From the NCBI GenBank assembly GCA_029243485.1, contig JAQWRY010000001.1, positions 62,001-126,000 of the forward strand: DNA of 64,000 bases, read 5' to 3'. Position numbers and translations under genes: made by a program. Below, piece after piece: positions 1 to 64,000 of the stretch (positions are counted from its first letter, which is position 1; the number at the start of each line of letters is the position of its first letter). The notes beneath the pieces were generated by a model. It worked only from the letters and a program-made list of their open reading frames with translations, did not search any database and was not told the origin of the DNA. This DNA is from Candidatus Binatia bacterium (GTDB taxonomy: Bacteria; Desulfobacterota; Binatia; UBA12015).

Positions 1-344
1 AGCTTGGCGAGCGTCCCTCGGTACCGTTCCTCGAAGACCAGGATCTTCAGCTCGGCCCTGCTGATCATGTGGTCGAGCTCGTGAATCTTGGCGCGATAAT
101 TCAGCGGCACGAACGTCGCGCCGACCATCGCCGCGGCGTAGTAGCACTCCACATACTGATGCGAGTTCGTCGCGAGGACACCGACCCGGTCTCCCTTCGC
201 CACGCCGCGCGCGGAAAGTGCACTCGCAAGGCGACGCACACGAGAGAGAAGCTCGGCGTAGGTGGCGCGATGCTCGCCGAAGACCAGGATCTCCTGATCC
301 TCGAACATCGCAGCCGGCAAAGAGAGGAAATTCGAGGTATTCAT
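1..344 (-). CDS. Acyl-CoA synthetase / AMP-dependent ligase, N-terminal fragment
   Basis: This is the first ~115 codons of an adenylate-forming acyl-CoA ligase; the rest lies beyond the left edge, so the catalytic P-loop and adenylation motifs are not visible. The translated part shows the family's N-terminal pattern: a TYAEL motif, then GVAKGDRVGVLATNSHQYVE, then a stretch of the kind A-x-x-x-G-A-x-x-V-P-L-N, matching the conserved opening of long-chain and medium-chain ligases. The ATG overlaps the TGA of the upstream enoyl-CoA hydratase by four bases (ATGA), so the two are probably translationally coupled and act together in acyl-CoA activation and oxidation. The substrate cannot be told from this fragment. 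Confidence 0.85.
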   Translation of the reverse strand, partial: MNTSNFLSLPAAMFEDQEILVFGEHRATYAELLSRVRRLASALSARGVAKGDRVGVLATNSHQYVECYYAAAMVGATFVPLNYRAKIHELDHMISRAELKILVFEERYRGTLAK

Positions 345-1081
345 GACCTCTGGTCTGGTAGCCTTCGCGCCAGCCGTTTCTCAAGGGAGAGCCCGTTCGC
401 CAGCTGTAAATCGCGACCACGCCGAAGCGCGTCGAGCGAGGCACGCGCCACGACAGGATCCAGTCGCGCGATCCGACGCGCCCAGCGCTTCGCGGTCACG
501 TCGAGGCGCTCGTGGGGCACGGCATTCGAGGCCAGGCCCGTGCGCGCCGCCTCCCTACCGTCGATCCACCGGCCCGCGAGCAGCATCTCGGCCGCGCGGC
601 CCTCGCCCACCGCCCGCGGGAGCGTCTGGGTGCCGCCGACGCCGGGGATCGCCCCGAGCGCGGTCTCGGTGAGGCCCAGGCGCGCATCCTGCGCACACAG
701 AATCAGATCACACAGCAGGGCCATCTCGAGACCGCCGCCGGCCGCCACCCCATGCACCGAAGCCAGCGTCACCGCGGGAACCGTAGACAAGCTGCGCCAG
801 ACGTCGCGCACCTGTCGAATCTCTCGCGCACGGACCGCGGACGGGGCTGTGCCGAACTCGCCGAGGTCACCGCCGCTCGAGAACGCCCGACCGGCGCCGC
901 GCAGGACCACGACCGCGACGGACTCGTCATCCGCGGCGAGAGCCAGTCCTTCGAAGAGCGCATCCCGCAGGTCGCGATCGTAGGCGTTCAAGACGCGGGG
1001 ACGGTTCAGCGTCAAATTCAGAACGCGAGGATCCACCGGATCACGCGACACGAGCACCGCCGGATTCCGTTTGGCCCTCAC
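341..1081 (-). CDS. Enoyl-CoA hydratase/isomerase family protein
   Basis: Crotonase-fold protein of 246 residues from the GTG at 1081. That start overlaps the TGA of the amidohydrolase by four bases (GTGA) and removes an unlike N-terminal extension available from an upstream in-frame start at 1132. Family marks are the early LTLNRP motif, then RAFSSGGDLGEFG, which forms the first part of the CoA-binding and oxyanion region, and GVAAGGGLEMALLCDL, the second oxyanion-hole glycine pair. LGLTETALGAIPGVGGTQ carries the region where one catalytic Glu sits in true hydratases. It probably hydrates or isomerises a 2-enoyl-CoA together with the ligase that follows. The exact reaction within the crotonase superfamily is not determined. 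Confidence 0.9.
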   Translation of the reverse strand: MRAKRNPAVLVSRDPVDPRVLNLTLNRPRVLNAYDRDLRDALFEGLALAADDESVAVVVLRGAGRAFSSGGDLGEFGTAPSAVRAREIRQVRDVWRSLSTVPAVTLASVHGVAAGGGLEMALLCDLILCAQDARLGLTETALGAIPGVGGTQTLPRAVGEGRAAEMLLAGRWIDGREAARTGLASNAVPHERLDVTAKRWARRIARLDPVVARASLDALRRGRDLQLANGLSLEKRLARRLPDQRS

Positions 1082-2556
1082 GACGCGAGCCCCGCCCTGC
1101 GACCACCGATGACCGTCTCGGCGGCACGCCAACTCGCGAGCCCGTCTTTCACTGGATCTGTTTCGAGCACGACCAGGTCCGCCGCGCTACCCGCGCGAAG
1201 CCAGGGCAGATCCGCGTCGGCATCACCCCGGACACGCGCGGCCGCGCTCGTGCACATCTCCAAAGCAACGGCTTCCGAGACGACCTCGTCTTCACCGAAC
1301 GATACGCCCTCCGCGGACCGACGTGTGGTCGCACCAACGAACCCCAATCGAGGATCGGGGGAGATGACGGGAGCATCACTGCTCCCCGCGACGAGGACTC
1401 CGGCGTCTCGCAGCGAGCGGAGGGGATACAGCCAGGGCCAGAGCGGCTCCTCGACCTCGCGCTCGTACTTCCGACCACGAGCAACGAGAAAACCCGGCTG
1501 CGTCACGACCGCCACGCCGGCCGTCGCCAACCGCTCGACCAGATGCGGCGGACAGAGCGAACAGTGCTCGAGGCGGTCCGGTGCGCGACTCCCGCCGAGC
1601 CGCCTGGGGGGTGCCGCAGCCAGAGCGTCGAGGGCTCCCCCGATCACGTCGGGCTCCACGGCGTGGATGGCGATAGCCAATCCCGCCGCTCGTGCGCGAC
1701 AGATCGCCGCGTGGAACGCACCAGTGCGCGTCGCGTCTTCGGTGGTCGGGAGCAACTTCACCCCGGCGATCTCGACCCGGCCCGCGGCGACATCGCGCGC
1801 GGCGATCTCCTCGCCCGCATCGCGGAGCCACACCCGAACTCGCTGTGGAAGCCACCGCTGTTCGACCGCATCCGCGAGAAGGCGCACCCGATCCGCATCG
1901 TTGCTCGCGGTGATGTCGTCGATGGAGGCAATTCCCGCGGCGGCGAGCTCGGCGCCCAACTCTGCCAGCGGCAGCCTCAGCGACGCTGCGTCCCGATCGC
2001 CACGCAGCAGACCGAGCGCCTCTTCGTGACCGACGACCAGCGCCGGGGCATCCGAACCGGCGGCGGCCGGCAAGCCCGCGCGACGCCTTCCCAGCCCGTT
2101 GAGCAAGGAACCGTGCAGTGTGGCGTGCCGAAGCCGGACCGGATTTTGCGGAACGGCTTCATCGAGTTCCCCCGCGGTCGGGTGTCGATGTTCCCGAAGT
2201 GCGTGCTCGTCGTAGCCTCGGACCCGGACCCACTCCCCCGGCGGGCGCGTCACCGTGTACTCCCGGAGCCGCGAAAGCAGAGTCGCGACGTCCCGGGGCG
2301 CGTCTTGTGCGAGGTCCAACGCCGTCCGCGCCGATGCTGCCGCGACGAGGTGCGCGTGGGAGTCGCTCAGCGCCGGGGCGAGGACCGCATCGGGGTGGCC
2401 GAGGTCCTCGTGCCCGTCGCGCGCCCAGTCGGCAACCGAAGCGATCCTGCCGGCCTCGGTGCACACACGCACCGGCTCTCCGAGGGTGAGCGCACCACCG
2501 CAGCTCCGCAGAAGCGGACGACCGGCAACGACCAGCCGCACGGGGACGTCCCCCAC
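1078..2556 (-). CDS. Amidohydrolase family protein (YtcJ/amidohydrolase-3 type)
   Basis: Metal-dependent hydrolase of the amidohydrolase superfamily. Visible family marks, in order, are an HxH metal site in SDSHAHL, a later IAIHAVE histidine strand, RLEHC, and the metal-binding Asp near VAGSSDAPV. The C-terminal beta-sandwich strand AGSAADLVVLETDP is typical. About 490 residues from the GTG at 2556, close to the family's 500-550. The open frame continues upstream to 2667, but that part overlaps a separate small zinc-binding gene and is not counted. A GTG at 2541 is an alternative start. The true substrate of YtcJ-type proteins is seldom known. It lies in the leftward operon and overlaps the enoyl-CoA hydratase start by four bases. 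Confidence 0.85.
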   Translation of the reverse strand: MGDVPVRLVVAGRPLLRSCGGALTLGEPVRVCTEAGRIASVADWARDGHEDLGHPDAVLAPALSDSHAHLVAAASARTALDLAQDAPRDVATLLSRLREYTVTRPPGEWVRVRGYDEHALREHRHPTAGELDEAVPQNPVRLRHATLHGSLLNGLGRRRAGLPAAAGSDAPALVVGHEEALGLLRGDRDAASLRLPLAELGAELAAAGIASIDDITASNDADRVRLLADAVEQRWLPQRVRVWLRDAGEEIAARDVAAGRVEIAGVKLLPTTEDATRTGAFHAAICRARAAGLAIAIHAVEPDVIGGALDALAAAPPRRLGGSRAPDRLEHCSLCPPHLVERLATAGVAVVTQPGFLVARGRKYEREVEEPLWPWLYPLRSLRDAGVLVAGSSDAPVISPDPRLGFVGATTRRSAEGVSFGEDEVVSEAVALEMCTSAAARVRGDADADLPWLRAGSAADLVVLETDPVKDGLASWRAAETVIGGRRAGLAS

Positions 2557-2561
2557 TTCCC

Positions 2562-2705
2562 TCAGTCCGAAGAGGGAAGCGGCTTCGCCTCCTTGAGACC
2601 CATCTCGGTGTCGCAGCAGGTGATGCTCCCGTCGCCCGGCTTGTTGCACAGAGCTTCGGTACCGCACTTCCCGCAGATGTATCGCTTTCCCAAAGTATTG
2701 CTCAT
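2562..2705 (-). CDS. Desulforedoxin-like small zinc-ribbon/iron-binding protein
   Basis: A 47-residue protein not obvious from length alone. It carries C-G-K-C-G near residue 11 and a C-C pair at residues 30-31 followed by DTEM. The pattern YxCxxCG...CCxxxM is the four-cysteine site of desulforedoxin and of the N-terminal domain of desulfoferrodoxin, which binds one iron as Fe(Cys)4; zinc is also possible. A clean AGGAG ribosome-binding site sits seven bases before the ATG. It is wedged between ygfZ and the amidohydrolase in the leftward operon. Its role is unknown; a small redox or metal carrier is the simplest reading. The larger amidohydrolase frame runs over this gene, which is why an automatic caller could miss it. 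Confidence 0.75.
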   Translation of the reverse strand: MSNTLGKRYICGKCGTEALCNKPGDGSITCCDTEMGLKEAKPLPSSD

Positions 2706-2717
2706 GGATCTACTCCT

Positions 2718-3701
2718 TCATGCTTGCGGTGCCGGCGGCACGACTTCCGCCACCTGCTCTTTGCCACCGGTCTCGATCGTAACCGCGGTCCCCGGCTCCG
2801 AAGCCCTGGTGCGAATTCGGGCGAGTGCCCAGACCACCCCGTCATCGGGTCGCCGCACGACACTCGTCACGCGCCCGACCTCACCCTCGGAGGTCTTGAT
2901 GGCGTCGCCGGGCTCGACCGGCTCGGCAGCACGCAACGTCGCGATCTTCCAGTTCACCTTGCCGCGCGAAGCGATGCGCTCGACGACTTCCTGCCCCAGA
3001 TAGCAGCCCTTCTTGTACGAAATCGCGCGGTCGAGCGACGGAACCTCGGGGGCCAGCGTGTCGAGGCCGTACTCCGTACCCAACCGACCCATCCCGGCGA
3101 CCACCCGCTGCACTTCCAGCGCCTCGTCAGAGACGTCTTCGGCGCCGTGTTCGCGCAACGCCGCCAGCACCGCGTCCCGGTCACCGGCCGGAAGCCACAA
3201 ATGAAACGCGTCAACCCCCAAGTCAGAGAGACGTACGACCCGCGCACCGGCGCCGGCCGCCTGAAGAGTCCGATGCTGCCCTTCGGCAAACGCCGTCAGG
3301 TCCTCACCACTCGCAGCGGCCAAAGTGTCTACCGCCCCCGGGCCGCGCACGGCGATTCCAACTGCGTCCGAGGTGTCCAACTCGACGTCGTCCGCAACGA
3401 TAAAGCGCTCGAGACCCGCTCGCACATCCCCCCGGGCGGACGCCGGACACTCCAGCCAGGCCTCGTTCTCGAGCGCATACACGCGGAGATCCGCCACGAC
3501 GCGCCCTTGCTCGGTCAGGAGGAGTGCGTGCGTCCCCTCCCCGGCCGAAAGGGAGGCGATTTCGTTGCTCAGCATTCCCTGAAGGAACGTCGAGCGGTCT
3601 TCACCCGTCGCGACCAGGAGCGCGCGGTCGTCGAGCAACGAAAGTGCTGCGCGAGAGCGGACCGCCTCGAACCCGACCTGAACGTCTTGCCCCGACGACA
3701 T
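2718..3701 (-). CDS. ygfZ: YgfZ/GcvT-family folate-binding protein
   Basis: Tetrahydrofolate-binding protein of the YgfZ (IBA57) family, which supports repair and assembly of certain 4Fe-4S enzymes, including tRNA-modifying ones. The diagnostic K-G-C-Y-x-G-Q-E motif is complete, with the conserved cysteine at residue 233 of the 327-residue protein. The start ATG at 3701 gives the usual family length; an in-frame extension to 3929 overlaps the aldolase and is rejected. N-terminal GcvT-like strands such as DRSTFLQGMLSNEI and the C-terminal barrel region (GEVGRVTSV) are in the expected order. The trmFO gene, also folate-linked, is in the same leftward run. Confidence 0.92.
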   Translation of the reverse strand: MSSGQDVQVGFEAVRSRAALSLLDDRALLVATGEDRSTFLQGMLSNEIASLSAGEGTHALLLTEQGRVVADLRVYALENEAWLECPASARGDVRAGLERFIVADDVELDTSDAVGIAVRGPGAVDTLAAASGEDLTAFAEGQHRTLQAAGAGARVVRLSDLGVDAFHLWLPAGDRDAVLAALREHGAEDVSDEALEVQRVVAGMGRLGTEYGLDTLAPEVPSLDRAISYKKGCYLGQEVVERIASRGKVNWKIATLRAAEPVEPGDAIKTSEGEVGRVTSVVRRPDDGVVWALARIRTRASEPGTAVTIETGGKEQVAEVVPPAPQA

Positions 3702-3735
3702 GGGTGCGGCTCTAGCAGAGGTCGGGAGAGCGCCG

Positions 3736-4563
3736 CTACTCGCCCCGAAGGATCGAGAGAGCGGCTTCCACGTCGGCACCGTCGTGGACGATGGCCATGA
3801 ACGCCCGCGTGATCGCCGACGGATCCGAATGTTGAATGATGTTCCGGCCGTACACGATGCCCGACGCACCGACGCGCATGACTTCGACGGTGCGTCGGAA
3901 GATCTCCTCCTCCGAGGCCTTCCCGCCACCGCGAACGAGCAGCGGCTTCCCGCCGGCGACCTCGATCACTCCGCCGTACTCTGAGAGGTCGTCACAGGGG
4001 TCGGCCTTCAGGACGTCCGCACCCAACTCGACCGACTGCCGAACGAGGGTCTTGATCGTGTCGGGATCACCATCGACCGCGTAGCCGCCCTTCCCGTCGG
4101 GCTTCATCGCGATCGGCTCGACCATGAGCGGCATGCCGTAGCGCTCGCAAGCAGGGCGGATCGCGCACAGGTTGCGCACACATTGCCGATGCAGGCCCGA
4201 ATGCCCCGGGACCAGGAGGACGAACACGACGACACACGCCGCATCGGCGGCCACCGCCTGCTCCACGGGATCCGCGATCAACTCACAGAACAGCTCGGGA
4301 GGGGGGGTCGGGCCGTACACGTTGGCGACGTCCACACGGTAGACCAGCGCCGGCTTGTCTCGCCCCGGACGGTTCTGCAGGAAATGCGCCTGCCCGGGTG
4401 CGAGTTGCACCGCATCGGGAGCGGCCGCAACGATCGTGTCGACCGCCGCGCCCATGTCTTCGATCCCACCGAGAAAGCCCGGCGTGTTGAAGATGCCGTG
4501 ATCGATCGCGACGTCGAGGCAACGCCCGTCCCGCCCGAGGAGCCGACCGAGTCGTGCCTTCAC
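3736..4563 (-). CDS. Class I fructose-bisphosphate aldolase, DhnA/DeoC type
   Basis: TIM-barrel aldolase of about 275 residues resembling the archaeal-type (DhnA) class I fructose-1,6-bisphosphate aldolases and the related ADH/DHNA synthases. DVAIDHGIFNTPG is the characteristic early strand, and the Schiff-base lysine is likely the K of GADVLKADPCDD. The phosphate-binding end of the barrel is in LLVRGGGK and ASGIVYGRNI. The GTG at 4563 overlaps the stop of the upstream glutaredoxin-like gene by four bases; longer in-frame starts are inside that gene. It probably serves glycolysis or gluconeogenesis, but a related sugar-phosphate aldol reaction cannot be excluded. Confidence 0.85.
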   Translation of the reverse strand: MKARLGRLLGRDGRCLDVAIDHGIFNTPGFLGGIEDMGAAVDTIVAAAPDAVQLAPGQAHFLQNRPGRDKPALVYRVDVANVYGPTPPPELFCELIADPVEQAVAADAACVVVFVLLVPGHSGLHRQCVRNLCAIRPACERYGMPLMVEPIAMKPDGKGGYAVDGDPDTIKTLVRQSVELGADVLKADPCDDLSEYGGVIEVAGGKPLLVRGGGKASEEEIFRRTVEVMRVGASGIVYGRNIIQHSDPSAITRAFMAIVHDGADVEAALSILRGE

Positions 4564-5282
4564 GCGCCCACGGCCGCCCTCGCGGCCGCCCCGGCACCGT
4601 ACGTGCGTTCGAGGTACACGAGGATGTCGTCCGACTCGAACATCTCCGAGTCCGTGTTCGGGTCCACAAGATACGGCACCTGCATCTTGCCCGAGCGCGC
4701 GACGAAGGCGTCGCGCGACGGACTCCCCTTCGCCACGTTGTGCAAGACGTAGGGGATCTCCATCGTGCAAAGCGCTTCACGCACGATGCGACAGAACGGA
4801 GACGCCTCGAAACTCCAGAGCTCCAGCGGCTGCTCGGGGGCACGCGCCTCTCGGGCGAACCCACCGATCCCCGGACGCGGGATCGACGAGAGCATCGCGG
4901 TCAGCGTGGCGAGGGGCGGCACGGCGAGCGTCCAATGCACGTTGCCGTCGCCGTACGTGTCGAAGAGGTACCTCACGATGTCGTCGGACTCGTACATTTC
5001 GACGCCCGTGTTCGGATCGACGAGCCACGGAAACTGGGCCTTCCCACCGCGCCGGACTACCTCGGGGCGATAGCGCTCGCCACCTTTCGGGCACGGATGA
5101 ACGTCCGCTTCGAGATCCAGAATAGAGAGCGCCTCCCGCGCCTTCCGGCAGAAGGGGCAGCCCTCGAACTCGTAGATCTGTAGACGCTTCTCCGGACGCT
5201 TCCCGATGGGGCCGACGGCCATGCCGGCGCCTCCGCGCAGAACCGTCACAGCAGTCGAGCTCAGGATATTCAGAACGTTCAT
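4560..5282 (-). CDS. Tandem glutaredoxin/GST N-terminal domain protein
   Basis: 240 residues containing two thioredoxin-fold units of the glutaredoxin / glutathione S-transferase N-terminal kind. Unit 1 (about residues 34-110) has FEGCPFCRKAREAL; unit 2 (about 145-225) has FEASPFCRIVREAL. Both continue through the same cis-proline segment, (F/V)P(W/Y)LVDPNT, and an ESDDI...YL element. The second unit has lost the first active-site cysteine, so only the first keeps a CPFC pair. A membrane-like N-terminal stretch (LNILSSTAVTVLRGGAG) precedes unit 1. Known relatives exist in cyanobacteria and plants, where they are called GST-N or glutaredoxin-like. The role is probably thiol redox or glutathionylation, not proven. 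A GAGGAGA ribosome-binding site precedes the ATG. Confidence 0.8.
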   Translation of the reverse strand: MNVLNILSSTAVTVLRGGAGMAVGPIGKRPEKRLQIYEFEGCPFCRKAREALSILDLEADVHPCPKGGERYRPEVVRRGGKAQFPWLVDPNTGVEMYESDDIVRYLFDTYGDGNVHWTLAVPPLATLTAMLSSIPRPGIGGFAREARAPEQPLELWSFEASPFCRIVREALCTMEIPYVLHNVAKGSPSRDAFVARSGKMQVPYLVDPNTDSEMFESDDILVYLERTYGAGAAARAAVGA

Positions 5283-5295
5283 CGTGTCTCCTCGG

Positions 5296-6207
5296 TCAGA
5301 CCGAAGTCAGCCAATTGCCGTGGCCGTCGTCGCGACCGTGAACCACATCCGCGTAGCGGGCCTGGATCTTCCGCGTGAGCGCACCCGGCTTCCCGTCGCC
5401 GATCGCCCGATTGTCGAGTTCGCGGATCGGTGCAATCTCAGCCGCCGTCCCCGTGAAGAACGCTTCGTCGGCGACATAAATGTCATCGCGCGTCAGGCGC
5501 TCTTCGCTCGCCTTGACGCCCAGCTCCTCGAGGAGCGTCAGGACGGTCGACCGCGTAATCCCCGGCAGGATCGAATGGGTGGCGGGTGTCTTCACGACGC
5601 CTTCACGGATGACGAAGATGTTCTCGCCGCCGCCCTCGGCCACGAAGCCTTCGGTGTCCAGAAGCAGCGCCTCTTCGTATCCGGCGTTGCGAGCCTCGTG
5701 CGACGCCAGGATCGAGTTCACGTAGTTGCCGACGGACTTCGCCTTCGACATCAACGTATTGCTGTGGAAGCGACTGAAGGAGGCCGTCTTCACGGTGATC
5801 CCGCGCTCCGCTCCCTCCTCGCCGAGGTACGCGCCCCAGGGCCATACCGCGACCGACACGCGAACCGGATTCGGCGCAGCTAGTCCCATCTCCCCGTCGC
5901 CAAGGAAGACCAGCGGCCGCAGATAACACTCCGGGAATCCGTTGCGACGCACGGCCTCGACGCAGGCGTTGGCGACGTCCGCGGGTTCGAACGGGATCTT
6001 CATGCCGAGGATGCGCGCCGAATCAAACAAGCGGCGGTTGTGCGCATCCAGCCGAAAAATGGCGGACCCGCCCCCCTCAGTCTCGTAACAACGGATGCCC
6101 TCGAAGACGCCGAGGCCGTAATGCAGGGTGTGCGTGAGGACGTGCACCTTCGCCTCGTCCCAAGGCACGAAGCTGCCGTCCATCCAAATCCAGGAACCCT
6201 TCTCCAC
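5296..6207 (-). CDS. ilvE: Branched-chain amino acid aminotransferase
   Basis: Class IV PLP-dependent aminotransferase of 303 residues that moves the amino group between glutamate and the keto acids of valine, leucine and isoleucine in the cytoplasm. The PLP lysine is K157 in the SKAKSVGNY segment. LHYGLGVFEGIRCYET near residue 30 and EGGGENIFVIREGVVKTP near residue 190 are standard fold-type IV marks, and TGTAAEI near the C-terminus is the cofactor phosphate-binding segment. Translation starts at a GTG with a GGAGGA ribosome-binding site. The length is normal for the family. No ilv or leu genes are adjacent; it sits in a mixed housekeeping run. Confidence 0.93.
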   Translation of the reverse strand: MEKGSWIWMDGSFVPWDEAKVHVLTHTLHYGLGVFEGIRCYETEGGGSAIFRLDAHNRRLFDSARILGMKIPFEPADVANACVEAVRRNGFPECYLRPLVFLGDGEMGLAAPNPVRVSVAVWPWGAYLGEEGAERGITVKTASFSRFHSNTLMSKAKSVGNYVNSILASHEARNAGYEEALLLDTEGFVAEGGGENIFVIREGVVKTPATHSILPGITRSTVLTLLEELGVKASEERLTRDDIYVADEAFFTGTAAEIAPIRELDNRAIGDGKPGALTRKIQARYADVVHGRDDGHGNWLTSV

Positions 6208-6249
6208 GTTGTCCTCCGATTTCCTACTGAGAGATCCGTCGCGCCCGGC

Positions 6250-7578
6250 TCAGGCCGCTCGCTGAACGTCGCTGTTCGCTTCGCGCTCGAAAGCCGCGAG
6301 ATCCTCGAGGGCTCGGGCGGCCATCGCCAGCTTCTTGTCGCGCCCCTTCATGCGGCGCCCGCCGAGCTCCGGGAAGAGACCGTAGTTCGCGTTCATGGGC
6401 TGGAACTCTTTGCGGCCTTCCTCGCTGACGTACCGAACGAGCGAACCGAGCGTCGTCGTGGCGGGCGGCACCATCGGCGCCGCACCGACGGCGAGTCGCG
6501 CGGCGTTCAGCCCCGCAAGGTAACCGGCGCTCGCCGACTCGAGATAGCCTTCGACTCCGACGAGCTGCCCCGCCAGCAGCAAGTCCGGGCGCGACCGCGC
6601 CTGCAACGTCGGGAGCAACAGCCGCGGCGAGTCGATGAACGTGTTTCGGTGCAGGCTTCCCAGCCTGACGAACTCCGCCTGCTCGAGTCCAGGGATCTTC
6701 CGGAAGATCCGTCGCTGCTCTCCGTAGGTCATCTTCGTCTGAAAGCCCACCATGTTGAATAGGCTCGCGCGGTGGTCGTCTTGTCGGAGCTGCACGACCG
6801 CGTGAGAACGGCGACCCGTCCGCGGATCGGTGAGACCGACTGGCTTCAAGGGTCCGAAGGCCAGCGTCTGCACGCCGCGGCGAGCCATCTCCTCGATGGG
6901 GAGACAACCTTCGAAGTGAACGCAACGCTCGAAGTCGCGGGTTTCCACCTTCTCGGCCGCGAGGACGTCGGCCACCAGGGTCTCGTACTGCTCTTTGTCC
7001 AGGGGGCAGTTGATGTAGTCATCCGACCCTTTGCCGTAGCGCGAGGCACGGAACGACTTCTCCATGTCGATCGAGTCCGCCGCAACGATGGGCGCGATAG
7101 CATCGTAGAAGTAGAGGTAGTCCTGACCGAAGGCGACGCGCAGCTTTTCCGCGAGCGCGCTCGAGGTCAGCGGACCCGACGCGATGATGGTCAGACCGCT
7201 CGGGACATCGACCACCTCTTCCCGACAGATCCGGACGCCGGGCAACGACTCGATCGCGGCGCTCATGTCCGCGGCAAAGCCGTCGCGGTCGACGGCGAGC
7301 GATCCCCCGGCTGGTACCCGGTTACGCTCGGCCACGTCCATGACCAGAGAGCCGAGTCGACGCATCTCCTCCTTCAGAAGCCCGACTGCAGTCGTCTGCT
7401 CGGCGCTCCGAAAGCTGTTCGAACAGACGAGCTCCGCGAGCCGATCGCTCGTGTGCGCCTCGGTGCCCCGCACCGGCCGCATCTCGAAGAGATCGACCTC
7501 GATGCCACGGCGGGCGAGCTGCCACGCGGCTTCACAACCAGCGAGGCCCCCTCCAACGATCTGGACGCGTTCCGTCAT
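6250..7578 (-). CDS. trmFO: Methylenetetrahydrofolate-tRNA-(uracil54-C5)-methyltransferase
   Basis: TrmFO makes ribothymidine at position 54 of tRNA using methylene-tetrahydrofolate as carbon donor and FADH2 as reductant. The 442 residues start with the dinucleotide-binding motif [19 protein letters not shown] and contain the family signatures [21 protein letters not shown] and [17 protein letters not shown]. The length matches the family. In many bacteria trmFO lies next to topA and dprA; here the same order survives, but topA is only a scrap (see the pseudogene entry). The ATG at 7578 follows the decayed segment directly. Confidence 0.95.
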
Positions 7579-7599
7579 GCCCGGACCTTAGCCAGCCGG

Positions 7600-7852
7600 A
7601 CAGCGCGGGGAAACTCGGCCCGGATCCGGGCCGCCAATGCACGGCCGCCAGGCAACCGGCTCCGGCGGATCCACCGGCGGGACCTCCTTGCAGGTAGGAT
7701 ACCCCGTGCAGCCCACGAACTTTCCAAACTTCCCCCAGCGCAAAGTGCATGGGCTTCTCACACCGCGCCGTTGCGTCCCCACTTCAGGATCATGAGGGAC
7801 GATCATCGCTCGCAGGTGAACTCGGTGCGGAGATCCTGCGGCGTCCCATCGC
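7600..7852 (-). pseudogene. topA: Decayed topA (DNA topoisomerase I) C-terminal zinc-finger remnant
   Basis: Reading leftward just after dprA, three frames spell out broken pieces of the C-terminal zinc-ribbon repeats of topoisomerase I. First comes TEFTCER, then a TGA where the next metal cysteine would be, then SSLMILKWGRNGA. In a second frame follows CEKPM, and in a third LRWGKFGKFVGCTGYPTC. WGRNG and GKFGKFVGCTGYP are hallmark TopA finger sequences. At least one stop and two frame changes interrupt it, and the toprim and cleavage domains (about 600 residues) are missing. Ends are approximate. The dprA-topA-trmFO order supports the identification. A full topA presumably exists elsewhere, or the assembly has lost sequence here. 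Confidence 0.7.
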
Positions 7853-8743
7853 TCATGCCCTGGGCCCACTTGCCTGCGCGAACCGGCCACCGGGTCCGCG
7901 GACGATGCGACCCCGGACCTCGAGATCCAGTAGGTCCGCCCAGATCTCCTCGACGCTTCGGTGCGCTCGTACGACCATCTCGTCCACGGTCAGCGCTCCT
8001 TCGCCGATCGCGGCCAGAAGAGCCGCGGCTCCAGCCGCTTCCTCTTCCGGCTCCGCACAAGATTCGAAGGCATCGAGCCTCAGCTCCTCCAGGATGTCGT
8101 GGACGTCCTCGACCAGCCGCGCCCCGTCCTTTAGGAGGGAGTGCGGACCCTTTGAGCGGGGCGCCCCCGCCGGCCCGGGCACGGCGAAGACCTCGCGTCC
8201 CTGCTCCGCAGCCTGCCGCGCGGTGATGAGGGAGCCGCTTCGTTCGGTCGCCTCGACCACGACGACGCCTAGCGAGAGGCCGCTGATCAACCGGTTCCGC
8301 CGCGGGAAGTGGTACGCACGCGGCTCCATCCCCGGCGGCCATTCGCTCACGATCAGGCCCCGCTCGAGAATCTCCTCTCGGATGCGGCGGTTCCTCCGTG
8401 GATACACGACGTCGGTCCCACCCCCGACGACGGCCACGGTCACGCCCCCCGCCTCGAGCGCTCCCGCGTGCGCGGCCCCGTCGATGCCCAGGGCGAGGCC
8501 ACTCACGACCGCGACACCCGCTGCTGCCAGATCCCGACCGAGGCTCCGTGCCGTCGCCAGGCCCTGCGCAGTCGCATCGCGCGCACCGACGATCGCGACC
8601 GCGAGCCCACCGAGCCCAGCGCCCCATGCCCCGCACCCTTCGACGAAGAGGACGTCCGGCGGGTCGAAGATGTGGCGCAGGGGCCCGGGGTACTGCTCGT
8701 CTTCGATCGATACGGCGACGCCACGCGCTCGGTCCTGTGCCAT
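7853..8743 (-). CDS. dprA: DNA-processing protein DprA, short form
   Basis: DprA/Smf protects incoming single-stranded DNA and loads RecA in natural transformation. The Rossmann-like core is complete: YPGPLRHIFDPPDVL, VAIVGARDATAQG, SGLALGIDGAAHAGAL, YPRRNRRIREEIL, FPRRNRLISGL and SGSLITARQA. The C-terminal winged-helix (DML1-like) region follows around VDEMVVRAHRSVEEI. At 296 residues from the ATG at 8743 (GGAGGTG just upstream), it lacks the N-terminal SAM/helix-hairpin-helix region found in many DprA proteins; the in-frame sequence further upstream to 9025 does not look like that domain. Its stop overlaps the start of the decayed topA segment as ATGA. Confidence 0.9.
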   Translation of the reverse strand: MAQDRARGVAVSIEDEQYPGPLRHIFDPPDVLFVEGCGAWGAGLGGLAVAIVGARDATAQGLATARSLGRDLAAAGVAVVSGLALGIDGAAHAGALEAGGVTVAVVGGGTDVVYPRRNRRIREEILERGLIVSEWPPGMEPRAYHFPRRNRLISGLSLGVVVVEATERSGSLITARQAAEQGREVFAVPGPAGAPRSKGPHSLLKDGARLVEDVHDILEELRLDAFESCAEPEEEAAGAAALLAAIGEGALTVDEMVVRAHRSVEEIWADLLDLEVRGRIVRGPGGRFAQASGPRA

Positions 8744-8860
8744 TTCACCTCCACACGCCCGGTCGGGCGGGACTCGGATCCACCGGAGACGGTAGGCGCA
8801 CGGCACGTGCGCGGCCATGTGGCAGGTGACAAGAATCCAGCCGGCCGGTAGACCGAGGCC

Positions 8861-9190
8861 ATGCCCACCCCGGGAGACATTCTGTCGAACATGCCCGAGC
8901 AGTTCGACGCCGAGGCCGCGCGCGGCCTGAACGTCGTCGTCCAGTTTCACCTCGGCGGTCCCGACGGGGGAACGCATCATGTGGTCATCCACGACGGCAC
9001 CATCGAGGTCGCACGAGGTGCTCACCAGAAACCGACGATGAGCCTCACCCTCGAAGGCTCCGACTTCGTCGCGCTCGCAACCGGCGAGCTTCGGCTTCAG
9101 CTCGCCTTCATGAACCGCAAGGTGCAGATCGCCGGGGATCTCGGCATGGCCTCGAAGCTGCTCGCCATCCTCGGGATCGGTCGCCGATGA
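8861..9190 (+). CDS. SCP2 sterol-binding domain protein
   Basis: 109-residue stand-alone SCP2 (sterol carrier protein 2) domain, a small fold with a hydrophobic tunnel that binds lipids, fatty acyl-CoA or sterols. The central DGTIEVARGAHQKPTMSLTL segment and the C-terminal LAFMNRKVQIAGDLGMASK are typical: the latter forms the G(K/R)(I/V)xIxGD element seen in nearly all SCP2 domains. No signal peptide, so it is cytoplasmic. It converges on the N-acetylglutamate-synthase-like gene with back-to-back stops (TGATCA, 9188-9193). What lipid it carries is unknown. Confidence 0.88.
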   Translation: MPTPGDILSNMPEQFDAEAARGLNVVVQFHLGGPDGGTHHVVIHDGTIEVARGAHQKPTMSLTLEGSDFVALATGELRLQLAFMNRKVQIAGDLGMASKLLAILGIGRR

Positions 9191-10417
9191 TCAGCCGACG
9201 TCGAGCCGGAACACCCGCGCGCGCGCGCGCCTAGCCGGATCGTACTCGACCCACTTCTCCGCCGGTACGTCGTCGGCCGTGTGCTGGGTGAAGCCGTTGC
9301 GCCCGAAGAATCGCGCCGCCCTCTCCGACGTCGTGACCGCAAAGACGTACGCCATTTTTCGTCGCCCAGCTTCGAGCAGGAGGCGCTTCACCAGACGCCC
9401 GCCGATGCCCTCCCCTTTGAAGCGCGTGAAGGCATAGAGCGCGCTGATCTCGCCGACCGACGCACGACCGTCTTTCCACTTACGGAGCGCGCCGACACCC
9501 GCGAGATGCCCGGCCCCGACCCAGACGCCGAACCCGTCGAGAAGAACCTCGGCCATCTGGTCGGCGGTGCGCGGCTTCAGGAGCCCTTCTTTCTGGCCGC
9601 GCGCGATCAACCGCTCGACCTCGTGGAAGTCGTCGACCGCCAGCGGTTCGACGTGGCAGTGATCGTCTCGTGAGATGAAGGTGCCCGACCCCTCGTAGGT
9701 GAACAGCTCGCGGGCGAGGCCATCGATCTTGCACAGGTTGACCGACGACACGCCACTATCGAGCACCTGATCGATCTCGGTCAGAAGACCCCGCCGATGC
9801 CCGAAGCCCTGGAACTCCGCCTCACCGACGGCCAGCAGGGCATCCAGGCTGGAACCGTCGAGGTAGGACAGGGAGCGCTTCCCGCGTTTCTGAACGAGCC
9901 CACCGACCCGGTCGATGAGCACGAGCTTCGAGACGCGAAAACCCGACGCGACGCGGCACGCCATCTCCAGAGCAGGCGCCTCCCCCACGACGAGACACAG
10001 CGGACGGACCCGCAGGATCCTCCAAACATCGACGAGGCGATCGGCCTCGGCCTGATCCCAGGCGACGACGTCGGACCGACCGCCGGCGGGCGGACCACGC
10101 CGGGATCGACGAGACGGGGCCCGCGGCAAGCCGAGCCACCGACGCCACAGAGCGGCCGGATCGCTCTGGGTCCGGGGACTGCTTTTCGGCGCCGCCGATG
10201 CCGGGGCGTTCCCCACAACCAGGACGACCCCGGCTCCGCACCCCAGAAGATCTCGGACGACCGTGGCCAGGCGCCGGCGAGAGCCGACCGCCTGCAACAC
10301 CTCCCGATCGGCGGCGAGCACCAGGGTGCGGCCCCGGAACTCCTCGAGATAAAAATCCTTCTCGGCGAACGCGGCCACGGCCGAGGCGATTATCACATGG
10401 GCCGCGGAAATGCGCAC
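9191..10417 (-). CDS. N-acetylglutamate synthase-like protein (amino-acid-kinase-like domain + GNAT)
   Basis: About 408 residues from a GTG near 10417 (a GTG at 10396 is also possible; upstream frame to 10693 would run into the divergent ggt gene). The C-terminal ~140 residues are a GNAT acetyltransferase with ISALYAFTRFKGEGIGGRLV as the acetyl-CoA-binding motif A and AARFFGRNGF as motif B. The middle has LARELFTYEGSGT, a signature of ArgA-type synthases, joined to a degenerate carbamate-kinase-like domain (RVSKLVLIDRVGGLV). This fits acetyl-CoA:glutamate N-acetyltransferase, the first step of arginine synthesis. The kinase-like part contains an unusual Arg/Pro-rich insertion. The C-terminal arginine run lies in an alternating CG tract at 9216-9230. 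Confidence 0.75.
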   Translation of the reverse strand: MRISAAHVIIASAVAAFAEKDFYLEEFRGRTLVLAADREVLQAVGSRRRLATVVRDLLGCGAGVVLVVGNAPASAAPKSSPRTQSDPAALWRRWLGLPRAPSRRSRRGPPAGGRSDVVAWDQAEADRLVDVWRILRVRPLCLVVGEAPALEMACRVASGFRVSKLVLIDRVGGLVQKRGKRSLSYLDGSSLDALLAVGEAEFQGFGHRRGLLTEIDQVLDSGVSSVNLCKIDGLARELFTYEGSGTFISRDDHCHVEPLAVDDFHEVERLIARGQKEGLLKPRTADQMAEVLLDGFGVWVGAGHLAGVGALRKWKDGRASVGEISALYAFTRFKGEGIGGRLVKRLLLEAGRRKMAYVFAVTTSERAARFFGRNGFTQHTADDVPAEKWVEYDPARRARARVFRLDVG

Positions 10418-10460
10418 CCGCGTTGTGTTCCCGACAACACGGACGTAGAACCAGCGTCTC

Positions 10461-12215
10461 TTGAGAACAGGCGTGCATTTCCTGGTTGCCGTCTTGATCG
10501 CGACGACACTGTTCGAACAGACGGCTTGGGCCACTCCTGGTGGTGTGGTGGCCGCAGAGAACGCGATCGCGGCCGAGGTCGGTATTGCCGTCCTCGACGA
10601 AGGTGGCTCCGCCGTCGACGCGGCCATCGCGGCGTCGCTGGCGGCCTGCGTCGTCCACTCCACATCCTGCGGCATCGGGGGCGGCGGATTCATGGTCGTC
10701 TACGATGCGACCACCAAGAAGAGCGTCGCTCTCGATTACCGCGAAGTTGCGCCCGCCGCGGTGAGCGAGTCGCTCTATCTCGAGAACGGCAAGTACGTTC
10801 GCGAGCGAAGTCGGCTCGGCCCCCACGCGATCGGCGTCCCCGGGGAGATTGCCGGGCTCGCCGCTGCGCATGCCCGCTTCGGCCGTCTGCCGTGGAGCCG
10901 CCTAGTCGCTCCCGCAGCCCGCCTCGCCCGAGAGGGCTTCCCGGTCACCGCCCACATGGGGAGGAAGCTCGCATCGAGCCGGGACGGCCTCGCCAAGGAC
11001 CCCGAACTCGCCGCCCTCTTCCTGAACCCGGACGGCTCCGCCCCAAAGGAAGGCGAAACCCTCCGACTCACGGCACTCGCAGACACGCTCGATGCGGTCG
11101 CGAAGGACGGCCCCGAGGCCTTCTACTCGGGCAAGGTCGCACACTCGATCGCGAAGAGCGTGCGAGATGCCGGCGGCGTGATGACCGAGAAGGACCTTGC
11201 CGACTACGAGCCGGTTTGGAGAGAGCCGCTCGAGACGACGTACCGAGGAAGCACGATCTACACGATGCCCCCGCCCAGCGCCGGCGGCACCGCCGTAGTC
11301 CTCGCGCTCGATACGTTGTCGGGAATGGACGTGAAGAGCCTCGGAGCGACGTCGCCCGAGCGCTACCACCTCTTCGCGGAGATCCTGCAGCACGCGTTCG
11401 CCGATCGCGCGGTCTCATCCGGAGACCCCGCGTTCGACCCGCCGCCCCCCGCCGCCGACGGCGCCGCTCTTCGCACCCGGATCGACACCGCGAAGACGCA
11501 TCCCGCCGAGTACTACGGCACGACCAGAACCGCGGGCCGCGCGGGCGCCCCGCCGGACGACGCCGGGACCGGTCACATCTCCGTGATCGCCCCCGACGGC
11601 AGCGCCGCCGCCGCCACGACGACGATCAACACGGCCTTCGGCGCCCTGCTCGGCGCCCGCGGCAGCGGCGTGACTCTCAACAACGAGCTCGACGACTTCA
11701 GCTTCCCCGCTCCGAACTACTGGGGCGTGGCCCCCGGCAAGACCAACCACATCGCACCCCGCAAACGGCCGACCAGCAGCATGACCCCGACCATCGCCGT
11801 GCAGGACGGCAAAGCCGTCGTCGCGGTCGGAGCCTCCGGGGGGCCCCTCATCATCAGCGCCACCCTGGAAGTCCTGACGAACGTGCTGGATTTCGGCCTT
11901 CCGCCGGAAGCCGCAGTCGCTGCGCCTCGAATTCACCACCAGTGGCAGCCCCAGATGCTCCTGATCGAGCCGGGCATCGGCCCCGCCGACCGCAAGACCC
12001 TGGAGACCCTTGGACACGAGATTCGTGAGATTCCGGGCGTCGCCGCCGTCTCTTTAGCGACGGCTTTTCCCGCAAACGGCCCCGCCGGGGCCGGGGATCC
12101 GCGAAAAGGGGGAGCCGCACGGACGGGAAACAGGGGTGACCGGGATCTGGACGGATGCGAGGATGTGGGCAAGGACGAGCCTTGTCCCGCGGTGGCGGGC
12201 AAGCTTTCGCCCTGA
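10461..12215 (+). CDS. ggt: Gamma-glutamyltransferase (glutathione hydrolase)
   Basis: Ntn-hydrolase proenzyme that cleaves the gamma-glutamyl bond of glutathione in the periplasm. A signal peptide spans roughly residues 1-24 (ends AWA). The large chain has GGSAVDAAIAASLAACVVHS and a GIGGGGFMVVYD segment. The processing and nucleophile threonine is T370 in GTGHISVI; the usual TTH has become TGH. Downstream are RGSGVTLNNELDDFSF and MTPTI, then ASGGPLI. 584 residues is normal length. The first start is a TTG at 10461; the GTG at 10473 with an upstream GAGAACAGG is equally likely. It is divergent from the ArgA-like gene with only some 40 bp between them. The last ~40 residues are a polar tail. 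Confidence 0.93.
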   Translation: MRTGVHFLVAVLIATTLFEQTAWATPGGVVAAENAIAAEVGIAVLDEGGSAVDAAIAASLAACVVHSTSCGIGGGGFMVVYDATTKKSVALDYREVAPAAVSESLYLENGKYVRERSRLGPHAIGVPGEIAGLAAAHARFGRLPWSRLVAPAARLAREGFPVTAHMGRKLASSRDGLAKDPELAALFLNPDGSAPKEGETLRLTALADTLDAVAKDGPEAFYSGKVAHSIAKSVRDAGGVMTEKDLADYEPVWREPLETTYRGSTIYTMPPPSAGGTAVVLALDTLSGMDVKSLGATSPERYHLFAEILQHAFADRAVSSGDPAFDPPPPAADGAALRTRIDTAKTHPAEYYGTTRTAGRAGAPPDDAGTGHISVIAPDGSAAAATTTINTAFGALLGARGSGVTLNNELDDFSFPAPNYWGVAPGKTNHIAPRKRPTSSMTPTIAVQDGKAVVAVGASGGPLIISATLEVLTNVLDFGLPPEAAVAAPRIHHQWQPQMLLIEPGIGPADRKTLETLGHEIREIPGVAAVSLATAFPANGPAGAGDPRKGGAARTGNRGDRDLDGCEDVGKDEPCPAVAGKLSP

Positions 12216-12222
12216 ACACGCC

Positions 12223-13128
12223 ATGGCCTCCGAACCCGCGATCATCTCAGTCATCGTTGCCACGAGAGACCGTGCCCAAAGCCTCGAGCGGCTCCTGGGC
12301 AGCCTCGAGGATCTCGACGCGCCTCCCGTTCCGTACGAGATCATCGTCGCGGACAACGGCTCGACCGACGGCACGCCCTCGCTTCTCGCCGAGTGGCGAC
12401 GCCACGAAGAAGCACGCACGGTCGTGCGCGTGGCCGAACCGGGCAAATCGCGAGCGGCCAACTCGGCCATCGCCGCTTCCGAGGGAGAGCTCCTCGCTTT
12501 CGTCGATGACGACGTCGTCACCGACAAGCGCTGGCTCGTCGAGATCTGGAACTACTTCAGCGAGAACGACTGTGCGGCCGCACAAGGTCTGGTCGATTGG
12601 CCCGACGAAGCGAGCGCCGACCCCGCGCTGCGCTGCGACTTGGAGAAGTACGGCACGATCGTCCGCGTCCACCAGTCGCCCGAAGCACCGAGCCAGCGCC
12701 TGACAGGCGCGAACATGGTCCTGCGCCGTCACGCGTTCAACGTCGTCGGTGGCTTCAACGAGAAGCTCGGCCCCGGCGCCGCCGGGGCGAGCGAAGACAC
12801 CGAGCTCGGGCAACGCATTCTCGCCGTCGGCGGATGGATCGGATACGTGGAGCACGCGCGGGTCGTCCACGAGGTGGACCCGACGCGACTCACCGAGAGC
12901 CACTTCGCCGAGCATCATAGGCGGCTGGGTCGAAGCCGCTTTGAGTACAAGCACAACGGGCTGCTCTCGAGCATCCTGCCGAACCTCGCGAAGTCCGCGT
13001 TCCAGTACGGCCTGTACTCGGTCCTGCGCAACGACGTGCGCAAGTACCGGGCGAAGGGCCGCCTGTATCACTACAGCGCGATGATCGGCGTCCGCCGCGA
13101 CGGCGGCCCGCCTTCTCGCGCGGCGTAG
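12223..13128 (+). CDS. Family 2 glycosyltransferase
   Basis: GT-A fold glycosyltransferase, 301 residues from the ATG at 12223. IISVIVATRDRAQSLERLL opens the nucleotide-sugar binding half; IIVADNGSTDGT is the conserved GT2 loop; FVDDDV carries the metal-binding DxD-like motif; GGFNEKLGPG and a following EDTELGQR form the acceptor-side ED motif of inverting GT2 enzymes. No transmembrane segments. In-frame sequence upstream to 12136 lies in the end of ggt and is excluded. Acceptor and sugar are not predictable; the rhamnose operon at 37-40 kb provides one possible donor in the same region. Confidence 0.88.
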   Translation: MASEPAIISVIVATRDRAQSLERLLGSLEDLDAPPVPYEIIVADNGSTDGTPSLLAEWRRHEEARTVVRVAEPGKSRAANSAIAASEGELLAFVDDDVVTDKRWLVEIWNYFSENDCAAAQGLVDWPDEASADPALRCDLEKYGTIVRVHQSPEAPSQRLTGANMVLRRHAFNVVGGFNEKLGPGAAGASEDTELGQRILAVGGWIGYVEHARVVHEVDPTRLTESHFAEHHRRLGRSRFEYKHNGLLSSILPNLAKSAFQYGLYSVLRNDVRKYRAKGRLYHYSAMIGVRRDGGPPSRAA

Positions 13129-13311
13129 TCGCCCGCATCGCCGCAGTATCCTCGCGGGGAATCGTCTCCCGGCATCGTTACTCCGGCCAATCGAGCGGCC
13201 CGGGCGAGTAGCCCAGCCGCCCGGCATCGTCAGCCGGCCCATCGCGCAGCGTCCCCCTCATCGCCGCCGTCGATGATGCGCCGCTCGCCTGTTCGCGGTA
13301 AACTCGCGTCG

Positions 13312-15042
13312 ATGCAGAAACCCCGCAAGCAAAGCCCGGCGCGCAAGAAACGTCGCGCCCTCGTTCTCGGCGGCGGGATCTCAGGCCTCGGGGTGGCAAT
13401 CCTACTGGCCAGGCGCGGCTGGAGCGTCCGGGTCCTCGAGCGCGACCACCGGCCGCCGGTGGCTACCCCCGAAGATGCCTTCCGATTCTGGAGGCGTCCG
13501 GGCCTGCCCCAGTTTCGGCACTCGCACACCTTCCTCGCGCGTCTGACCGCCGTCCTGCGCGAACACTTCCCCGAGGTCCTGACCGCCCTGCGCGCCGCAG
13601 GCACCATCGAGATCCCTCTGACGATCGGAACGCCCCCCTCCCTGGATCTCGGCCCCCGCGAGAAGGGCGACGGCGAGCTCGTGCTGCTGGGTGCCCGACG
13701 CGCCGCCTTCGAGTGGGCCCTGCTCGAGGTCGCTCGCAGCCGCCCCGAAATCGAGATCACCGAAGGGGTCTACTGCGAGGATCTCCTCCACGAACCCGGG
13801 CCCCGAGGCCAGCCACCGCAGATCGTCGGCGCACGGATCCGCTCTCTGCCGGCCCTGTCGACCGCAGGAGACGACGGCCAGATCCCGTGGAAGTCCGGCG
13901 GGACCCCGCGCGCACAGGGCCGCGCGCGCCAGATTCGTGCCGATCTCGTGATCGACGCGACCGGGCGCCGGTCCAACGCGGACAGGTGGCTCTCGGCGAT
14001 CGGCGTGGACGCTCCGGAGGAAGAACGCATCCCGACCGGGATCTACTACTTCACCCGGTTCTATCGACTGACGGGAAGTCGCCCTCCGGGCGGCAGCACC
14101 GGCCTGGTCGCGGGCGACGTCGGATGGCTGAAACTGGCGACGTTCCCCGGCGACGGGGACACCTTCTCGATTACCGTCGGGGCCAACATCGACGACCGCC
14201 CTTTTCGCGCTCTGTCCGACCCTAAAGTGTTTGAGGCGCTCATCACCTCGTTCCCGCAGATCGCCGTGTGGCGGGCGCACGGCGTCTCACAACCGATCGA
14301 CGGCGCGGACACGCCCGTACTGGTGATGGGCGGACTCGAGAACTTGAAGCGACGCTTCGACAAGGACGGCGTCCCGCTGGTCCGCGGCTTCGTCGCGGTC
14401 GGTGACTCCCTGTACCACTCGAATCCCATCTATGGCCGAGGCGTCACGTCCGGCATGCTTGCGGTCACACTGCTGGACCAGGCACTCAATGCGCACCCCG
14501 GCGAGATCGACGCCGCGATCGCGACGTACCACGCGCGCGCCCGCGTCGAGGTCGAGCCGTTCTGGCGTCACGCCGCCGCCAGCGACCGGATGTCTCAAGC
14601 GATGCGGGAGAACCGGAACCGGGAGGACGACCCGTCCGACCTCTGGTCCTGGGCCTGGTCGTGGGTTTCTGACCCGACGGCACGCGTGACCGAACTCAGC
14701 AGCCGCGCAGCAAAGACCTTCCTCGAGCAGGGCTTCGGCCCCGCGCTTCGCGAAGACGGCCAGGTCTACCGGGCTGCGATGCGGGTCATGAACATGCTCG
14801 ACATGCCCCAGGACGGACTCCTCTCGGCAAACGTGCTGTCGAGAGCGGTGCCCTATCTGGTGCGCTCGCTGGTCTGGCCGCCTCACGAACAGGCGTTCCC
14901 CGGACCGACACGTACAGAAGCCCTCGCGCTCATCGAAAAGATGGAGAACGAGGGAGAGAAGCCGGCGCGACCGCGAAAGACCCAGCCACGGTCGAAGAGC
15001 ACGCGGCTTCGCCCAGACTCCGAAGTCGCCGGGCACGCTTAG
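13312..15042 (+). CDS. FAD-dependent oxidoreductase/hydroxylase
   Basis: 576 residues from the ATG at 13312, preceded by a basic leader. The FAD-binding dinucleotide motif is ALVLGGGISGLGVAILLARRG, with an acid (E) ending the second strand in VRVLERD. VIDATGRRSNADRWL and GFVAVGDSLYHSNPIYGRG are the second and third FAD-contact motifs of the PHBH/geranylgeranyl-reductase/halogenase superfamily. Halogenase-specific lysine motifs were not recognised, so a monooxygenase or reductase is more likely. C-terminal ~60 residues are charged and lysine/arginine-rich. It is followed 11 bases later by an SDR enzyme, so the two may act on one lipophilic substrate. Confidence 0.8.
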   Translation: MQKPRKQSPARKKRRALVLGGGISGLGVAILLARRGWSVRVLERDHRPPVATPEDAFRFWRRPGLPQFRHSHTFLARLTAVLREHFPEVLTALRAAGTIEIPLTIGTPPSLDLGPREKGDGELVLLGARRAAFEWALLEVARSRPEIEITEGVYCEDLLHEPGPRGQPPQIVGARIRSLPALSTAGDDGQIPWKSGGTPRAQGRARQIRADLVIDATGRRSNADRWLSAIGVDAPEEERIPTGIYYFTRFYRLTGSRPPGGSTGLVAGDVGWLKLATFPGDGDTFSITVGANIDDRPFRALSDPKVFEALITSFPQIAVWRAHGVSQPIDGADTPVLVMGGLENLKRRFDKDGVPLVRGFVAVGDSLYHSNPIYGRGVTSGMLAVTLLDQALNAHPGEIDAAIATYHARARVEVEPFWRHAAASDRMSQAMRENRNREDDPSDLWSWAWSWVSDPTARVTELSSRAAKTFLEQGFGPALREDGQVYRAAMRVMNMLDMPQDGLLSANVLSRAVPYLVRSLVWPPHEQAFPGPTRTEALALIEKMENEGEKPARPRKTQPRSKSTRLRPDSEVAGHA

Positions 15043-15053
15043 GCTGCCCGCGC

Positions 15054-15866
15054 ATGTCCGGCCTGAAAGATCTGAACGACCGCGTCGTGGTGGTCACCGG
15101 CGCCTCCAGCGGACTCGGCCGTGGTCTCGCACGGACGATGGCCGCACGCGGAGCCCGCGTGGCCCTTGTCGCGCGACGGACCGACCGACTCGAAGAGGTC
15201 GCCGCCGAGATCCACGCCGACGGCGGCGACGCGGTCGTCGTGACCTGTGACGTGGGCTCGCCCGCGTCCATCGAGCAGGCGTCCGGGAAGGTTCTCGCAT
15301 GGCATGGGCGGATCGACGTTCTCGTGAACGCCGCGGGCTACGCGCGACATCTGCTCTTCAAGGATCAGGATCCGGCCGACGCCGAGCGCATGATGGACGT
15401 GAACTACTTCGGCATCGCGAACTGGATCCGCGCAGTCCTCCCGTCGATGCGCACTGCCGGGTGCGGTTGGATCGTGAACCTCTCCTCCTTCGCCGGCAGG
15501 CTCGGCCAACCCGACGAGGCGAGCTACGCCGCGACGAAGTTCGCGGTGACCGGGCTCTCCGAAAGCCTCGCGATGGAACTCGAGCCGCTCGGGATCCACG
15601 TGATGTGCGTGTACCCGGTGCTCGTGCGAACCGAGATGTTCGACGATGCGACGCTCGCCCGCATGCCCGAGCGAACCCGGAACAGCTTCATCGAAGTGGA
15701 CGAGTTCTGCGACACGGTGCTCGCTGCGCTCGCCCGAGGGGCCTACGAGGTCACCGTCCCGCGACGGTTCGGACTCATCTACCTGCTCCGGCTGCTCTTC
15801 CCCGGGATGATGCGGAAGCAAACCGCCGCGATCCGCCTCCCCATCCTGCCGGATTTGAAGCGCTAA
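15054..15866 (+). CDS. SDR family NAD(P)-dependent oxidoreductase
   Basis: Classical short-chain dehydrogenase of 270 residues. The cofactor motif VVVTGASSGLGRGLA, the D-V pair in VVTCDVGS, NAAGYA (the NNAG equivalent), then the catalytic Ser in NLSSFAGRLG and the Y-A-A-T-K tetrad motif are all intact. An Arg-rich second strand (ARRTDRLEE) suggests NADP(H) preference. It follows the flavin enzyme closely and likely shares its transcript. The C-terminal FPGMMRKQTAAIRLP is hydrophobic-basic and may associate with membrane. Substrate unknown. Confidence 0.9.
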   Translation: MSGLKDLNDRVVVVTGASSGLGRGLARTMAARGARVALVARRTDRLEEVAAEIHADGGDAVVVTCDVGSPASIEQASGKVLAWHGRIDVLVNAAGYARHLLFKDQDPADAERMMDVNYFGIANWIRAVLPSMRTAGCGWIVNLSSFAGRLGQPDEASYAATKFAVTGLSESLAMELEPLGIHVMCVYPVLVRTEMFDDATLARMPERTRNSFIEVDEFCDTVLAALARGAYEVTVPRRFGLIYLLRLLFPGMMRKQTAAIRLPILPDLKR

Positions 15867-15897
15867 TCCATTCCGCCCGCCGAACCGAGAAACCCAC

Positions 15898-16533
15898 ATG
15901 AGCAATCCCCGATCGTCGGTCGCGACGCTGGCCCTTGTCCTTCCTCTCCTCCTAGCCGGCCCCGCGACGGCGCGACTGATCGGAACACTCGAAGAACCGG
16001 TCAACGGCGGGCAATGCGCCGGGATCGGTAACATTCGCGGCTGGGTTTACAGCAGCACTGGCTCCGAGCTCGTTCAGCCCTTCCAGGTATCGATAGACGG
16101 GCAGAAGTCGATCGAAGTGCCTTGCTGCGGAAGCCGCGGGGACGTTTCGAGCAAACAGGCCGGCGCCCCTGCGCGTAGCGGCTTCTCCGGCGTCCTGAAC
16201 TTCGGACTGCTGTCACCGGGCAGCCACAAGGTCTCCATGTCGATCCAGAGCCGAGCGGGTGAAAAGCTCACCCTGGAGACGACCTGCACCAGCCGGCGCA
16301 TCGGGGCGGACCCTCGCCTCTCCGACCTCGATCTCGACAACGACGGCGCGGGGTACTGTGAGAGCGACCTCGACGACCCGAGCCTGATCTGCTGCGAAGG
16401 CGTGAAGACGGTCGGCCCGGGCGGCGCCCAGATCTGCCAGAACGTCTGCTACCGCTGGGACCGTGCCGCCCAGGGCCTGGTAATGAGCGCCGGACCGGTC
16501 CTCGCAAACCCCCAGTGCCACAGCGACGACTGA
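15898..16533 (+). CDS. Secreted protein with one GWV-type repeat module
   Basis: 211 residues with a signal peptide (about 1-25, ending PATA). Residues about 28-125 form one beta-rich module: LEEPVNGGQCAGIGNIRGWV at the start, an IDG turn, a C-C-G-S-R-G-D segment and SGFSGVLNFGLLSPGSHKV near its end. The same plan (LExP...G...GW, then (G)xxRxD, then NGFG...N.....G) appears twice in the protein at 17509. The C-terminal ~85 residues are cysteine-rich (at least eight Cys), probably disulfide-bonded outside the cytoplasm. I do not recognise a named function. A hairpin follows its stop. A surface or secreted structural protein is the safest description. Confidence 0.75.
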   Translation: MSNPRSSVATLALVLPLLLAGPATARLIGTLEEPVNGGQCAGIGNIRGWVYSSTGSELVQPFQVSIDGQKSIEVPCCGSRGDVSSKQAGAPARSGFSGVLNFGLLSPGSHKVSMSIQSRAGEKLTLETTCTSRRIGADPRLSDLDLDNDGAGYCESDLDDPSLICCEGVKTVGPGGAQICQNVCYRWDRAAQGLVMSAGPVLANPQCHSDD

Positions 16534-16554
16534 CCCGCCCGCGGGCCCCTCGCT

Positions 16555-16573
16555 GGCGGGGGCTTGCCCCGCC
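16555..16573 (+). terminator. Candidate transcription terminator hairpin
   Basis: Seven-base-pair GC stem (GGCGGGG / CCCCGCC) with a five-base loop, about 20 bases after the stop of the secreted protein gene. No T-run follows, so it may be a factor-assisted terminator or an mRNA-stabilising hairpin. Confidence 0.4.
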
Positions 16574-16749
16574 GCGGCCCCGCGCCTATAGCAGCGCGTC
16601 ACAGCTCGGGGTCGAGTTGAAAGTCTCGACGGCGACCCCTACTCTAGTGGAAACGTCGTTTCAGTTCGTGTACGTTGCGTCGGCACCGCTGGCGGGTGTT
16701 GGGGGACGGGGCGGCGACGCCTCCCCGGGGGAAGCGGAGGAGCGCTGCG

Positions 16750-17352
16750 ATGGCCACACCACTCAAGATCGATATCGAAGAGGGACGCCTGGATCCGTCC
16801 ATCCCGCCCGACGTCGCGATGTTCTCGTTCTATCGCAACGCCGAGCAGCACGGCGCGAACCTGCTCTTCCGTTTGCTGAAGCACCTGACCGACCCCGACG
16901 CGCAGGCGATGCTCTCGCAGCACCTGGCCGAGGAGACGCAGCACGCATGGCTCTGGACCGACCGGATCCTGCGCGCGGGTCACAAGCCGATGATCGTCGC
17001 CGACGGCTATCAGACGCGGATCGGCCGCGCCGCGGGCGTGCCCCGCGACATCGTCGACCTGCTCGCCCTCACCGTAGTCGTCGAGCAGCGCGCGCTGCGC
17101 CGCTACCAACGCCATCTGCGGCGCCCGAACCTGGACGAAGACACCGAGCAGGTCCTGCGCACCGTCACGAAAGACGAGGCGTGGCACATCGACTGGATTC
17201 GGAAGCACGGCCGCGAACTCGCCAAAGAGCGCGGTGCCCCCGAGCGCTTCGAGGAGTCGATCAAGAAGTACCGCGCCATCGACGAAGAAGTCACCAAGGT
17301 ACTCGAGGCCAAGGAACGCGAGATGCTCGGCGAGGCCTACGCGGACGGCTGA
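16750..17352 (+). CDS. Ferritin-like domain protein
   Basis: 200 residues from the ATG at 16750, chosen for a GGAGGAG ribosome-binding site; the frame opens earlier at 16675. Four helices carry a di-iron carboxylate pattern: a Glu in FYRNAEQHG, EETQH in helix 2, a Glu in VVVEQRALRRY in helix 3 and DEAWH in helix 4. This matches the ferritin/rubrerythrin-like superfamily. No signal peptide, so cytoplasmic. Whether it stores iron, removes peroxide or oxidises a substrate is unknown. It lies between two secreted repeat proteins without obvious operon linkage. Confidence 0.8.
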   Translation: MATPLKIDIEEGRLDPSIPPDVAMFSFYRNAEQHGANLLFRLLKHLTDPDAQAMLSQHLAEETQHAWLWTDRILRAGHKPMIVADGYQTRIGRAAGVPRDIVDLLALTVVVEQRALRRYQRHLRRPNLDEDTEQVLRTVTKDEAWHIDWIRKHGRELAKERGAPERFEESIKKYRAIDEEVTKVLEAKEREMLGEAYADG

Positions 17353-17363
17353 CCGCGCCTCGC

Positions 17364-17391
17364 GCACCCCGCACCCCGCACCCCGCACCCC
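17364..17391. repeat. Short tandem repeat, GCACCCC x4
   Basis: Four perfect head-to-tail copies of the 7-mer GCACCCC lie in the gap between the ferritin-like gene and the next secreted protein gene, with part of a fifth. The period is not a multiple of three and the tract is non-coding. Copy number may vary between strains. Confidence 0.9.
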
Positions 17392-17508
17392 GCAGACCCT
17401 CTGCAATGCGCGCCTGCATAGGCAACACCGCCAGCTTGAGTTACGGGCCCGAAAGTCCGTTGACACTCTCAGATGCGGAGAGCCAAGCTAACTCCGGAGC
17501 TCACGGAT

Positions 17509-19185
17509 ATGACAAACAATTCCCTGCTGGGCCGCGGCGCCCAGCGAAATTCTCTCGTCGCCGCAACCTTCCTCATTCCGCTGCTGCTGGCGCCACGCGC
17601 CGATGCTGGGCAGCAGGTTCTCGAGAACCCGGGGGGCGGCTCGTACCGCTCCGGCGTCTCGGTGATTTCGGGCTGGGCCTGCAACGCGACCACGGTGACG
17701 ATCGAGCTCACCGGGACGGCCGGCTCGGAAACCGTGGAAGCGAACTACGGCACCCCACGCGCCGACACCGCGGTCCCCGCTCACTGCGGCACGGGTGACG
17801 AAGACAACGGCTTCGGAGTTCTCACGAACCTGAACCGTCTCGGCACGGGTCCCGCGACCGCGGTGTTGAAGCTCGACGGCGTCGCCGTCGCGACCAACGA
17901 CTTCACGATCACGAAGCCCACGGACGAGAACTTCAACCGCGACATCAGCGGTTCCTACACGCTGCCGTCGTTTCCGAGTGCCGGTGAAGCCCTCGACACG
18001 GTGTTCACCACGAGCATCCAGAACTTTGGAATCGCGCCCGCCGGGTCCTCACCGGCAACGACCGTCGCCTCTTCGGAGTGCGCGGGCGGTTTCGTCACCA
18101 AGTGTAATCTCGAGAACCCGGGCGTCTCACAGTTCGTCAGCGGGATCGTCGTGTTCTCCGGTTGGATCTGTGACGTCGTGGGCAGCGTTCGACTCGTCCT
18201 GACGGGCTCGGCTGCGACCGAGACTCTTATCCCCGCCTACGGCACCAGCCGCGGCGATACCAGTTCGATCTGCGGAGACAGCAACAACGGCTTCGGTGCG
18301 CTCTCGAATGCAAACCGCCTCGGCGCCGGGCCCGCCACTGCGGAACTCTACATCGACGACGTCCTCGCCGTGACCAACTCCTTCTGGGTCACGAAGCCGT
18401 CGGACAAGAACTTCAACCAGGACCTCGCGGGCGAGTACACCCTCCCCGGGTTTCCAAATTCGACCAGCGACACGATCGTGATCTGGCAGAAGGCCGACCA
18501 GAACTTCTCCATCAAGGAAGTCGTGTCTCCGACCGGAGGCCCGACGCCGACGCCGGTACCCGGCTCGATTCCGACGCCCGGCATCACGCCGACGCCGAGC
18601 CCGATTCCGACGGCGACGCCTGACGGTGGCGGCGCCACGCCGACTCCCGACGGAGGCTCGACCCCAACGCCGACTCCCGGCGGTGGCGGGCCGGTCTGCG
18701 GCAACGGAATCGTCGAAGAAGGCGAGAACTGCGACGGCGCCGACCTCGGCGACAACGAGACCTGCGAAGAGGTCTACGGCGGCTGGAACTCCAACGGGCC
18801 CGACGATTGCCTTCTCGGCAGCACGCTGACCTGCGGCGCCGACTGCCAGTACGACGGCACGCTGTGCTCGTGCCTCTGCCTGGACGACTCGGATTGCTAC
18901 CTCCCCGAGGGCTACTTGCTCGACTGCACGCCGACCTACTGCGTCTCCACTTCGGAAGGCGGGGCGTGCGATCCCCTGGACGTGCCGGACTGCCTTTGTG
19001 AGATCGGCGATCTCGGCGACGTCGAAGGCGCCTGCCTCGGAAGTGACGATGAGAACGACGTCCACGGCTTCTGTATCGTGAACCCGTTCGACCCCGGCGA
19101 GTACGACGCGCAACTCGACGCGGTCTGCAACGGCGTCGACGGCGGATACGTGGACGAGCCGCGCTGCAACTACTGCGACTTCTGA
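17509..19185 (+). CDS. Secreted protein: two GW repeat modules, TPTP linker, Cys-rich C-terminus
   Basis: 558 residues from the ATG at 17509 (CCGGAG upstream; an in-frame ATG at 17473 is the alternative). Layout: signal peptide to about residue 33 (ending ADA); module 1, residues 37-175; module 2, 201-337; a Thr-Pro-Gly linker of TPTP type, 341-395; a cysteine-rich domain, 396-558. The modules share LENPG, an SGW(A/I)C segment, YGT(P/S)R(A/G)DT, DNGFG or NNGFG, NRLG and TKP(T/S)D. The C-terminal part begins CGNGIVEEGENCDG, the motif common in secreted myxobacterial-type proteins (DUF4215-like). It is likely exported and surface-exposed; function unknown. It lacks a visible sorting tag. Confidence 0.8.
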   Translation: MTNNSLLGRGAQRNSLVAATFLIPLLLAPRADAGQQVLENPGGGSYRSGVSVISGWACNATTVTIELTGTAGSETVEANYGTPRADTAVPAHCGTGDEDNGFGVLTNLNRLGTGPATAVLKLDGVAVATNDFTITKPTDENFNRDISGSYTLPSFPSAGEALDTVFTTSIQNFGIAPAGSSPATTVASSECAGGFVTKCNLENPGVSQFVSGIVVFSGWICDVVGSVRLVLTGSAATETLIPAYGTSRGDTSSICGDSNNGFGALSNANRLGAGPATAELYIDDVLAVTNSFWVTKPSDKNFNQDLAGEYTLPGFPNSTSDTIVIWQKADQNFSIKEVVSPTGGPTPTPVPGSIPTPGITPTPSPIPTATPDGGGATPTPDGGSTPTPTPGGGGPVCGNGIVEEGENCDGADLGDNETCEEVYGGWNSNGPDDCLLGSTLTCGADCQYDGTLCSCLCLDDSDCYLPEGYLLDCTPTYCVSTSEGGACDPLDVPDCLCEIGDLGDVEGACLGSDDENDVHGFCIVNPFDPGEYDAQLDAVCNGVDGGYVDEPRCNYCDF

Positions 19186-19208
19186 GAACGGTGTAGACTC
19201 CCTCGGCC

Positions 19209-19823
19209 ATGGCGGCACGCAGGGAGGACATCGCAGGAATCATCCTCGCAGGAGGAGGCTCCACGCGCATGGGGCACCCAAAGGCGACCCTGCGCTGGGA
19301 CGGAGTCACGTTCATCGAGAGCGAGTTGCGGGCCCTGCAGAGTGCCGGACTCGCGCCGCTCGTCGTCGTCTGCGGGATCCACGCAGACGAAACGCGCTCC
19401 GCTCTACCGACGGGGCTCGAGGTCGAGGTCCACGAGAACCCCGACCCCGACCGGGGTCAGCTCTCCTCGTTGAAGATCGCCCTGCGCGCCCTCGCCCCTC
19501 ACGACACGCGGACCGCCGCGCTGGTCACACTCGTCGATCATCCGGCCGTGAAGCTGGCGACACTCGAAGCGCTGTGCGACGCCGCGCTTCCCGATCGAAT
19601 CGTCGTGCCTCGATTCGAAGGGCGGCGGGGACACCCGGTCGTCTTCGGCCGCGAGATCTTCGACGAGCTGCTCGCGACCCCGGACGAGTCCGGCGCGCGG
19701 CCGGTCGTTCGCGCGGATCCGAACCGGGTCGTCGAAGTGGAGACCGACGATGCCGGCGTGCTCGTCGACATCGACACGCCCGAGGATCTCGCCCGTGCGC
19801 GGCAACGCGAACCGCGGCGCTAG
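19209..19823 (+). CDS. MobA/MocA-like NTP transferase (molybdenum cofactor nucleotidyltransferase)
   Basis: 204 residues with the nucleotide-binding loop IAGIILAGGGSTRMGHPKA, the NTP-transferase signature. LVTLVDHPAV carries the metal-binding Asp, where MocA-type enzymes show D-(Q/H)-P. Enzymes of this group attach CMP (MocA) or GMP (MobA) to molybdopterin; beside XdhC and a molybdenum hydroxylase, the CTP-using, MocA-like role is the better guess. The neighbouring xdhC is convergent and its stop overlaps this one (CTAG at 19820-19823), so the two are on separate transcripts. Confidence 0.85.
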   Translation: MAARREDIAGIILAGGGSTRMGHPKATLRWDGVTFIESELRALQSAGLAPLVVVCGIHADETRSALPTGLEVEVHENPDPDRGQLSSLKIALRALAPHDTRTAALVTLVDHPAVKLATLEALCDAALPDRIVVPRFEGRRGHPVVFGREIFDELLATPDESGARPVVRADPNRVVEVETDDAGVLVDIDTPEDLARARQREPRR

Positions 19824-20887
19824 CGCTGCCGCCGACCGGCGATGATCTCGCCAACGATCGAGACCGCGATCTCCGCCGGCGTCTCCGCGCCGATCTCGAG
19901 ACCGATCGGCGCGTGCAGCCGTTCGAGTTCCGCCTGCGCGATACCCTGTTCCACGAGCCACTCGCGGATCCGACGAACGCGGCGCTTGCTCCCGATCATC
20001 CCGACGTAGGCGGCCTGCATCGAGAGGGCGACTTGGAGGCACTCCGCGTCGAGGCGGTGCCCACGCGTGACCAGGACGACGTGACGATCGGATCGGTCGC
20101 CGAGGTCACGGAGGCGCGCCGGCGGATCGCCTACGAGAATCCGCGCGGCAGCCGGCAGCCGGACCGGATTCGCGAACGAGGCCCGATCATCGAGAACCGT
20201 CACCGAGAACCCGGCAGGCGCGGCGATCGCGCATACGGCGGCACCGACATGCCCCGCGCCGACCACCACGATCTCCGGCGCCTCGGCCACCGGCTCCGCG
20301 AAGACGCGCTCACCCGTGTCGAGTGAGACGCCGACCGGCACGTTCGTGCGCAGGGCCTCCTCCGCCGCCTCGGCCGCGGCTCGATCCACTTGCGCCGAGC
20401 CGAACGGGAACGTCTGTACGCCCGCCTGGTCCACGAGCGTCTTGCGCCCGATCCACTCGTCGGGCGCCGCAATGGCGGTCACGACGGCAAGCGGGCCGCG
20501 GCCGCGAAGCTCGTCGACGGCACCGAAGAAGTCCATCGTCGGGACGCCGCCCACGGCATCGTCGAGCCGTTCCAGGAACACGTCGAGCACGCCACCGCAG
20601 ATCGAGGGGCTCTCGAAGCCGTCTTCCTCAAGGAGGCTCACCTCCACCAGCTGCGGCTCTCCCGTCGCCAGGGTGCGCTGCGCGCGCCCGAGGACCTCGG
20701 CTTCCCCACAACCACCTCCGATCGTTCCCACCGACCCCGTCGCCGGGTCCACCAACATGCGCGCGCCCACCTTCCGCGGCGTGGAGCCACGCGTCCGGAC
20801 GACCGATGCCACGACCACGCCGGAGGACTCCGCGCGCAAGGCGAGTCGCCGACGGACGTCGTCGAGGAACGCGGAGAAGTCGTCCAT
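19820..20887 (-). CDS. XdhC family molybdenum-cofactor insertion/sulfuration protein
   Basis: 355-residue XdhC/CoxI family protein. XdhC binds the molybdenum cofactor, helps its sulfuration and hands it to xanthine-dehydrogenase-type enzymes. The N-terminal half contains VVRTRGSTPRKVGARMLV and GTIGGGCGEAEVL, the family signature; the C-terminal half has a Rossmann motif IVVVGAGHVGAAVCAIA and VGMIGSKRRVRRI. The gene is divergent from the three hydroxylase subunit genes with a 56 bp gap and convergent with the MocA-like gene, so all components of the cassette sit together although on two strands. Confidence 0.92.
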   Translation of the reverse strand: MDDFSAFLDDVRRRLALRAESSGVVVASVVRTRGSTPRKVGARMLVDPATGSVGTIGGGCGEAEVLGRAQRTLATGEPQLVEVSLLEEDGFESPSICGGVLDVFLERLDDAVGGVPTMDFFGAVDELRGRGPLAVVTAIAAPDEWIGRKTLVDQAGVQTFPFGSAQVDRAAAEAAEEALRTNVPVGVSLDTGERVFAEPVAEAPEIVVVGAGHVGAAVCAIAAPAGFSVTVLDDRASFANPVRLPAAARILVGDPPARLRDLGDRSDRHVVLVTRGHRLDAECLQVALSMQAAYVGMIGSKRRVRRIREWLVEQGIAQAELERLHAPIGLEIGAETPAEIAVSIVGEIIAGRRQR

Positions 20888-20943
20888 GAGCGTGAACCTA
20901 CCACCGTTTGCATCGTCGAGCCCGCGTACCTAGTGTCCCATCC

Positions 20944-21819
20944 GTGAGAGAGCTTCGATATTCCGCTCCGGCATCGGTGGATGAAGCACTCGAGTGCCTG
21001 GCGGACGGTAGCCAGGACCCTCGAATTCTCGCCGGTGGAACGGATCTGCTGATCCAGCTTCGCGCCGGCGCCCGGCACGCGCGTCACCTCGTCGACATCA
21101 AGCGCATCCCGGAGATGAACGTGCTGCACGCTAACGCGCGCACCGGGCTGCGTGTGGGTGGAGCCGTCTCCTGTGCTGAACTCGTCGAACATCCGGCGGC
21201 CGGGGATCTCTTCCCGGGCCTGATCGAGGCCGCCGCCCTGATCGGCTCGACCCAGATCCAGAACCGGGCGACGCTCGCGGGAAACCTGTGCAACGGCTCA
21301 CCCGCCGCCGACACGACACCCGCCCTCCTCGCTCTCGATACCACCTGCATCATCGCGGGCCCGGCCGGACGCCGCGAACTGTCGGCCGCAGAAGTGGTCA
21401 CGGCGCCGGGGCGCACCCTGCTCGCGGACAACGAGCTCCTCGTCGAGATCCGCGTGCCCCCGCCGCCTCGCGGCGCGTCGGATGCGTACCAGCGGCTCAT
21501 TCCCCGCTCCGAAATGGACATCGCCGTTGTCGGAGTCGGCGCAAGCCTGGTGCTCGAAGACGACGGCACCTGCTCCGCGGCGCGGATCGCACTGGGCGCC
21601 GTCGGCCCCCGCGCGTTCCTCGCGACGCAAGCAGCCTTCAGTCTGGTCGGAGGACCGATCGACGAGGCCGCCCTCGAGAAGGCCGGCACTCTGGCCGCCG
21701 ACGTCGCGCAGCCCATCTCCGACAAGCGCGGCACCACCGAGTACCGTCGCGAGATCACCGCAGTTCTCACCCGCCGCGTCGTCGCAGACGCCGCCCGGCG
21801 CGCCAAGGGGAATGTCTAG
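20944..21819 (+). CDS. Molybdenum hydroxylase FAD-binding (medium) subunit
   Basis: FAD subunit of a xanthine dehydrogenase / CO dehydrogenase-type enzyme, about 291 residues from the GTG at 20944. ILAGGTDLLIQL is the first FAD pyrophosphate-binding motif and TLAGNLCNGSPAAD (T-x-G-G-N-equivalent) the second. It carries electrons from the 2Fe-2S subunit to the acceptor. The TAG stop shares its last base with the GTG of the next gene (TAGTG), so translation is coupled. The start may extend upstream to 20908. Confidence 0.9.
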   Translation: MRELRYSAPASVDEALECLADGSQDPRILAGGTDLLIQLRAGARHARHLVDIKRIPEMNVLHANARTGLRVGGAVSCAELVEHPAAGDLFPGLIEAAALIGSTQIQNRATLAGNLCNGSPAADTTPALLALDTTCIIAGPAGRRELSAAEVVTAPGRTLLADNELLVEIRVPPPPRGASDAYQRLIPRSEMDIAVVGVGASLVLEDDGTCSAARIALGAVGPRAFLATQAAFSLVGGPIDEAALEKAGTLAADVAQPISDKRGTTEYRREITAVLTRRVVADAARRAKGNV

Positions 21820-22295
21820 TGGCGAAACTGCATCTCTCGACCCGACTGAATGGCGAAGACGTCGAGTTCCTCTGCGAGCCGCGCCAGAGCTTGCTCGAGG
21901 TCCTGCGCGACGTTCTCGATCAGACAGGCACGAAGGAAGGATGCACCACGGGCGACTGTGGCGCGTGCAGCGTCATCCTGGACGGCCGCGTGGTGTGTTC
22001 CTGCCTCGTTCTCGCACCGGAAGTCGCGGGCCGAGATATCGAAACCGTCGAGGGGCTTGCCAACGGCGAACACCTCCACCCGCTGCAGCGCAAGTTCCTC
22101 GAGCACGCAGCCCTCCAGTGCGGCATCTGCACCCCCGGATTCCTCGTCGCCGCTCGTGCCCTGCTCGACCGCAACCCGGACCCAAGCGAAGCCGAAGTGC
22201 GCTACCACCTTGCCGGCAATCTCTGTCGCTGTACCGGATACGACAAGATCGTCCGCGCCGTCCTCGATGCCGCCGCTGAGATGCGGGGCGCGTGA
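21819..22295 (+). CDS. Molybdenum hydroxylase 2Fe-2S (small) subunit
   Basis: 158 residues with both 2Fe-2S sites. The plant-ferredoxin-like cluster is bound by GCTTGDCGACSV and a later C in VVCSCL; the second cluster by QCGICTPGF and CRCTGY in the helical C-terminal half. These eight cysteines define the small subunit of xanthine dehydrogenase/aldehyde oxidase/CO dehydrogenase enzymes. The GTG start overlaps the previous stop by one base and has AGGGGA upstream. In-frame sequence back to 21288 belongs to the shadow of the FAD subunit. Confidence 0.93.
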   Translation: MAKLHLSTRLNGEDVEFLCEPRQSLLEVLRDVLDQTGTKEGCTTGDCGACSVILDGRVVCSCLVLAPEVAGRDIETVEGLANGEHLHPLQRKFLEHAALQCGICTPGFLVAARALLDRNPDPSEAEVRYHLAGNLCRCTGYDKIVRAVLDAAAEMRGA

Positions 22296-22302
22296 GGTTG
22301 CC

Positions 22303-24606
22303 ATGAGCACCACGAAGCTAGGCGAAGCACCCCGCGAGTTTCGCGTCATCGGCACGCGCCCTATCCGTCACGACGGAATCGACAAGGTCACCGGGCGCGC
22401 CGTCTACGGCGCCGATGTCACGCTGCCCGGCCTCCTGCAGGGCAGCGTGCTGCGCAGCCCCCACGCACACGCGCGCATCCTCTCGATCGACACCACGCGA
22501 GCCGCGGCCCTCCCCGGCGTGAAGGCCATCGTGACGAGTGAAGATCTCCCCAACGTCCGTGCCCGCGAAGAGAAGCTCGGCGAGTCGGTGACGAACGTGC
22601 GCCACCTCTCCGAGAACATCCTCGCCCACGACAAGGTCCTCTATCACGGACACGCGATCGCGGCGGTCGCGGCCACCAGCGCACACATCGCCGAAGAAGC
22701 CGCCGCGTTGATCGACGTGAAGTACGAGGTCCTGCCGCCGGTGCTCGACGTTCGCAAGGCGATGCAGGACGACGCTCCGATTCTCCATCCCGACCTGCGC
22801 ACGCACGGGGGCGACCCCGAACGCGCGGACCGAGAGACCAACGTCGCCGCGGTAACGCACTTCGAGCGCGGCGACATCGAAGCGGGCTTTGCACAAGCCG
22901 ATGAGATCATCGAGCGGAGCTTCGACACGGCGATGGTCCACCAGGGCTACATCGAGCCGCACAACGCCGTCGCGCAGGTGAACGCCGATGGCCAGGCGAC
23001 TCTCTGGTGCAGTACCCAGGGCCACTTTGATGTACGCCGCCTCTGCGCGGACGTTCTCGAGATGCCGCTATCGCGTCTGAAGGTCGTCGCCGCGGAAATC
23101 GGGGGAGGCTTCGGCGGCAAGACCACGATCTATCTCGAGCCTCTCGCAATTTTGCTTTCCCGGAAATCCGGTGCCCCCGTGAAGCTCGTGATGAGTCGGG
23201 CCGACGTCCTCCAGGCCACCGGCCCGACGTCGGGCTCGCACATCCGCGTGAAGATGGGCGCCAACCGCGACGGTCGCATCACCGCAGTGGATGCGTGGCT
23301 CGCCTACGAGGCGGGCGGTTATCCTGGGTCGCCGGTGCAGATGGGCGCCGCGTGCATCATCGGCCCCTTCGACATCGAGAACGTGCGGATCTACGGCTAC
23401 GACGTCGTCGTCAATCGCCCGAAGACCGCCGCGTACCGGGCGCCCGGCGCGAGCAACGCCGCCTACGCCAGTGAGACCATCGTCGACGAGCTCGCCCATC
23501 GCCTCGAGATCGACCCGTTCGAGTTCCGACTCGCGAACGCCGCCAAGGAAGGGACACCGACCGCGGCCGGCCCGCGCCATCGCCGCATCGGCTGCGTGGA
23601 GCTGCTCGAAGCCGCGCGCAGTTGCCCGCACGCCACCGCCCCGCTCGGCGACGCCGATGGCCCCCGAAAACGGGGGCGTGGATTCGCGACCGGCTTCTGG
23701 TTCAACGCCGGCCTCCAATCGAGCGCGACGATCTCGTTGAACTCAGACGGAACGGCCAGCCTCGTGACCGGCTCTCCGGACATCGGCGGCACGCGCACCT
23801 CGTGCGCGATGATGGCCGCCGAGGAACTCGGGCTCCCCATCGAACTCGTTCGCCCCGTCGTCGGCGACACCGACTCGATCGGGCACACCGACGTCACCGG
23901 CGGCAGTCGCGTGACGATGGCCACCGGCCTAGCCGTCCACGACGCCGCGCACGACATCAAGCGCCAACTCTGTGAGCGCGCCGCGAAGACGTGGAAGGTC
24001 GAAGTCGACCAGGTCCGCTTCGAGGAGGATGGCGTCGTCTCGGTCAACGACGAATCCCAGCGCTTCTCGCTGGCCGAGATCGCAAAGAATGCCATTCGCA
24101 CGGGCGGCCCCATCGTCGGCCGCGCGACCGTAAACGCACAACGCAACACGGGGGCCGCGTACGCCGGCCTCATGGTCGACGTCGAGGTCGACACGGAGAC
24201 CGGCCGGGTCGACATCACGCGCTGCACGGTCTTCCAGGATGTCGGACGCGCGATCCACCCCGCCTACGTCGAAGGACAAATGCAGGGCGGCAGCGTGCAG
24301 GGCATCGGCTGGGCCCTGAACGAAGAGTACGTCTACGACGACGAAGGACACCTCCTGAACGACGGCTTCCTCGACTACCGCATGCCGGTCGCGCTGGATC
24401 TTCCGATGATCGATCCCGTGATCGTCGAGGTCGCCAACCCGGCGCACCCGTACGGGGTGCGCGGCGTGGGCGAGGTTTCGATCGTCCCACCTCCCGGCGC
24501 GGTCGCCAACGCCATCGCCGATGCGACGGGAGTCCGTATGACGACCCTGCCCATGTCTCCCCCCCGCGTGCTCGCGGCGCTCAAGGCGCACGCCGCCGGG
24601 GAATGA
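22303..24606 (+). CDS. Molybdenum hydroxylase molybdopterin-binding (large) subunit
   Basis: 767-residue catalytic subunit. VTGRAVYGADVTLPG opens the typical N-terminal domain; AAEIGGGFGGK binds the cofactor; AAYRAPGASNA is the substrate-side loop; PYGVRGVGEVSIVPP contains the catalytic Glu that activates the molybdenum-bound water. The loop with AYRAPG and no cysteine where CO dehydrogenase has its copper-binding VAYxCSFR argues against CO dehydrogenase. It hydroxylates an aromatic heterocycle or an aldehyde; which one is unknown. Start at the ATG at 22303; the upstream frame is the shadow of the 2Fe-2S gene. Followed by a MoaD-like gene overlapping by four bases. Confidence 0.93.
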   Translation: MSTTKLGEAPREFRVIGTRPIRHDGIDKVTGRAVYGADVTLPGLLQGSVLRSPHAHARILSIDTTRAAALPGVKAIVTSEDLPNVRAREEKLGESVTNVRHLSENILAHDKVLYHGHAIAAVAATSAHIAEEAAALIDVKYEVLPPVLDVRKAMQDDAPILHPDLRTHGGDPERADRETNVAAVTHFERGDIEAGFAQADEIIERSFDTAMVHQGYIEPHNAVAQVNADGQATLWCSTQGHFDVRRLCADVLEMPLSRLKVVAAEIGGGFGGKTTIYLEPLAILLSRKSGAPVKLVMSRADVLQATGPTSGSHIRVKMGANRDGRITAVDAWLAYEAGGYPGSPVQMGAACIIGPFDIENVRIYGYDVVVNRPKTAAYRAPGASNAAYASETIVDELAHRLEIDPFEFRLANAAKEGTPTAAGPRHRRIGCVELLEAARSCPHATAPLGDADGPRKRGRGFATGFWFNAGLQSSATISLNSDGTASLVTGSPDIGGTRTSCAMMAAEELGLPIELVRPVVGDTDSIGHTDVTGGSRVTMATGLAVHDAAHDIKRQLCERAAKTWKVEVDQVRFEEDGVVSVNDESQRFSLAEIAKNAIRTGGPIVGRATVNAQRNTGAAYAGLMVDVEVDTETGRVDITRCTVFQDVGRAIHPAYVEGQMQGGSVQGIGWALNEEYVYDDEGHLLNDGFLDYRMPVALDLPMIDPVIVEVANPAHPYGVRGVGEVSIVPPPGAVANAIADATGVRMTTLPMSPPRVLAALKAHAAGE

Positions 24607-24866
24607 GCACCGTCTACATCCCCGCACCGCTGCGGCGCCTGACCGGCGGCATCGATCGCGCCGAGGCCTCCGGGCAAACCGTGGGGGAACTGATCGACGA
24701 CCTCGAAGCCAGGTTCCCCGGCCTCCGAGCCGCATTCGTCGAGAACGGTAACCTGGTTCCTCACCTCGCAGTCTCGGTCGACGACGTCGTCGCCTCCGCC
24801 GGACTCGACGAACCCGTCGCACCCGAAAGCGAAGTTCACTTCGTCCCGCCGCTCGGCGGCGGTTGA
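24603..24866 (+). CDS. MoaD/ThiS-family sulfur carrier-like protein
   Basis: 87-residue beta-grasp protein with the family's early PAPLRRLTGG segment, a central EASGQTVGELIDDLEARFPGL helix and a C-terminal Gly-Gly (PPLGGG), which in MoaD is adenylated and thiocarboxylated to carry sulfur to molybdopterin. ATGA overlap with the large hydroxylase subunit means it is co-translated with a molybdenum enzyme, so a cofactor-sulfur role is likely but not shown. Many stand-alone homologues have other jobs. Stops of this gene and the LLM gene abut as TGATCA (24864-24869). Confidence 0.82.
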   Translation: MSTVYIPAPLRRLTGGIDRAEASGQTVGELIDDLEARFPGLRAAFVENGNLVPHLAVSVDDVVASAGLDEPVAPESEVHFVPPLGGG

Positions 24867-25787
24867 TCAGTCGACGTTTGGAAGCACCTCCTCTGCGAGG
24901 AGGCGTAGGGTGTCCTCCTCGCCGCGGTCGTGCAGGAAGAAGATAAACGACTCAACGCCCCGCCCTCGATAGTACTGAATCCGATCGACAATCCGCTCCG
25001 GTGTTCCCAGGAAACCGCCTGCCTCGAGCCCCCACCCCGGCCCGCCGAAGCGCCGCGCTGCGAGTTCCCGCGCCGCCGGAACATCGCTCTCGTTCTCCAC
25101 GAGGACGAGGACCGCTTCGAGCGAACTCACGAGCGACTCGGGAGCGCGCCCGATCTCGGCACAACGACGATCGAGCGCCGCCCGTTTCCCCTCGAACTGC
25201 GCGACCCCGTACGTGGGGCAATTCCACACGTCCGCAAACCGGGCCACGAGCGGCAGCACCAGCTGCTCCCCGACACCACCGACGTGAATCGTCGGCCCAC
25301 CCGGGAACACCGGCGACGGCAGGTTGGGCGGCACCGGATACTCGGTCGCAGAACCCCGCGGCTTCCGGCCCAACATCGCCGACACGACTTCGAGAGAGCG
25401 CTCGAGCTTCCGCGCACGATCGCTGACCGACCCCCACGGGATGCCCGACGCTTCATGCTCAGGCTCGTACGAGCCACTCCCGAGGCCGAGCTCGAGGCGC
25501 CCACCGGAAATCACATCGAGCGACGTGACCATCTTTCCGAGCAGAGCGGGCTCGCGAAACGTCGCGGACAGAACGAGGTGCCCAACCCGGAGTCTCTCCG
25601 TCCGCGCGAGAAGCGCCGTCGCCAGGGTCCACCCCTCAAAGGAAGGCACCGTGGGCATCTCCGGCGGATAGAGATGATCCATCAGCCAGAGCGAATCGAT
25701 GCCCACCTCTTCACAGAGCTGCGCCCTCTCGAGGATCTCCTCGAACGTGAATCCCACCTGCGGAAGGTAGACGCCGATCCGGGTCAT
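24867..25787 (-). CDS. LLM-class flavin/F420-dependent oxidoreductase
   Basis: Luciferase-like monooxygenase fold of 306 residues. IGVYLPQVG, DSLWLMDHL, LVLSATFREPALLGKMVTSLD and GRLELGLGSG are the standard strands in order. The cofactor may be FMN or F420; TIHVGGVGEQLVLPLVARFAD is the typical phosphate-contact segment, which does not decide between them. No partner reductase is adjacent. The stop abuts the MoaD-like gene's stop. Confidence 0.88.
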   Translation of the reverse strand: MTRIGVYLPQVGFTFEEILERAQLCEEVGIDSLWLMDHLYPPEMPTVPSFEGWTLATALLARTERLRVGHLVLSATFREPALLGKMVTSLDVISGGRLELGLGSGSYEPEHEASGIPWGSVSDRARKLERSLEVVSAMLGRKPRGSATEYPVPPNLPSPVFPGGPTIHVGGVGEQLVLPLVARFADVWNCPTYGVAQFEGKRAALDRRCAEIGRAPESLVSSLEAVLVLVENESDVPAARELAARRFGGPGWGLEAGGFLGTPERIVDRIQYYRGRGVESFIFFLHDRGEEDTLRLLAEEVLPNVD

Positions 25788-25839
25788 GGCTTCTCATAGC
25801 GCTTGTGCGACGGCCGGAAAAGTTGGATGCGATTCGGCC

Positions 25840-26475
25840 ATGACCCGGCTCCCAGGACTGGTTCGTGACGAGGACGGCACGAGCCGCTGCTGGTGGGGCG
25901 CCTCCTCGCCCGATTACGTCGCGTATCACGACGCCGAGTGGGGCTTCCCGGTGACCGACGACGTCCGGCTCTTCGAGAAGATCTGCCTCGAGGGATTTCA
26001 GGCGGGACTCAGCTGGATCCTCATCCTTCGCCGCCGCGAGTACTTCCGAACCGCGTTCGCCGACTTCGACTACGACAAGGTCGTGCGCTTCGACAAGCGG
26101 CGTGTCGACCGGCTCGTGAAGGACCCCGGGATCATCCGGCACCGCGGCAAGATCGAATCGACGATCAATAACGCCAAGCGGGCCCGCGAACTGACCCGCG
26201 AATTCGGATCACTCGCGGCCTACTTCTGGAGCTTCGAGCCGCCGGCAAAAGATCGACCAAAGCGGCTGACTCGCCGCTACCTCTCCGAGAACCCCCACTC
26301 ACCCGCGTCCGCTGCGCTCAGCAAGGATCTGCGCAAGCGAGGTTGGACCTTCGTCGGCCCCACGACGCTCTATGCCTTCATGCAGGCGATGGGGCTGGTG
26401 AACGATCACCTGCCGGGGTGCGCCGCACACGAGCCGGCGGAGCGGGCGCGCGCCCGACTCCGCCGTCCCACGTAA
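25840..26475 (+). CDS. tag: DNA-3-methyladenine glycosylase I
   Basis: Removes 3-methyladenine from alkylated DNA. 211 residues from the ATG at 25840. The zinc-binding site is intact: C in SRCWWG and H in YHDAEWG near the N-terminus, and H and C of NDHLPGC near the C-terminus. FEKICLEGFQAGLSWI, HRGKIESTINNAK and the fold around FVGPTTLYAFMQAMGLVNDH match Tag closely. The ATG at 25786 in the same frame overlaps the divergent LLM gene start and is disfavoured. Constitutive expression is usual for Tag. Confidence 0.95.
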   Translation: MTRLPGLVRDEDGTSRCWWGASSPDYVAYHDAEWGFPVTDDVRLFEKICLEGFQAGLSWILILRRREYFRTAFADFDYDKVVRFDKRRVDRLVKDPGIIRHRGKIESTINNAKRARELTREFGSLAAYFWSFEPPAKDRPKRLTRRYLSENPHSPASAALSKDLRKRGWTFVGPTTLYAFMQAMGLVNDHLPGCAAHEPAERARARLRRPT

Positions 26476-26481
26476 GAGAGC

Positions 26482-29400
26482 CTACTCGATGTAGCCGAGG
26501 GCGCGTAGGCGGTCTCGTGTGGCGTCGTCCATCTCGACGTCGCCCCCCGTCTCGACCGCATCGTCGGTCGCACCGGTGCTGATGGCGATGATCTCCTTGT
26601 CGAGATCCGCGATCTCGACCTCATGATCGGCCGCCAGGTTGCGCTGCTCCGCCGGGTCGCCCTCGACGTCGAACAACTCGACCTCGGGCAGACCCCGCGG
26701 GTTCCCGGCCTGCGAACGGATTAGCTTGGTCGGGCCCTTGCGGACGGCCGTGATGATGTTCCCCTCGTGATCTTCTTCGGCAAACGCGACGCGCGCGCTC
26801 GGGATGCCCTCGGAGAGATCCGCGCCCTGCCATTCATCGGGCAGCGGCGCTCCGGCCGCCGAGAGAATCGTCGGCGAGACATCGAGGAGTCGAGCGACGC
26901 CGCTCGGCCGCCCCGACAGGTACGTGCCCGCCGGGAACTTCGTGATGAGCGGCACGGCGATCTGCTCATTGTAGAGCGTGGTTCCGTGCCACCAGCCGCC
27001 GTGCTCCTGAAACTCCTCGCCGTGATCCGCCGTCAGAATGATCAGCGTGTTGCCGTAGAGATCGAGGCTCTTCAGCTGCTCGACGAGGTGCCCGAAGGAC
27101 TCGTCCATGTAGGAGATCTCGCCCGCGTACAACTCCTTCATCTCAGCAGCGTCTTCCGCCGGGGGATTCTGGTTCTCCACGCGCGCGATGCCCTTGCCGT
27201 CGTACGGATGCGTGAAGTACGGATCGTGCGGATCCATGTAGTGAAGCAGCGTGAAGAACCGGTCGTCCTTGTGCCGCTCGATCCACGGCAGCGCGTCCTC
27301 GTTCACTGTGCGGGAATCCTGGTAGTACTGCTCGACCCAGCGATCCTTGAACAGCTTGAAGTTCACGACACGCAGGATGCTGTAGATGACGAGCTTCGAG
27401 GACGACTCCTCCGCGCCGAACAGGTAGTCCGGTGCAAAGTACGTGTACTCATCGAAGCCCTGCTGGAAGTTGAACGACGGCGCGAGGTTGATGTTCGAGA
27501 CGAAGCCCGACGTCGTGTAGCCCTGCTCCTGCATCGCATCGGCTAGGGTCGTCACGTCCGGCAGCACCGACGGCTTGCTCATCGCGCCGTGCGACGACGC
27601 GTACAGAGAGGTCAGAATCGTGGCAACCGACGGCTTCGTCCACGAGGACTGGCCGAACGCCTCCCAGGTCGCGCCATCCGCCGCGACGGCATCGATGTTG
27701 GGGCTGAGGCCGCGGGGATCACCGTAGGAACCGAGATGATCCGCGCGCAACGTATCCACGATGACGAGAACGACGTTCGGCTTGTCTTGGAGGTGCGCCG
27801 GTATCTCTGCACGCACCGGCGGTTGCACCGGCGATTCCGCCGGCCCGAGAAGCGCGCCGAGGCCCATCACGACGACGAGAAGGCCGACCGCCGGAAGCGG
27901 ACGCGCGATCGCGCCCGCGGGCGACCCGAAGAACCGGCGTCCAACGGTCAGCAAAAGGATCACGAGAACGGCCGCCCCACCGAGAACTCCGAGGAGCACC
28001 GGTACCGGGGGCATCTGCTCGAGATAGACGTCTCGTCGCAGCCGAAAGATCGCGATCATGAGGCCGAAGGGAATCAGAGTCGCCGTGAGACCCAATGCCG
28101 GAACCCACGACCGCACCTCGTCTATCCGCATCGGCAAGACGCTCAGCACGGCACCGCCGACGGCGCCGAGCCCACCGAGGAGCAACGCGTAGACGAGCGG
28201 ACCGAACCAAAGAACCTGTGAATCTTCGCCGAAGCCTCCGGCGCCGATGACGAACGCCTCGGTGAGACCGATGACGATGCCCGCGAGAACGCCCGCGCCG
28301 AGACCGGCACCGGCGGACGCCAGGAGGCGCTGCGGCTGCGGAATAGGCGCTCCCACCGCGGCCGCGGCGTCGTCCGTCTCCGCCTCGAGGTCTTCCATCC
28401 CAAGAGAAACCGCCTGCTTCGCCGCCTCCTCGTAGTCGACCTGCTTTCCGTCCACCCGGCAGTACGCGGGAGTATAGCCCTTCCCGCGCGCGAGCCAGAA
28501 GAAGACACCGAACAGCGTCGGAACTTCACCGACCCAGAAGCCGAGCGTCGCCGAAACACCGGCGACGATGGGCCCGACGAGCGCGCCGATGGTCAGCACC
28601 TGCGCTGCTTCGCGGACACCCATGCCGCCGATCGTGGGTCCGATGACCGTCGCGAAGATCTGAATCGCGGAGCCGAAGACGATCGGCCAGAACAGCGCCT
28701 CACCTGCCGCGCCGACCGCGAGAGCCATGAAGTAATACATCACAGCCGTCGAGAAATGCAGGAGGAAGCTCAGCAGCAGGAGAAGAAGAACGAGTCCCTT
28801 CTTGTCACGGTAGGCCGCCGCAGAATTCGACAACCGCATGACGAGGCCCTGGATACGATCCTTCGCGGGGATCGGCGTGTTTTCGATCACCCACTGGACG
28901 AGCCCCGGGAACCACAGAATCGCGAGCAAGGCGCTGATGATGCCCAGCGCGACCGGCACCGTAATCAATGCCACGCTCATCGCGTTGTCGCCGAAGATCG
29001 ACATGCCCATCGGCAGCGCGACGAGGAAAGTCATGAAGATCCCGGTGACGCCGAGAACCTTCTCGAGCGCCGTAGCTGCCGTTACCTCGACCGTCCGACC
29101 GCTGAAGCGTGACGCGTCGTAGAGCTTGTACGCATCGAGACCCGCCGTACTCGGCAGGAAGAAGCCGATCACCCGCCCGATCAGGAACGCACCGAAGATG
29201 TGCCAGAACGGGAGCTCGATCCCCTGCCCGCGCAGCACGAGCTGCCAGCGATACATCGATGCCATCACGCCGCCGAAGCGGACCGCCGAGCCGATCAGGA
29301 TGAACGTCCAGAACGTGACCGGATCGATGCTTCCGACCAGGTCGACGATCAGCTTGTAGGCGGGCACGACCTCGCCCGCGCCGTCCGCTACCGGAGCCGT

Positions 29401-29538
29401 CAGCAGGAGCCAAAGGATCCGGCCGGTGAACGCGACCTTGAGGAAGTTGGCGGCGCTCGCCCGGAGCGAACCGGAGAAGACAAACCGGACCAACAGGAAG
29501 GCGAGGCCGAATACGGCACCTTCAAAGAGCAGATTCAT
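26482..29538 (-). CDS. Flippase-like membrane domain fused to alkaline-phosphatase/sulfatase-superfamily domain
   Basis: 1018-residue fusion. Residues about 1-350 form many transmembrane helices of the LPG-synthase/AglD/UPF0104 flippase-like family (YRWQLVLRGQGI; LPSTAGLDAYKLYDASR; GGMGVREAAQ). A charged linker (about 360-400) leads to four or five more helices (410-570). Residues 585-1018 are a periplasmic sulfatase-fold domain: VLVIVDTLRADHLGSYG, then SSWTKPSVATILTS with T634 where sulfatases have Cys/Ser, a DPHDPY motif and LTADHGEEF. Threonine is the nucleophile in phosphoethanolamine-transferase-type members, so a phospho-ester reaction is more likely than sulfate release. It ends LRALGYIE, a C-terminal motif shared with the sulfatase at 46872. 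A lipid-linked glycan role is inference. Confidence 0.8.
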   Translation of the reverse strand: MNLLFEGAVFGLAFLLVRFVFSGSLRASAANFLKVAFTGRILWLLLTAPVADGAGEVVPAYKLIVDLVGSIDPVTFWTFILIGSAVRFGGVMASMYRWQLVLRGQGIELPFWHIFGAFLIGRVIGFFLPSTAGLDAYKLYDASRFSGRTVEVTAATALEKVLGVTGIFMTFLVALPMGMSIFGDNAMSVALITVPVALGIISALLAILWFPGLVQWVIENTPIPAKDRIQGLVMRLSNSAAAYRDKKGLVLLLLLLSFLLHFSTAVMYYFMALAVGAAGEALFWPIVFGSAIQIFATVIGPTIGGMGVREAAQVLTIGALVGPIVAGVSATLGFWVGEVPTLFGVFFWLARGKGYTPAYCRVDGKQVDYEEAAKQAVSLGMEDLEAETDDAAAAVGAPIPQPQRLLASAGAGLGAGVLAGIVIGLTEAFVIGAGGFGEDSQVLWFGPLVYALLLGGLGAVGGAVLSVLPMRIDEVRSWVPALGLTATLIPFGLMIAIFRLRRDVYLEQMPPVPVLLGVLGGAAVLVILLLTVGRRFFGSPAGAIARPLPAVGLLVVVMGLGALLGPAESPVQPPVRAEIPAHLQDKPNVVLVIVDTLRADHLGSYGDPRGLSPNIDAVAADGATWEAFGQSSWTKPSVATILTSLYASSHGAMSKPSVLPDVTTLADAMQEQGYTTSGFVSNINLAPSFNFQQGFDEYTYFAPDYLFGAEESSSKLVIYSILRVVNFKLFKDRWVEQYYQDSRTVNEDALPWIERHKDDRFFTLLHYMDPHDPYFTHPYDGKGIARVENQNPPAEDAAEMKELYAGEISYMDESFGHLVEQLKSLDLYGNTLIILTADHGEEFQEHGGWWHGTTLYNEQIAVPLITKFPAGTYLSGRPSGVARLLDVSPTILSAAGAPLPDEWQGADLSEGIPSARVAFAEEDHEGNIITAVRKGPTKLIRSQAGNPRGLPEVELFDVEGDPAEQRNLAADHEVEIADLDKEIIAISTGATDDAVETGGDVEMDDATRDRLRALGYIE

Positions 29539-29703
29539 AGGCTTAGATTGGGTCCCAGTCGGGGTGGGCTCGGCACCGGAGTGCCCCGGGAAAGAGGCCG
29601 CCGAGCGGTTGGAAGATCAAACCGCGAGGGTACCGACGTCGCCAACGGTGGGCAAGGCGGAAAGCCTGCGAAAACGGAGGCTTCTGGTCGACGACGCAGG
29701 AAT

Positions 29704-29719
29704 CATGGCCCTTGCCATG
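29704..29719 (-). terminator. Candidate hairpin after the dehydratase gene
   Basis: Perfect inverted repeat CATGGC-CCTT-GCCATG, about 22 bases beyond the stop of the leftward dehydratase gene. A short stem with a tetraloop and no clear T-run; could end transcription or be chance. The rest of 29539-29740 shows nothing recognisable. Confidence 0.3.
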
Positions 29720-29740
29720 GGTCCGGATGAGGCGACCGCT

Positions 29741-30868
29741 TCAGTCGTGCCGGGAGATGAGGGACACCTCGGCTTGCGCGGTGGCGGTCACCTGGTCTCG
29801 GTGGTTGATCGTCCAGAGGTCCAGTCGGGCCAGCTTCTGTCCGTCTCGCTCGAACTTCTCGGCGACCTTCCCGGTCGCCCAGGTGACGTCCCCGAGGTAG
29901 TTGAATCGCCGGTAGCGGGAGTCGATGAAGGACAGGAAGCCGTCGTCGCCCACCCAGTCGGTCACGGCCTGACACATCCACGACAGGCGCTCGAGCCCCA
30001 GATCGTAGGCGCCGGGGAGACCGAGCGTGTCCTGCGTGAACTTGTTGTCCCAGTGGACGCGCTGCGGCGGCTCGGGCACCCCCTGCTCGTTGGGAACCAT
30101 CAGCTTCGGATGTCGCTCGAGCGCATCCGCCGCGACCGAGTTCCCGATGAGGTAGATGCCGAAGAACGCCTCAAAGGCGATTTCGGCCGTCGGAGTCAGT
30201 GGCCCCTTGATCACCCGGGACAGTTCCTCTCCTACTTCGACGTCCTCCCAGTAGCGGGTCGTGGTCCGCTCGTAGGACTTGTACTCGGCCATGAACCCCT
30301 CGATGTCTTCCGGGGTCCAGGTCGCGAGCTGCTCCTGCTCTTTGTAGACCGACTTCTCGCGCGCCTTGTTCCGGTCCGCGCGCATGTACGTGTCGCTGCG
30401 CTTGCCGAGGTACTCGCCCTCAACGGTGTGATAGACGGCCTCATAGGTCTGGTAGACCGTCCGGCTCCCGACGAACTTGCTCTCTTTCTCGACGACGTCC
30501 TTCAGGTAGCACTTGGCCGTGATGCGATCGCCAAGCAGGATCGGCCGCGCCCATTCGTAGTGCGAGCCCGACCAGATCGCGTGAACGCCGGGCAGCCCCT
30601 CGGGCAGACCCGCCGAACCCGGCGCACTGAGCGTGTCGTAGCAGCGGAGCACGACGCCTGGGCACTGCTGACGGCCCCAGCGGGTGCCCGCCGCGTACTC
30701 CGGGTCAACGTAGACGGGGCTCAGGTCACCGATCGCATGGGCCAGGTGCCAGATCGTGTCGCGGTTGACCTCGGTTCGCCAGGGCTTTCGGCCACCGAAG
30801 CCCTGCCCGATCCGCGCACGCAGCTTCGCGATGCCCTCATCCGTGATCTTGCCGTGCTCGTACGCCAT
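29741..30868 (-). CDS. FAS1-like/MaoC-family hotdog dehydratase
   Basis: 375-residue protein with two hotdog-fold halves. The N-terminal half (about 1-180) has the FAS1-like dehydratase pattern: IWHLAHAIGDLSPVYVD followed by YEWARPILLGDRITAKC. The C-terminal half carries NYLGDVTWATGKV and ends in short strands. Such proteins hydrate or dehydrate enoyl-CoA in fatty acid or aromatic degradation. ATG has GGGGAAG upstream; a weak -10 (GATAAT) lies about 25 bases before the start on the minus strand. No acyl-CoA operon neighbours, so its pathway is unknown. The catalytic D/H pair was not located with certainty. Confidence 0.78.
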   Translation of the reverse strand: MAYEHGKITDEGIAKLRARIGQGFGGRKPWRTEVNRDTIWHLAHAIGDLSPVYVDPEYAAGTRWGRQQCPGVVLRCYDTLSAPGSAGLPEGLPGVHAIWSGSHYEWARPILLGDRITAKCYLKDVVEKESKFVGSRTVYQTYEAVYHTVEGEYLGKRSDTYMRADRNKAREKSVYKEQEQLATWTPEDIEGFMAEYKSYERTTTRYWEDVEVGEELSRVIKGPLTPTAEIAFEAFFGIYLIGNSVAADALERHPKLMVPNEQGVPEPPQRVHWDNKFTQDTLGLPGAYDLGLERLSWMCQAVTDWVGDDGFLSFIDSRYRRFNYLGDVTWATGKVAEKFERDGQKLARLDLWTINHRDQVTATAQAEVSLISRHD

Positions 30869-31050
30869 CGCTTCCCCGCTTCCTCAACGGACATTATCTG
30901 ACCGCTACAGGCCGCCGCCACCGGGGCGCCCTATCCCTCCGCCTCATCGCACGTTATCCTAAGGGCCGGGACCGGGCCCACTGCCCGGAACCCTCCAAAC
31001 GACCGCTGAAACCCGCAGGAAAGGTCGACACCGCAGGGCGGTGCCGAGAT

Positions 31051-31611
31051 ATGACGATGAGCGAATCGAACGAGTGGATAGAGCTGTCACGAGACTGTGA
31101 GGCCGCCATGGTACCCGCCGGTCACACCGTCTTATTGCCCAAGGGCACCAAAGCCGTGATCACCCAGTCCCTCGGCGGCTCCTTCACCCTGCACGTCCCC
31201 GAGTACGGGGGCCTGATGCGCGTCTCGAGCAAGGATGCCGACGCGGTCGGCCAGGAGCCCGAGGCGGTGCCGACGGCCGAGGCAGAAGCCGGCGAAAGCG
31301 ATCTCGAGACGCTCGTCTGGGGTCAGCTGAAGACCTGCTACGACCCCGAGATCCCGGTCAACATCGTCGATCTCGGCCTCGTGTACGACATGCAGCTCCT
31401 CCCGTCCGACGAGGGGAAACACCGCGTGGAAGTGAAGATGACGCTCACCGCGCAAGGCTGTGGCATGGGCCCGAACATCGCCGCCGATGCCCAGTACAAA
31501 ATCGAGACGCTCCCCGACATCGAAAACGCGAACGTCGAGATCGTCTGGACGCCGATCTGGAACCCGAACATGATCTCGCCCGAAGGGCGTACCAAGCTAG
31601 GGATGGACTGA
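31051..31611 (+). CDS. sufT: SufT-family Fe-S cluster assembly protein (DUF59)
   Basis: 186 residues, of the length and layout of SufT proteins that have an N-terminal ~80-residue extension and a C-terminal MIP18/DUF59 domain. The domain shows DPEIPVNIVDLGLVYDMQ and the metal- or cluster-binding cysteine in TAQGCGMGPNIAADA. These proteins help mature Fe-S enzymes in the cytoplasm. No other suf genes are here. Next comes citrate synthase seven bases downstream. ATG at 31057 is an alternative start. A small hairpin (31029-31043) precedes the gene. Confidence 0.88.
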   Translation: MTMSESNEWIELSRDCEAAMVPAGHTVLLPKGTKAVITQSLGGSFTLHVPEYGGLMRVSSKDADAVGQEPEAVPTAEAEAGESDLETLVWGQLKTCYDPEIPVNIVDLGLVYDMQLLPSDEGKHRVEVKMTLTAQGCGMGPNIAADAQYKIETLPDIENANVEIVWTPIWNPNMISPEGRTKLGMD

Positions 31612-31618
31612 GGAACGA

Positions 31619-32944
31619 ATGCCGAACGATTCACTGACCGTCGTCGACAACCGCACGGGTAAGACCTACGAAATCCCGATCGAGCACGACACAATTCCGG
31701 CGTCGGAGCTCGCCAAGATCAAAGCGAGCCCCGACGGACCTGGCCTGTGGAGCTTCGACGTCGCAATCGCCAATACCGCGACGTGCAAGAGCAACATCAC
31801 CTATCTGGATGGCGAGGGCGGCGTCCTTCGCTACCGCGGCTATCCCATCGAGGAGCTCGCCGAGCGCAGTAGCTATCTCGAAGTCGCCTACCTGCTCGTG
31901 AAGGGCGAGCTGCCCTCCACCACGCACTTCCAGATGTGGCAGCACAACATCAAGATGCACACGATCGTGCACGAGAACCTGAAGCAGTTCATCGACGGGT
32001 TCCGCTACGACGCGCATCCGATGGGCATTCTCATTGGCACGGTCGCCGCGCTGTCGACCTTCTACCCCGACGCGAAGGCCATTCACGACGTCGAGTCGCG
32101 CCGCGTGCAGACGCGCCGGCTCATCGCGAAGCTCCCGACGATCGCGGCCCTCGCGTTCCGCCACAGCCGCGGCCTGAAGTACGTTTCGCCCGACAACGAT
32201 CTCTCGTACACCGGCAACTTCCTGTCGATGCTGTTCAAGATGACTGAGCTGAAATACCGGCCGAACCCGGTGCTCGAGAAGGCACTCGACGTGCTCTTCA
32301 TTCTGCACGCCGACCACGAGCAGAACTGCTCCACCACGACGGCCCGGGTCGTCGGAAGCTCACATGCCGACCCCTACTCGGTCGTGTCGGCCGCCGCCGC
32401 CGCACTCTCGGGCCCGCGACACGGCGGGGCGAGCGAAGACGTGGTCCGGATGCTCCACGAGGTCGGCAGCGTCGACAAAGTCCCCGAGTTGATCAAAGCC
32501 GTCAAAGCTGGCGACCGTCGGCTCATGGGCTTCGGCCATCGCGTGTACAAGAACTACGACCCCCGCGCGCGAATCATCAAACAGATCGCGTACGACGTCT
32601 TCGAGGTCACCGGAAAGAACCCGGCGATCGACGTCGCTCTCGAACTCGAGCGCATTGCCCTCGAGGACGAGTACTTCATCGAGCGACGCCTGTACCCCAA
32701 CGTCGACTTCTACTCGGGGACGATCTACGAGGCGATGGGCTTCCAGATGGAGATGTTCCCGGTCCTGTTCGCGATCGGCCGCACCGCCGGCTGGGTCGCT
32801 CAGTGGGCGGAGATGCTCGAGAACGACGAGCGAATCGCCCGGCCGCGCCAGATGTACCTAGGCGAGGGCGAGCGGGCCTACGTCCCCCTCGATCGCCGCA
32901 ACGACGGCGGCGAGGGCGAACCCGAGATCCGCGGCCCCTACTGA
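31619..32944 (+). CDS. gltA: Citrate synthase
   Basis: Type II citrate synthase, 441 residues, condensing acetyl-CoA and oxaloacetate in the TCA cycle. The active-site histidines and aspartate are in ILHADHEQNCSTTT, SGPRHGGASEDV and GFGHRVYKNYDPRA. The N-terminal GLWSFDVAIANTATCKSNIT and YRGYPIEELAERS segments are typical. It starts seven bases after sufT and probably shares its transcript. A GC-rich hairpin just beyond the stop is a likely terminator; it lies inside the end of the convergent lipoprotein gene. Confidence 0.95.
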   Translation: MPNDSLTVVDNRTGKTYEIPIEHDTIPASELAKIKASPDGPGLWSFDVAIANTATCKSNITYLDGEGGVLRYRGYPIEELAERSSYLEVAYLLVKGELPSTTHFQMWQHNIKMHTIVHENLKQFIDGFRYDAHPMGILIGTVAALSTFYPDAKAIHDVESRRVQTRRLIAKLPTIAALAFRHSRGLKYVSPDNDLSYTGNFLSMLFKMTELKYRPNPVLEKALDVLFILHADHEQNCSTTTARVVGSSHADPYSVVSAAAAALSGPRHGGASEDVVRMLHEVGSVDKVPELIKAVKAGDRRLMGFGHRVYKNYDPRARIIKQIAYDVFEVTGKNPAIDVALELERIALEDEYFIERRLYPNVDFYSGTIYEAMGFQMEMFPVLFAIGRTAGWVAQWAEMLENDERIARPRQMYLGEGERAYVPLDRRNDGGEGEPEIRGPY

Positions 32945-33657
32945 ACCGAGAAGGCCCCCGCCGTGAGGGCGGGGGCGTTGGGCACCCACCTACGGACGCG
33001 CTCACGCATCAGCGGCGCGCCGTCGAGGTAGTACTCCCCCGCAAACGGGAACTGATACCCGTCCACCGCGCGGTAGTCCGAGAATCGGGCGTCCAGAACT
33101 CCTTTGCCGATCAAAGCTAGGGCGACGGTGCCACGTGCCCGCGACAGGAGGCCCCGATCATCGAAGAACAGCTCGAAAGAGCCCGGTATATCCGCGAACG
33201 ACGCGCGGAGGCCCGCGGACGCCCCGGGCGGGAGTTCGTCACGGTCGAGTTCGCGCCACGAGACCCGAGGATCTCGCAGGACGTCGAGCGACGTCACCGC
33301 GAACCACTGCGCCTGACTGCGCACGTCGCCGTCACCCTTGACCGCCGGTAGGGTCGCCCCGCCCAGTTGATGGCGGGCCATCGTGCCGTCGAACAGAAGA
33401 CGCTGCTCCTCACCGAGCGTCGGCAGGGTCCAGCGAAAGGACTCCGGGACGCGATACGCGAGTGACCAGGTCCATTCTCCCGGCACGCCGGCCACGACCG
33501 TCGCATCGACCTCCTTGTCGTACGACTCGAGCGCCCCCCCCCGCGCGTCGATGGCCCGGTCGACCAGAGTCTGCGAGCACGATGCCTGGAAAACCACGAG
33601 CAGCGCACACGCGAATGCGCGGCAGGGCTTTCGACTTTCGCAGAGAAAGGAGATCAT
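32938..33657 (-). CDS. Predicted lipoprotein, LolA-like fold possible
   Basis: 239 residues with an N-terminal basic stretch, hydrophobic core and lipobox (FQASC; Cys around residue 27), so it is probably a lipoprotein. The body has alternating beta strands of the type ...FRWTLPTLGEEQRLLFDGT... and ...YQFPFAGEYYLDGAPL..., a pattern seen in LolA/LolB-like folds, but I do not recognise a named family. Its stop overlaps the end of gltA (convergent). Its ATG lies only six bases from the GTG of the next gene, on the opposite strand, so promoters must lie within coding sequence of one or both. Confidence 0.65.
   Translation of the reverse strand: MISFLCESRKPCRAFACALLVVFQASCSQTLVDRAIDARGGALESYDKEVDATVVAGVPGEWTWSLAYRVPESFRWTLPTLGEEQRLLFDGTMARHQLGGATLPAVKGDGDVRSQAQWFAVTSLDVLRDPRVSWRELDRDELPPGASAGLRASFADIPGSFELFFDDRGLLSRARGTVALALIGKGVLDARFSDYRAVDGYQFPFAGEYYLDGAPLMRERVRRWVPNAPALTAGAFSVQ
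32954..32976 (+). terminator. Terminator-like hairpin after gltA
   Basis: Nine-base GC stem (GCCCCCGCC / GGCGGGGGC) with a five-base GTGAG loop, starting ten bases after the gltA stop. There is no T-run on the plus strand. It is inside the 3' end of the convergent lipoprotein gene, so it is also coding. Confidence 0.5.
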
Positions 33658-33663
33658 CTATTC

Positions 33664-34650
33664 GTGCCGACGTCCGTGCCCTACCGAGAATCGAACGTCA
33701 GGGTCCACATCGTCGTGGCTCTCTTTTTCCTCCTGGTCGGAGCCGGCTGCAAGCCCGCCGTCCCCGGCTGGCCTCGCTTGGCTCCTAAGCCCACCCCGCC
33801 GGGCCTCTGGAGCGAGGTCGGCATCCACAACCATTGGATCACCGTCAACATCGGCCTTCCCCATCACGGCCGGCCGCCCTACCCGGTCCTGCTCAATCCC
33901 ATCGTGCCCGATCATGAGCTTCTCGAGCGAGGAATCGGCGTCGTCCGCTGGAAGACGAACTGGGAGATCCTCTCCGGCCTCAGCAAGCCGAAAGCCACCC
34001 CGGGTCCGGGCGCCAAGAAGCCAGAGACCGTGGGTGCCTGGCTCCTCCGTGCGCCTCGACCCGGGATCATCGGCCGGGCCTACTTCCAGCTGATCACGAC
34101 CGAGGCACACGAGACCATCCCGGCCGTCGTCGACTACCTCCTCACGTTGCCCGACATCGATCCCGAGCAGATCGCGATCGCCGGCAGTTCCACGGGAGGC
34201 TTCACGGCGCTGCAGGCACTGGCGGAAGAGCCTCGACTGGCGCTCGGCGTGGTCCAGGTCGCGTGCGGCGAATACCGGATGTTCCTGCAGTCGTCCTCCC
34301 TCGGACTCGACGACCAGGAGCGGTGGCTCGTCGACGGGGAGATGGTTCTCGACGAGAAGTACGGCGAGAAGATCGATGCGATCGAGCCGGCCGCGCGAGC
34401 CGAGCTCTTGCCGCCGCGGCCGCTGCTTCTCCTCTCCGGGGCTCAGGACCGGGCCATCCCGCCTGCGTGCGTGCACAGGAGCGCCGACCGCTTCGCCGCA
34501 GCCTTCGAGGCCGCCGGGGTTCCCGACCGCTTCGAGTGGGTCGAGTTCGAGGATCTCGGCCACGACATCGGCCCTCCGGGCCAGGCCCTCATCCTCGAAT
34601 TCCTCGAGCGCTGGCTCGTGCTCGACCCGCGACTACTCGACGTCCGCTGA
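33664..34650 (+). CDS. Alpha/beta-hydrolase lipoprotein (esterase/peptidase-like)
   Basis: 328 residues, GTG start with AAGGAGAT upstream. A short N-terminal hydrophobic segment ends in LVGAGC, a good lipobox, so it is likely anchored in the envelope. The nucleophile elbow is G-S-S-T-G (IAIAGSSTGGFTALQ), the acid is probably the D of LLLSGAQDRAIPPAC and the histidine that of FEDLGHDIGPPGQ. All three catalytic positions are in normal order for an alpha/beta hydrolase. Substrate not determined. The 3' end overlaps the TetR gene on the other strand by 18 bases. Confidence 0.82.
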   Translation: MPTSVPYRESNVRVHIVVALFFLLVGAGCKPAVPGWPRLAPKPTPPGLWSEVGIHNHWITVNIGLPHHGRPPYPVLLNPIVPDHELLERGIGVVRWKTNWEILSGLSKPKATPGPGAKKPETVGAWLLRAPRPGIIGRAYFQLITTEAHETIPAVVDYLLTLPDIDPEQIAIAGSSTGGFTALQALAEEPRLALGVVQVACGEYRMFLQSSSLGLDDQERWLVDGEMVLDEKYGEKIDAIEPAARAELLPPRPLLLLSGAQDRAIPPACVHRSADRFAAAFEAAGVPDRFEWVEFEDLGHDIGPPGQALILEFLERWLVLDPRLLDVR

Positions 34651-35280
34651 GCCCATCAAACGACGCGTCGCCTTCTTCAGGAAGTGGGCATGCGCTTTGC
34701 GCATCTCATCGGAGAACGGGTCGACGCCCAGCACGCGGCGCATGAGAGCAGCCGAAACGAAGTGCCCGAAGAGAAAACCGTACATGCCGAGGATGACGAA
34801 CGGGATGTCGCGCTCGGCCCAATTCTCGGGCAGCTCCGGAACCGCAGCCCCCATCGCATCGCGGCCCGCCACGACAATCGGGCGGAGCCACTGCTCGGCC
34901 AGCCGTTCCAGGTAGGGGCCGTCGTCGAGGATCTCGCGCTGCAACAGCTTTGGAAGATTCGGTGTCTGCCACAGCTGGTCGACCAGGGATTCGAGGAAGT
35001 CATCCCCCGCCTCGGCCCCGTCGAGTTCCGCGGCCCCCCTCTCCAGGAGAAGGCGAATCGGAGCGAATCCCCGTTCGAGCACGGCCTCATAGAGCGCCTG
35101 CTTGCTCGAAAAGTGGTTGTAGATGCTGGCCTGATTCAGGCTGACGCGCCCGGCGATCTCGCGCACGGAGACGGCCGCGAACCCGCGCTCGGCGAACAAT
35201 TGCTCGGCGACATCCAGGATTCTCGTAGCCGTCGAGGATTCCGTGTCCGCCGAACCGGTTATCGGGGGTGCTGTCGCCAT
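34633..35280 (-). CDS. TetR/AcrR-family transcriptional regulator
   Basis: 215 residues. The DNA-binding helix-turn-helix is at the N-terminus: TRILDVAEQLFAERGFAAVS, with recognition helix QASIYNHFSSKQALYEAV. The C-terminal ligand-binding part is alpha-helical and typical in length. It converges on the hydrolase gene and is divergent from the DUF4301 gene at 35373, which is a candidate target along with itself. The inducer cannot be predicted. Confidence 0.92.
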   Translation of the reverse strand: MATAPPITGSADTESSTATRILDVAEQLFAERGFAAVSVREIAGRVSLNQASIYNHFSSKQALYEAVLERGFAPIRLLLERGAAELDGAEAGDDFLESLVDQLWQTPNLPKLLQREILDDGPYLERLAEQWLRPIVVAGRDAMGAAVPELPENWAERDIPFVILGMYGFLFGHFVSAALMRRVLGVDPFSDEMRKAHAHFLKKATRRLMGSADVE

Positions 35281-35372
35281 CGCGTCCTACTCCGTGTCGC
35301 TTACCAGACGACTGGAAGGCCTCCAACGAGCCCAGCTTTCCCGTCCTCCGCGCCGGTTGCTATTCCAGGGGC

Positions 35373-36953
35373 ATGGCGAAGAGCGAAACGGGGCTGGGAG
35401 CGGCAGATCTCGAAAAGGCCGCTGCCCACGGCCTCTCCGGAGACGAGGTCACACGGCAGCTGGGGATCCTTACGAACCCACCTCCGTCCATCGAGTTGGA
35501 CCGCCCCTGCACGATCGACGATGGCATCGCCCGAATCGCGGACGATCAGATCCCCGGCTTGCTCGAAGCGCAGGCAGGGGCCGCGGCGGGCGGCCGGGCG
35601 ACCTACTTCGTGCCGGCCTCCGGTGCTGCAACGCGGATGTTCAAGAGCCTCCTCGCGACGCGCGCCCGGGGTTCGGAAAATCGTGCGACGCTGGCGGCCA
35701 CGGGCGACGGCGACGCCACGACCGCAGTACGCTTCTTCGACGGCCTCCGGAGGTTCGCATTTTCAGGCGAGCTCGGCGCGGCTCTCGATGCGCGCGGAGC
35801 GAGCCTCGACGACTGTATCGAACGAGGCGCGGTCGCCCCGGTCCTCGATGCCCTCCTCGACCCTACCGGCCTTGCCTACGCGGACACCCCCAAGGGCCTC
35901 CTCCTATTCCACCGCTACCCGGATACCAGCCGCACCGCGTTCGAAGACCACCTAGTCGAGTCCTTCGCTCTCGCCGCCGACGCAGAGGGCACGACGCGCC
36001 TGCACTTCACCGTCTCGGCGGCACACGAGGAAGCGTTTGCGAAACGGCTCGCCGCGGCCCGAACTGCTCTCGAAGCGCGGCTCGGAGCCCGGTTCGCGGT
36101 TTCGTTCTCGACACAGAAGAGCTCCACGGACACCATCGCCCTCGATCTCGACGGCAAGCCGTTTCGCGACAAAGCCGGCGTTCTGCTCTTCCGGCCCGGC
36201 GGACACGGCTCGTTGATCGCCAACCTTGCCGACCTCGCAACCGCCGGCGCCGATCTCGTGTACGTGAAAAACATCGACAACGTCGTGCACGAGGACTGGC
36301 GCGCACCCGTCGTGCAATGGCGCCGCCTCCTTGCGGGGCGGTTGGTCCTCCTTCAGGAGCGGCTCTTCGCGGCCCTTCGCGCGCTCGACGAGAACGCGCA
36401 CGACGCGGATGCGGTCGCGGCCGGAGCCGCCGTACTGCGCGACGAGCTCGGCGTGCACGTTCCCGTTCCGGGCGACGCCGTGCCAACCCCCGAGGCGGTA
36501 CGTCGACTCCTCGATCGACCCGTTCGGGTGTGCGCGGTACTGCGCGCGAAAGGGGATCCGGGAGGGGGGCCGTTCTGGGTCCGGGCGTCCGACGGCAGTC
36601 TCTCCCCGCAGATCGTCGAAACCGCCCAGATCGATCAGGCCTCGGGGATGCAGCGCGACGTGCAATCTCGAGCCACGCACTTCAGCCCCGCGGACATGGT
36701 CCTCGGGGTACGAGATCACCGTGGTGAGCCTTTCGACCTACCGTTCCACGTCGACCCCGGCGCCGTCTTCATCGCCGAAAAATCGAGTGCCGGCAGGGCC
36801 CTTCGGGCGCTCGAGCACCCGGGCCTGTGGAACGGCGGCATGGCGCAATGGAACACTCTCTTCGTAGAGGTGCCCCCGGCGACCTTCCATCCTGTCAAAG
36901 CTCTCACCGACCTGCTCGACCCCGCCCACCAGCCGTCCAGGGAATCTGAGTAA
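35373..36953 (+). CDS. DUF4301 family protein
   Basis: 526 residues from the ATG at 35373, placed after the TetR gene on the other strand; the frame is open back to 35268, but that part is unlike the family. Marks of DUF4301 are YFVPASGAATRMFK, KGLLLFHRYP, FSTQKSSTDTIALD and FRPGGHGSLIANL, followed by VYVKNIDNVVHE. The layout resembles a nucleotidyltransferase-like fold with an R in AATRMFK, but no activity is established for the family. It ends about 40 bases before the rhamnose operon and could be co-transcribed with it. Confidence 0.85.
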   Translation: MAKSETGLGAADLEKAAAHGLSGDEVTRQLGILTNPPPSIELDRPCTIDDGIARIADDQIPGLLEAQAGAAAGGRATYFVPASGAATRMFKSLLATRARGSENRATLAATGDGDATTAVRFFDGLRRFAFSGELGAALDARGASLDDCIERGAVAPVLDALLDPTGLAYADTPKGLLLFHRYPDTSRTAFEDHLVESFALAADAEGTTRLHFTVSAAHEEAFAKRLAAARTALEARLGARFAVSFSTQKSSTDTIALDLDGKPFRDKAGVLLFRPGGHGSLIANLADLATAGADLVYVKNIDNVVHEDWRAPVVQWRRLLAGRLVLLQERLFAALRALDENAHDADAVAAGAAVLRDELGVHVPVPGDAVPTPEAVRRLLDRPVRVCAVLRAKGDPGGGPFWVRASDGSLSPQIVETAQIDQASGMQRDVQSRATHFSPADMVLGVRDHRGEPFDLPFHVDPGAVFIAEKSSAGRALRALEHPGLWNGGMAQWNTLFVEVPPATFHPVKALTDLLDPAHQPSRESE

Positions 36954-36995
36954 CGCACTCGCCCTAGGCCGGCACATCAGATAATTCGGTGAGTT

Positions 36996-38093
36996 GTGGA
37001 AACCATGATTGTAACGGGGGGTGCGGGCTTCATCGGAGCGAACTTCGTACGGCTCGCATTGGCAAAGACGTCCGCACGTGTGGTGGTGTTCGACAAGCTT
37101 ACCTACGCTGGAAACCTGTTGTCGTTGCGCGACGTAAGCGACGACCCGCGATTCTGTTTCGTTCGCGGAGACATCGCCGATTGCGACGCGGTCCGAGCGC
37201 TATTCGCAGAGCATCGACCGCGATGGGTTCTGAACTTCGCCGCCGAGTCGCACGTCGACCGCTCGATCGAAGACCCGGGTTCCTTCCTTCGAACGAATAC
37301 GAACGGGACATTCGAGCTACTCGAGGCCGCGCGCGCGCAATATGCCGAAGCCACCAACGAGGAGCGCGCCGGCTTCCGGTTCCTTCACGTGTCGACCGAC
37401 GAGGTCTACGGCTCACTCGGCGCCACCGGCGAGTTCAAGGAAACCACAGCGTACGCGCCGAACTCGCCCTACTCTGCGTCGAAGGCGGCCGCCGACCATC
37501 TCGTTCGCGCCTACTACCATACGTACGGATTGCCGACGTTGGTCACGAACTGCTCGAATAACTACGGGCCCTTCCAGTTCCCCGAGAAGCTCGTTCCGCT
37601 CACCTTGCTCAACGCGCTCGAAGGGCGAGACTTGCCGATCTACGGCGACGGTGGCAACATTCGTGATTGGTTATTTGTCGAAGATCACTGCGACGGTATC
37701 CTCTGCGCACTCGAGGCTGGCCGGCAGGGAGAGAAGTACAACATCGGCGGCCACGCGGAGCGCACGAACCTCCAGCTGATCGACTACATCATCACCCTGC
37801 TCGAAGAGGCGCGGCCCGCCGGTGAGAACCCGGGGATGAAGGCACGCGGCCTTACGAGCTATGCCGATCTCAAGACCTTCGTCACGGATCGACCCGGACA
37901 CGATCGTCGCTACGCGATCGACCCGTCGAAGATCGACGACGAGCTCGGCTGGAAGCCCCGCCACACCTTCGAGGAGGGCTTCAAGCGCACGGTCCATTGG
38001 TATCTCGACAACCGAGAATGGTGTGAGGCGGTGCAGAGCGGCACGTACCAACGAGAGCGTCTGGGTCTTTCAGAGAGCCCGCCGAGTCCATGA
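36996..38093 (+). CDS. rfbB: dTDP-glucose 4,6-dehydratase
   Basis: Second enzyme of dTDP-L-rhamnose synthesis; an extended SDR protein of 365 residues using bound NAD+. Visible are [37 protein letters not shown] and the catalytic Y-x-x-x-K in [10 protein letters not shown], followed by [20 protein letters not shown] start at 36996; the ATG at 37005 is possible. First gene of the rhamnose operon; rfbA overlaps by four bases (ATGA). Internal residues such as [15 protein letters not shown] fit the family exactly. Confidence 0.95.
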
Positions 38094-38971
38094 ACGACAT
38101 CAAAGGGATCCTCCTCGCAGGCGGCTCCGGTACCAGGCTCCATCCGATCACCCGGGCAACCAGCAAGCAGCTATTGCCGATCTACGACAAACCGCTCGTG
38201 TACTACCCGCTGTCCAGCCTCATGCTGGCCGGCATCCGCAATGTTCTCGTCATCACCACGCCGCACGACCAGGAGGGCTTCCGCCGCCTGCTCGGAAACG
38301 GCAACGACCTCGGCTTGAACATCGAATACCAGGCGCAGGAGAAGCCCGACGGGATCGCGCAGGCGTTCCTGATCGGCCGTGACTTCCTGGCCGGATCCCG
38401 CGCCGCCCTCGCCCTGGGCGACAACATGTTCTACGGCCACGGCTTCTCCGAGCTCCTCCAGAACGCGGTCCAGCGCACCCACGGCGCGACCGTGTTCGGG
38501 TACCAGGTCCGCGATCCCGAACGATACGGGGTCGTCGAGTTCGACGAGTCCGGACGGGCCATCGGCCTCGAAGAAAAGCCAACGCAGCCCCGATCCTCGC
38601 ACGCCGTCACCGGCCTCTACTTCTACGACGAAGACGTCGTGGACATCGCCGCGAATCTCGCACCTTCCGAGCGCGGCGAATTGGAGATCACCGACGTGAA
38701 TCTCGCCTATCTCGAGCGTGGGGATCTACACGTCGAGAGACTCGGCCGCGGCATCGCCTGGCTCGACACCGGCACCCACGAATCCCTCCTCCAGGCAGCG
38801 AACTTCATCCACGCGATCGAGGAACGGCAGGGGCTGAAGGTCGCATGCCTCGAAGAAATCGCGTATCGGATGGGGTACATCAGCGCCCAAGACGTACAGC
38901 GTCTGGCAGAACCCATGAGCAAGACGGGGTACGGCCAGTACCTTCTGGACCTCGTCCGACAGGAGTCGTGA
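38090..38971 (+). CDS. rfbA: Glucose-1-phosphate thymidylyltransferase
   Basis: First enzyme of the pathway: dTTP plus glucose-1-phosphate to dTDP-glucose. 293 residues. [17 protein letters not shown] is the nucleotide-binding loop, then [27 protein letters not shown] with the metal-binding Asp, and [22 protein letters not shown] and [12 protein letters not shown] are further family marks. Start overlaps the rfbB stop. Length matches RmlA. Confidence 0.96.
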
Positions 38972-38974
38972 CAC

Positions 38975-39538
38975 GTGCGAGTCATTCCGACCGCCCTCGA
39001 GGGCGTAGTGGTCATCGAGCCCAAGGTCTTCAAGGACGACCGGGGCTTCTTTACTGAGACCTACCACGCCGAGCGCTACGCGGAGGCGGGGGTCGACGTC
39101 AACTTCGTTCAGGACAACCACTCGCGGTCTGCGCAGTGGACGCTGCGGGGCCTCCACGCCCAGCTGAACCGTCCGCAGGCGAAGCTCGTGCGGGTCCTGC
39201 AGGGCTCGATCGTCGACGTAGCAGTCGACATTCGAGCGGGCTCCCCGACCTTCCGCAAATGGGTGAGCGCGGAGCTCACTTCCGAAAACTTCCGGCAGAT
39301 CTACGTCCCGGCCGGGTTCGCGCACGGGTTCTGCGTGACCTCCGAGACGGCAGAAGTCGAGTACAAGTGCTCCAACCTCTACGACCCGTCGGCCGAGCTA
39401 CGCCTCCTGTGGAACGACCCGGAGATCGGCGTCGAGTGGCCCACGACGCAACCCCTCCTCTCCGAGAAGGACCTGCGCGGCCTGCCGCTCTCGGCGTGGA
39501 TGGACCAGCTACCGGCGTACGCGAAGAAGGCAGCGTGA
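38975..39538 (+). CDS. rfbC: dTDP-4-dehydrorhamnose 3,5-epimerase
   Basis: Cupin-fold epimerase of 187 residues, third enzyme of the pathway. GTG start three bases after rfbA. GFFTETYHAERY, FVQDNHSRSAQWTLRGLHAQ (with the catalytic His), and YVPAGFAHGFCVTSETAEV are intact RmlC motifs. EYKCSNLYDPSAELRLLWND follows, as in active enzymes. Confidence 0.95.
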   Translation: MRVIPTALEGVVVIEPKVFKDDRGFFTETYHAERYAEAGVDVNFVQDNHSRSAQWTLRGLHAQLNRPQAKLVRVLQGSIVDVAVDIRAGSPTFRKWVSAELTSENFRQIYVPAGFAHGFCVTSETAEVEYKCSNLYDPSAELRLLWNDPEIGVEWPTTQPLLSEKDLRGLPLSAWMDQLPAYAKKAA

Positions 39539-40368
39539 AGATCCTTCTCACCGGCGCGGCGGGACAACTCGGCCGCTCCCTGCGTCGAACCCTGCACGGG
39601 CACGACGTCGTCGCCTGCGAACACGGGCGGCTCGACATCGCCGACCTTGCGGCCGTACGCGAGGCGGTTGCCGCCGAGAAACCCGACCTCATCCTCAACG
39701 CCGCCGCCCACAATCGCGTCGACGACGCGGAGAGCGACCCCGGCCCCGCCTACCGGGGGAACGCGGTCGGACCGCGCAACCTAGCCCTTGCGAGCAACGA
39801 GGTCGGCGCAGCGGTCGTGCACGTCTCCACTGACTACGTCTTCGACGGCCGGGGCAATCGCCCGTACCACGAGTACGACGTACCCGCCCCGAGATCGGCG
39901 TATGGGGCAAGCAAACTCGCCGGTGAGGTCGCCGTGCGCGAGGCCAATCCGCGGCACTACATCGCCCGAACGGCCTGGGTGTACCACGAAGAACGCGGCA
40001 ACTTCCCGCGCACGATGCTCTCGCTGCGCGACCGAGACGAAGTCCGCGTGGTGAATGATCAGGTCGGCTCGCCGACGTATGCGCCCCACCTCGCCGACGC
40101 ACTCACTACACTCATCGAGACGGAGGCGTTCGGCACATACCACCTCGCCGGCGCAGGCCAGGCCAGTTGGTTCGATCTCACCTGTGAACTCTATCGTCGC
40201 GAAGGCATCACGACGTCCGTGGTCCCCGTAACGACCGAAGAGTTTCCGCGCCCGGCCGAACGACCTCAGTTCTCAGTTCTCGAAACTGTCCAGGAACCGC
40301 GAATCGTCCTCCCTGCCTGGCAGGACGGACTCGCCGCTTTCTGCACCCGGCTCCACCGAGCCGCTTGA
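39535..40368 (+). CDS. rfbD: dTDP-4-dehydrorhamnose reductase
   Basis: Last step, giving dTDP-L-rhamnose for surface polysaccharide or lipopolysaccharide. 277 residues from the GTG at 39535, which overlaps the rfbC stop by four bases (GTGA). ILLTGAAGQLGRSL binds NADPH, VHVSTDYVFDGR and the Y-x-x-x-K of AYGASKLAGE form the active site. GTYHLAGAGQASWFD is a late family mark. Together with rfbB-A-C it completes the pathway. Confidence 0.94.
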   Translation: MKILLTGAAGQLGRSLRRTLHGHDVVACEHGRLDIADLAAVREAVAAEKPDLILNAAAHNRVDDAESDPGPAYRGNAVGPRNLALASNEVGAAVVHVSTDYVFDGRGNRPYHEYDVPAPRSAYGASKLAGEVAVREANPRHYIARTAWVYHEERGNFPRTMLSLRDRDEVRVVNDQVGSPTYAPHLADALTTLIETEAFGTYHLAGAGQASWFDLTCELYRREGITTSVVPVTTEEFPRPAERPQFSVLETVQEPRIVLPAWQDGLAAFCTRLHRAA

Positions 40369-40388
40369 ATCCGCAAAGGAGCGTCCCC

Positions 40389-41213
40389 ATGAAACGTGTT
40401 CTCCTGAGTCTCTTGGCCGTCTGTACTTACGCCATCCTCGCGGCCCCCACAGCTGCCGCCGAGCCCGACGCGGCCCAGATCATTCGCGATATGCGCGAGG
40501 CCGTCGAGCCGAGCAAACCGAGCACCCGGGTCCTGACCCTCACGGCAAAGCATGGGGGCCGATCAGAGAGCCTCAAGCTCATCCAGGCCCGCAAGAAGCT
40601 GCCCGACGGAACGCGAGCCTCGCTGACCTTCGTCATCGAACCCGAGGACGCGCGCGGCCTCGCCTACCTCGAGCAGCACGACGTGAAGGGCAACAGCAAG
40701 GAGTACACCTACGCCCCCGTCATTCGCCGTGTCCGCGAACTCACGCCGGCGGAGAGCTACACGTCGTTCCTTCACACGGACTTCTCGTACGGCGATCTCG
40801 GGTTCCTGCCGGTCGAAGACTCGAACGAGTTCCTCGGCACGGAGAAGGAAGGCAATGACCGAGTGTTTTACAAGATCCAATCGACGCCGAGCAGCGCCGC
40901 CCAGCAGTGGTACTACTCGCGTTACGTCACCTGGATCGATGCGGCGTCGAAGCTCCCCGTGAAGCGCGAGTACTACAGCCCGGCCGGCGAGCTCTTCAAG
41001 CTCGAGGTCTTCGAGGACGTCACGCAGATCGATGGCGTCCCGACACCGACGAAGGTGACGATGAACAATCTGCCGGCCAAGTCCTCGTCCGAGATGGTCG
41101 TGAGTAGCGTGTCGTATAACAACGGCATCCCCGACGAGTTTTTTACGCCGAAGATGTTGCACACCCTCTCCGACGCCGAAAACCCCGCCCAGAAGGCGGC
41201 GCTTTCGAAGTAG
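40389..41213 (+). CDS. Outer membrane lipoprotein-sorting protein (LolA-like)
   Basis: 274 residues from the ATG at 40389, which has AAGGAG upstream. Signal peptide to about residue 24 (ending TAAA). The mature protein resembles the LolA-like sorting proteins that usually accompany MMPL/RND exporters: KKLPDGTRASLTFVIEPEDARGLAYL, then YAPVIRRVRELTPAESYTSF with the typical LGTEKEGNDRVFYKI and YPVKREYYSPAGELFK-like stretch. No exporter gene is adjacent. Expected in the periplasm as a lipid or lipoprotein carrier. It ends six bases before the convergent subtilase. Confidence 0.82.
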   Translation: MKRVLLSLLAVCTYAILAAPTAAAEPDAAQIIRDMREAVEPSKPSTRVLTLTAKHGGRSESLKLIQARKKLPDGTRASLTFVIEPEDARGLAYLEQHDVKGNSKEYTYAPVIRRVRELTPAESYTSFLHTDFSYGDLGFLPVEDSNEFLGTEKEGNDRVFYKIQSTPSSAAQQWYYSRYVTWIDAASKLPVKREYYSPAGELFKLEVFEDVTQIDGVPTPTKVTMNNLPAKSSSEMVVSSVSYNNGIPDEFFTPKMLHTLSDAENPAQKAALSK

Positions 41214-41219
41214 CGAACC

Positions 41220-43241
41220 TCAGGGCTGGAAGAACCAGCCCGGTACGATGACGTCCTGCAGGAAGTTCCACTGCGAGGAGTCGCACGGAGCGACGTCACA
41301 GCGGTCCGCAACGCTACACGCGTAAGTGAGAAGCACGTTCGCCGGGTCCGCCACGCCGTTGTCCGACTTGAACTCGCACCAAAGGAACGTCGGCTCCTTG
41401 CCCGGGGTGAACACATTTCCGGTCACGCTCGAATCGTCATCGTTCAGGGTGATCGCCCAACGATCGTCCCCGACGTCCTTGCTGACGAGCGTACGCTTCT
41501 GGTCGGGCGTGATCTGGAGACCGGACGGCGTCTCCGTCGAGAACGGAGTCGGGCCCGTGAGAGTCGACGTCACGCCTGCGGCCGTGAGAGGCGGCAGGAA
41601 GAACGCCTGAGGTAGCGATACCGTCGCGAGCCTCCTCCACTCATCGGCCGGGCACGACCGCCCCGAGCAGGCATCGGCGCCCGAGCACTCGAACGTCACC
41701 TCGCGCTCATATTGGTCCGCGTTGCCATCGTCGAAGAGGTACTCGCACCACACGAAACTCGGCTCACTGCCATCGGATTTAAAGACATTGCCCGTCACCG
41801 AGCCGTCGTCGGCGTTGAGCGTGATCGCCCACCTCTCGGATCCCACATCCTTGCTGACCAGCGTGTGCTTGCCATCCGGGGTGATCTGCAGTCCGGACGA
41901 GGTCGCCACCCCGCCGGGAAGCGAATTCGCAGCGTCGAGGATCCGGATTCGCGGCGTCGTGATGCTGTTGCGACCGTCGAACACCGGAACGCCCGTAGAC
42001 TTCAGCGCGCCGAGAACCCGATCGACGTCTCCCGTGCCGATCCGCTGGTTCAGGACGGCGAACGCGGCGGCCACGTGCGGTGTTGCCTGGGAGGTGCCGG
42101 AAATCGTAGCGCCCCCTCCCGGGACGGAAGAGAAGATCTGGACGCCCGGCGCGAGAAGGTCGAGGAACGGTGCCGAGTTCGAAAACGCGGCGACACCGTC
42201 GTTGTCATTCGTCGCGCCGACGCTGATCGCGGAGCTCACACACGCAGGCGACGTCAGGGCATCGGTCCGCGACTCGTTCCCGGCCGCGACGACGGTCGCG
42301 ATTCCGACCGAGCGGAGCTGGTCGATGATCTCCTTGCGGGCCGAGTCCTCGAGATCGCAGGCAGCGACCGACGAGTGCTGCCCACCACCAAGGCTCATGT
42401 TGACCGCCGCGATCTTGAAGTCGTTGCGAAGGCCGTAGACGTGATCGAGGGCCTTGATCGTATCCGACGTGAACGTCTTGGCGCACGGGTCCTCGTTGTC
42501 GTCGTCACATGTGGTGCCCGTGAACCGGGAGAACACCTGGATCGCGATCACGTTCGCGCCGCGTGCGACCCCATCGATGGTCTCCCCGGCACCCGCGACG
42601 ACGCCTGCCACGTGGGTCCCGTGGGAACACGCGCTGTCGGCGAAGTCGCAGGGGCGCGCCGAACCGGCGCCGAACTGCTCAATCTGACCGTTGGCACAAG
42701 ACGCCTCCATGGAAAAACACGCCTCGCTCACGACCTTGTTCTTGAGAAAGGTGTGGGTGGTATCGACGCCCGTATCCACGACCGCCACGGCCCACCCACT
42801 CCCGTCGAAGCCGGCCGAATCGGCCTGGTCAGCCTGAACGATCGGGCGGCTCTCCTCGAGGAGGATCGTCTCGAGGCGGTCCTCGACGATTCCCGAGGCC
42901 TTGTCGGTCAACTGGAGCCGCGCGAGAGCCTCCGCGCCGATCTCCAGCGCCACGTACGGGATGTTGTCGAAGGAGCGGGTGACCTCCCAGGCCGTATCGT
43001 CACCCAGATCCCCCTCGAGGCGGGCTCGGGCAGACCGGATCGCGACCCGCCGGGCTTGATCTCCCGCAGCCGTACCGCGCATCGCGACCGGAGCGGCAGC
43101 CACCGGAAGGCGGGCCAGAACGCGTACCGTGCCATCGCGCTGGGCGCGATCCATCAACCCGGCGGCCCCAGCCCCCAGGGCGCTCGTCACGAACAACAGG
43201 GTCGCAACTACACCCGCCGGAAGTACCCCAATCAAACGCAT
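41220..43241 (-). CDS. Secreted subtilisin-like serine protease with duplicated C-terminal module
   Basis: 673-residue S8 peptidase. Signal peptide to about residue 27; an inhibitor-I9-like propeptide region about 35-135. The catalytic triad is D156 (VVDTG), H207 (SHGTHVAG) and S384 (GTSQATPHVAA), with the oxyanion Asn at 322 (AAGNES). After the protease domain two copies of a ~100-residue module follow, 449-548 and 574-672. Both contain GLQITPD-x-K-x-TLVSKDVG, RWAITLN, SVTGNVF, WCE and a conserved set of cysteines. I do not recognise that module. Being secreted, it probably digests extracellular protein; the repeats may bind substrate or surface. Confidence 0.9.
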   Translation of the reverse strand: MRLIGVLPAGVVATLLFVTSALGAGAAGLMDRAQRDGTVRVLARLPVAAAPVAMRGTAAGDQARRVAIRSARARLEGDLGDDTAWEVTRSFDNIPYVALEIGAEALARLQLTDKASGIVEDRLETILLEESRPIVQADQADSAGFDGSGWAVAVVDTGVDTTHTFLKNKVVSEACFSMEASCANGQIEQFGAGSARPCDFADSACSHGTHVAGVVAGAGETIDGVARGANVIAIQVFSRFTGTTCDDDNEDPCAKTFTSDTIKALDHVYGLRNDFKIAAVNMSLGGGQHSSVAACDLEDSARKEIIDQLRSVGIATVVAAGNESRTDALTSPACVSSAISVGATNDNDGVAAFSNSAPFLDLLAPGVQIFSSVPGGGATISGTSQATPHVAAAFAVLNQRIGTGDVDRVLGALKSTGVPVFDGRNSITTPRIRILDAANSLPGGVATSSGLQITPDGKHTLVSKDVGSERWAITLNADDGSVTGNVFKSDGSEPSFVWCEYLFDDGNADQYEREVTFECSGADACSGRSCPADEWRRLATVSLPQAFFLPPLTAAGVTSTLTGPTPFSTETPSGLQITPDQKRTLVSKDVGDDRWAITLNDDDSSVTGNVFTPGKEPTFLWCEFKSDNGVADPANVLLTYACSVADRCDVAPCDSSQWNFLQDVIVPGWFFQP
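41223..41241 (+). terminator. Candidate hairpin between convergent genes
   Basis: GGGCTGG-AAGAA-CCAGCCC, a seven-base-pair stem located just after the LolA-like gene and inside the final codons of the subtilase. No T-run on either side. Confidence 0.35.
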
Positions 43242-43381
43242 CTACATCTCCTTGTGGAGCCCGAGCCCTTCCCGCGGCCGCTCGACCCACCTCGATTAAG
43301 GGGAGCATCGGCCGAATCATGCAACCCCCGAAGCGGCTACAGCCGAATCCTTGTGGTATGCCGCACCATTCGGAGCCTCAG

Positions 43382-44212
43382 ATGTCGTTTCAGCTGGTCG
43401 ACCGTATCCACGAATTCTCCACCGCAAAGAGCGCCTCGGGAATCCTAGCCCTCCCCGACGGCTCCGAGGACTTTCCGCTGTCCCTGGTCGTGGAGGCCAT
43501 CGGACAGCTCGCGGCGTACATCGCGATGGACCACGTAGACTTCGCGATGCGCCCGGTCGCCGCGATCGCCGGCGAAGTCGTGGCCACCCGGACGATCCGG
43601 GGCGGGGACCGACTGGATCTCTCGGTCGACGTGAGCGCTCTTCGTACGAGCGCGATGCGGTACGCCGGCAGCGCGCGAGTGAACGGTGAGGTCGCAGTCG
43701 AACTCAAGCGCTGCACCGGCGCGATGTTGCCCATGGAGGCGTTCGACGACCCGCAGACGGTCCGGGAGCATCTCGCCCTGCTCCGCGGCCCTGGCCTGGC
43801 GCCCCGCGCGTTTCCGACCCGAAGGGAGTTCGCGCCTCGGGTCTCGGAGGCGACCTGGGAGACGGGACGGGCCGCCGCCACACTCCAAGCCCCCGAAGAC
43901 GCCTCGTTTTACCAAGATCACTTTCCCCTTCGCCCGGTCTACCCAGCCACTCTCTTGCTCGATGCGAAGATCGCCGTGGCCCAGAACCTCGTGGCGCGAG
44001 ACCTCCCACCCTCCTCCCACCTGCCGCCGATTCGAGCCGTGAACGCGGTGAAGGTGCGCGCGTTCACGCCACCCGGCGGCCGCGTCGAGGTCGTCGTGGC
44101 AGAAACCGCGCCGCCACCGACCGACTCCGTTCGTGCGGTGAAGATGGAAGCGTTCGCAGACGGTGCACGTGTCTCGACCGCGACCGTCCTCCTCTCGACG
44201 ACTCCGGACTGA
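43382..44212 (+). CDS. Double hotdog-fold protein, FabA/FabZ-like
   Basis: 276 residues from the ATG at 43382 with two hotdog units. The first has VVEAIGQLAAYIAM (the hydrophobic helix of FabA/FabZ-type proteins); the second contains QDHFPLRPVYPATLLLDAK, corresponding to the HFPG-x-P-x-x-PG-x-x-x-x-E/D pattern with the catalytic His kept. It resembles 3-hydroxyacyl-ACP dehydratase relatives found with aryl-polyene or polyketide genes; none are adjacent. Activity is uncertain because the first unit lacks the His. Stop abuts the threonine aldolase stop (TGATCA). Confidence 0.72.
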   Translation: MSFQLVDRIHEFSTAKSASGILALPDGSEDFPLSLVVEAIGQLAAYIAMDHVDFAMRPVAAIAGEVVATRTIRGGDRLDLSVDVSALRTSAMRYAGSARVNGEVAVELKRCTGAMLPMEAFDDPQTVREHLALLRGPGLAPRAFPTRREFAPRVSEATWETGRAAATLQAPEDASFYQDHFPLRPVYPATLLLDAKIAVAQNLVARDLPPSSHLPPIRAVNAVKVRAFTPPGGRVEVVVAETAPPPTDSVRAVKMEAFADGARVSTATVLLSTTPD

Positions 44213-45217
44213 TCAGAGCGAGGCGAGGCGGACGATCACATCGTCGACGTCCGCAGCCGACACGTCGAGATGGGTCAGGGCCCGCACACGGGTCGGCCCC
44301 ATCGCGTTCACCAGCACTCCCATTTTGAGAGCCGCTCGAACGAAGGATCCGGCGTCCGCGACCTCGACGAGCACGATGTTCGTCTCGGGCGGCCGCACGA
44401 GCGAGAGGCCGATTCGTTCAAGGCCCTCCCCCAGGCGACGAGCGTTGTCATGGTCGTCGGAGAGACGCTCGACGTGGTTCTCGAGCGCGTACAGTCCGGC
44501 AGCGGCCAGGATCCCCGCCTGGCGCATCCCGCCCCCAAACATCTTCCGGATCCGATGAACCTGCACGATGTGGTCTCGCGTTCCGCAGACGAGCGAGCCG
44601 ACCGGAGCCCCGAGGCCCTTCGACAAACAGAACGAGACCGTGTCGAAGGGTTGAGCCCACTCTGCCACCGAAGGCCGACTCGCGGCTTCCGCGTTGAAGA
44701 GCCGAGCTCCGTCGAGGTGCGCAGAGAGACCGCGCCGACGGGCCACCGAGACCAGGGACGACATCTTCTTGAATGGGAGAATCGTCCCGCCGCCCGCGTT
44801 ATGGGTGACCTCGAGAGACAGAAGGGTCGCCGGGGCGTTGTGCGCATCAACCGGCGGGATCGCGGCCTCGACCTCTCCTTCGGACGGGCCGGCTTCATCG
44901 CCGAGCGTCTTCACCTGCACGCCCGAAAGCGCGGCCGCCGCACCCGACTCGTAGCGCAGCACGTGCGCGCCCTCCGTCGCGAGCACCACGTCGCCATGCC
45001 GGGTCAGGCTTCGAATCGCCACCTGGTTCGCCATCGTTCCAGAGGATACGAAGAGAGCGGCCTCCTTTCCCAGGCGTTCGGCGGCGATGTCCTGAAGTCG
45101 GTTGACCGTCGGATCCTCCCCGTAGACGTCATCGCCGACTTCCGCGTCGGCCATGGCGCGGCGCATTTCAGGGGTCGGACGGGTGACGGTGTCGCTGCGG
45201 AGATCGATCGGTCGCAT
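44213..45217 (-). CDS. ltaE: Low-specificity L-threonine aldolase
   Basis: PLP enzyme cleaving threonine to glycine and acetaldehyde. 334 residues. [19 protein letters not shown] is the characteristic N-terminus; [14 protein letters not shown] follows; the PLP lysine is K200 in [21 protein letters not shown] contains the Asp that contacts the pyridine nitrogen. [22 protein letters not shown] is a family mark. It precedes the 520-residue hydrolase-like gene only in map order: both read leftward, the upstream gene ending 10 bases before this start, so they may form an operon. Confidence 0.94.
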
Positions 45218-45226
45218 GACGCGTTC

Positions 45227-46789
45227 TTACACCGGGCGACGCCGCTCGTAGAAGCCCGAGCCCGTCCGGTCGTCCCCAGACTGAACATGAACGACACCGA
45301 AGGTCGTGTGAACATACTCCTGCGGCCCGACCGGCCGAAGCAGAGCCGCCTGCGTCCGGACACGCACCGAGAAGCTGTCACCTCCCTCGAACTCCAGCCG
45401 CCAAGCACCCGGGCCAGTCTCACAAACTCGGCCGAGCCGCTCAGTGTCCTCCCGGCTCTGTGCCCCCAGCGTGGAAACGAGCCAAGTCCCGCCTTCTTCC
45501 TCTCCCTCGAGACGAACCGCCGATCCATCGTCGAACGCTCCCAGGATCCGGGTGCCCTGCCTCGCCCCGCCCGGACGCGCCAGCCGAAGGTCCGCGAACG
45601 CCGCACAGGATACCTCGAACACCTCTCCGCCGAGGTCGACGCGGCCTCGGACGTGTCCGAAGCCGTTGTCTCGTCGCTCGAAGGACAGGCGGACCGACGC
45701 CGGCCGGAGCCTGGCTCCGGCCTGCTCCTCTTCGCGTTGAAAGTAGGCCGCTGCATCGTCGGTTTCGAGAAGGTTCCCCTCGAAGAATGCGTCGAACCCC
45801 GATGCCGTCGGCTCGAAATGCAGATCCGGCACACCCAGCACCGGCCCCACCTGCCCGTGGCCGGTGAAGATGCCCATACGCTGACCGCCGGGGAAGAGCT
45901 GCAAGCGCGCTCCGACGTCTTTCCCCGGCAAGTGCATCGCACCGACGATCACCCCGAGCCCCTCACGCCCAGCGCCGGGGTCGAACGCCTGCAAGCCGAG
46001 CGACCGCGGGGACGGGCCATCCGGCGCGACCGCCTTCGCTTCGGATCGGCGCGTCTCTTGCGGCCCGACCGACTCCCCGCGAAAGACCTGCGCTGCACTT
46101 TCGACGAAGTCCTGCCGCAACCGCCCCGGCCACCGTAGAGGAGCGCCCAACTCCAACTGAACGGCGTTCACTCGTCCGGCTTCGACGAACTTTGCCAAGC
46201 CCGGCGCCGGCGACGGCACGGCTGGCCGGTGGCGAAACAGACGCATCACGTTATTCCGATGCGCGGCCGGCCACCGTTCTCCGTACGTCGCCAAAACGCC
46301 GGCCGAGGCGAGCCTCTGCCGGAACGTCTCCAGCGGTCCCGTCACGAACGCCGTTGATCCGGTGAGTCGGTCCGCGTGCGCGTCGGCCTCCTCGGCTCGC
46401 GCGAGAGAGGCACCGATGCCGAGATCGCACCGGGCCTGCCCCACGTGCCAACCGTGAACCAGAAGGATCAACGCAGTCGGGTGCGCGGAGAGGATTCGAG
46501 CGACGTGTTCCTCGATCAATTCGAGAAACCAGGGTGCGCGGTCGACGACATCGCGGACCCGGTTCAAGTCGATCCTGTTGCGATCGCACGAGGGGTTGAC
46601 CAACCGGGACGCCTCGAGCCGAACCGCCAACTCACGCGCAAGGACAGCCGTGTGCAGATCGTTCCCGCGACGCCCGGCGGCGGCGGCGGAGAGGAGATCC
46701 GTCTCCGACAGTCCGCCGTGAGGGGCGATCACAAGCACATTGCTCGGCCCGGCGACGCTTTCAAACCAAGGCGGTGGCGACGACTTCAC
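45227..46789 (-). CDS. Uncharacterised 520-residue protein with N-formylglutamate-amidohydrolase-like N-terminus
   Basis: Start chosen at the GTG at 46789: it removes an unrelated frame running back over the divergent sulfatase gene. Residues about 15-150 look like a zinc-dependent formylglutamate-deformylase-type fold: NVLVIAPHGGLSETD, then GNDLHTAVLARELAVRL and RIDLNRVRDVVD, then LILLVHGWHV. Metal-binding residues would be the His of APHGG, the D/H of GNDLHT and later His. The remaining ~350 residues are Arg/Glu-rich with beta strands (LRPASVRLSFERRDNGFGHV) and no recognised domain. Operon partner: threonine aldolase. No signal peptide. Function unknown; an amidohydrolase of a small or glutamyl substrate is a guess. 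Confidence 0.6.
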   Translation of the reverse strand: MKSSPPPWFESVAGPSNVLVIAPHGGLSETDLLSAAAAGRRGNDLHTAVLARELAVRLEASRLVNPSCDRNRIDLNRVRDVVDRAPWFLELIEEHVARILSAHPTALILLVHGWHVGQARCDLGIGASLARAEEADAHADRLTGSTAFVTGPLETFRQRLASAGVLATYGERWPAAHRNNVMRLFRHRPAVPSPAPGLAKFVEAGRVNAVQLELGAPLRWPGRLRQDFVESAAQVFRGESVGPQETRRSEAKAVAPDGPSPRSLGLQAFDPGAGREGLGVIVGAMHLPGKDVGARLQLFPGGQRMGIFTGHGQVGPVLGVPDLHFEPTASGFDAFFEGNLLETDDAAAYFQREEEQAGARLRPASVRLSFERRDNGFGHVRGRVDLGGEVFEVSCAAFADLRLARPGGARQGTRILGAFDDGSAVRLEGEEEGGTWLVSTLGAQSREDTERLGRVCETGPGAWRLEFEGGDSFSVRVRTQAALLRPVGPQEYVHTTFGVVHVQSGDDRTGSGFYERRRPV

Positions 46790-46871
46790 TCTCTGGTCTA
46801 TATGGTGCGGGAGGGCTCGGGGAAAATGACTGGTTTGCCGAGTGCCGGCGGCGTGGATACGTTGATGGGCT

Positions 46872-48998
46872 GTGTCCACCGCCACCCACCCCAAGGCCCC
46901 ACGAGGGCTCGCCCTCGCTGCCACCGTCTTCGTCCTCCTAGGATTGGGCGCCTGCACGGAGGCGCCGTCGCCCGCGGCCGCTCCGTCCACTGAGATCGAT
47001 CGCGTCGTCCGGCGACTCGAGGCCGCCGCTTTCCCGGGAACCCCAACGCCGCTCCACGGACCGGTCGCCCAGATCGGCGACGAGGCACGGCCTGTCGTCC
47101 TCGCTCCCGAAGAGATCCTCGTCGCCGAGGCCTTCGGCGTGGTTCCGAAGGACGGGCGAGCCGAGGTCGAGATCGAGCTCCGGCCCGAAGTCGCCGAACT
47201 CTCCGACACCGACTTCATCCTGACCGCACAGGAACTGCCGTTCACCCAGGCGCTCGCCGAAGAGGTGATGGCGAAGATTGCCCGAGAGAACTTCTCGCTT
47301 CGCCGCGATCGCGGCTGGCGCCTGCGCCGCAGCGAGGACCGCACGGCCGCGACGCTCGATCTCGACCACGACACCAACGAAGAAACGTCCGTGCAGCTCA
47401 ATCTCCATCTGACCGCACTGCTACCAGTCCCCGAACTCCTCGAAAGCGACTCGTTCGACGTACCGCCAGGCGCGCGGATGCGCTTCGGGTTCGGCCTCAC
47501 GGGATCGGCGAAAATACGGGGTGGCAAGGCGGTCGAGTTCGTCGCCACTCTTCTCTGTGACGGCATGCAGGCAAAGGAACTCGTCCGCAGAAGCGTCTCG
47601 CTCAGCGTCGACTCGGCGGCCACGTGGCAGGACGCGGACGTGGCACTCGAAGCGCCCGGCAGGGCGTGTCGGCTTCGTCTCGAGAATCGTGCGGACGGAG
47701 AGCCGCCGCGCGGTGCCGTGTGGGCCGTCCCTCAAATCCTGATCTCAACGAAGGTCGCGCCCGCCGAGGACACGAACCTGATCCTCATTTCGCTGGACAC
47801 GCTGCGCTCCGATCACCTCTCCGGGCTCGGCTACGGACGCGACACCTCGCCGATCATCGACGCCGAACTCATCGCCAAGGGCACGACGTTCACCGACACG
47901 AGCTCGACGTTCCCACAGACCGACATCTCACATCTCAGCATCTTCACCGGGCTGTATCCCAGCGCCCAGCCCAAACGAGGCCGCGTATCTCCGTCGGACC
48001 GAGTGGTTCTCCTCGCTGAGCTACTACAGAAGGCCGGACTCGAGACCGCTGCGTATACCGAGGATGCTCTCGTGTCGGGCGCCTTCGGCTTCTGGTTCGG
48101 GTTCGACCAGTTCACCGAACGCTCCTTCGCGCACGCGGACCGCGGCCGCCGGACCATCGAAGACGGAATCCGCTACCTCGAAGAAAACCGCGGTTCCCGC
48201 TTCTTCCTCTTTTTGCACACCTACAAGACCCACGATCCGTACGTACCCGGCCCCGACTACGAGGCGCTCTGGAGCGACGACGCCGCGTGGAGCGACGGGG
48301 GGCCGGCCCCTTGGGTTCCAGAGAAGCACCGCGAGATCCTCGACCGCTACGATCGGACGATTCGCGAGGCGGATGACCTCGTCGGACGCGTCCTCGACGC
48401 GCTCGAACGCTTCGGGCTCCAAGAGCGCACCTTCGTAATCGTCACGTCGGACCACGGAGAGGCCTTCGGAGAGCACGGCATCGCCGGCCACGGATTCACG
48501 CCCCACCAGGAGGCGCTCGACGTCCCCCTCATTCTCCGCGGCCCCGGCATCCCCGCCGGGAAGCGCATCGACACACCCGTCAGTATCGCGGACCTCACGC
48601 CGACTCTTCTCGACCTGCTCTCCGCGCCGCAGACCAACCAGGCACAGGGGCTGAGCCTCGTCCCCGCGCTCGACGGCGAGTCGCTCGATGCAGGGCGGCC
48701 ACTGTTCTTCTCATGGCTACGACCGAACGCCTACGGCGTGCGCACGAAGAACCGGAAGTACCACCGTACGAAGCAGGGACACGAGCAGTTCGACCTAGCC
48801 GCCGATCCGTTCGAGTGGAAGCCCGACCGCAGCGAAGACGCTCGCACGACCGGCGAGAAGCTCCTCGCGGCACACGAAGAGGAAAACGCCCGCCTCCGCA
48901 AAGCGCTTGGCCCGGCCCAGAATGACGACGGTCCACGCAGTGCGCCCGCGATCGACGAACGCCTCGAGAAGTCCCTCGAAGCGCTCGGCTACCTCTAG
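46872..48998 (+). CDS. Sulfatase-superfamily lipoprotein
   Basis: 708 residues, GTG start. Signal with a lipobox (LGLGAC, Cys28). Residues 45-290 have no recognised domain. The 300-708 part is a sulfatase/alkaline-phosphatase fold: LILISLDTLRSDHLSGLGYG with metal-binding D309; STFPQTDISHLSIFTGLYPS, where T350 sits in the position of the sulfatase Cys/Ser; HTYKTHDPY; VIVTSDHGEAFGEHG. As in the fusion at 26482 the canonical C-x-P-x-R is absent, so formylglycine-dependent sulfate hydrolysis is not supported; a Thr nucleophile would suit a phosphotransferase or phosphodiesterase. It ends LEALGYL, like the fusion. Confidence 0.85.
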   Translation: MSTATHPKAPRGLALAATVFVLLGLGACTEAPSPAAAPSTEIDRVVRRLEAAAFPGTPTPLHGPVAQIGDEARPVVLAPEEILVAEAFGVVPKDGRAEVEIELRPEVAELSDTDFILTAQELPFTQALAEEVMAKIARENFSLRRDRGWRLRRSEDRTAATLDLDHDTNEETSVQLNLHLTALLPVPELLESDSFDVPPGARMRFGFGLTGSAKIRGGKAVEFVATLLCDGMQAKELVRRSVSLSVDSAATWQDADVALEAPGRACRLRLENRADGEPPRGAVWAVPQILISTKVAPAEDTNLILISLDTLRSDHLSGLGYGRDTSPIIDAELIAKGTTFTDTSSTFPQTDISHLSIFTGLYPSAQPKRGRVSPSDRVVLLAELLQKAGLETAAYTEDALVSGAFGFWFGFDQFTERSFAHADRGRRTIEDGIRYLEENRGSRFFLFLHTYKTHDPYVPGPDYEALWSDDAAWSDGGPAPWVPEKHREILDRYDRTIREADDLVGRVLDALERFGLQERTFVIVTSDHGEAFGEHGIAGHGFTPHQEALDVPLILRGPGIPAGKRIDTPVSIADLTPTLLDLLSAPQTNQAQGLSLVPALDGESLDAGRPLFFSWLRPNAYGVRTKNRKYHRTKQGHEQFDLAADPFEWKPDRSEDARTTGEKLLAAHEEENARLRKALGPAQNDDGPRSAPAIDERLEKSLEALGYL

Positions 48999-49076
48999 CC
49001 CCGATACTACAATGAGTTCCGGCGCGAGCCGACGGCGGTCTGCGCCGGGGCTCCTCGTCGAACTGCGGCCAGCGTC

Positions 49077-50255
49077 CTACCGCCGCGGGCGGAACAGCGC
49101 GAAAGCGCTCGTATACCCGTGGAGGAAAGTCTTGCCCTGCACCGGGCCGATCTCGCCGTTGCAGAAGAAGCCGGCGATCGGCACCGCGCCCAGATGCTCG
49201 CGCAGTCGATCGCTGTCGTGATTGGGTTCGCCGTAGAGCCCGGCGCCGCGACCCAGGCACGAGAACAGGATCGCTCCTTCCGCGCCGGTAGGCGCATGGG
49301 CCACGTGGCGCTGCAATCGCAGGTTGAGGTCGTCGGCGGAGGTCCGGGAGTCGCGGAGATGGAACTGCACGACCATCGGCTCCTGCAGGAGCGCGCCGAC
49401 GACCAGAGCGCCGCTCTCTTCCTCAGAACCCAGGAGGTTTCGAATCAGGAAGTCCCCCTGCTGATACTCCGCCTGCGCCTCCTTCATCTCGATGCCGAGG
49501 AAGAGCGAGCCGCGGGCCAGGTTCTGATCCTCCGGCGACAGGCTCCGATACAGCTCCTGCAGCACCTGCAGAGCCGACCGACCATCGATCTCGTAGAGCA
49601 GGTTCTCACGGGCCCGTGTGACGAACATCGGCGCGCCGACCGGACGGCAGCCTTGGGCGACGACGGTATCCACCTCGATCGCCCCGGAAAGGGCGACGCC
49701 GACGACCCCTTCGCGATGCACGTCGCTGCCGACATACAGAGCGTTGTCACCGGGCGCGCTTCCGCTGCTCGCCACACCACCGACCTTCCGCCCCCCGGGG
49801 AACGCTCGGTCGAGGCCGCAGATCAGCGGCTCGACATCGAAGGAGAACGGGTCGGAGAGGATCAGAAAGTGCGGCGTCGCGTCTTCTCCGCCGAATCGCT
49901 TCCGCCACACGTCCGCCGCCGACTCGGGATCCGGCAGATCACCCATCTCGTAGTGGAACGGACGCAGGGTCACGCCGGGGAGGATCGCCGCCGCCAACGA
50001 CACGGCCGGCCCATGCTCGACTTCCTGCCCCCCCCCGATCACGCTGCGCGCGGTGCAACCCACCACGAGCCCCGACCCGAACTCGCTCCCGACCAGCGCC
50101 GACGCCTCGCGGAAGTTCTCCCCGTGATGCTCCGACAGGAAGAGCAGAATCAGATTCGGCTCTGCGTCGCCGAGGTCTGCCCGCAGGCAGGACGCTGCCT
50201 CGCGAATGGCCGCCACGAGGTCGGGCAACTGCGACAATGCCGAACACCACTTCAT
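49077..50255 (-). CDS. FIST-domain sensory protein
   Basis: 392 residues covering FIST N (about 30-240) and FIST C (about 245-385). Marks: LILLFLSEHHGENFREASALV, VVGCTARSVIGGGQEVEHGPAV, GGVASSGSAPGDNALYVG, CLGRGAGLYGEPNHDS and PIAGFFCNGEIGPV. FIST domains are thought to bind small ligands such as amino acids and are often joined to signalling domains; here the protein is stand-alone, with no effector domain. It is four bases after the NTF2-like gene, so both are probably co-transcribed. Confidence 0.9.
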   Translation of the reverse strand: MKWCSALSQLPDLVAAIREAASCLRADLGDAEPNLILLFLSEHHGENFREASALVGSEFGSGLVVGCTARSVIGGGQEVEHGPAVSLAAAILPGVTLRPFHYEMGDLPDPESAADVWRKRFGGEDATPHFLILSDPFSFDVEPLICGLDRAFPGGRKVGGVASSGSAPGDNALYVGSDVHREGVVGVALSGAIEVDTVVAQGCRPVGAPMFVTRARENLLYEIDGRSALQVLQELYRSLSPEDQNLARGSLFLGIEMKEAQAEYQQGDFLIRNLLGSEEESGALVVGALLQEPMVVQFHLRDSRTSADDLNLRLQRHVAHAPTGAEGAILFSCLGRGAGLYGEPNHDSDRLREHLGAVPIAGFFCNGEIGPVQGKTFLHGYTSAFALFRPRR

Positions 50256-50258
50256 GGA

Positions 50259-50696
50259 TCAGTTCAGCAATCCGGCCGGCGGCTCGTCGTCATCATCGTC
50301 ATCATCGTCATCATCGTCGTCGAACCCGAACGCGGCGGCGATCGGACCGGCCTGGTGATGAACGAGCTTCCAACCTCCCAGCTCACGAACCAACACGTTG
50401 GTTGCCATGAGCTGTCCGTCGGCAAGGGTCTCGATGCACATCACCAGTGCGGTCTCGCCGAGCAGGTGAACGACTTCGCGCGAACTCACGACGTCCGGCG
50501 CAGCGGGGCCCTGGAGAATCGAACGCCAGCTCTCCAGCACCGCATCGCGGCCAACCAGGAGAGTCCAGCCGGGATGAATGCAACTGACGGCCTCGTCTCG
50601 GGCCCACACGTCGTCCATGGCGTCCATGTCGCGATCCGCGAAGGCCTCACAGAACGCCGCGTGCGCTTCCAAAACCTGTTCCTCGTCGCTTGCCAT
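50259..50696 (-). CDS. SnoaL/NTF2-like small protein with a poly-aspartate tail
   Basis: About 145 residues of the nuclear-transport-factor-2/DUF4440 fold: VLEAHAAFCEAFADRDMDAM, WARDEAVSCIHPGWTLLVGR, then LVMCIETL and LVRELGGWKLVHHQAGP. Members bind or turn over small ligands. Unusually it ends with twelve aspartates followed by EPPAGLLN. The start is ambiguous: the ATG at 50696 is preceded directly by coding-like sequence, and a GTG at 50735 would add 13 residues. Precedes the FIST gene by four bases. Confidence 0.82.
   Translation of the reverse strand: MASDEEQVLEAHAAFCEAFADRDMDAMDDVWARDEAVSCIHPGWTLLVGRDAVLESWRSILQGPAAPDVVSSREVVHLLGETALVMCIETLADGQLMATNVLVRELGGWKLVHHQAGPIAAAFGFDDDDDDDDDDDDEPPAGLLN
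50286..50321 (-). repeat. GAY codon run encoding 12 Asp
   Basis: Thirty-six bases of mixed GAT and GAC codons at the 3' end of the NTF2-like gene. The tract is a triplet repeat read in frame, so length change by slippage would add or remove Asp without breaking the frame. Confidence 0.9.
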
Positions 50697-50779
50697 CTCT
50701 TTCGTCGACGCCTCGTCGCGAAAGGAGCTTAGCACCGAGAACGCCCGACGCAGCCCCGAAACCCCCCGGCGAAACGAAA

Positions 50780-50807
50780 AACGGGGCCCCCTGGAGGGCC
50801 CCGTTTC
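50780..50807 (-). terminator. Intrinsic terminator for dsbA-like gene
   Basis: Eleven-base-pair stem (AAACGGGGCCC / GGGCCCCGTTT) with a six-base loop. Read on the minus strand it is followed by GTTTTTCGTTT, a U-rich run. It lies 28 bases beyond the stop of the DsbA-family gene at 50835, ending its transcript. This is the clearest terminator in the window. Confidence 0.75.
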
Positions 50808-50834
50808 GTCTACGGCGGATCCGGAAGAATCGGA

Positions 50835-51692
50835 TCACTTCGCCGACGCGAGCTCGTCGTCGATGATCGCTTTGAACTTCGCGGCGGGCTGCGCGCCCTT
50901 CACAAGCCGGCCGTTCACGACGAACGAGGGCGTCCCGGTGATCCCGAGGCTCGCCGCCTCGGCCTTCTGGGCGCGGACGGCCGCGACCGTCTCTTTGTTG
51001 TCGTAGCAAGTGTCGTACTTGGCCTTGTCGACGCCGGCTCCGGCGAACTCCATCGCCTTCGCCTTCACGTTCTGGAGGTTGACGGCCTTCTGCTGCTTGA
51101 ACATCTGCTCGTAGACGAGCCAGGCGCCCTCAGGGCTCTGTTGGCGAATGCACTCCATGGCAACCGCACCGGGCTCGGCCCAGTTATGGAAGGGAAGCGG
51201 GAGGTGCTTGTACGCGAAGCGGATCTTGCCCTCGTAGGCCGGAAGGACCTCCTCCTCGATGATCTTGTAGCCCTTCGCGCAGAAGGGACACTGGAAGTCC
51301 GAGTACTCTACGATCGTGACGGGCGCGTCGGCCGGCCCCTTCCAATCGACGTCTGTCTGGCTGATCTTGTCCATCACGGCCTTCGCCGGATCGATCGTGA
51401 TGTCCTCCGCATCCGCGAACACCACGTAACGGCCGTCGGCGGAGCTCGTGAACCTCACCTTCTTGTCGCGAGGAGCCTTGCCCACAAAGAGCGTTCCCTG
51501 CTTCGCGCCGGCGATCGGCGAGTCCGTCACCCCGCCCACGGACACCGGGATCGACGGGGAGAGCTGCGCCTTCTTCCGGTAGTACTTGATCAAAGCGTCG
51601 GAGTCGGCGCCCTGCGCGAGGGCAGCGCCGGCACCGAAGAGCCCGAGCACTGCGAGGGCACTCACGGCCAAGGCGAATCGTCGAATCTGCAT
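50835..51692 (-). CDS. DsbA-family thiol:disulfide interchange protein
   Basis: 285 residues. Signal peptide to about residue 26 (ending ALA), preceded by a strong AGGAGG ribosome-binding site. The C-terminal thioredoxin-fold domain has the active site in SDFQCPFCAKG and a cis-proline in ITGTPSFVVNG. An N-terminal ~90-residue region has SIPVSVGGVTDSPIAGAK and looks like a linker or dimerisation region of DsbC/G-type enzymes, but similarity is not certain. It oxidises or isomerises disulfides in the periplasm; a partner DsbB is not in the window. Confidence 0.9.
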   Translation of the reverse strand: MQIRRFALAVSALAVLGLFGAGAALAQGADSDALIKYYRKKAQLSPSIPVSVGGVTDSPIAGAKQGTLFVGKAPRDKKVRFTSSADGRYVVFADAEDITIDPAKAVMDKISQTDVDWKGPADAPVTIVEYSDFQCPFCAKGYKIIEEEVLPAYEGKIRFAYKHLPLPFHNWAEPGAVAMECIRQQSPEGAWLVYEQMFKQQKAVNLQNVKAKAMEFAGAGVDKAKYDTCYDNKETVAAVRAQKAEAASLGITGTPSFVVNGRLVKGAQPAAKFKAIIDDELASAK

Positions 51693-51895
51693 GAAAGAAC
51701 CTCCTGTGGGCTTACTCGAGGGGATCCGACCAAGCTGCCGGTTGGTCCGAGCGGCGTCAACCCTGTTTGGGCGACGCGGCAGGCGCCCGACTCCAAGCTT
51801 CCCTTGCCCGCGAAATGCTCGTATCCCTCTACTTGGGGCGCCCCCACCGTGAGGCAGGGCCGCCTCGACTCACCCTTTTGCCCGGAGGCACCGCG

Positions 51896-53617
51896 ATGGA
51901 CCGCCAGTTCTTCCACAATGACATTCGCCTTTTTCTCGAACGCCGCGTCGACTGGAAACGCTACCACCAGCTGCGCCGGCCCGGCCCGGTGAACCTCGAG
52001 GAAGAGCTCGACACGTATCGCTCCATCCTCGGCAGCACCGGGCAGATCTGCGAAGACATCGAGGCCGAATCTCGCGACCACTGGCACGAAGAAGTCCGCC
52101 TCGAGGACGGTGACGTCATCGTCCCCGCGCACATCGAAAGCGGTTACCAAAAGCTCCGCGAGGCCGGCCTCGTATGCGTCATGCTCGATCCGAAGTACGG
52201 CGGCTTCGGACTCCCCACGCTGCTCAACGTCGCCTACCTCGAGATGCTGTCTCGTGCCGACACGAGCCTGATGACCATCCTCGGACTGCAGGCCGGTGCG
52301 GCAAACGATATCCAGAAGTACGGCAGCGACGAGCTCAAAGAGCAATACCTCCCACGCTTCACCTCCGGCGAAGTCCAGGGCTGCATGGACCTCACCGAAC
52401 CCGGCGCCGGCTCCGATCTCGGCGGAATCAGCACGCGCGTCACAGAAGAGGACGGCAAGTTCTTCATCGACGGCGGGAAGATCTTCATCACCAACGGCGG
52501 CGCCGAGATCCACCTCGTTCTCGCACGAGATAGTGCGTCGTACGACGAGTCCAAAGGGACGACCAACGGCCTCAACCTGATGCTGTGTCCCCGCACGCTG
52601 CCCGACGGCTCGAGGAACGGCGTGTCGGTTTCCCGCATCGAATCCAAGATGGGACTACACGGCTCTCCAACTTGCGCCGTCGACTTCGACCACGCCGAAG
52701 GGTATCTCCTCGGCGAGCGGGGCAACGGCTTCCGCGCCATGCTCGACCTGATGAACGCCGCGCGGATCGGTGTCTCGGCGCAAGGCATCGGGATCGCCGA
52801 AGCCGCCTACCGCGAGGCGCGCACTTACGCCGGAGAGCGAATCCAGTTCGGCGCACCGATCATCGAGCAACCGTTGGTGAAATCGATGCTCACCCTCATG
52901 GCACTCGAGATCCAAGCCGCCCGCACGCTCCTCTACCACACGGCCACCTTGGTCGATCAGACCGAGGCCCTCGAGACCTATCTCGCGAGTGACCGCGACG
53001 AGCCCGAGTTCGACCGCATCGAGCTCCAGGCGGAGCTCGAGCGAAACCACCAACTCGTCCGCTTCTTCACGCCGCTGTGCAAGTACTACGCGACCGAAGT
53101 CGCCAACCAAGTCACCCGCTCGGCGATCCAGGTCCACGGTGGGATCGGCTACATGGCCGAGTCGGTCGTCGGCCACTGCCATTCCGACTCGATCATCACG
53201 ACGATCTACGAGGGCACATCCGAGATCCAGGCGAGCTTCGCCCTGCGCGAGATGGCCAAGGGAGCTCTATTCACGGCGCTGGATCAGCTGCGCGTCGGCC
53301 TCGACACACTGGCAGCGGACTTCCCGGAGCCGGCAGAACAGCTCCGGAACGCCATCGACCTCCTCACCGACACGCTTCCCAGCTTGATGGAGGACGTGAA
53401 CTACGCCCTCCTCAATGCAAAGCGCGTTTCCGACATGGTAATCTCGGTCGTCGTCGGAGGCGAGCTCCTGCAACAGTGCAAGGACGAGCCGACCCGAATC
53501 GAGTTGGCGTCGGCGTACATCAACCGCACGACGCTCGAGCTCGAGATGCATGCCAAACGGATCAAGAGCGGAGACGCGAGCCGGCTGCTGCGCTACGACA
53601 AGATTCTGAGCGTCTGA
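51896..53617 (+). CDS. Acyl-CoA dehydrogenase, DmdC/AidB-like
   Basis: 573 residues from the ATG at 51896 with a GGAGG site ahead. It is longer than typical acyl-CoA dehydrogenases (about 380), and its N-terminus (RQFFHNDIRLFLERRVDWKRY) and extra C-terminal domain place it with the 3-methylmercaptopropionyl-CoA dehydrogenase (DmdC) / FadE-type group. LTEPGAGSDLGGISTR binds FAD; RIQFGAPII is next; VHGGIGYMAESVVGHCHSD and TIYEGTSEIQASF give the late FAD/catalytic motifs. Substrate could be a medium- or branched-chain acyl-CoA. No DMSP-related gene is adjacent. Confidence 0.88.
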   Translation: MDRQFFHNDIRLFLERRVDWKRYHQLRRPGPVNLEEELDTYRSILGSTGQICEDIEAESRDHWHEEVRLEDGDVIVPAHIESGYQKLREAGLVCVMLDPKYGGFGLPTLLNVAYLEMLSRADTSLMTILGLQAGAANDIQKYGSDELKEQYLPRFTSGEVQGCMDLTEPGAGSDLGGISTRVTEEDGKFFIDGGKIFITNGGAEIHLVLARDSASYDESKGTTNGLNLMLCPRTLPDGSRNGVSVSRIESKMGLHGSPTCAVDFDHAEGYLLGERGNGFRAMLDLMNAARIGVSAQGIGIAEAAYREARTYAGERIQFGAPIIEQPLVKSMLTLMALEIQAARTLLYHTATLVDQTEALETYLASDRDEPEFDRIELQAELERNHQLVRFFTPLCKYYATEVANQVTRSAIQVHGGIGYMAESVVGHCHSDSIITTIYEGTSEIQASFALREMAKGALFTALDQLRVGLDTLAADFPEPAEQLRNAIDLLTDTLPSLMEDVNYALLNAKRVSDMVISVVVGGELLQQCKDEPTRIELASAYINRTTLELEMHAKRIKSGDASRLLRYDKILSV

Positions 53618-53667
53618 CGCACCCCCGACTGCGTGCAACTCGCCCAGCCAATGGGTAGCAACTGCCG

Positions 53668-54669
53668 ATGGACGAACAGAGCACGAAAGCTGCACTTCGG
53701 ATCGGGATCCTCGGCGCCGCCCGCATAGCGCCGGTCTCGCTCGTCCGTCCGGCCCGCGAGGTCGCAGGAGCCGAAGCGTGCGGAGTCGCCGCGCGGACCC
53801 CGGCACGCGCCGGCGAGTTCCAAGTCAAGCACGGCCTGCCCCGCGCCTTTCCGAGCTACGACGCGATGCTCTCCTCCGATGAGATCGACGCTGTCTACAA
53901 CCCGCTTCCCAACGGACTCCACTGCGAGTGGACCATCCGCGCGCTCGAAGCGGGAAAGCACGTCCTGTGCGAGAAACCGTTCGCCTCGAACGCGGACGAG
54001 GCGGAGCGAATGGCGGCGGCCGCGACCGCCGCCGACCGACGGCTCATGGAAGCCTTCCACTATCGCTACCATCCCCTCGCCGCCCGCATGCGGGAGATCA
54101 CCAACAGCGGCGAGTTGGGCGAAATCCGACACATCGAAACTCACGTCTGCTTCCCGCTGCCGTTCTTCAAGGACATCCGATACGACTACGCACTCGGCGG
54201 CGGGGCTCTGATGGACGCGGGCTGCTACGCGGTGCACATGCTCCGCTTCCTGGCCGGAGATCAGCCCGAAGTCACGGCGGCCCGACCGACGCTCCATACC
54301 CCGGACATCGATCGCGCGATGGAGGCGGAGGTTCGCTTCCCCGATGGCCGGAGCGGCCTCATCCGCTGTTCCCTCTTCTCGTCACGCATCGTCGCCGTGC
54401 GCGCGATCGTGCGCGGCGACAAGGGAGAGCTCAGCGTCCTCAACCCGATCCTGCCGCACCTCTTCCACCGACTCCGCGTGAAGACGGCCGCGGGAACGAG
54501 ACGCGAGCGGGTCTACGGCGACGCGTCATACACCCACCAGCTTCGTGCGTTCGTCGACTTCGTCCAAAACGGGACCGAGGTTCCGACGAACGCGGCCGAC
54601 GCCATCGCGAACATGCGCGTCATCGACGCGATCTACGAGCGCGCCGGCATGAAGCGACGCGGAACCTGA
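53668..54669 (+). CDS. Gfo/Idh/MocA family oxidoreductase
   Basis: 333 residues. GILGAARIAPVS opens the Rossmann fold; AVYNPLPNGLHCEWTIRALEAGKHVLCEKPF is represented by the conserved NPLPNGLH and EKPF motifs, the latter with the catalytic lysine. The C-terminal half with DAGCYAVHMLRFL is the substrate-binding domain. It uses NAD(P) to oxidise or reduce sugars or related polyols. It follows the acyl-CoA dehydrogenase by 50 bases but shows no functional link. Confidence 0.9.
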   Translation: MDEQSTKAALRIGILGAARIAPVSLVRPAREVAGAEACGVAARTPARAGEFQVKHGLPRAFPSYDAMLSSDEIDAVYNPLPNGLHCEWTIRALEAGKHVLCEKPFASNADEAERMAAAATAADRRLMEAFHYRYHPLAARMREITNSGELGEIRHIETHVCFPLPFFKDIRYDYALGGGALMDAGCYAVHMLRFLAGDQPEVTAARPTLHTPDIDRAMEAEVRFPDGRSGLIRCSLFSSRIVAVRAIVRGDKGELSVLNPILPHLFHRLRVKTAAGTRRERVYGDASYTHQLRAFVDFVQNGTEVPTNAADAIANMRVIDAIYERAGMKRRGT

Positions 54670-54764
54670 CCGCCCCCGCCGACAACTTGTCCGGCCTGAC
54701 TCCGAGACCTGAGCCGATGCGCACGATCGGGGCACCGCGTCCCCGAAGCAACCAGAGGGCGCGG

Positions 54765-54865
54765 GAGTCGCTGTCGGGGCGGGGCGAGTCCCGCAGGCGG
54801 CATACCTCACTCCGCGACAAACCCCGACTCCTTCGCCGAGGATCGCGCCGACCCGACAGCGACTC
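54765..54865. repeat. Inverted repeat in the gap before bfr
   Basis: Arms GAGTCGCTGTCGGG (54765-54778) and CCCGACAGCGACTC (54852-54865) are perfect 14-base inverse copies separated by 73 bases. The gap between the convergent Gfo/Idh/MocA and bfr genes is about 270 bp and otherwise shows no gene. It could fold as a long hairpin, an RNA element or a termination structure; the spacer may contain further pairing. Confidence 0.6.
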
Positions 54866-54938
54866 TCGCCCCCGGCCGAGATCAACAGAAGCTCCGGTCC
54901 CCGCCCGATACTTGCAAATGGGTGGGGGGGCCCCCGAG

Positions 54939-55415
54939 CTACTCCTCTTCGTGGATCTGCTGGGCGAGGTACATCTTGTCGCCCACTTGCTTGATCAGCT
55001 CGATCTGGGCTTCCAGCCAGTCGATGTGATCCTCTTCCGAGGTCAGGATCTCCTCCAGGAGCTCGCGGGTGCCGTTGTCGCCGAGGTCACGGGCAAGCTC
55101 GATGGAGGCATTCAGGCGCTTCACTGCGTCCATTTCGAGCTTCAGGTCGAGCTTCAGCTGCTCGGGAACGGCCTCGCCGACGCAGACCTTGGCCAGGCGT
55201 TGCATGTTCGGGATCCCATCGAGGAAGAGAATGCGCTCGATCACCTGGTCGGCGTGCTTCATCTCCCCGATCGACTCCTCATGGCTCTTCTTGGCGAGCC
55301 GCTCGTAGCCCCAGTTCTTACACATCCGGTAATGAATGAAATACTGATTGATGCCCGTGAGCTCGCTCGTGAGGACGTCGTTCAACGCGTCGATGATCTT
55401 CTTGTTACCCTTCAT
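54939..55415 (-). CDS. bfr: Bacterioferritin
   Basis: 158-residue heme-binding ferritin that stores iron as a 24-mer shell. Start at the ATG at 55415 with AGGAG; the longer frame upstream to 55739 is an overlap with the MoxR gene on the other strand. The ferroxidase ligands lie in [29 protein letters not shown] (with the heme-ligand Met in GEMKHAD) and [23 protein letters not shown] is a family mark. It is divergent from the MoxR/Bat operon, with an A/T-rich stretch between. Confidence 0.95.
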
Positions 55416-55434
55416 GTCCAACTCCTCTTTCCGC

Positions 55435-55452
55435 GAGGCGCTTGGGCGCCTC
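55435..55452 (-). promoter_or_regulatory. Hairpin in the bfr leader
   Basis: GAGGCGC-TTGG-GCGCCTC, seven base pairs with a four-base loop, lying about 20 bases ahead of the bfr start codon and close to its ribosome-binding site. It could affect translation of bacterioferritin mRNA; chance cannot be excluded. Confidence 0.35.
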
Positions 55453-55534
55453 TCCCTACCCACGACTCCAATGCTAACACGCGGGAGGGATCCGTTGAAG
55501 ACACTACGTAAAGCAAAATTTCCAATGAAACTGA

Positions 55535-55544
55535 AAATCGATTT
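55535..55544. promoter_or_regulatory. AAATCGATTT palindrome in bfr-moxR intergenic region
   Basis: A perfect ten-base palindrome, flanked by TGA and CAA, sits in the only strongly A/T-rich stretch (about 55500-55560) of this part of the window. It lies between divergent bfr and moxR starts, where an operator for an iron or stress regulator would be expected. It does not match the classical Fur box closely. Confidence 0.3.
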
Positions 55545-55599
55545 CAACTGGCCACGCATTTGACATTCGCCTCTCGCGTCGCCATCGCTTTGGAGTGAA

Positions 55600-56589
55600 A
55601 TGCAACCCAGCATCCAGGAAATCACCGACTCGGTTCGCTCGACGGGGGCATGGCTGCGCCCGCTGCGGGACGAAATCGCACACACCATCGTCGGCCAAGC
55701 CGGCCTAGTCGACAGACTGCTCGTCGCCCTACTGGGCAACGGCCATGTCCTCCTCGAGGGCGTCCCCGGTCTCGCGAAGACCCTTTCGCTGAAAACCCTG
55801 GCCGCGGCGACCCAGGCTCAATTCCACCGCCTGCAGTTCACTCCGGACATGCTGCCCGCGGACATCGTCGGGACGCTGATCTACAACCCGCAAGAGGGCG
55901 GCTTCGTGACGAAGCACGGACCGATCTTCGCGAACCTCGTCCTGGCGGACGAGATCAACCGAGCCCCTGCCAAAGTCCAGAGCGCCCTGCTCGAGGCGAT
56001 GCAGGAGCGCCAGGTGACCATCGGCGAGGAAACCTTCCCGCTGCCCGAACCGTTCCTGGTCCTCGCCACCCAGAATCCAATCGAGCAGGAGGGCACCTAC
56101 CCTCTCCCCGAGGCGCAGGTCGACCGGTTCATGCTCAAGGTCGTGGTCGAATACCCGACCCGCGATGAGGAGCGAGCCATTCTCGACCGAATGGCGCACT
56201 CGGGGGACCTACCGCAGGTGCAGGCGGTCCTAGACCCGGACCACCTCATCGCTGCCCGGCGCGTCGTCGACACGATCTACGTAGACGACAAGGTAAAGGA
56301 CTACATCGTCGACCTCGTTCGAGCGACGCGTACTCCGGGCGAGTTCGGCGTCCAGATCGAGGGCCTCGTACAGATGGGCGCTTCGCCCCGCGCGACGATC
56401 TTCCTCACGATGGCCGCCCGAGCGCACGCGTTCCTCGAAGGTCGCGGGTATGTCACTCCACAGGACGTAAAGACCATCGGCTTGGACGTCCTGCGCCACC
56501 GCGTCGTGCCAAGCTACGAAGCGGAAGCCGAGAGCCTGACGAGCGAGGATCTCGTCGGCAAGATCTTCGACACGATCCCGGTTCCCTGA
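55600..56589 (+). CDS. MoxR-family AAA+ ATPase
   Basis: 329-residue MoxR chaperone-like ATPase. Walker A is GVPGLAKT (K60), Walker [10 protein letters not shown], the sensor region [17 protein letters not shown] and VDRFMLKV. MoxR proteins work with von Willebrand factor A proteins to assemble or mature envelope or enzyme complexes. First gene of the Bat operon; next gene begins four bases after its stop. ATG with GGAGTG ahead. Confidence 0.95.
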
Positions 56590-56593
56590 CGCA

Positions 56594-57505
56594 ATGACGC
56601 CCGATCAAACGCGGGAGATCTTCGAGAAGGTCCGCCAGATCGAGATCCGCACGAGCCGCCTCGCCCGCGACACGTTCGCGGGGCAGTACCACTCCGTCTT
56701 CAAGGGGCGCGGCATGGACTTCGACGAGGTCCGCGAGTACGTCCCCGGCGACGAGATCCGCAGTATCGATTGGAACGTGACGGCGCGCACGGGGCGCCCC
56801 TTCGTGAAGAAATACACCGAGGAACGCGAGCTCACCATCCTGCTGCTCGTCGACCTCAGCGCCTCCGGACACTTCGGCTCGCGGCTCTCCACCAAACGCG
56901 AGCGTGCGGCCGAGCTCGCGAGCGTTCTCGCCTTCTCGGCGATCCGCAACAACGACAAGGTCGGACTGATTCTCTTCACCGACGAGATCGAGTGCTACCT
57001 CCCGCCCCGGAAGGGACGGAGCCATGTTCTGCGGGTCGTACGCGAGATCCTGTTCTTCGAACCTCGCCACCGGGGGACCAATCTGCCTCGCGTCCTGCGG
57101 TTCGCGCACCAGGTCGTGCGCCGGCAGGCCGTTGCGTTCCTCCTGTCCGACTTTCTCACACCAACGTCCGAAGACGGATCGCGGGGGGAGCTCAAGAAAT
57201 CCCTCGAACTCGTCCATCGTCGCCACGATCTCGTCGCGATGATCGTCTCCGACCACCGCGAGGGCGAACTTCCGCGGATCGGGCGGGTGACCCTCGAAGA
57301 CGCCGAGACCGGCGAGCAGCTTGAGATCGACACATCGGACGAGAACGTCCGCGATACGTTCCGGCATCAGACCGAGAAGCGCCGAGACCGCTTGCTGCAG
57401 ACCCTGCGTGGCACCGGCATCGATACGCTCGAAATCGATACCGACCGCCCATACCTCGCGCCGCTGCGGCGCTTCTTCCGGACCCGCGCGGCGCGACGCG
57501 GATGA
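56594..57505 (+). CDS. DUF58 domain protein
   Basis: 303 residues, soluble. The DUF58 signature is RDTFAGQYHSVFKGRGMDFDEVREYVPGDEIRSIDW near residues 22-58, followed by a vWA-like fold that starts LTILLLVDLSASGHFGS. It lies between MoxR and the Bat proteins, the usual position in these aerotolerance-type operons, where it is thought to act on MoxR or the target substrate. Stop overlaps the start of the next gene by four bases. Confidence 0.92.
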   Translation: MTPDQTREIFEKVRQIEIRTSRLARDTFAGQYHSVFKGRGMDFDEVREYVPGDEIRSIDWNVTARTGRPFVKKYTEERELTILLLVDLSASGHFGSRLSTKRERAAELASVLAFSAIRNNDKVGLILFTDEIECYLPPRKGRSHVLRVVREILFFEPRHRGTNLPRVLRFAHQVVRRQAVAFLLSDFLTPTSEDGSRGELKKSLELVHRRHDLVAMIVSDHREGELPRIGRVTLEDAETGEQLEIDTSDENVRDTFRHQTEKRRDRLLQTLRGTGIDTLEIDTDRPYLAPLRRFFRTRAARRG

Positions 57506-58056
57506 AGGCACCGGCCGCTAGCCCCACCCTCGCCGATCTCGTCAGCGAGGCCGAGGATATCCGCGACATTCGCGGCCTGGTCAACATCCCGTCGCCGTGG
57601 GAGTTCCTGATCTGGGTCGCGCTCGCGCTGGCCGTGCTCGCCGCTGTGGCGCTGCTGGTTCGTTGGCTCCGCCGACCCGCCGCGGCGCCCCTGGCCCCGT
57701 CCGCCGACAGCGTGGCGTTTGCGGCGCTCGAGCGCGCCCGCGCCTGGATGACCCCCGAGCAGGCCGAGAGGTTTGGCACCGCCGTCTCGTCGGCCGTGCG
57801 GCAGTATGTCGAGGCCCGCTTCGACGTGAGCGCGCGCCGCCGCACCACCGAAGAGTTCCTTCGGAGCCTGACCAAAGAACCGGCAGCCGAGCTCTCCGCC
57901 TTCGTGCCGAGCCTCGAAGAGTTCCTGCGCCAGATGGACCTCGTGAAGTTCGCCCGGCAGCCCCTCGACGAGACGCAGATGGAAGGCCTTCTCGAGACCG
58001 CGCGCGACTTCGTAAGCCATACCCGCCGAGACCCCGGAACGGAAAAGCAACCGTGA
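57502..58056 (+). CDS. DUF4381-like membrane protein of the Bat operon
   Basis: 184 residues with a single transmembrane helix at about 30-55 (FLIWVALALAVLAAVALLV) and a cytoplasmic-type C-terminal half with helices (LERARAWMTPEQAERFGTAVS, RTTEEFLRSL). The layout matches DUF4381 members found between DUF58 and BatA proteins. Function unknown. ATGA overlap with the DUF58 gene and GTGA overlap with the next gene indicate translational coupling. Confidence 0.8.
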   Translation: MKAPAASPTLADLVSEAEDIRDIRGLVNIPSPWEFLIWVALALAVLAAVALLVRWLRRPAAAPLAPSADSVAFAALERARAWMTPEQAERFGTAVSSAVRQYVEARFDVSARRRTTEEFLRSLTKEPAAELSAFVPSLEEFLRQMDLVKFARQPLDETQMEGLLETARDFVSHTRRDPGTEKQP

Positions 58057-59048
58057 GGTTCCTCTCCCCCGATCTCCTATGGCTGCTCGCTCTGCTGCCA
58101 GTCCTGTGGCTCGCGAGCGGCCGCGTGGGACACGCCGCCGCGCTACTCTACCCATCGGCCGATCTCGTCCGTGACCTCGGCCGGCGTCGCGCGGCACGTC
58201 CCGGGTTCGCCCTCCTGCTGCTGCGCACCGCGGTCCTCGCGCTGCTCGTGATCGCGCTCGCGCGTCCCCAACAGGGCCTCGGTGCCGCCGAAGTCGAAAC
58301 GAGCGGCATCGACATCATCCTCGCGATCGACGTCTCCGGCTCGATGCGCGCGCTCGACTTCGAACTGGACGGGGATCGCGTGAGCCGCCTCGAGGCCGTG
58401 CGCTCGGTCGTCATGGACTTCGTCGAGACGCGGCAGGGAGATCGTATCGGCCTCGTCGCCTTCGCCGGCCGGCCCTATCTGGTGAGCCCACTCACGCTCG
58501 ATCACGACTGGTTGCTCCAGAATCTCGAACGCCTCCAGATCGGCCTCGTCGAGGACGGCACGGCCATCGGGTCGGCGCTCGCCGCCGGCACGAACCGCCT
58601 GCGCGATCGCGAAGCGAAGTCGCGGATCCTCATCCTCCTGACCGACGGCGTGAACAACGCCGGGAAGATCTCACCCCTGATGGCCGCGGAGGCCGCGCGC
58701 GCGTTGGGTCTCAAGGCGTACACCATTCTCGCCGGAGCCGGCGGCGAGGTGCCCGTTCCTGTCACCGACCGCTTCGGCCGACAGCGGGTCGTCACCGCTC
58801 GGGTCGACGTCGACGAAGACACCCTGATCAAAGTGGCGGAACTCACCGGCGGTCGCTTCTTCCGCGCGACCGACACCGACTCTCTCGCCGAGATCTACGA
58901 AGAAATCGACGCGATGGAGAAGACCACCGCGACGCTCGAGCGGTTCGAGCAGTACCGTGAGCTCTACCCGTGGCTGGTCTTCGCCGCCCTTTTGCTTCTC
59001 GCCCTGGAGCGGCTCCTCGCCGAGACCCGGCTCCGGAGGCTCCCATGA
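58053..59048 (+). CDS. BatA-type von Willebrand factor A membrane protein
   Basis: 331 residues from the GTG at 58053. An N-terminal membrane helix (LLALLPVLWLASG), a second at about 50-67, a vWA domain with the MIDAS motif DVSGSM, and a C-terminal membrane helix (LYPWLVFAALLLLALERLL). The MIDAS aspartate/serine set is complete, so it can bind a divalent metal. In Bacteroides aerotolerance BatA is one of the envelope proteins affecting oxygen survival; the role here is by analogy. Confidence 0.93.
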   Translation: MRFLSPDLLWLLALLPVLWLASGRVGHAAALLYPSADLVRDLGRRRAARPGFALLLLRTAVLALLVIALARPQQGLGAAEVETSGIDIILAIDVSGSMRALDFELDGDRVSRLEAVRSVVMDFVETRQGDRIGLVAFAGRPYLVSPLTLDHDWLLQNLERLQIGLVEDGTAIGSALAAGTNRLRDREAKSRILILLTDGVNNAGKISPLMAAEAARALGLKAYTILAGAGGEVPVPVTDRFGRQRVVTARVDVDEDTLIKVAELTGGRFFRATDTDSLAEIYEEIDAMEKTTATLERFEQYRELYPWLVFAALLLLALERLLAETRLRRLP

Positions 59049-60943
59049 GCTTCGCCGCGCCCCTTTGGCTGTTCGCCGGCGCGATTCTCGTCGCGCTCGG
59101 AGCCGTGGCCCTCCGTGGTGCCGACCGACGGCGCCAGCGGGATCTCGAACAGTTCGCCACTCGCAACATCCTCCCAGCACTCACCGAGAGCCTGTCGCCG
59201 ACGCGGCGGCGCGCGAAGCGTTGGCTCGTCCTCGGTGCGGCCACTTTCGGTTTCGTCGCGCTGTCCGGACCGGAGGTGGGTTTTGACTGGGAAGAGACCC
59301 AGCGCCGCGGGATCGACGTCCTGATCGCCGTCGACGTCTCCCGCAGCATGCTCGCGCGCGACATCCAGCCAGATCGACTCCGGCGCGCCAAGCTCGCCGT
59401 GGACGATCTGGTCGCGCGGCTCGGCGGCGACCGGCTCGGATTGATCGCCTTCGCGGGTACCGCCTTCTTGCAGTGTCCACTCACGCTCGACCACGCCGCC
59501 TTCGATCGGTCTCTCGCTGCGCTCGATCCTGGGATCATCTCGGCGCCCGGCAGCAATATCGCGAGCGCGCTCGACGTGGCGCGCAAGGCCCTCGAGAGCG
59601 AAGGCAAGAACGTGAAGCTCCTGATCCTCTTTAGCGATGGCGAGGATCTGCGCGGGGGCGCTCTCGCAGCCGCGGAACGCGCCGCAGAGGACGGCATCCA
59701 CGTCTTCACCGTCGGTGTCGGAACCCCGGCCGGCGAGTTGATCCCGATTCCGGACGACGCGAACGGCGCGTTCGTCAAGGACGAGTCGGGCCGTATCGTG
59801 AAGTCGCGCCTCGACGAAGCCACCCTGAAGAAGGTTGCCGAGACCACCGACGGCTTCTACGTCCCCCTCGGCGCGCGCGCCGAGGGCATCGACGAACTCG
59901 TGGAGCGTGCGCTCGCCCCGATTCCCCGCGAAGAGCTCGCGTCCCGACTCCGCCGGATTCCCCGCAACCGATTCCAATGGCCGCTCGCAGTGGCCCTGCT
60001 CCTCCTGGCGATCGAGCCCTTCCTTGGAGAACGCAAACGGAAGCCCGCCAGCGCCGCGCCCGGTGCCGCTGCAATCGTCTTGTTCGTGCTCGCGACCGCA
60101 GCCGCGCAGGCGCACGCGGCCTCGGTGGACGACGCCGCGCAGCTCTACGGCGACGAGAGCTACGAAGAAGCTGCCGCGCAGTTCCGGGAGCTGGCCGAAG
60201 AGGAGGACGACCCGCGCCTCGATGTGAACCTCGGCTCTGCCGCCTACCGCGCCGGAGACTTCCCCAACGCCTCGGGAGCGTTCGCACGAGCCCTGCGAAG
60301 CGAAGACGACGCGCTGCGCGAACGCGCCTTCTACGACCTCGGCAACGCCCAATACCGGGTTGGACAAGACACCGTCGAAGAGAACCCGCAGGAAACGATG
60401 CAGGCGTGGGAGCAAGCCATCGCGGCATACGAAGAGGCCCTCACCCTGAACGAGGCCGACGAAGACGCTCGCTTCAACCGCGACTTCGTCACGCGAAAGC
60501 TCGAAGAGCTCAAGCAGGAGCAGGAACAAGAGCAGAAGGACGACGAGCAAGAGAAGGACGACCAGCAAGACGAGGATCAGGAGAACGAGGAGCAGGACGA
60601 GCAGGACCAACAAGATCAGCAGCAAGACGACTCGTCGGGCGACCAGCAGCAGGACCAGCAGGAAGAACAACCGCCCCCGGACGAAGAGCCGGACGAGCAG
60701 GACGGCGAGCAGGACCCGAAGGAGGACGAGCCCGAAGAGGCCCCCCCCACGGACGGCGACGAGCCACAGGACGGCCCGCCGGAGGAGCGTTCTCCGGAGC
60801 CGGGCGAGGAAGAGCGCCTTCCGGGCCAGCTGAGCCCCGAGGAAGCGCGCGACCTCCTCGATTCCTTACAAGGGGAGGAGGAGTTCATGCCGATGGTGCC
60901 CGCGGCGCCGGCCGACTCCTCGGAAGATCCCCGAGACTGGTGA
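59045..60943 (+). CDS. Fused BatB (vWA) - BatC (TPR) protein
   Basis: 632 residues from the ATG at 59045. Residues about 1-345 are BatB: two N-terminal membrane helices, a vWA domain with MIDAS DVSRSM, and a helix near 315-335. After an internal membrane segment resembling a signal (about 340-365), TPR repeats follow (DDAAQLYGDESYEEAAAQFRELAEEE; FYDLGNAQYRVG), like BatC. The last ~150 residues are Glu/Asp/Gln-rich low complexity (EQEQEQKDD, DQQQDDSSGD). In most genomes batB and batC are separate genes. Overlaps on both sides are four bases. Confidence 0.9.
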   Translation: MSFAAPLWLFAGAILVALGAVALRGADRRRQRDLEQFATRNILPALTESLSPTRRRAKRWLVLGAATFGFVALSGPEVGFDWEETQRRGIDVLIAVDVSRSMLARDIQPDRLRRAKLAVDDLVARLGGDRLGLIAFAGTAFLQCPLTLDHAAFDRSLAALDPGIISAPGSNIASALDVARKALESEGKNVKLLILFSDGEDLRGGALAAAERAAEDGIHVFTVGVGTPAGELIPIPDDANGAFVKDESGRIVKSRLDEATLKKVAETTDGFYVPLGARAEGIDELVERALAPIPREELASRLRRIPRNRFQWPLAVALLLLAIEPFLGERKRKPASAAPGAAAIVLFVLATAAAQAHAASVDDAAQLYGDESYEEAAAQFRELAEEEDDPRLDVNLGSAAYRAGDFPNASGAFARALRSEDDALRERAFYDLGNAQYRVGQDTVEENPQETMQAWEQAIAAYEEALTLNEADEDARFNRDFVTRKLEELKQEQEQEQKDDEQEKDDQQDEDQENEEQDEQDQQDQQQDDSSGDQQQDQQEEQPPPDEEPDEQDGEQDPKEDEPEEAPPTDGDEPQDGPPEERSPEPGEEERLPGQLSPEEARDLLDSLQGEEEFMPMVPAAPADSSEDPRDW

Positions 60944-62838
60944 AGACCTTGCCCACCCCCGCCCACAGAGCACGCCACGCCGCGCGCATACTGCTCCTCG
61001 CAATCGCCCTCGTGGTACCAGCGCTTGCCCCGGCGGCCGCGCTGGGGGCGCCGACCATGTCCGCGCGGATTCAACCCTCGGTCCTCACGCTGGGCCAGGA
61101 CGCCCGTCTCGTGGTCACGATCTCCGGGGCGTCGAATGCGGCGACACCCCGCCCGGTCGCCGTCGACGGGCTTCAGATGCAGAGCCTCGGCCAGACGATG
61201 AGCATGCAATTCGTAAACGGCTCGATGACGACCGAGGTGACCCACACGTTCCTCGTTCGCCCGAACCGCACCGGCGACTTCCAGATCCCGGCCATCTCGA
61301 TCACCGTCGGGAGCAACACGCTCTCCACACGCCCGCTGGTCCTCCGCGTCGTCGACACGTCGCGCGTGCCCCAGGTGAAGAGGACCCGGCCCCAGGCGAC
61401 GAAACCTTCCGCAGAGCGCGCACCGGACCCCACGACCGGCGAAGACGGCCAACCGAGCGTCGCTCTGCTCGAGGTCGCGGGCCTCCCCGACCGTAAGCTC
61501 TTCGTCGGCGAGGTCGTTCCGGTCGAGATCCGCCTCTACATTCGGGAAGGAACTCGGGTCACGGAGGCAACGCCTCCCAGCCTCGTCGGAAGCGGCTTCA
61601 CCCTCAGTCGTCCCGCGGGAGACGAGCCCCGGCAACAGCGCGTACGCCTGTCCGGCAACGGCTATACCCGCCTCACGTTCCCAGCGGCATTGTCGCCGAT
61701 CACGGCCGGAGAGCTTCCGCTCCAGGCGACGCTCGACATCACCGCCCGGATCCCGAAACGCGTACCGCGACAGCGCCGACGGTTCGACGATCCGTTCTTC
61801 GATTCTTTCTTCGACTCCTTCGCGTACAGCGCCGTCGACCAAAAGGTCCCGGTCGCTTCGAAGCCGACGACGGTGCGCGTCGCCCCCCTGCCCGCGAATG
61901 ACCGACCCGAGATCTTCACCGGCGGCGTCGGCCAGTTCTCCATGAGCGCAAGCGCCGAGCCCACGACCGTCGCGGTGGGGGACCCCATCACGCTGAAGGT
62001 CGTTCTTTCCGGAACGGGGAACTTCGACCGCCTCCAGCTTCCGGGGATTGTCGAAACCGAGGAGTGGAAGACGTACGACCCCACATCCCAGTTCGCGGCG
62101 GAGGACGATCTCGGCCTCACAGGCAAGAAGACGTTCGAACAAGCACTACTTCCGCTGCGGGCCGACCTCAGCGAGGTCCCGGCGCGCAAGCTCACCTACT
62201 TCGATCCGGAACGCAGGGAATACGTCGGATTGTCGATCGACGCGATCCCGATCGAAGTGCGCGCCGCCCCCGCCGGGCATCGCCCCCTGCCCATAGGAAG
62301 CGGGGCCGTCTCCGGACTGGATGCCTACGAGCTCGCCCCCAACAAAATCGACCTCGGGGCGCTCCATGCGAACCTTCGGCCGGCGGCGACTCGGCCGACC
62401 TTCCTGCTTGTACAATTGCTTCCACTCGTGGCCGTCTGCGCGGCTTTCTGGTGGGGAGGGCGACGACGGCGGCTCGCCCTGGACCCGGCCCACCTGCGCA
62501 GCAAGAGGATCCGCGGCGAGTTGAAGGTCCTGATCCAACGGATGGATGCCGGCGTCGCCTCCGGAGACTCGGTCGCCTTCTTCGAAGCCGCGCGCCGCGC
62601 GATCCAGGAGCGCGTGGCGGGAATCGACGGCGCGGTCGCTGCCCAGAGTCTGACCCTGGCGGAGATCGAACGAACCCTCCGGGACCGCCCCGAACTCTGC
62701 GAACGCGTCCGGGGGGTCTTCTGCGCCGCAGACGCACTCGCCTACGGCGGCTCCGACGACGAGGCGCGCGCGCTCGCCGGGCACCGGAACGACGTCGTCG
62801 CACTGCTGCAGGAACTCGACCGGGAGAAGACATCGTGA
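60940..62838 (+). CDS. BatD family protein
   Basis: 632 residues from the GTG at 60940. Signal peptide to about 36, then tandem Ig-like/beta domains: SVLTLGQDARLVVTISGASNA, LPDRKLFVGEVVPVEIRLY and RVTEATPPSL. A repeat of FDDPFFDSFFDSF, a feature seen in many BatD proteins, is near residue 280. A transmembrane helix (about 480-505, LVQLLPLVAVCAAFWWGG) precedes a charged cytoplasmic C-terminus. Expected role: structural or substrate-binding envelope part of the Bat system. Confidence 0.92.
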   Translation: MKTLPTPAHRARHAARILLLAIALVVPALAPAAALGAPTMSARIQPSVLTLGQDARLVVTISGASNAATPRPVAVDGLQMQSLGQTMSMQFVNGSMTTEVTHTFLVRPNRTGDFQIPAISITVGSNTLSTRPLVLRVVDTSRVPQVKRTRPQATKPSAERAPDPTTGEDGQPSVALLEVAGLPDRKLFVGEVVPVEIRLYIREGTRVTEATPPSLVGSGFTLSRPAGDEPRQQRVRLSGNGYTRLTFPAALSPITAGELPLQATLDITARIPKRVPRQRRRFDDPFFDSFFDSFAYSAVDQKVPVASKPTTVRVAPLPANDRPEIFTGGVGQFSMSASAEPTTVAVGDPITLKVVLSGTGNFDRLQLPGIVETEEWKTYDPTSQFAAEDDLGLTGKKTFEQALLPLRADLSEVPARKLTYFDPERREYVGLSIDAIPIEVRAAPAGHRPLPIGSGAVSGLDAYELAPNKIDLGALHANLRPAATRPTFLLVQLLPLVAVCAAFWWGGRRRRLALDPAHLRSKRIRGELKVLIQRMDAGVASGDSVAFFEAARRAIQERVAGIDGAVAAQSLTLAEIERTLRDRPELCERVRGVFCAADALAYGGSDDEARALAGHRNDVVALLQELDREKTS

Positions 62839-63623
62839 AGCGACTTCGACTCGTCCCCGCTCTCCTTGCAGTCACGCTCACGATCGTGTGCTCGCCGCAC
62901 GACGGTCCGGCGCAGACGACACTGGCGGATCCGTTCGCGCAGGCCAACGCCGCCTACGCCGCCGGGGAGTACGAGGCCGCCGCGGCCGCGTTCCGCGCGC
63001 TCGCCGAAGCGGGCCTGGTCTCGAGCGCGCTCTTGTACGATCTCGGCAACGCCGAATCGAAAGCGGGCCGGCCGGGCGAAGCCGTACTCAGCTACGAGCG
63101 CGCGCTCGCCCTGTCACCTCGCGACCCCGACGTGCTAGCGAACCTTCGTCAGACACGAACGGCGGCGAACCTACCCGAACCAGAGCGAACGCGCTGGCAG
63201 GAGATGAGCGCCACGCTGACCGTCGACGAGTGGTCCTGGCTCGCGGCGGCAGCCCTGTGGGCTGCCTGCCTGCTTCTCGGCGTCCACGCACTGCGCTCGG
63301 ACGGTGAGCAACGGCCGTCACGGATCCTCATCACCGCGCTCACGGCATTGGTCGTATTGGTGGCCGTGGGCGGAAGCTTCGCAACGACGCGCCTCGCCGA
63401 CCTCGACCGTGCCGTCGTCGTCGGCCCCGGTCCCGCCCTTCGGGTCGCGCCCTTCGAGTCCGCCACGGTGTCCACCGAGCTCGCGGCCGGCAGCATCGTC
63501 GACATCGATCGGTTCCACGAGGACTTCGCCCTCGTCCGCACCGCCGAGGGCCAGGCGGGTTGGATGCCCAAGCCCGAGGTCGAGGAAATCCTGGCTTACT
63601 GCGCGATCTCGATCTGCCCGTGA
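62835..63623 (+). CDS. BatE-like TPR + SH3 membrane protein
   Basis: 262 residues from the GTG at 62835. Signal peptide to about 28; a TPR region (FAQANAAYAAGEYEAAAAAF; LYDLGNAESKAGRPGEAVL); two membrane helices about 135-155 and 167-187; a C-terminal SH3b-like domain (VSTELAAGSIVDIDRFHEDF). This is the BatE layout. Last gene of the operon. Nothing recognisable was seen in the 137-base stretch that follows. Confidence 0.9.
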   Translation: MKRLRLVPALLAVTLTIVCSPHDGPAQTTLADPFAQANAAYAAGEYEAAAAAFRALAEAGLVSSALLYDLGNAESKAGRPGEAVLSYERALALSPRDPDVLANLRQTRTAANLPEPERTRWQEMSATLTVDEWSWLAAAALWAACLLLGVHALRSDGEQRPSRILITALTALVVLVAVGGSFATTRLADLDRAVVVGPGPALRVAPFESATVSTELAAGSIVDIDRFHEDFALVRTAEGQAGWMPKPEVEEILAYCAISICP

Positions 63624-63760
63624 TCGTCGTGCCCGACGGACTGGCCGCTCGGGCCGACGGTCCTCGTCGTCGCGCAGCCGCATGCGGCGCGCGCCAAGCT
63701 CTGCTTTCGGCGTGAAGGCTACGGGCTCGCGCAAGTCGACGCGGTCCGCCCCGGCCGGCG

Positions 63761-64000
63761 CTAGTCCGGTACGAAGCTCCGCCGCGGAGGGATCGGGTAA
63801 ATCGATTCCAACACCCGATTGCTCCGGATACCGACCGCCTCGCGATGGATCCGCAGCTCATACCGCGCCTCGATCGCTTCCTCGCGAGCCGCGTTCCAAT
63901 CAGAGACGCGCTTCCGTCTCTCCGCCGGCGCCTGCGCGTTGTCGATCGCTCGCGCGACGACGTCGAGTCGCAAGAGCGCGAGGTCGACCTTGTCCCCGGA
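63761..64000 (-). CDS. Uncharacterised protein, C-terminal fragment
   Basis: The leftward frame is open from the right edge of the window to a stop at 63761. A TTG at 63973 could serve as start but the frame continues upstream, so this is most likely the last ~80 codons of a gene outside the window. The sequence (LDVVARAIDNAQAPAERR; ARYELRIHREAVGIRSNRV; ESIYPIPPRRSF) is Arg-rich and helical in part. I do not recognise it. Confidence 0.45.
   Translation of the reverse strand, partial: SGDKVDLALLRLDVVARAIDNAQAPAERRKRVSDWNAAREEAIEARYELRIHREAVGIRSNRVLESIYPIPPRRSFVPD

Follow-up and report, generated by a model that had tools for sequence, protein, structure and literature searches.

A zinc-finger topA relic between dprA and trmFO and an intact actinobacterial-type topA in a Candidatus Binatia genome

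The initial annotation of the 64,000-nucleotide stretch analysed here (the window) had noticed broken pieces of topA between dprA and trmFO, and had supposed that either a second copy exists or sequence was lost in assembly. Topoisomerase I is described as essential in PMC7398561, and the locus raises the question of what became of the gene and which protein now does its work in the genome that holds the window (G000). The account that we favour, at a probability of roughly 0.9, is a xenologous displacement: on the branch that G000 shares with its closest relative, G010, topA was replaced by a topA of actinobacterial type, and the native gene decayed in place.

The relic in the dprA-trmFO gap

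The gap from dprA to trmFO spans 274 bases in the window. Both neighbours lie on the minus strand: dprA at 7853..8743 (TIGR00732, 242.8 bits, above the cut-off), with its inferred start at the ATG at 8743 and a mechanical open reading frame that extends to 9025, and an intact trmFO at 6250..7578 (TIGR00137 and NF003739, above their cut-offs). We read the gap on the minus strand of the assembly sequence against G011, a genome of the same genus in which an intact topA with an open frame of 793 codons lies between dprA and trmFO; this gene order had been called the usual one, and G011 bears it out. The first piece of the relic, A (7767..7856, minus strand), matches residues 592-621 of the G011 TopA, the first C4 zinc finger, in an alignment free of indels, and reads MSDGTPQDLRTEFTCER*SSLMILKWGRNG, where the stop is an in-frame TGA at 7805-7803 that stands at the position of the second cysteine of the finger in relatives. 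It matches the TopA of a relative at 60% over 30 aa by tblastn (E 3e-7) and at 71% over 131 nt by blastn (E 2e-18), the latter match extending into the end of dprA; the dprA stop codon (7853-7855) and the beginning of the relic overlap. The second piece, B (7654..7752, minus strand), corresponds to residues 664-696 and the second zinc finger, includes RWGKFGKFVGCTGYPTCKEV, and lies in a different frame from A (its best 22 aa match at 73% by tblastn, E 3e-9). Only 14 bases separate the two pieces, against 42 codons in relatives, and between them, in the third frame, a short remnant of the beginning of the second finger is visible by eye, without a score. Finally, 7563..7622 on the minus strand retains the old topA-trmFO spacer and runs into the start of trmFO (blastn to G011 79% over 61 nt, E 9e-10), while ahead of it nothing is left of topA beyond about residue 696. 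The segments for the Toprim, cleavage and last-finger parts are absent from the gap.

Searching the 274-nt gap by tblastn with the G011 TopA gave 59.7 bits for piece B and 40.0 bits for the other match; in 1000 dinucleotide shuffles of the gap the maximum was 26.9 bits, and neither score was reached once (0/1000). Moreover, at E <= 0.001 the relic is the only zinc-ribbon match (PF01396) in the whole of G000 (E 1.7e-6, 31.2 bits, slightly below the curated cut-off of 32). The gap thus resembles an intact orthologue at the same locus (E 3e-9 and 3e-7 against G011), and in the assembly sequence its frame is destroyed by a TGA, a frame change and missing domains. Judged by this similarity, the relic is genuine, a remnant of topA, as had been proposed, and the zinc-finger sequence with its TGA and the loss of the toprim and cleavage domains were likewise read correctly. 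The claim of three frames was fair in its wording, in that two frames are scored and the third is the trace seen by eye.

An intact TopA of another type

A search of the whole genome with PF01131 returned two intact genes only, a TopA on contig C28 and a topB on contig C21. The C28 protein has 929 aa, scores 735 bits with TIGR01051 (above the cut-off), and comprises Toprim (PF01751), Topoisom_bac (PF01131) and four stretches of Toprim_C_rpt (PF13368). It holds 0 CxxC motifs and no C4 zinc fingers, and it ends in a lysine-rich C-terminal tail. This is the architecture of the actinobacterial type: the enzymes of Streptomyces and Mycobacterium are described as free of zinc fingers and provided with lysine repeats in PMC7398561, and the Toprim_C_rpt repeats are as in PMC9369019. 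The relic pieces, on the other hand, are the first two fingers of an E. coli-like topoisomerase I with Topo_C_ZnRpt (PF01396), as described in PMC9369019, although in G000 this copy is broken. No zinc-finger topA was found elsewhere in G000, whether with PF01131 or with PF01396 at E 0.001 over the whole genome. On these gene predictions G000 is not devoid of topoisomerase I, and the essential relaxation presumably falls to the lysine-tail TopA. The second copy that had been expected therefore exists, but as a different gene of actinobacterial type. The case differs from the actinobacterial one in that the closest relatives of the host have a zinc-finger TopA. The same type is carried by G010, whose TopA is 90% identical to that of G000, as is its trmFO (90%).

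Among the best 80 of 589 confirmed loci, the best named matches to the new TopA are Actinomycetota MAGs, at 70%. We built two quick trees of 50 rows each, using 36 or 34 of the 80 loci. In the first, the TopAs of G000 and G010 fall in a clade that is otherwise Actinomycetota (10 rows, SH-aLRT 100); in the second, their clade consists of Actinomycetota plus G022 (11 rows, SH-aLRT 100), a genome from another family of the same class whose TopA is 72% identical and belongs to the same small group. Two Myxococcota rows (L094, L095) are sister to the actinobacterial clade that holds G000 and G010. This foreign grouping in the quick TopA trees runs against the host phylogeny given by the trmFO tree. 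Lysine repeats have been reported also for the TopA of Caulobacter and Bordetella, in PMC7398561, so that it is the tree and not the tail that speaks for the origin. We infer the direction and route of the transfer from these trees; the inner branches of the G022/G000/G010 group have support of 89-91 with one fork open, and with G022 in the group a direct actinobacterial transfer and a passage within the class fit equally well. Actinobacterial-like TopAs were also seen, at 52-58% identity, in loci labelled Myxococcaceae, Archangiaceae and Polyangia (L094, L095, L115), which suggests further transfers or mislabelled bins.

Lysine-tail TopA occurs elsewhere in the class. At E 1e-150 a full-length copy is present in 9 of 118 genomes, counting G000 and G010 (a tenth match, in G083, resembles the zinc-finger type more closely; the incomplete copy in G007 lies below the threshold), and in two of them, G028 (L227) and G071 (L228), of another family, the gene stands directly upstream of trmFO, in the ancestral position. 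Such a distribution would suit a history in which both types are ancient in the family and were lost differentially, with no transfer on the G000-G010 branch. However, the lysine-tail TopAs of f10, G086, G076 and G008 group by themselves (SH-aLRT 98; the G008 branch is long), apart from the Actinomycetota clade in which G000, G010 and G022 are placed, and no genome of the family holds both types intact (G003 being 81% and G007 63% complete). We consider this history quite improbable.

Both genomes are assembled in many contigs (88 for G000, which is 97.52% complete with 2.22% contamination; about 450 for G010, 92% complete with 4% contamination), and an artefact of assembly or binning might be suspected, in which assembly collapsed or dropped an intact zinc-finger topA at 7590-7860 and the topA on C28 is actinobacterial contamination. 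Nevertheless, four stretches of C28, one of them with topA, show a tetranucleotide correlation of 0.96-0.98 with the window, against 0.45-0.87 for five actinobacterial loci by the same measure, and in both G000 and G010 the new topA adjoins an aldehyde dehydrogenase gene (Aldedh) with 84% DNA identity. In these assembly data, composition and the neighbour common to G010 place the replacement gene in the host chromosome, and we rejected contamination as the source of the C28 gene on both grounds. Furthermore, the separate assembly of G010 has a different relic, with other deletions, at the same place together with the same replacement gene, and the G000 pieces show substitutions, a stop and several deletions rather than one junction. 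Loss of sequence in assembly, the alternative raised at the outset, is thus disfavoured, and we hold an artefact of this kind to be very improbable.

The surroundings of the new topA are less clear-cut for the displacement account. On the G010 contig (C269) only Aldedh and one 418-base piece of the G000 flank accompany topA, further flank pieces mapping to other G010 contigs, and this scarcity of conserved surroundings is a point against displacement. Some of the flank pieces match G009, G011 and G012, the strongest at 72-75%. For the Aldedh neighbour the best matches in G009, G001 and G012 reach only 43-47%, and in G011 there is none at E 1e-100; being so poorly matched in relatives, it may have arrived with topA or by itself. 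The new topA probably predates the split of G000 and G010, given that the two TopAs are 90% identical, like trmFO, and share the Aldedh neighbour.

The old locus in the family and the decay of the native gene

In a family sample of 14 genomes, G000 included, six (G011, G001, G012, G013, G005 and G006) have a zinc-finger topA as a neighbour of trmFO. A seventh, G009, of the same genus as G000, has a zinc-finger topA adjoining dprA at a contig end, with trmFO at the start of another contig; the two contigs presumably adjoin, and with G009 counted 7/14 genomes keep the gene at the old locus. The other seven comprise G000 and G010 with the lysine-tail gene, G007 and G008 with divergent lysine-tail genes (45% identical in G008, incomplete at a contig end in G007), and G002, G003 and G004 with a third form that has open frames of 943-949 codons, a long branch and weaker zinc ribbons. 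In the genus g3 (L035 of G004, L038 of G002) the Topoisom_bac match to this third form is split into positions 2-76 and 107-410, and in G002 (L038) the gene follows dprA directly.

Comparing the locus with that of close relatives, as had been advised, revealed the intact topA of G011 and, in the same gap of G010, a relic different from that of G000. What remains in G010 covers residues 50-73 and 588-666, split between two frames and interrupted by stops, and the first finger has lost its cysteines. In both G000 and G010, dprA now ends within former topA DNA, and in G010 (L031, about 5693-5747) the last dprA codons are an out-of-frame reading of the residue 50-73 remnant. Beyond this pair, an N-terminal remnant of topA follows dprA in G004, 46-54 residues long by four queries (E 1.8e-16 to 6e-18), and the TopA of G004 lies about 62 kb from the old locus; in G008 about 40 bases lie between dprA and trmFO. 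No topA relic was matched at E 0.01 in the gaps of G008 or G002, nor did an 8-kb stretch fetched from G022 match the old topA at E 0.01; the relic test was confined to genomes with a whole-gene trmFO match, which G003 and G007 lack. Going by the G004 relic and the clean G008 gap, the old topA was lost on other branches of the family as well.

The two relics also bear on the idea of a short gene that still functions, either as the 100-aa open reading frame at 7588-7890 or as a topA in which the TGA is recoded as selenocysteine at the former cysteine. The frame is indeed open, and the TGA falls exactly on a zinc-ligand cysteine of relatives, but we rejected this idea, which has next to no chance of being right, as the pieces do not share a frame, whole domains are missing, no continuous frame apart from recoded stops runs through them, and G010 retains other pieces that lack the first-finger cysteines. 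An RNA element in the relic region was rejected too, since no Rfam match anywhere in the window reached the gathering score, which also counts against a recoded TGA. Under the displacement account the G000 relic would have no function of its own.

The trmFO tree of 12 genomes gives ((G000,G010),G011),G009 with support of 95/92, 95/95 and 97/98. Deeper down the tree is uncertain, with a long G005 branch and an outgroup that does not fall on one side of a branch. The two relics are not nested: residues 50-73 and 622-663 survive only in G010, and 667-696 only in G000. Each relic thus keeps parts that the other has lost, and the ancestor of G000 and G010 must still have held more of the old topA. 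At the three codon positions G000 differs from G011 at 10, 10 and 24 of 59 codons, against 7, 3 and 18 of 59 between the intact genes of G009 and G011 over the same codons. The corresponding values for G010 against G011 are 16/52, 9/51 and 16/52, with 7, 3 and 15 of 54 between G009 and G011. Substitutions in G000 still favour third positions, which suggests that decay was recent or only partly relaxed; this pattern looks like a point against the displacement account, while G010 looks more relaxed.

Two TopA types and their distribution, an intact new gene, two different relics and the trees are what was observed, and displacement would join them as follows. The family ancestor would have had a zinc-finger topA between dprA and trmFO. 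The G000-G010 branch would then have acquired an actinobacterial-type topA elsewhere in the chromosome, and the acquired TopA would have supplied topoisomerase I activity, making the original dispensable. The latter would subsequently have decayed through separate deletions, frame changes and stops in G000 and G010. In this order acquisition would come first and decay second.

A probable displacement of an essential gene

In xenologous gene displacement a transferred homologue takes over from an essential housekeeping gene, which stays behind in place as a pseudogene. The present case is a clear instance of this known kind of event and no new system: a foreign-type homologue is intact elsewhere, the native copy has decayed in its syntenic place, and sister lineages keep theirs intact. 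It differs in that two sister species carry differently eroded relics, making an intermediate stage visible, and in that the two homologues differ in their C-terminal DNA-binding parts. We recognized no published account of a topA displacement of this kind in the open-licence literature, which is weak evidence of absence.

The same branch gained a topB. The G000 gene (C21; L002/L216) encodes 725 aa and scores 526 bits with TIGR01056, above the cut-off; within the 14-genome family sample topB is confined to G000 and G010 (C109; L215), and the only other carriers among 118 class genomes, at E 1e-100, are five members of a single genus, at 39-41% identity. Near both the G000 and the G010 copy there is one more block of similar DNA, whose distance from topB differs between the two genomes. 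Although the topB gain and the topA swap fall on the same branch, a single branch cannot show linkage. It is tempting, if rather unlikely, to suppose that G000 and G010 rebuilt their whole type IA topoisomerase set, with the non-nested relics catching a two-TopA intermediate; the recurrence of swaps across the class would then make the zinc-finger and lysine-tail solutions interchangeable parts.

Topoisomerase I sets global supercoiling. For an enzyme that is both essential and responsible for supercoiling, a swap to a version with another DNA-binding tail puts the replaceability of such enzymes to a strong test. Under the displacement account a single genus would present the donor-type gene, the intact native gene and two stages of decay, so that the order of events is open to study. 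When an essential gene appears to be lost from its usual place, a foreign replacement elsewhere in the genome should be the first thing to check.
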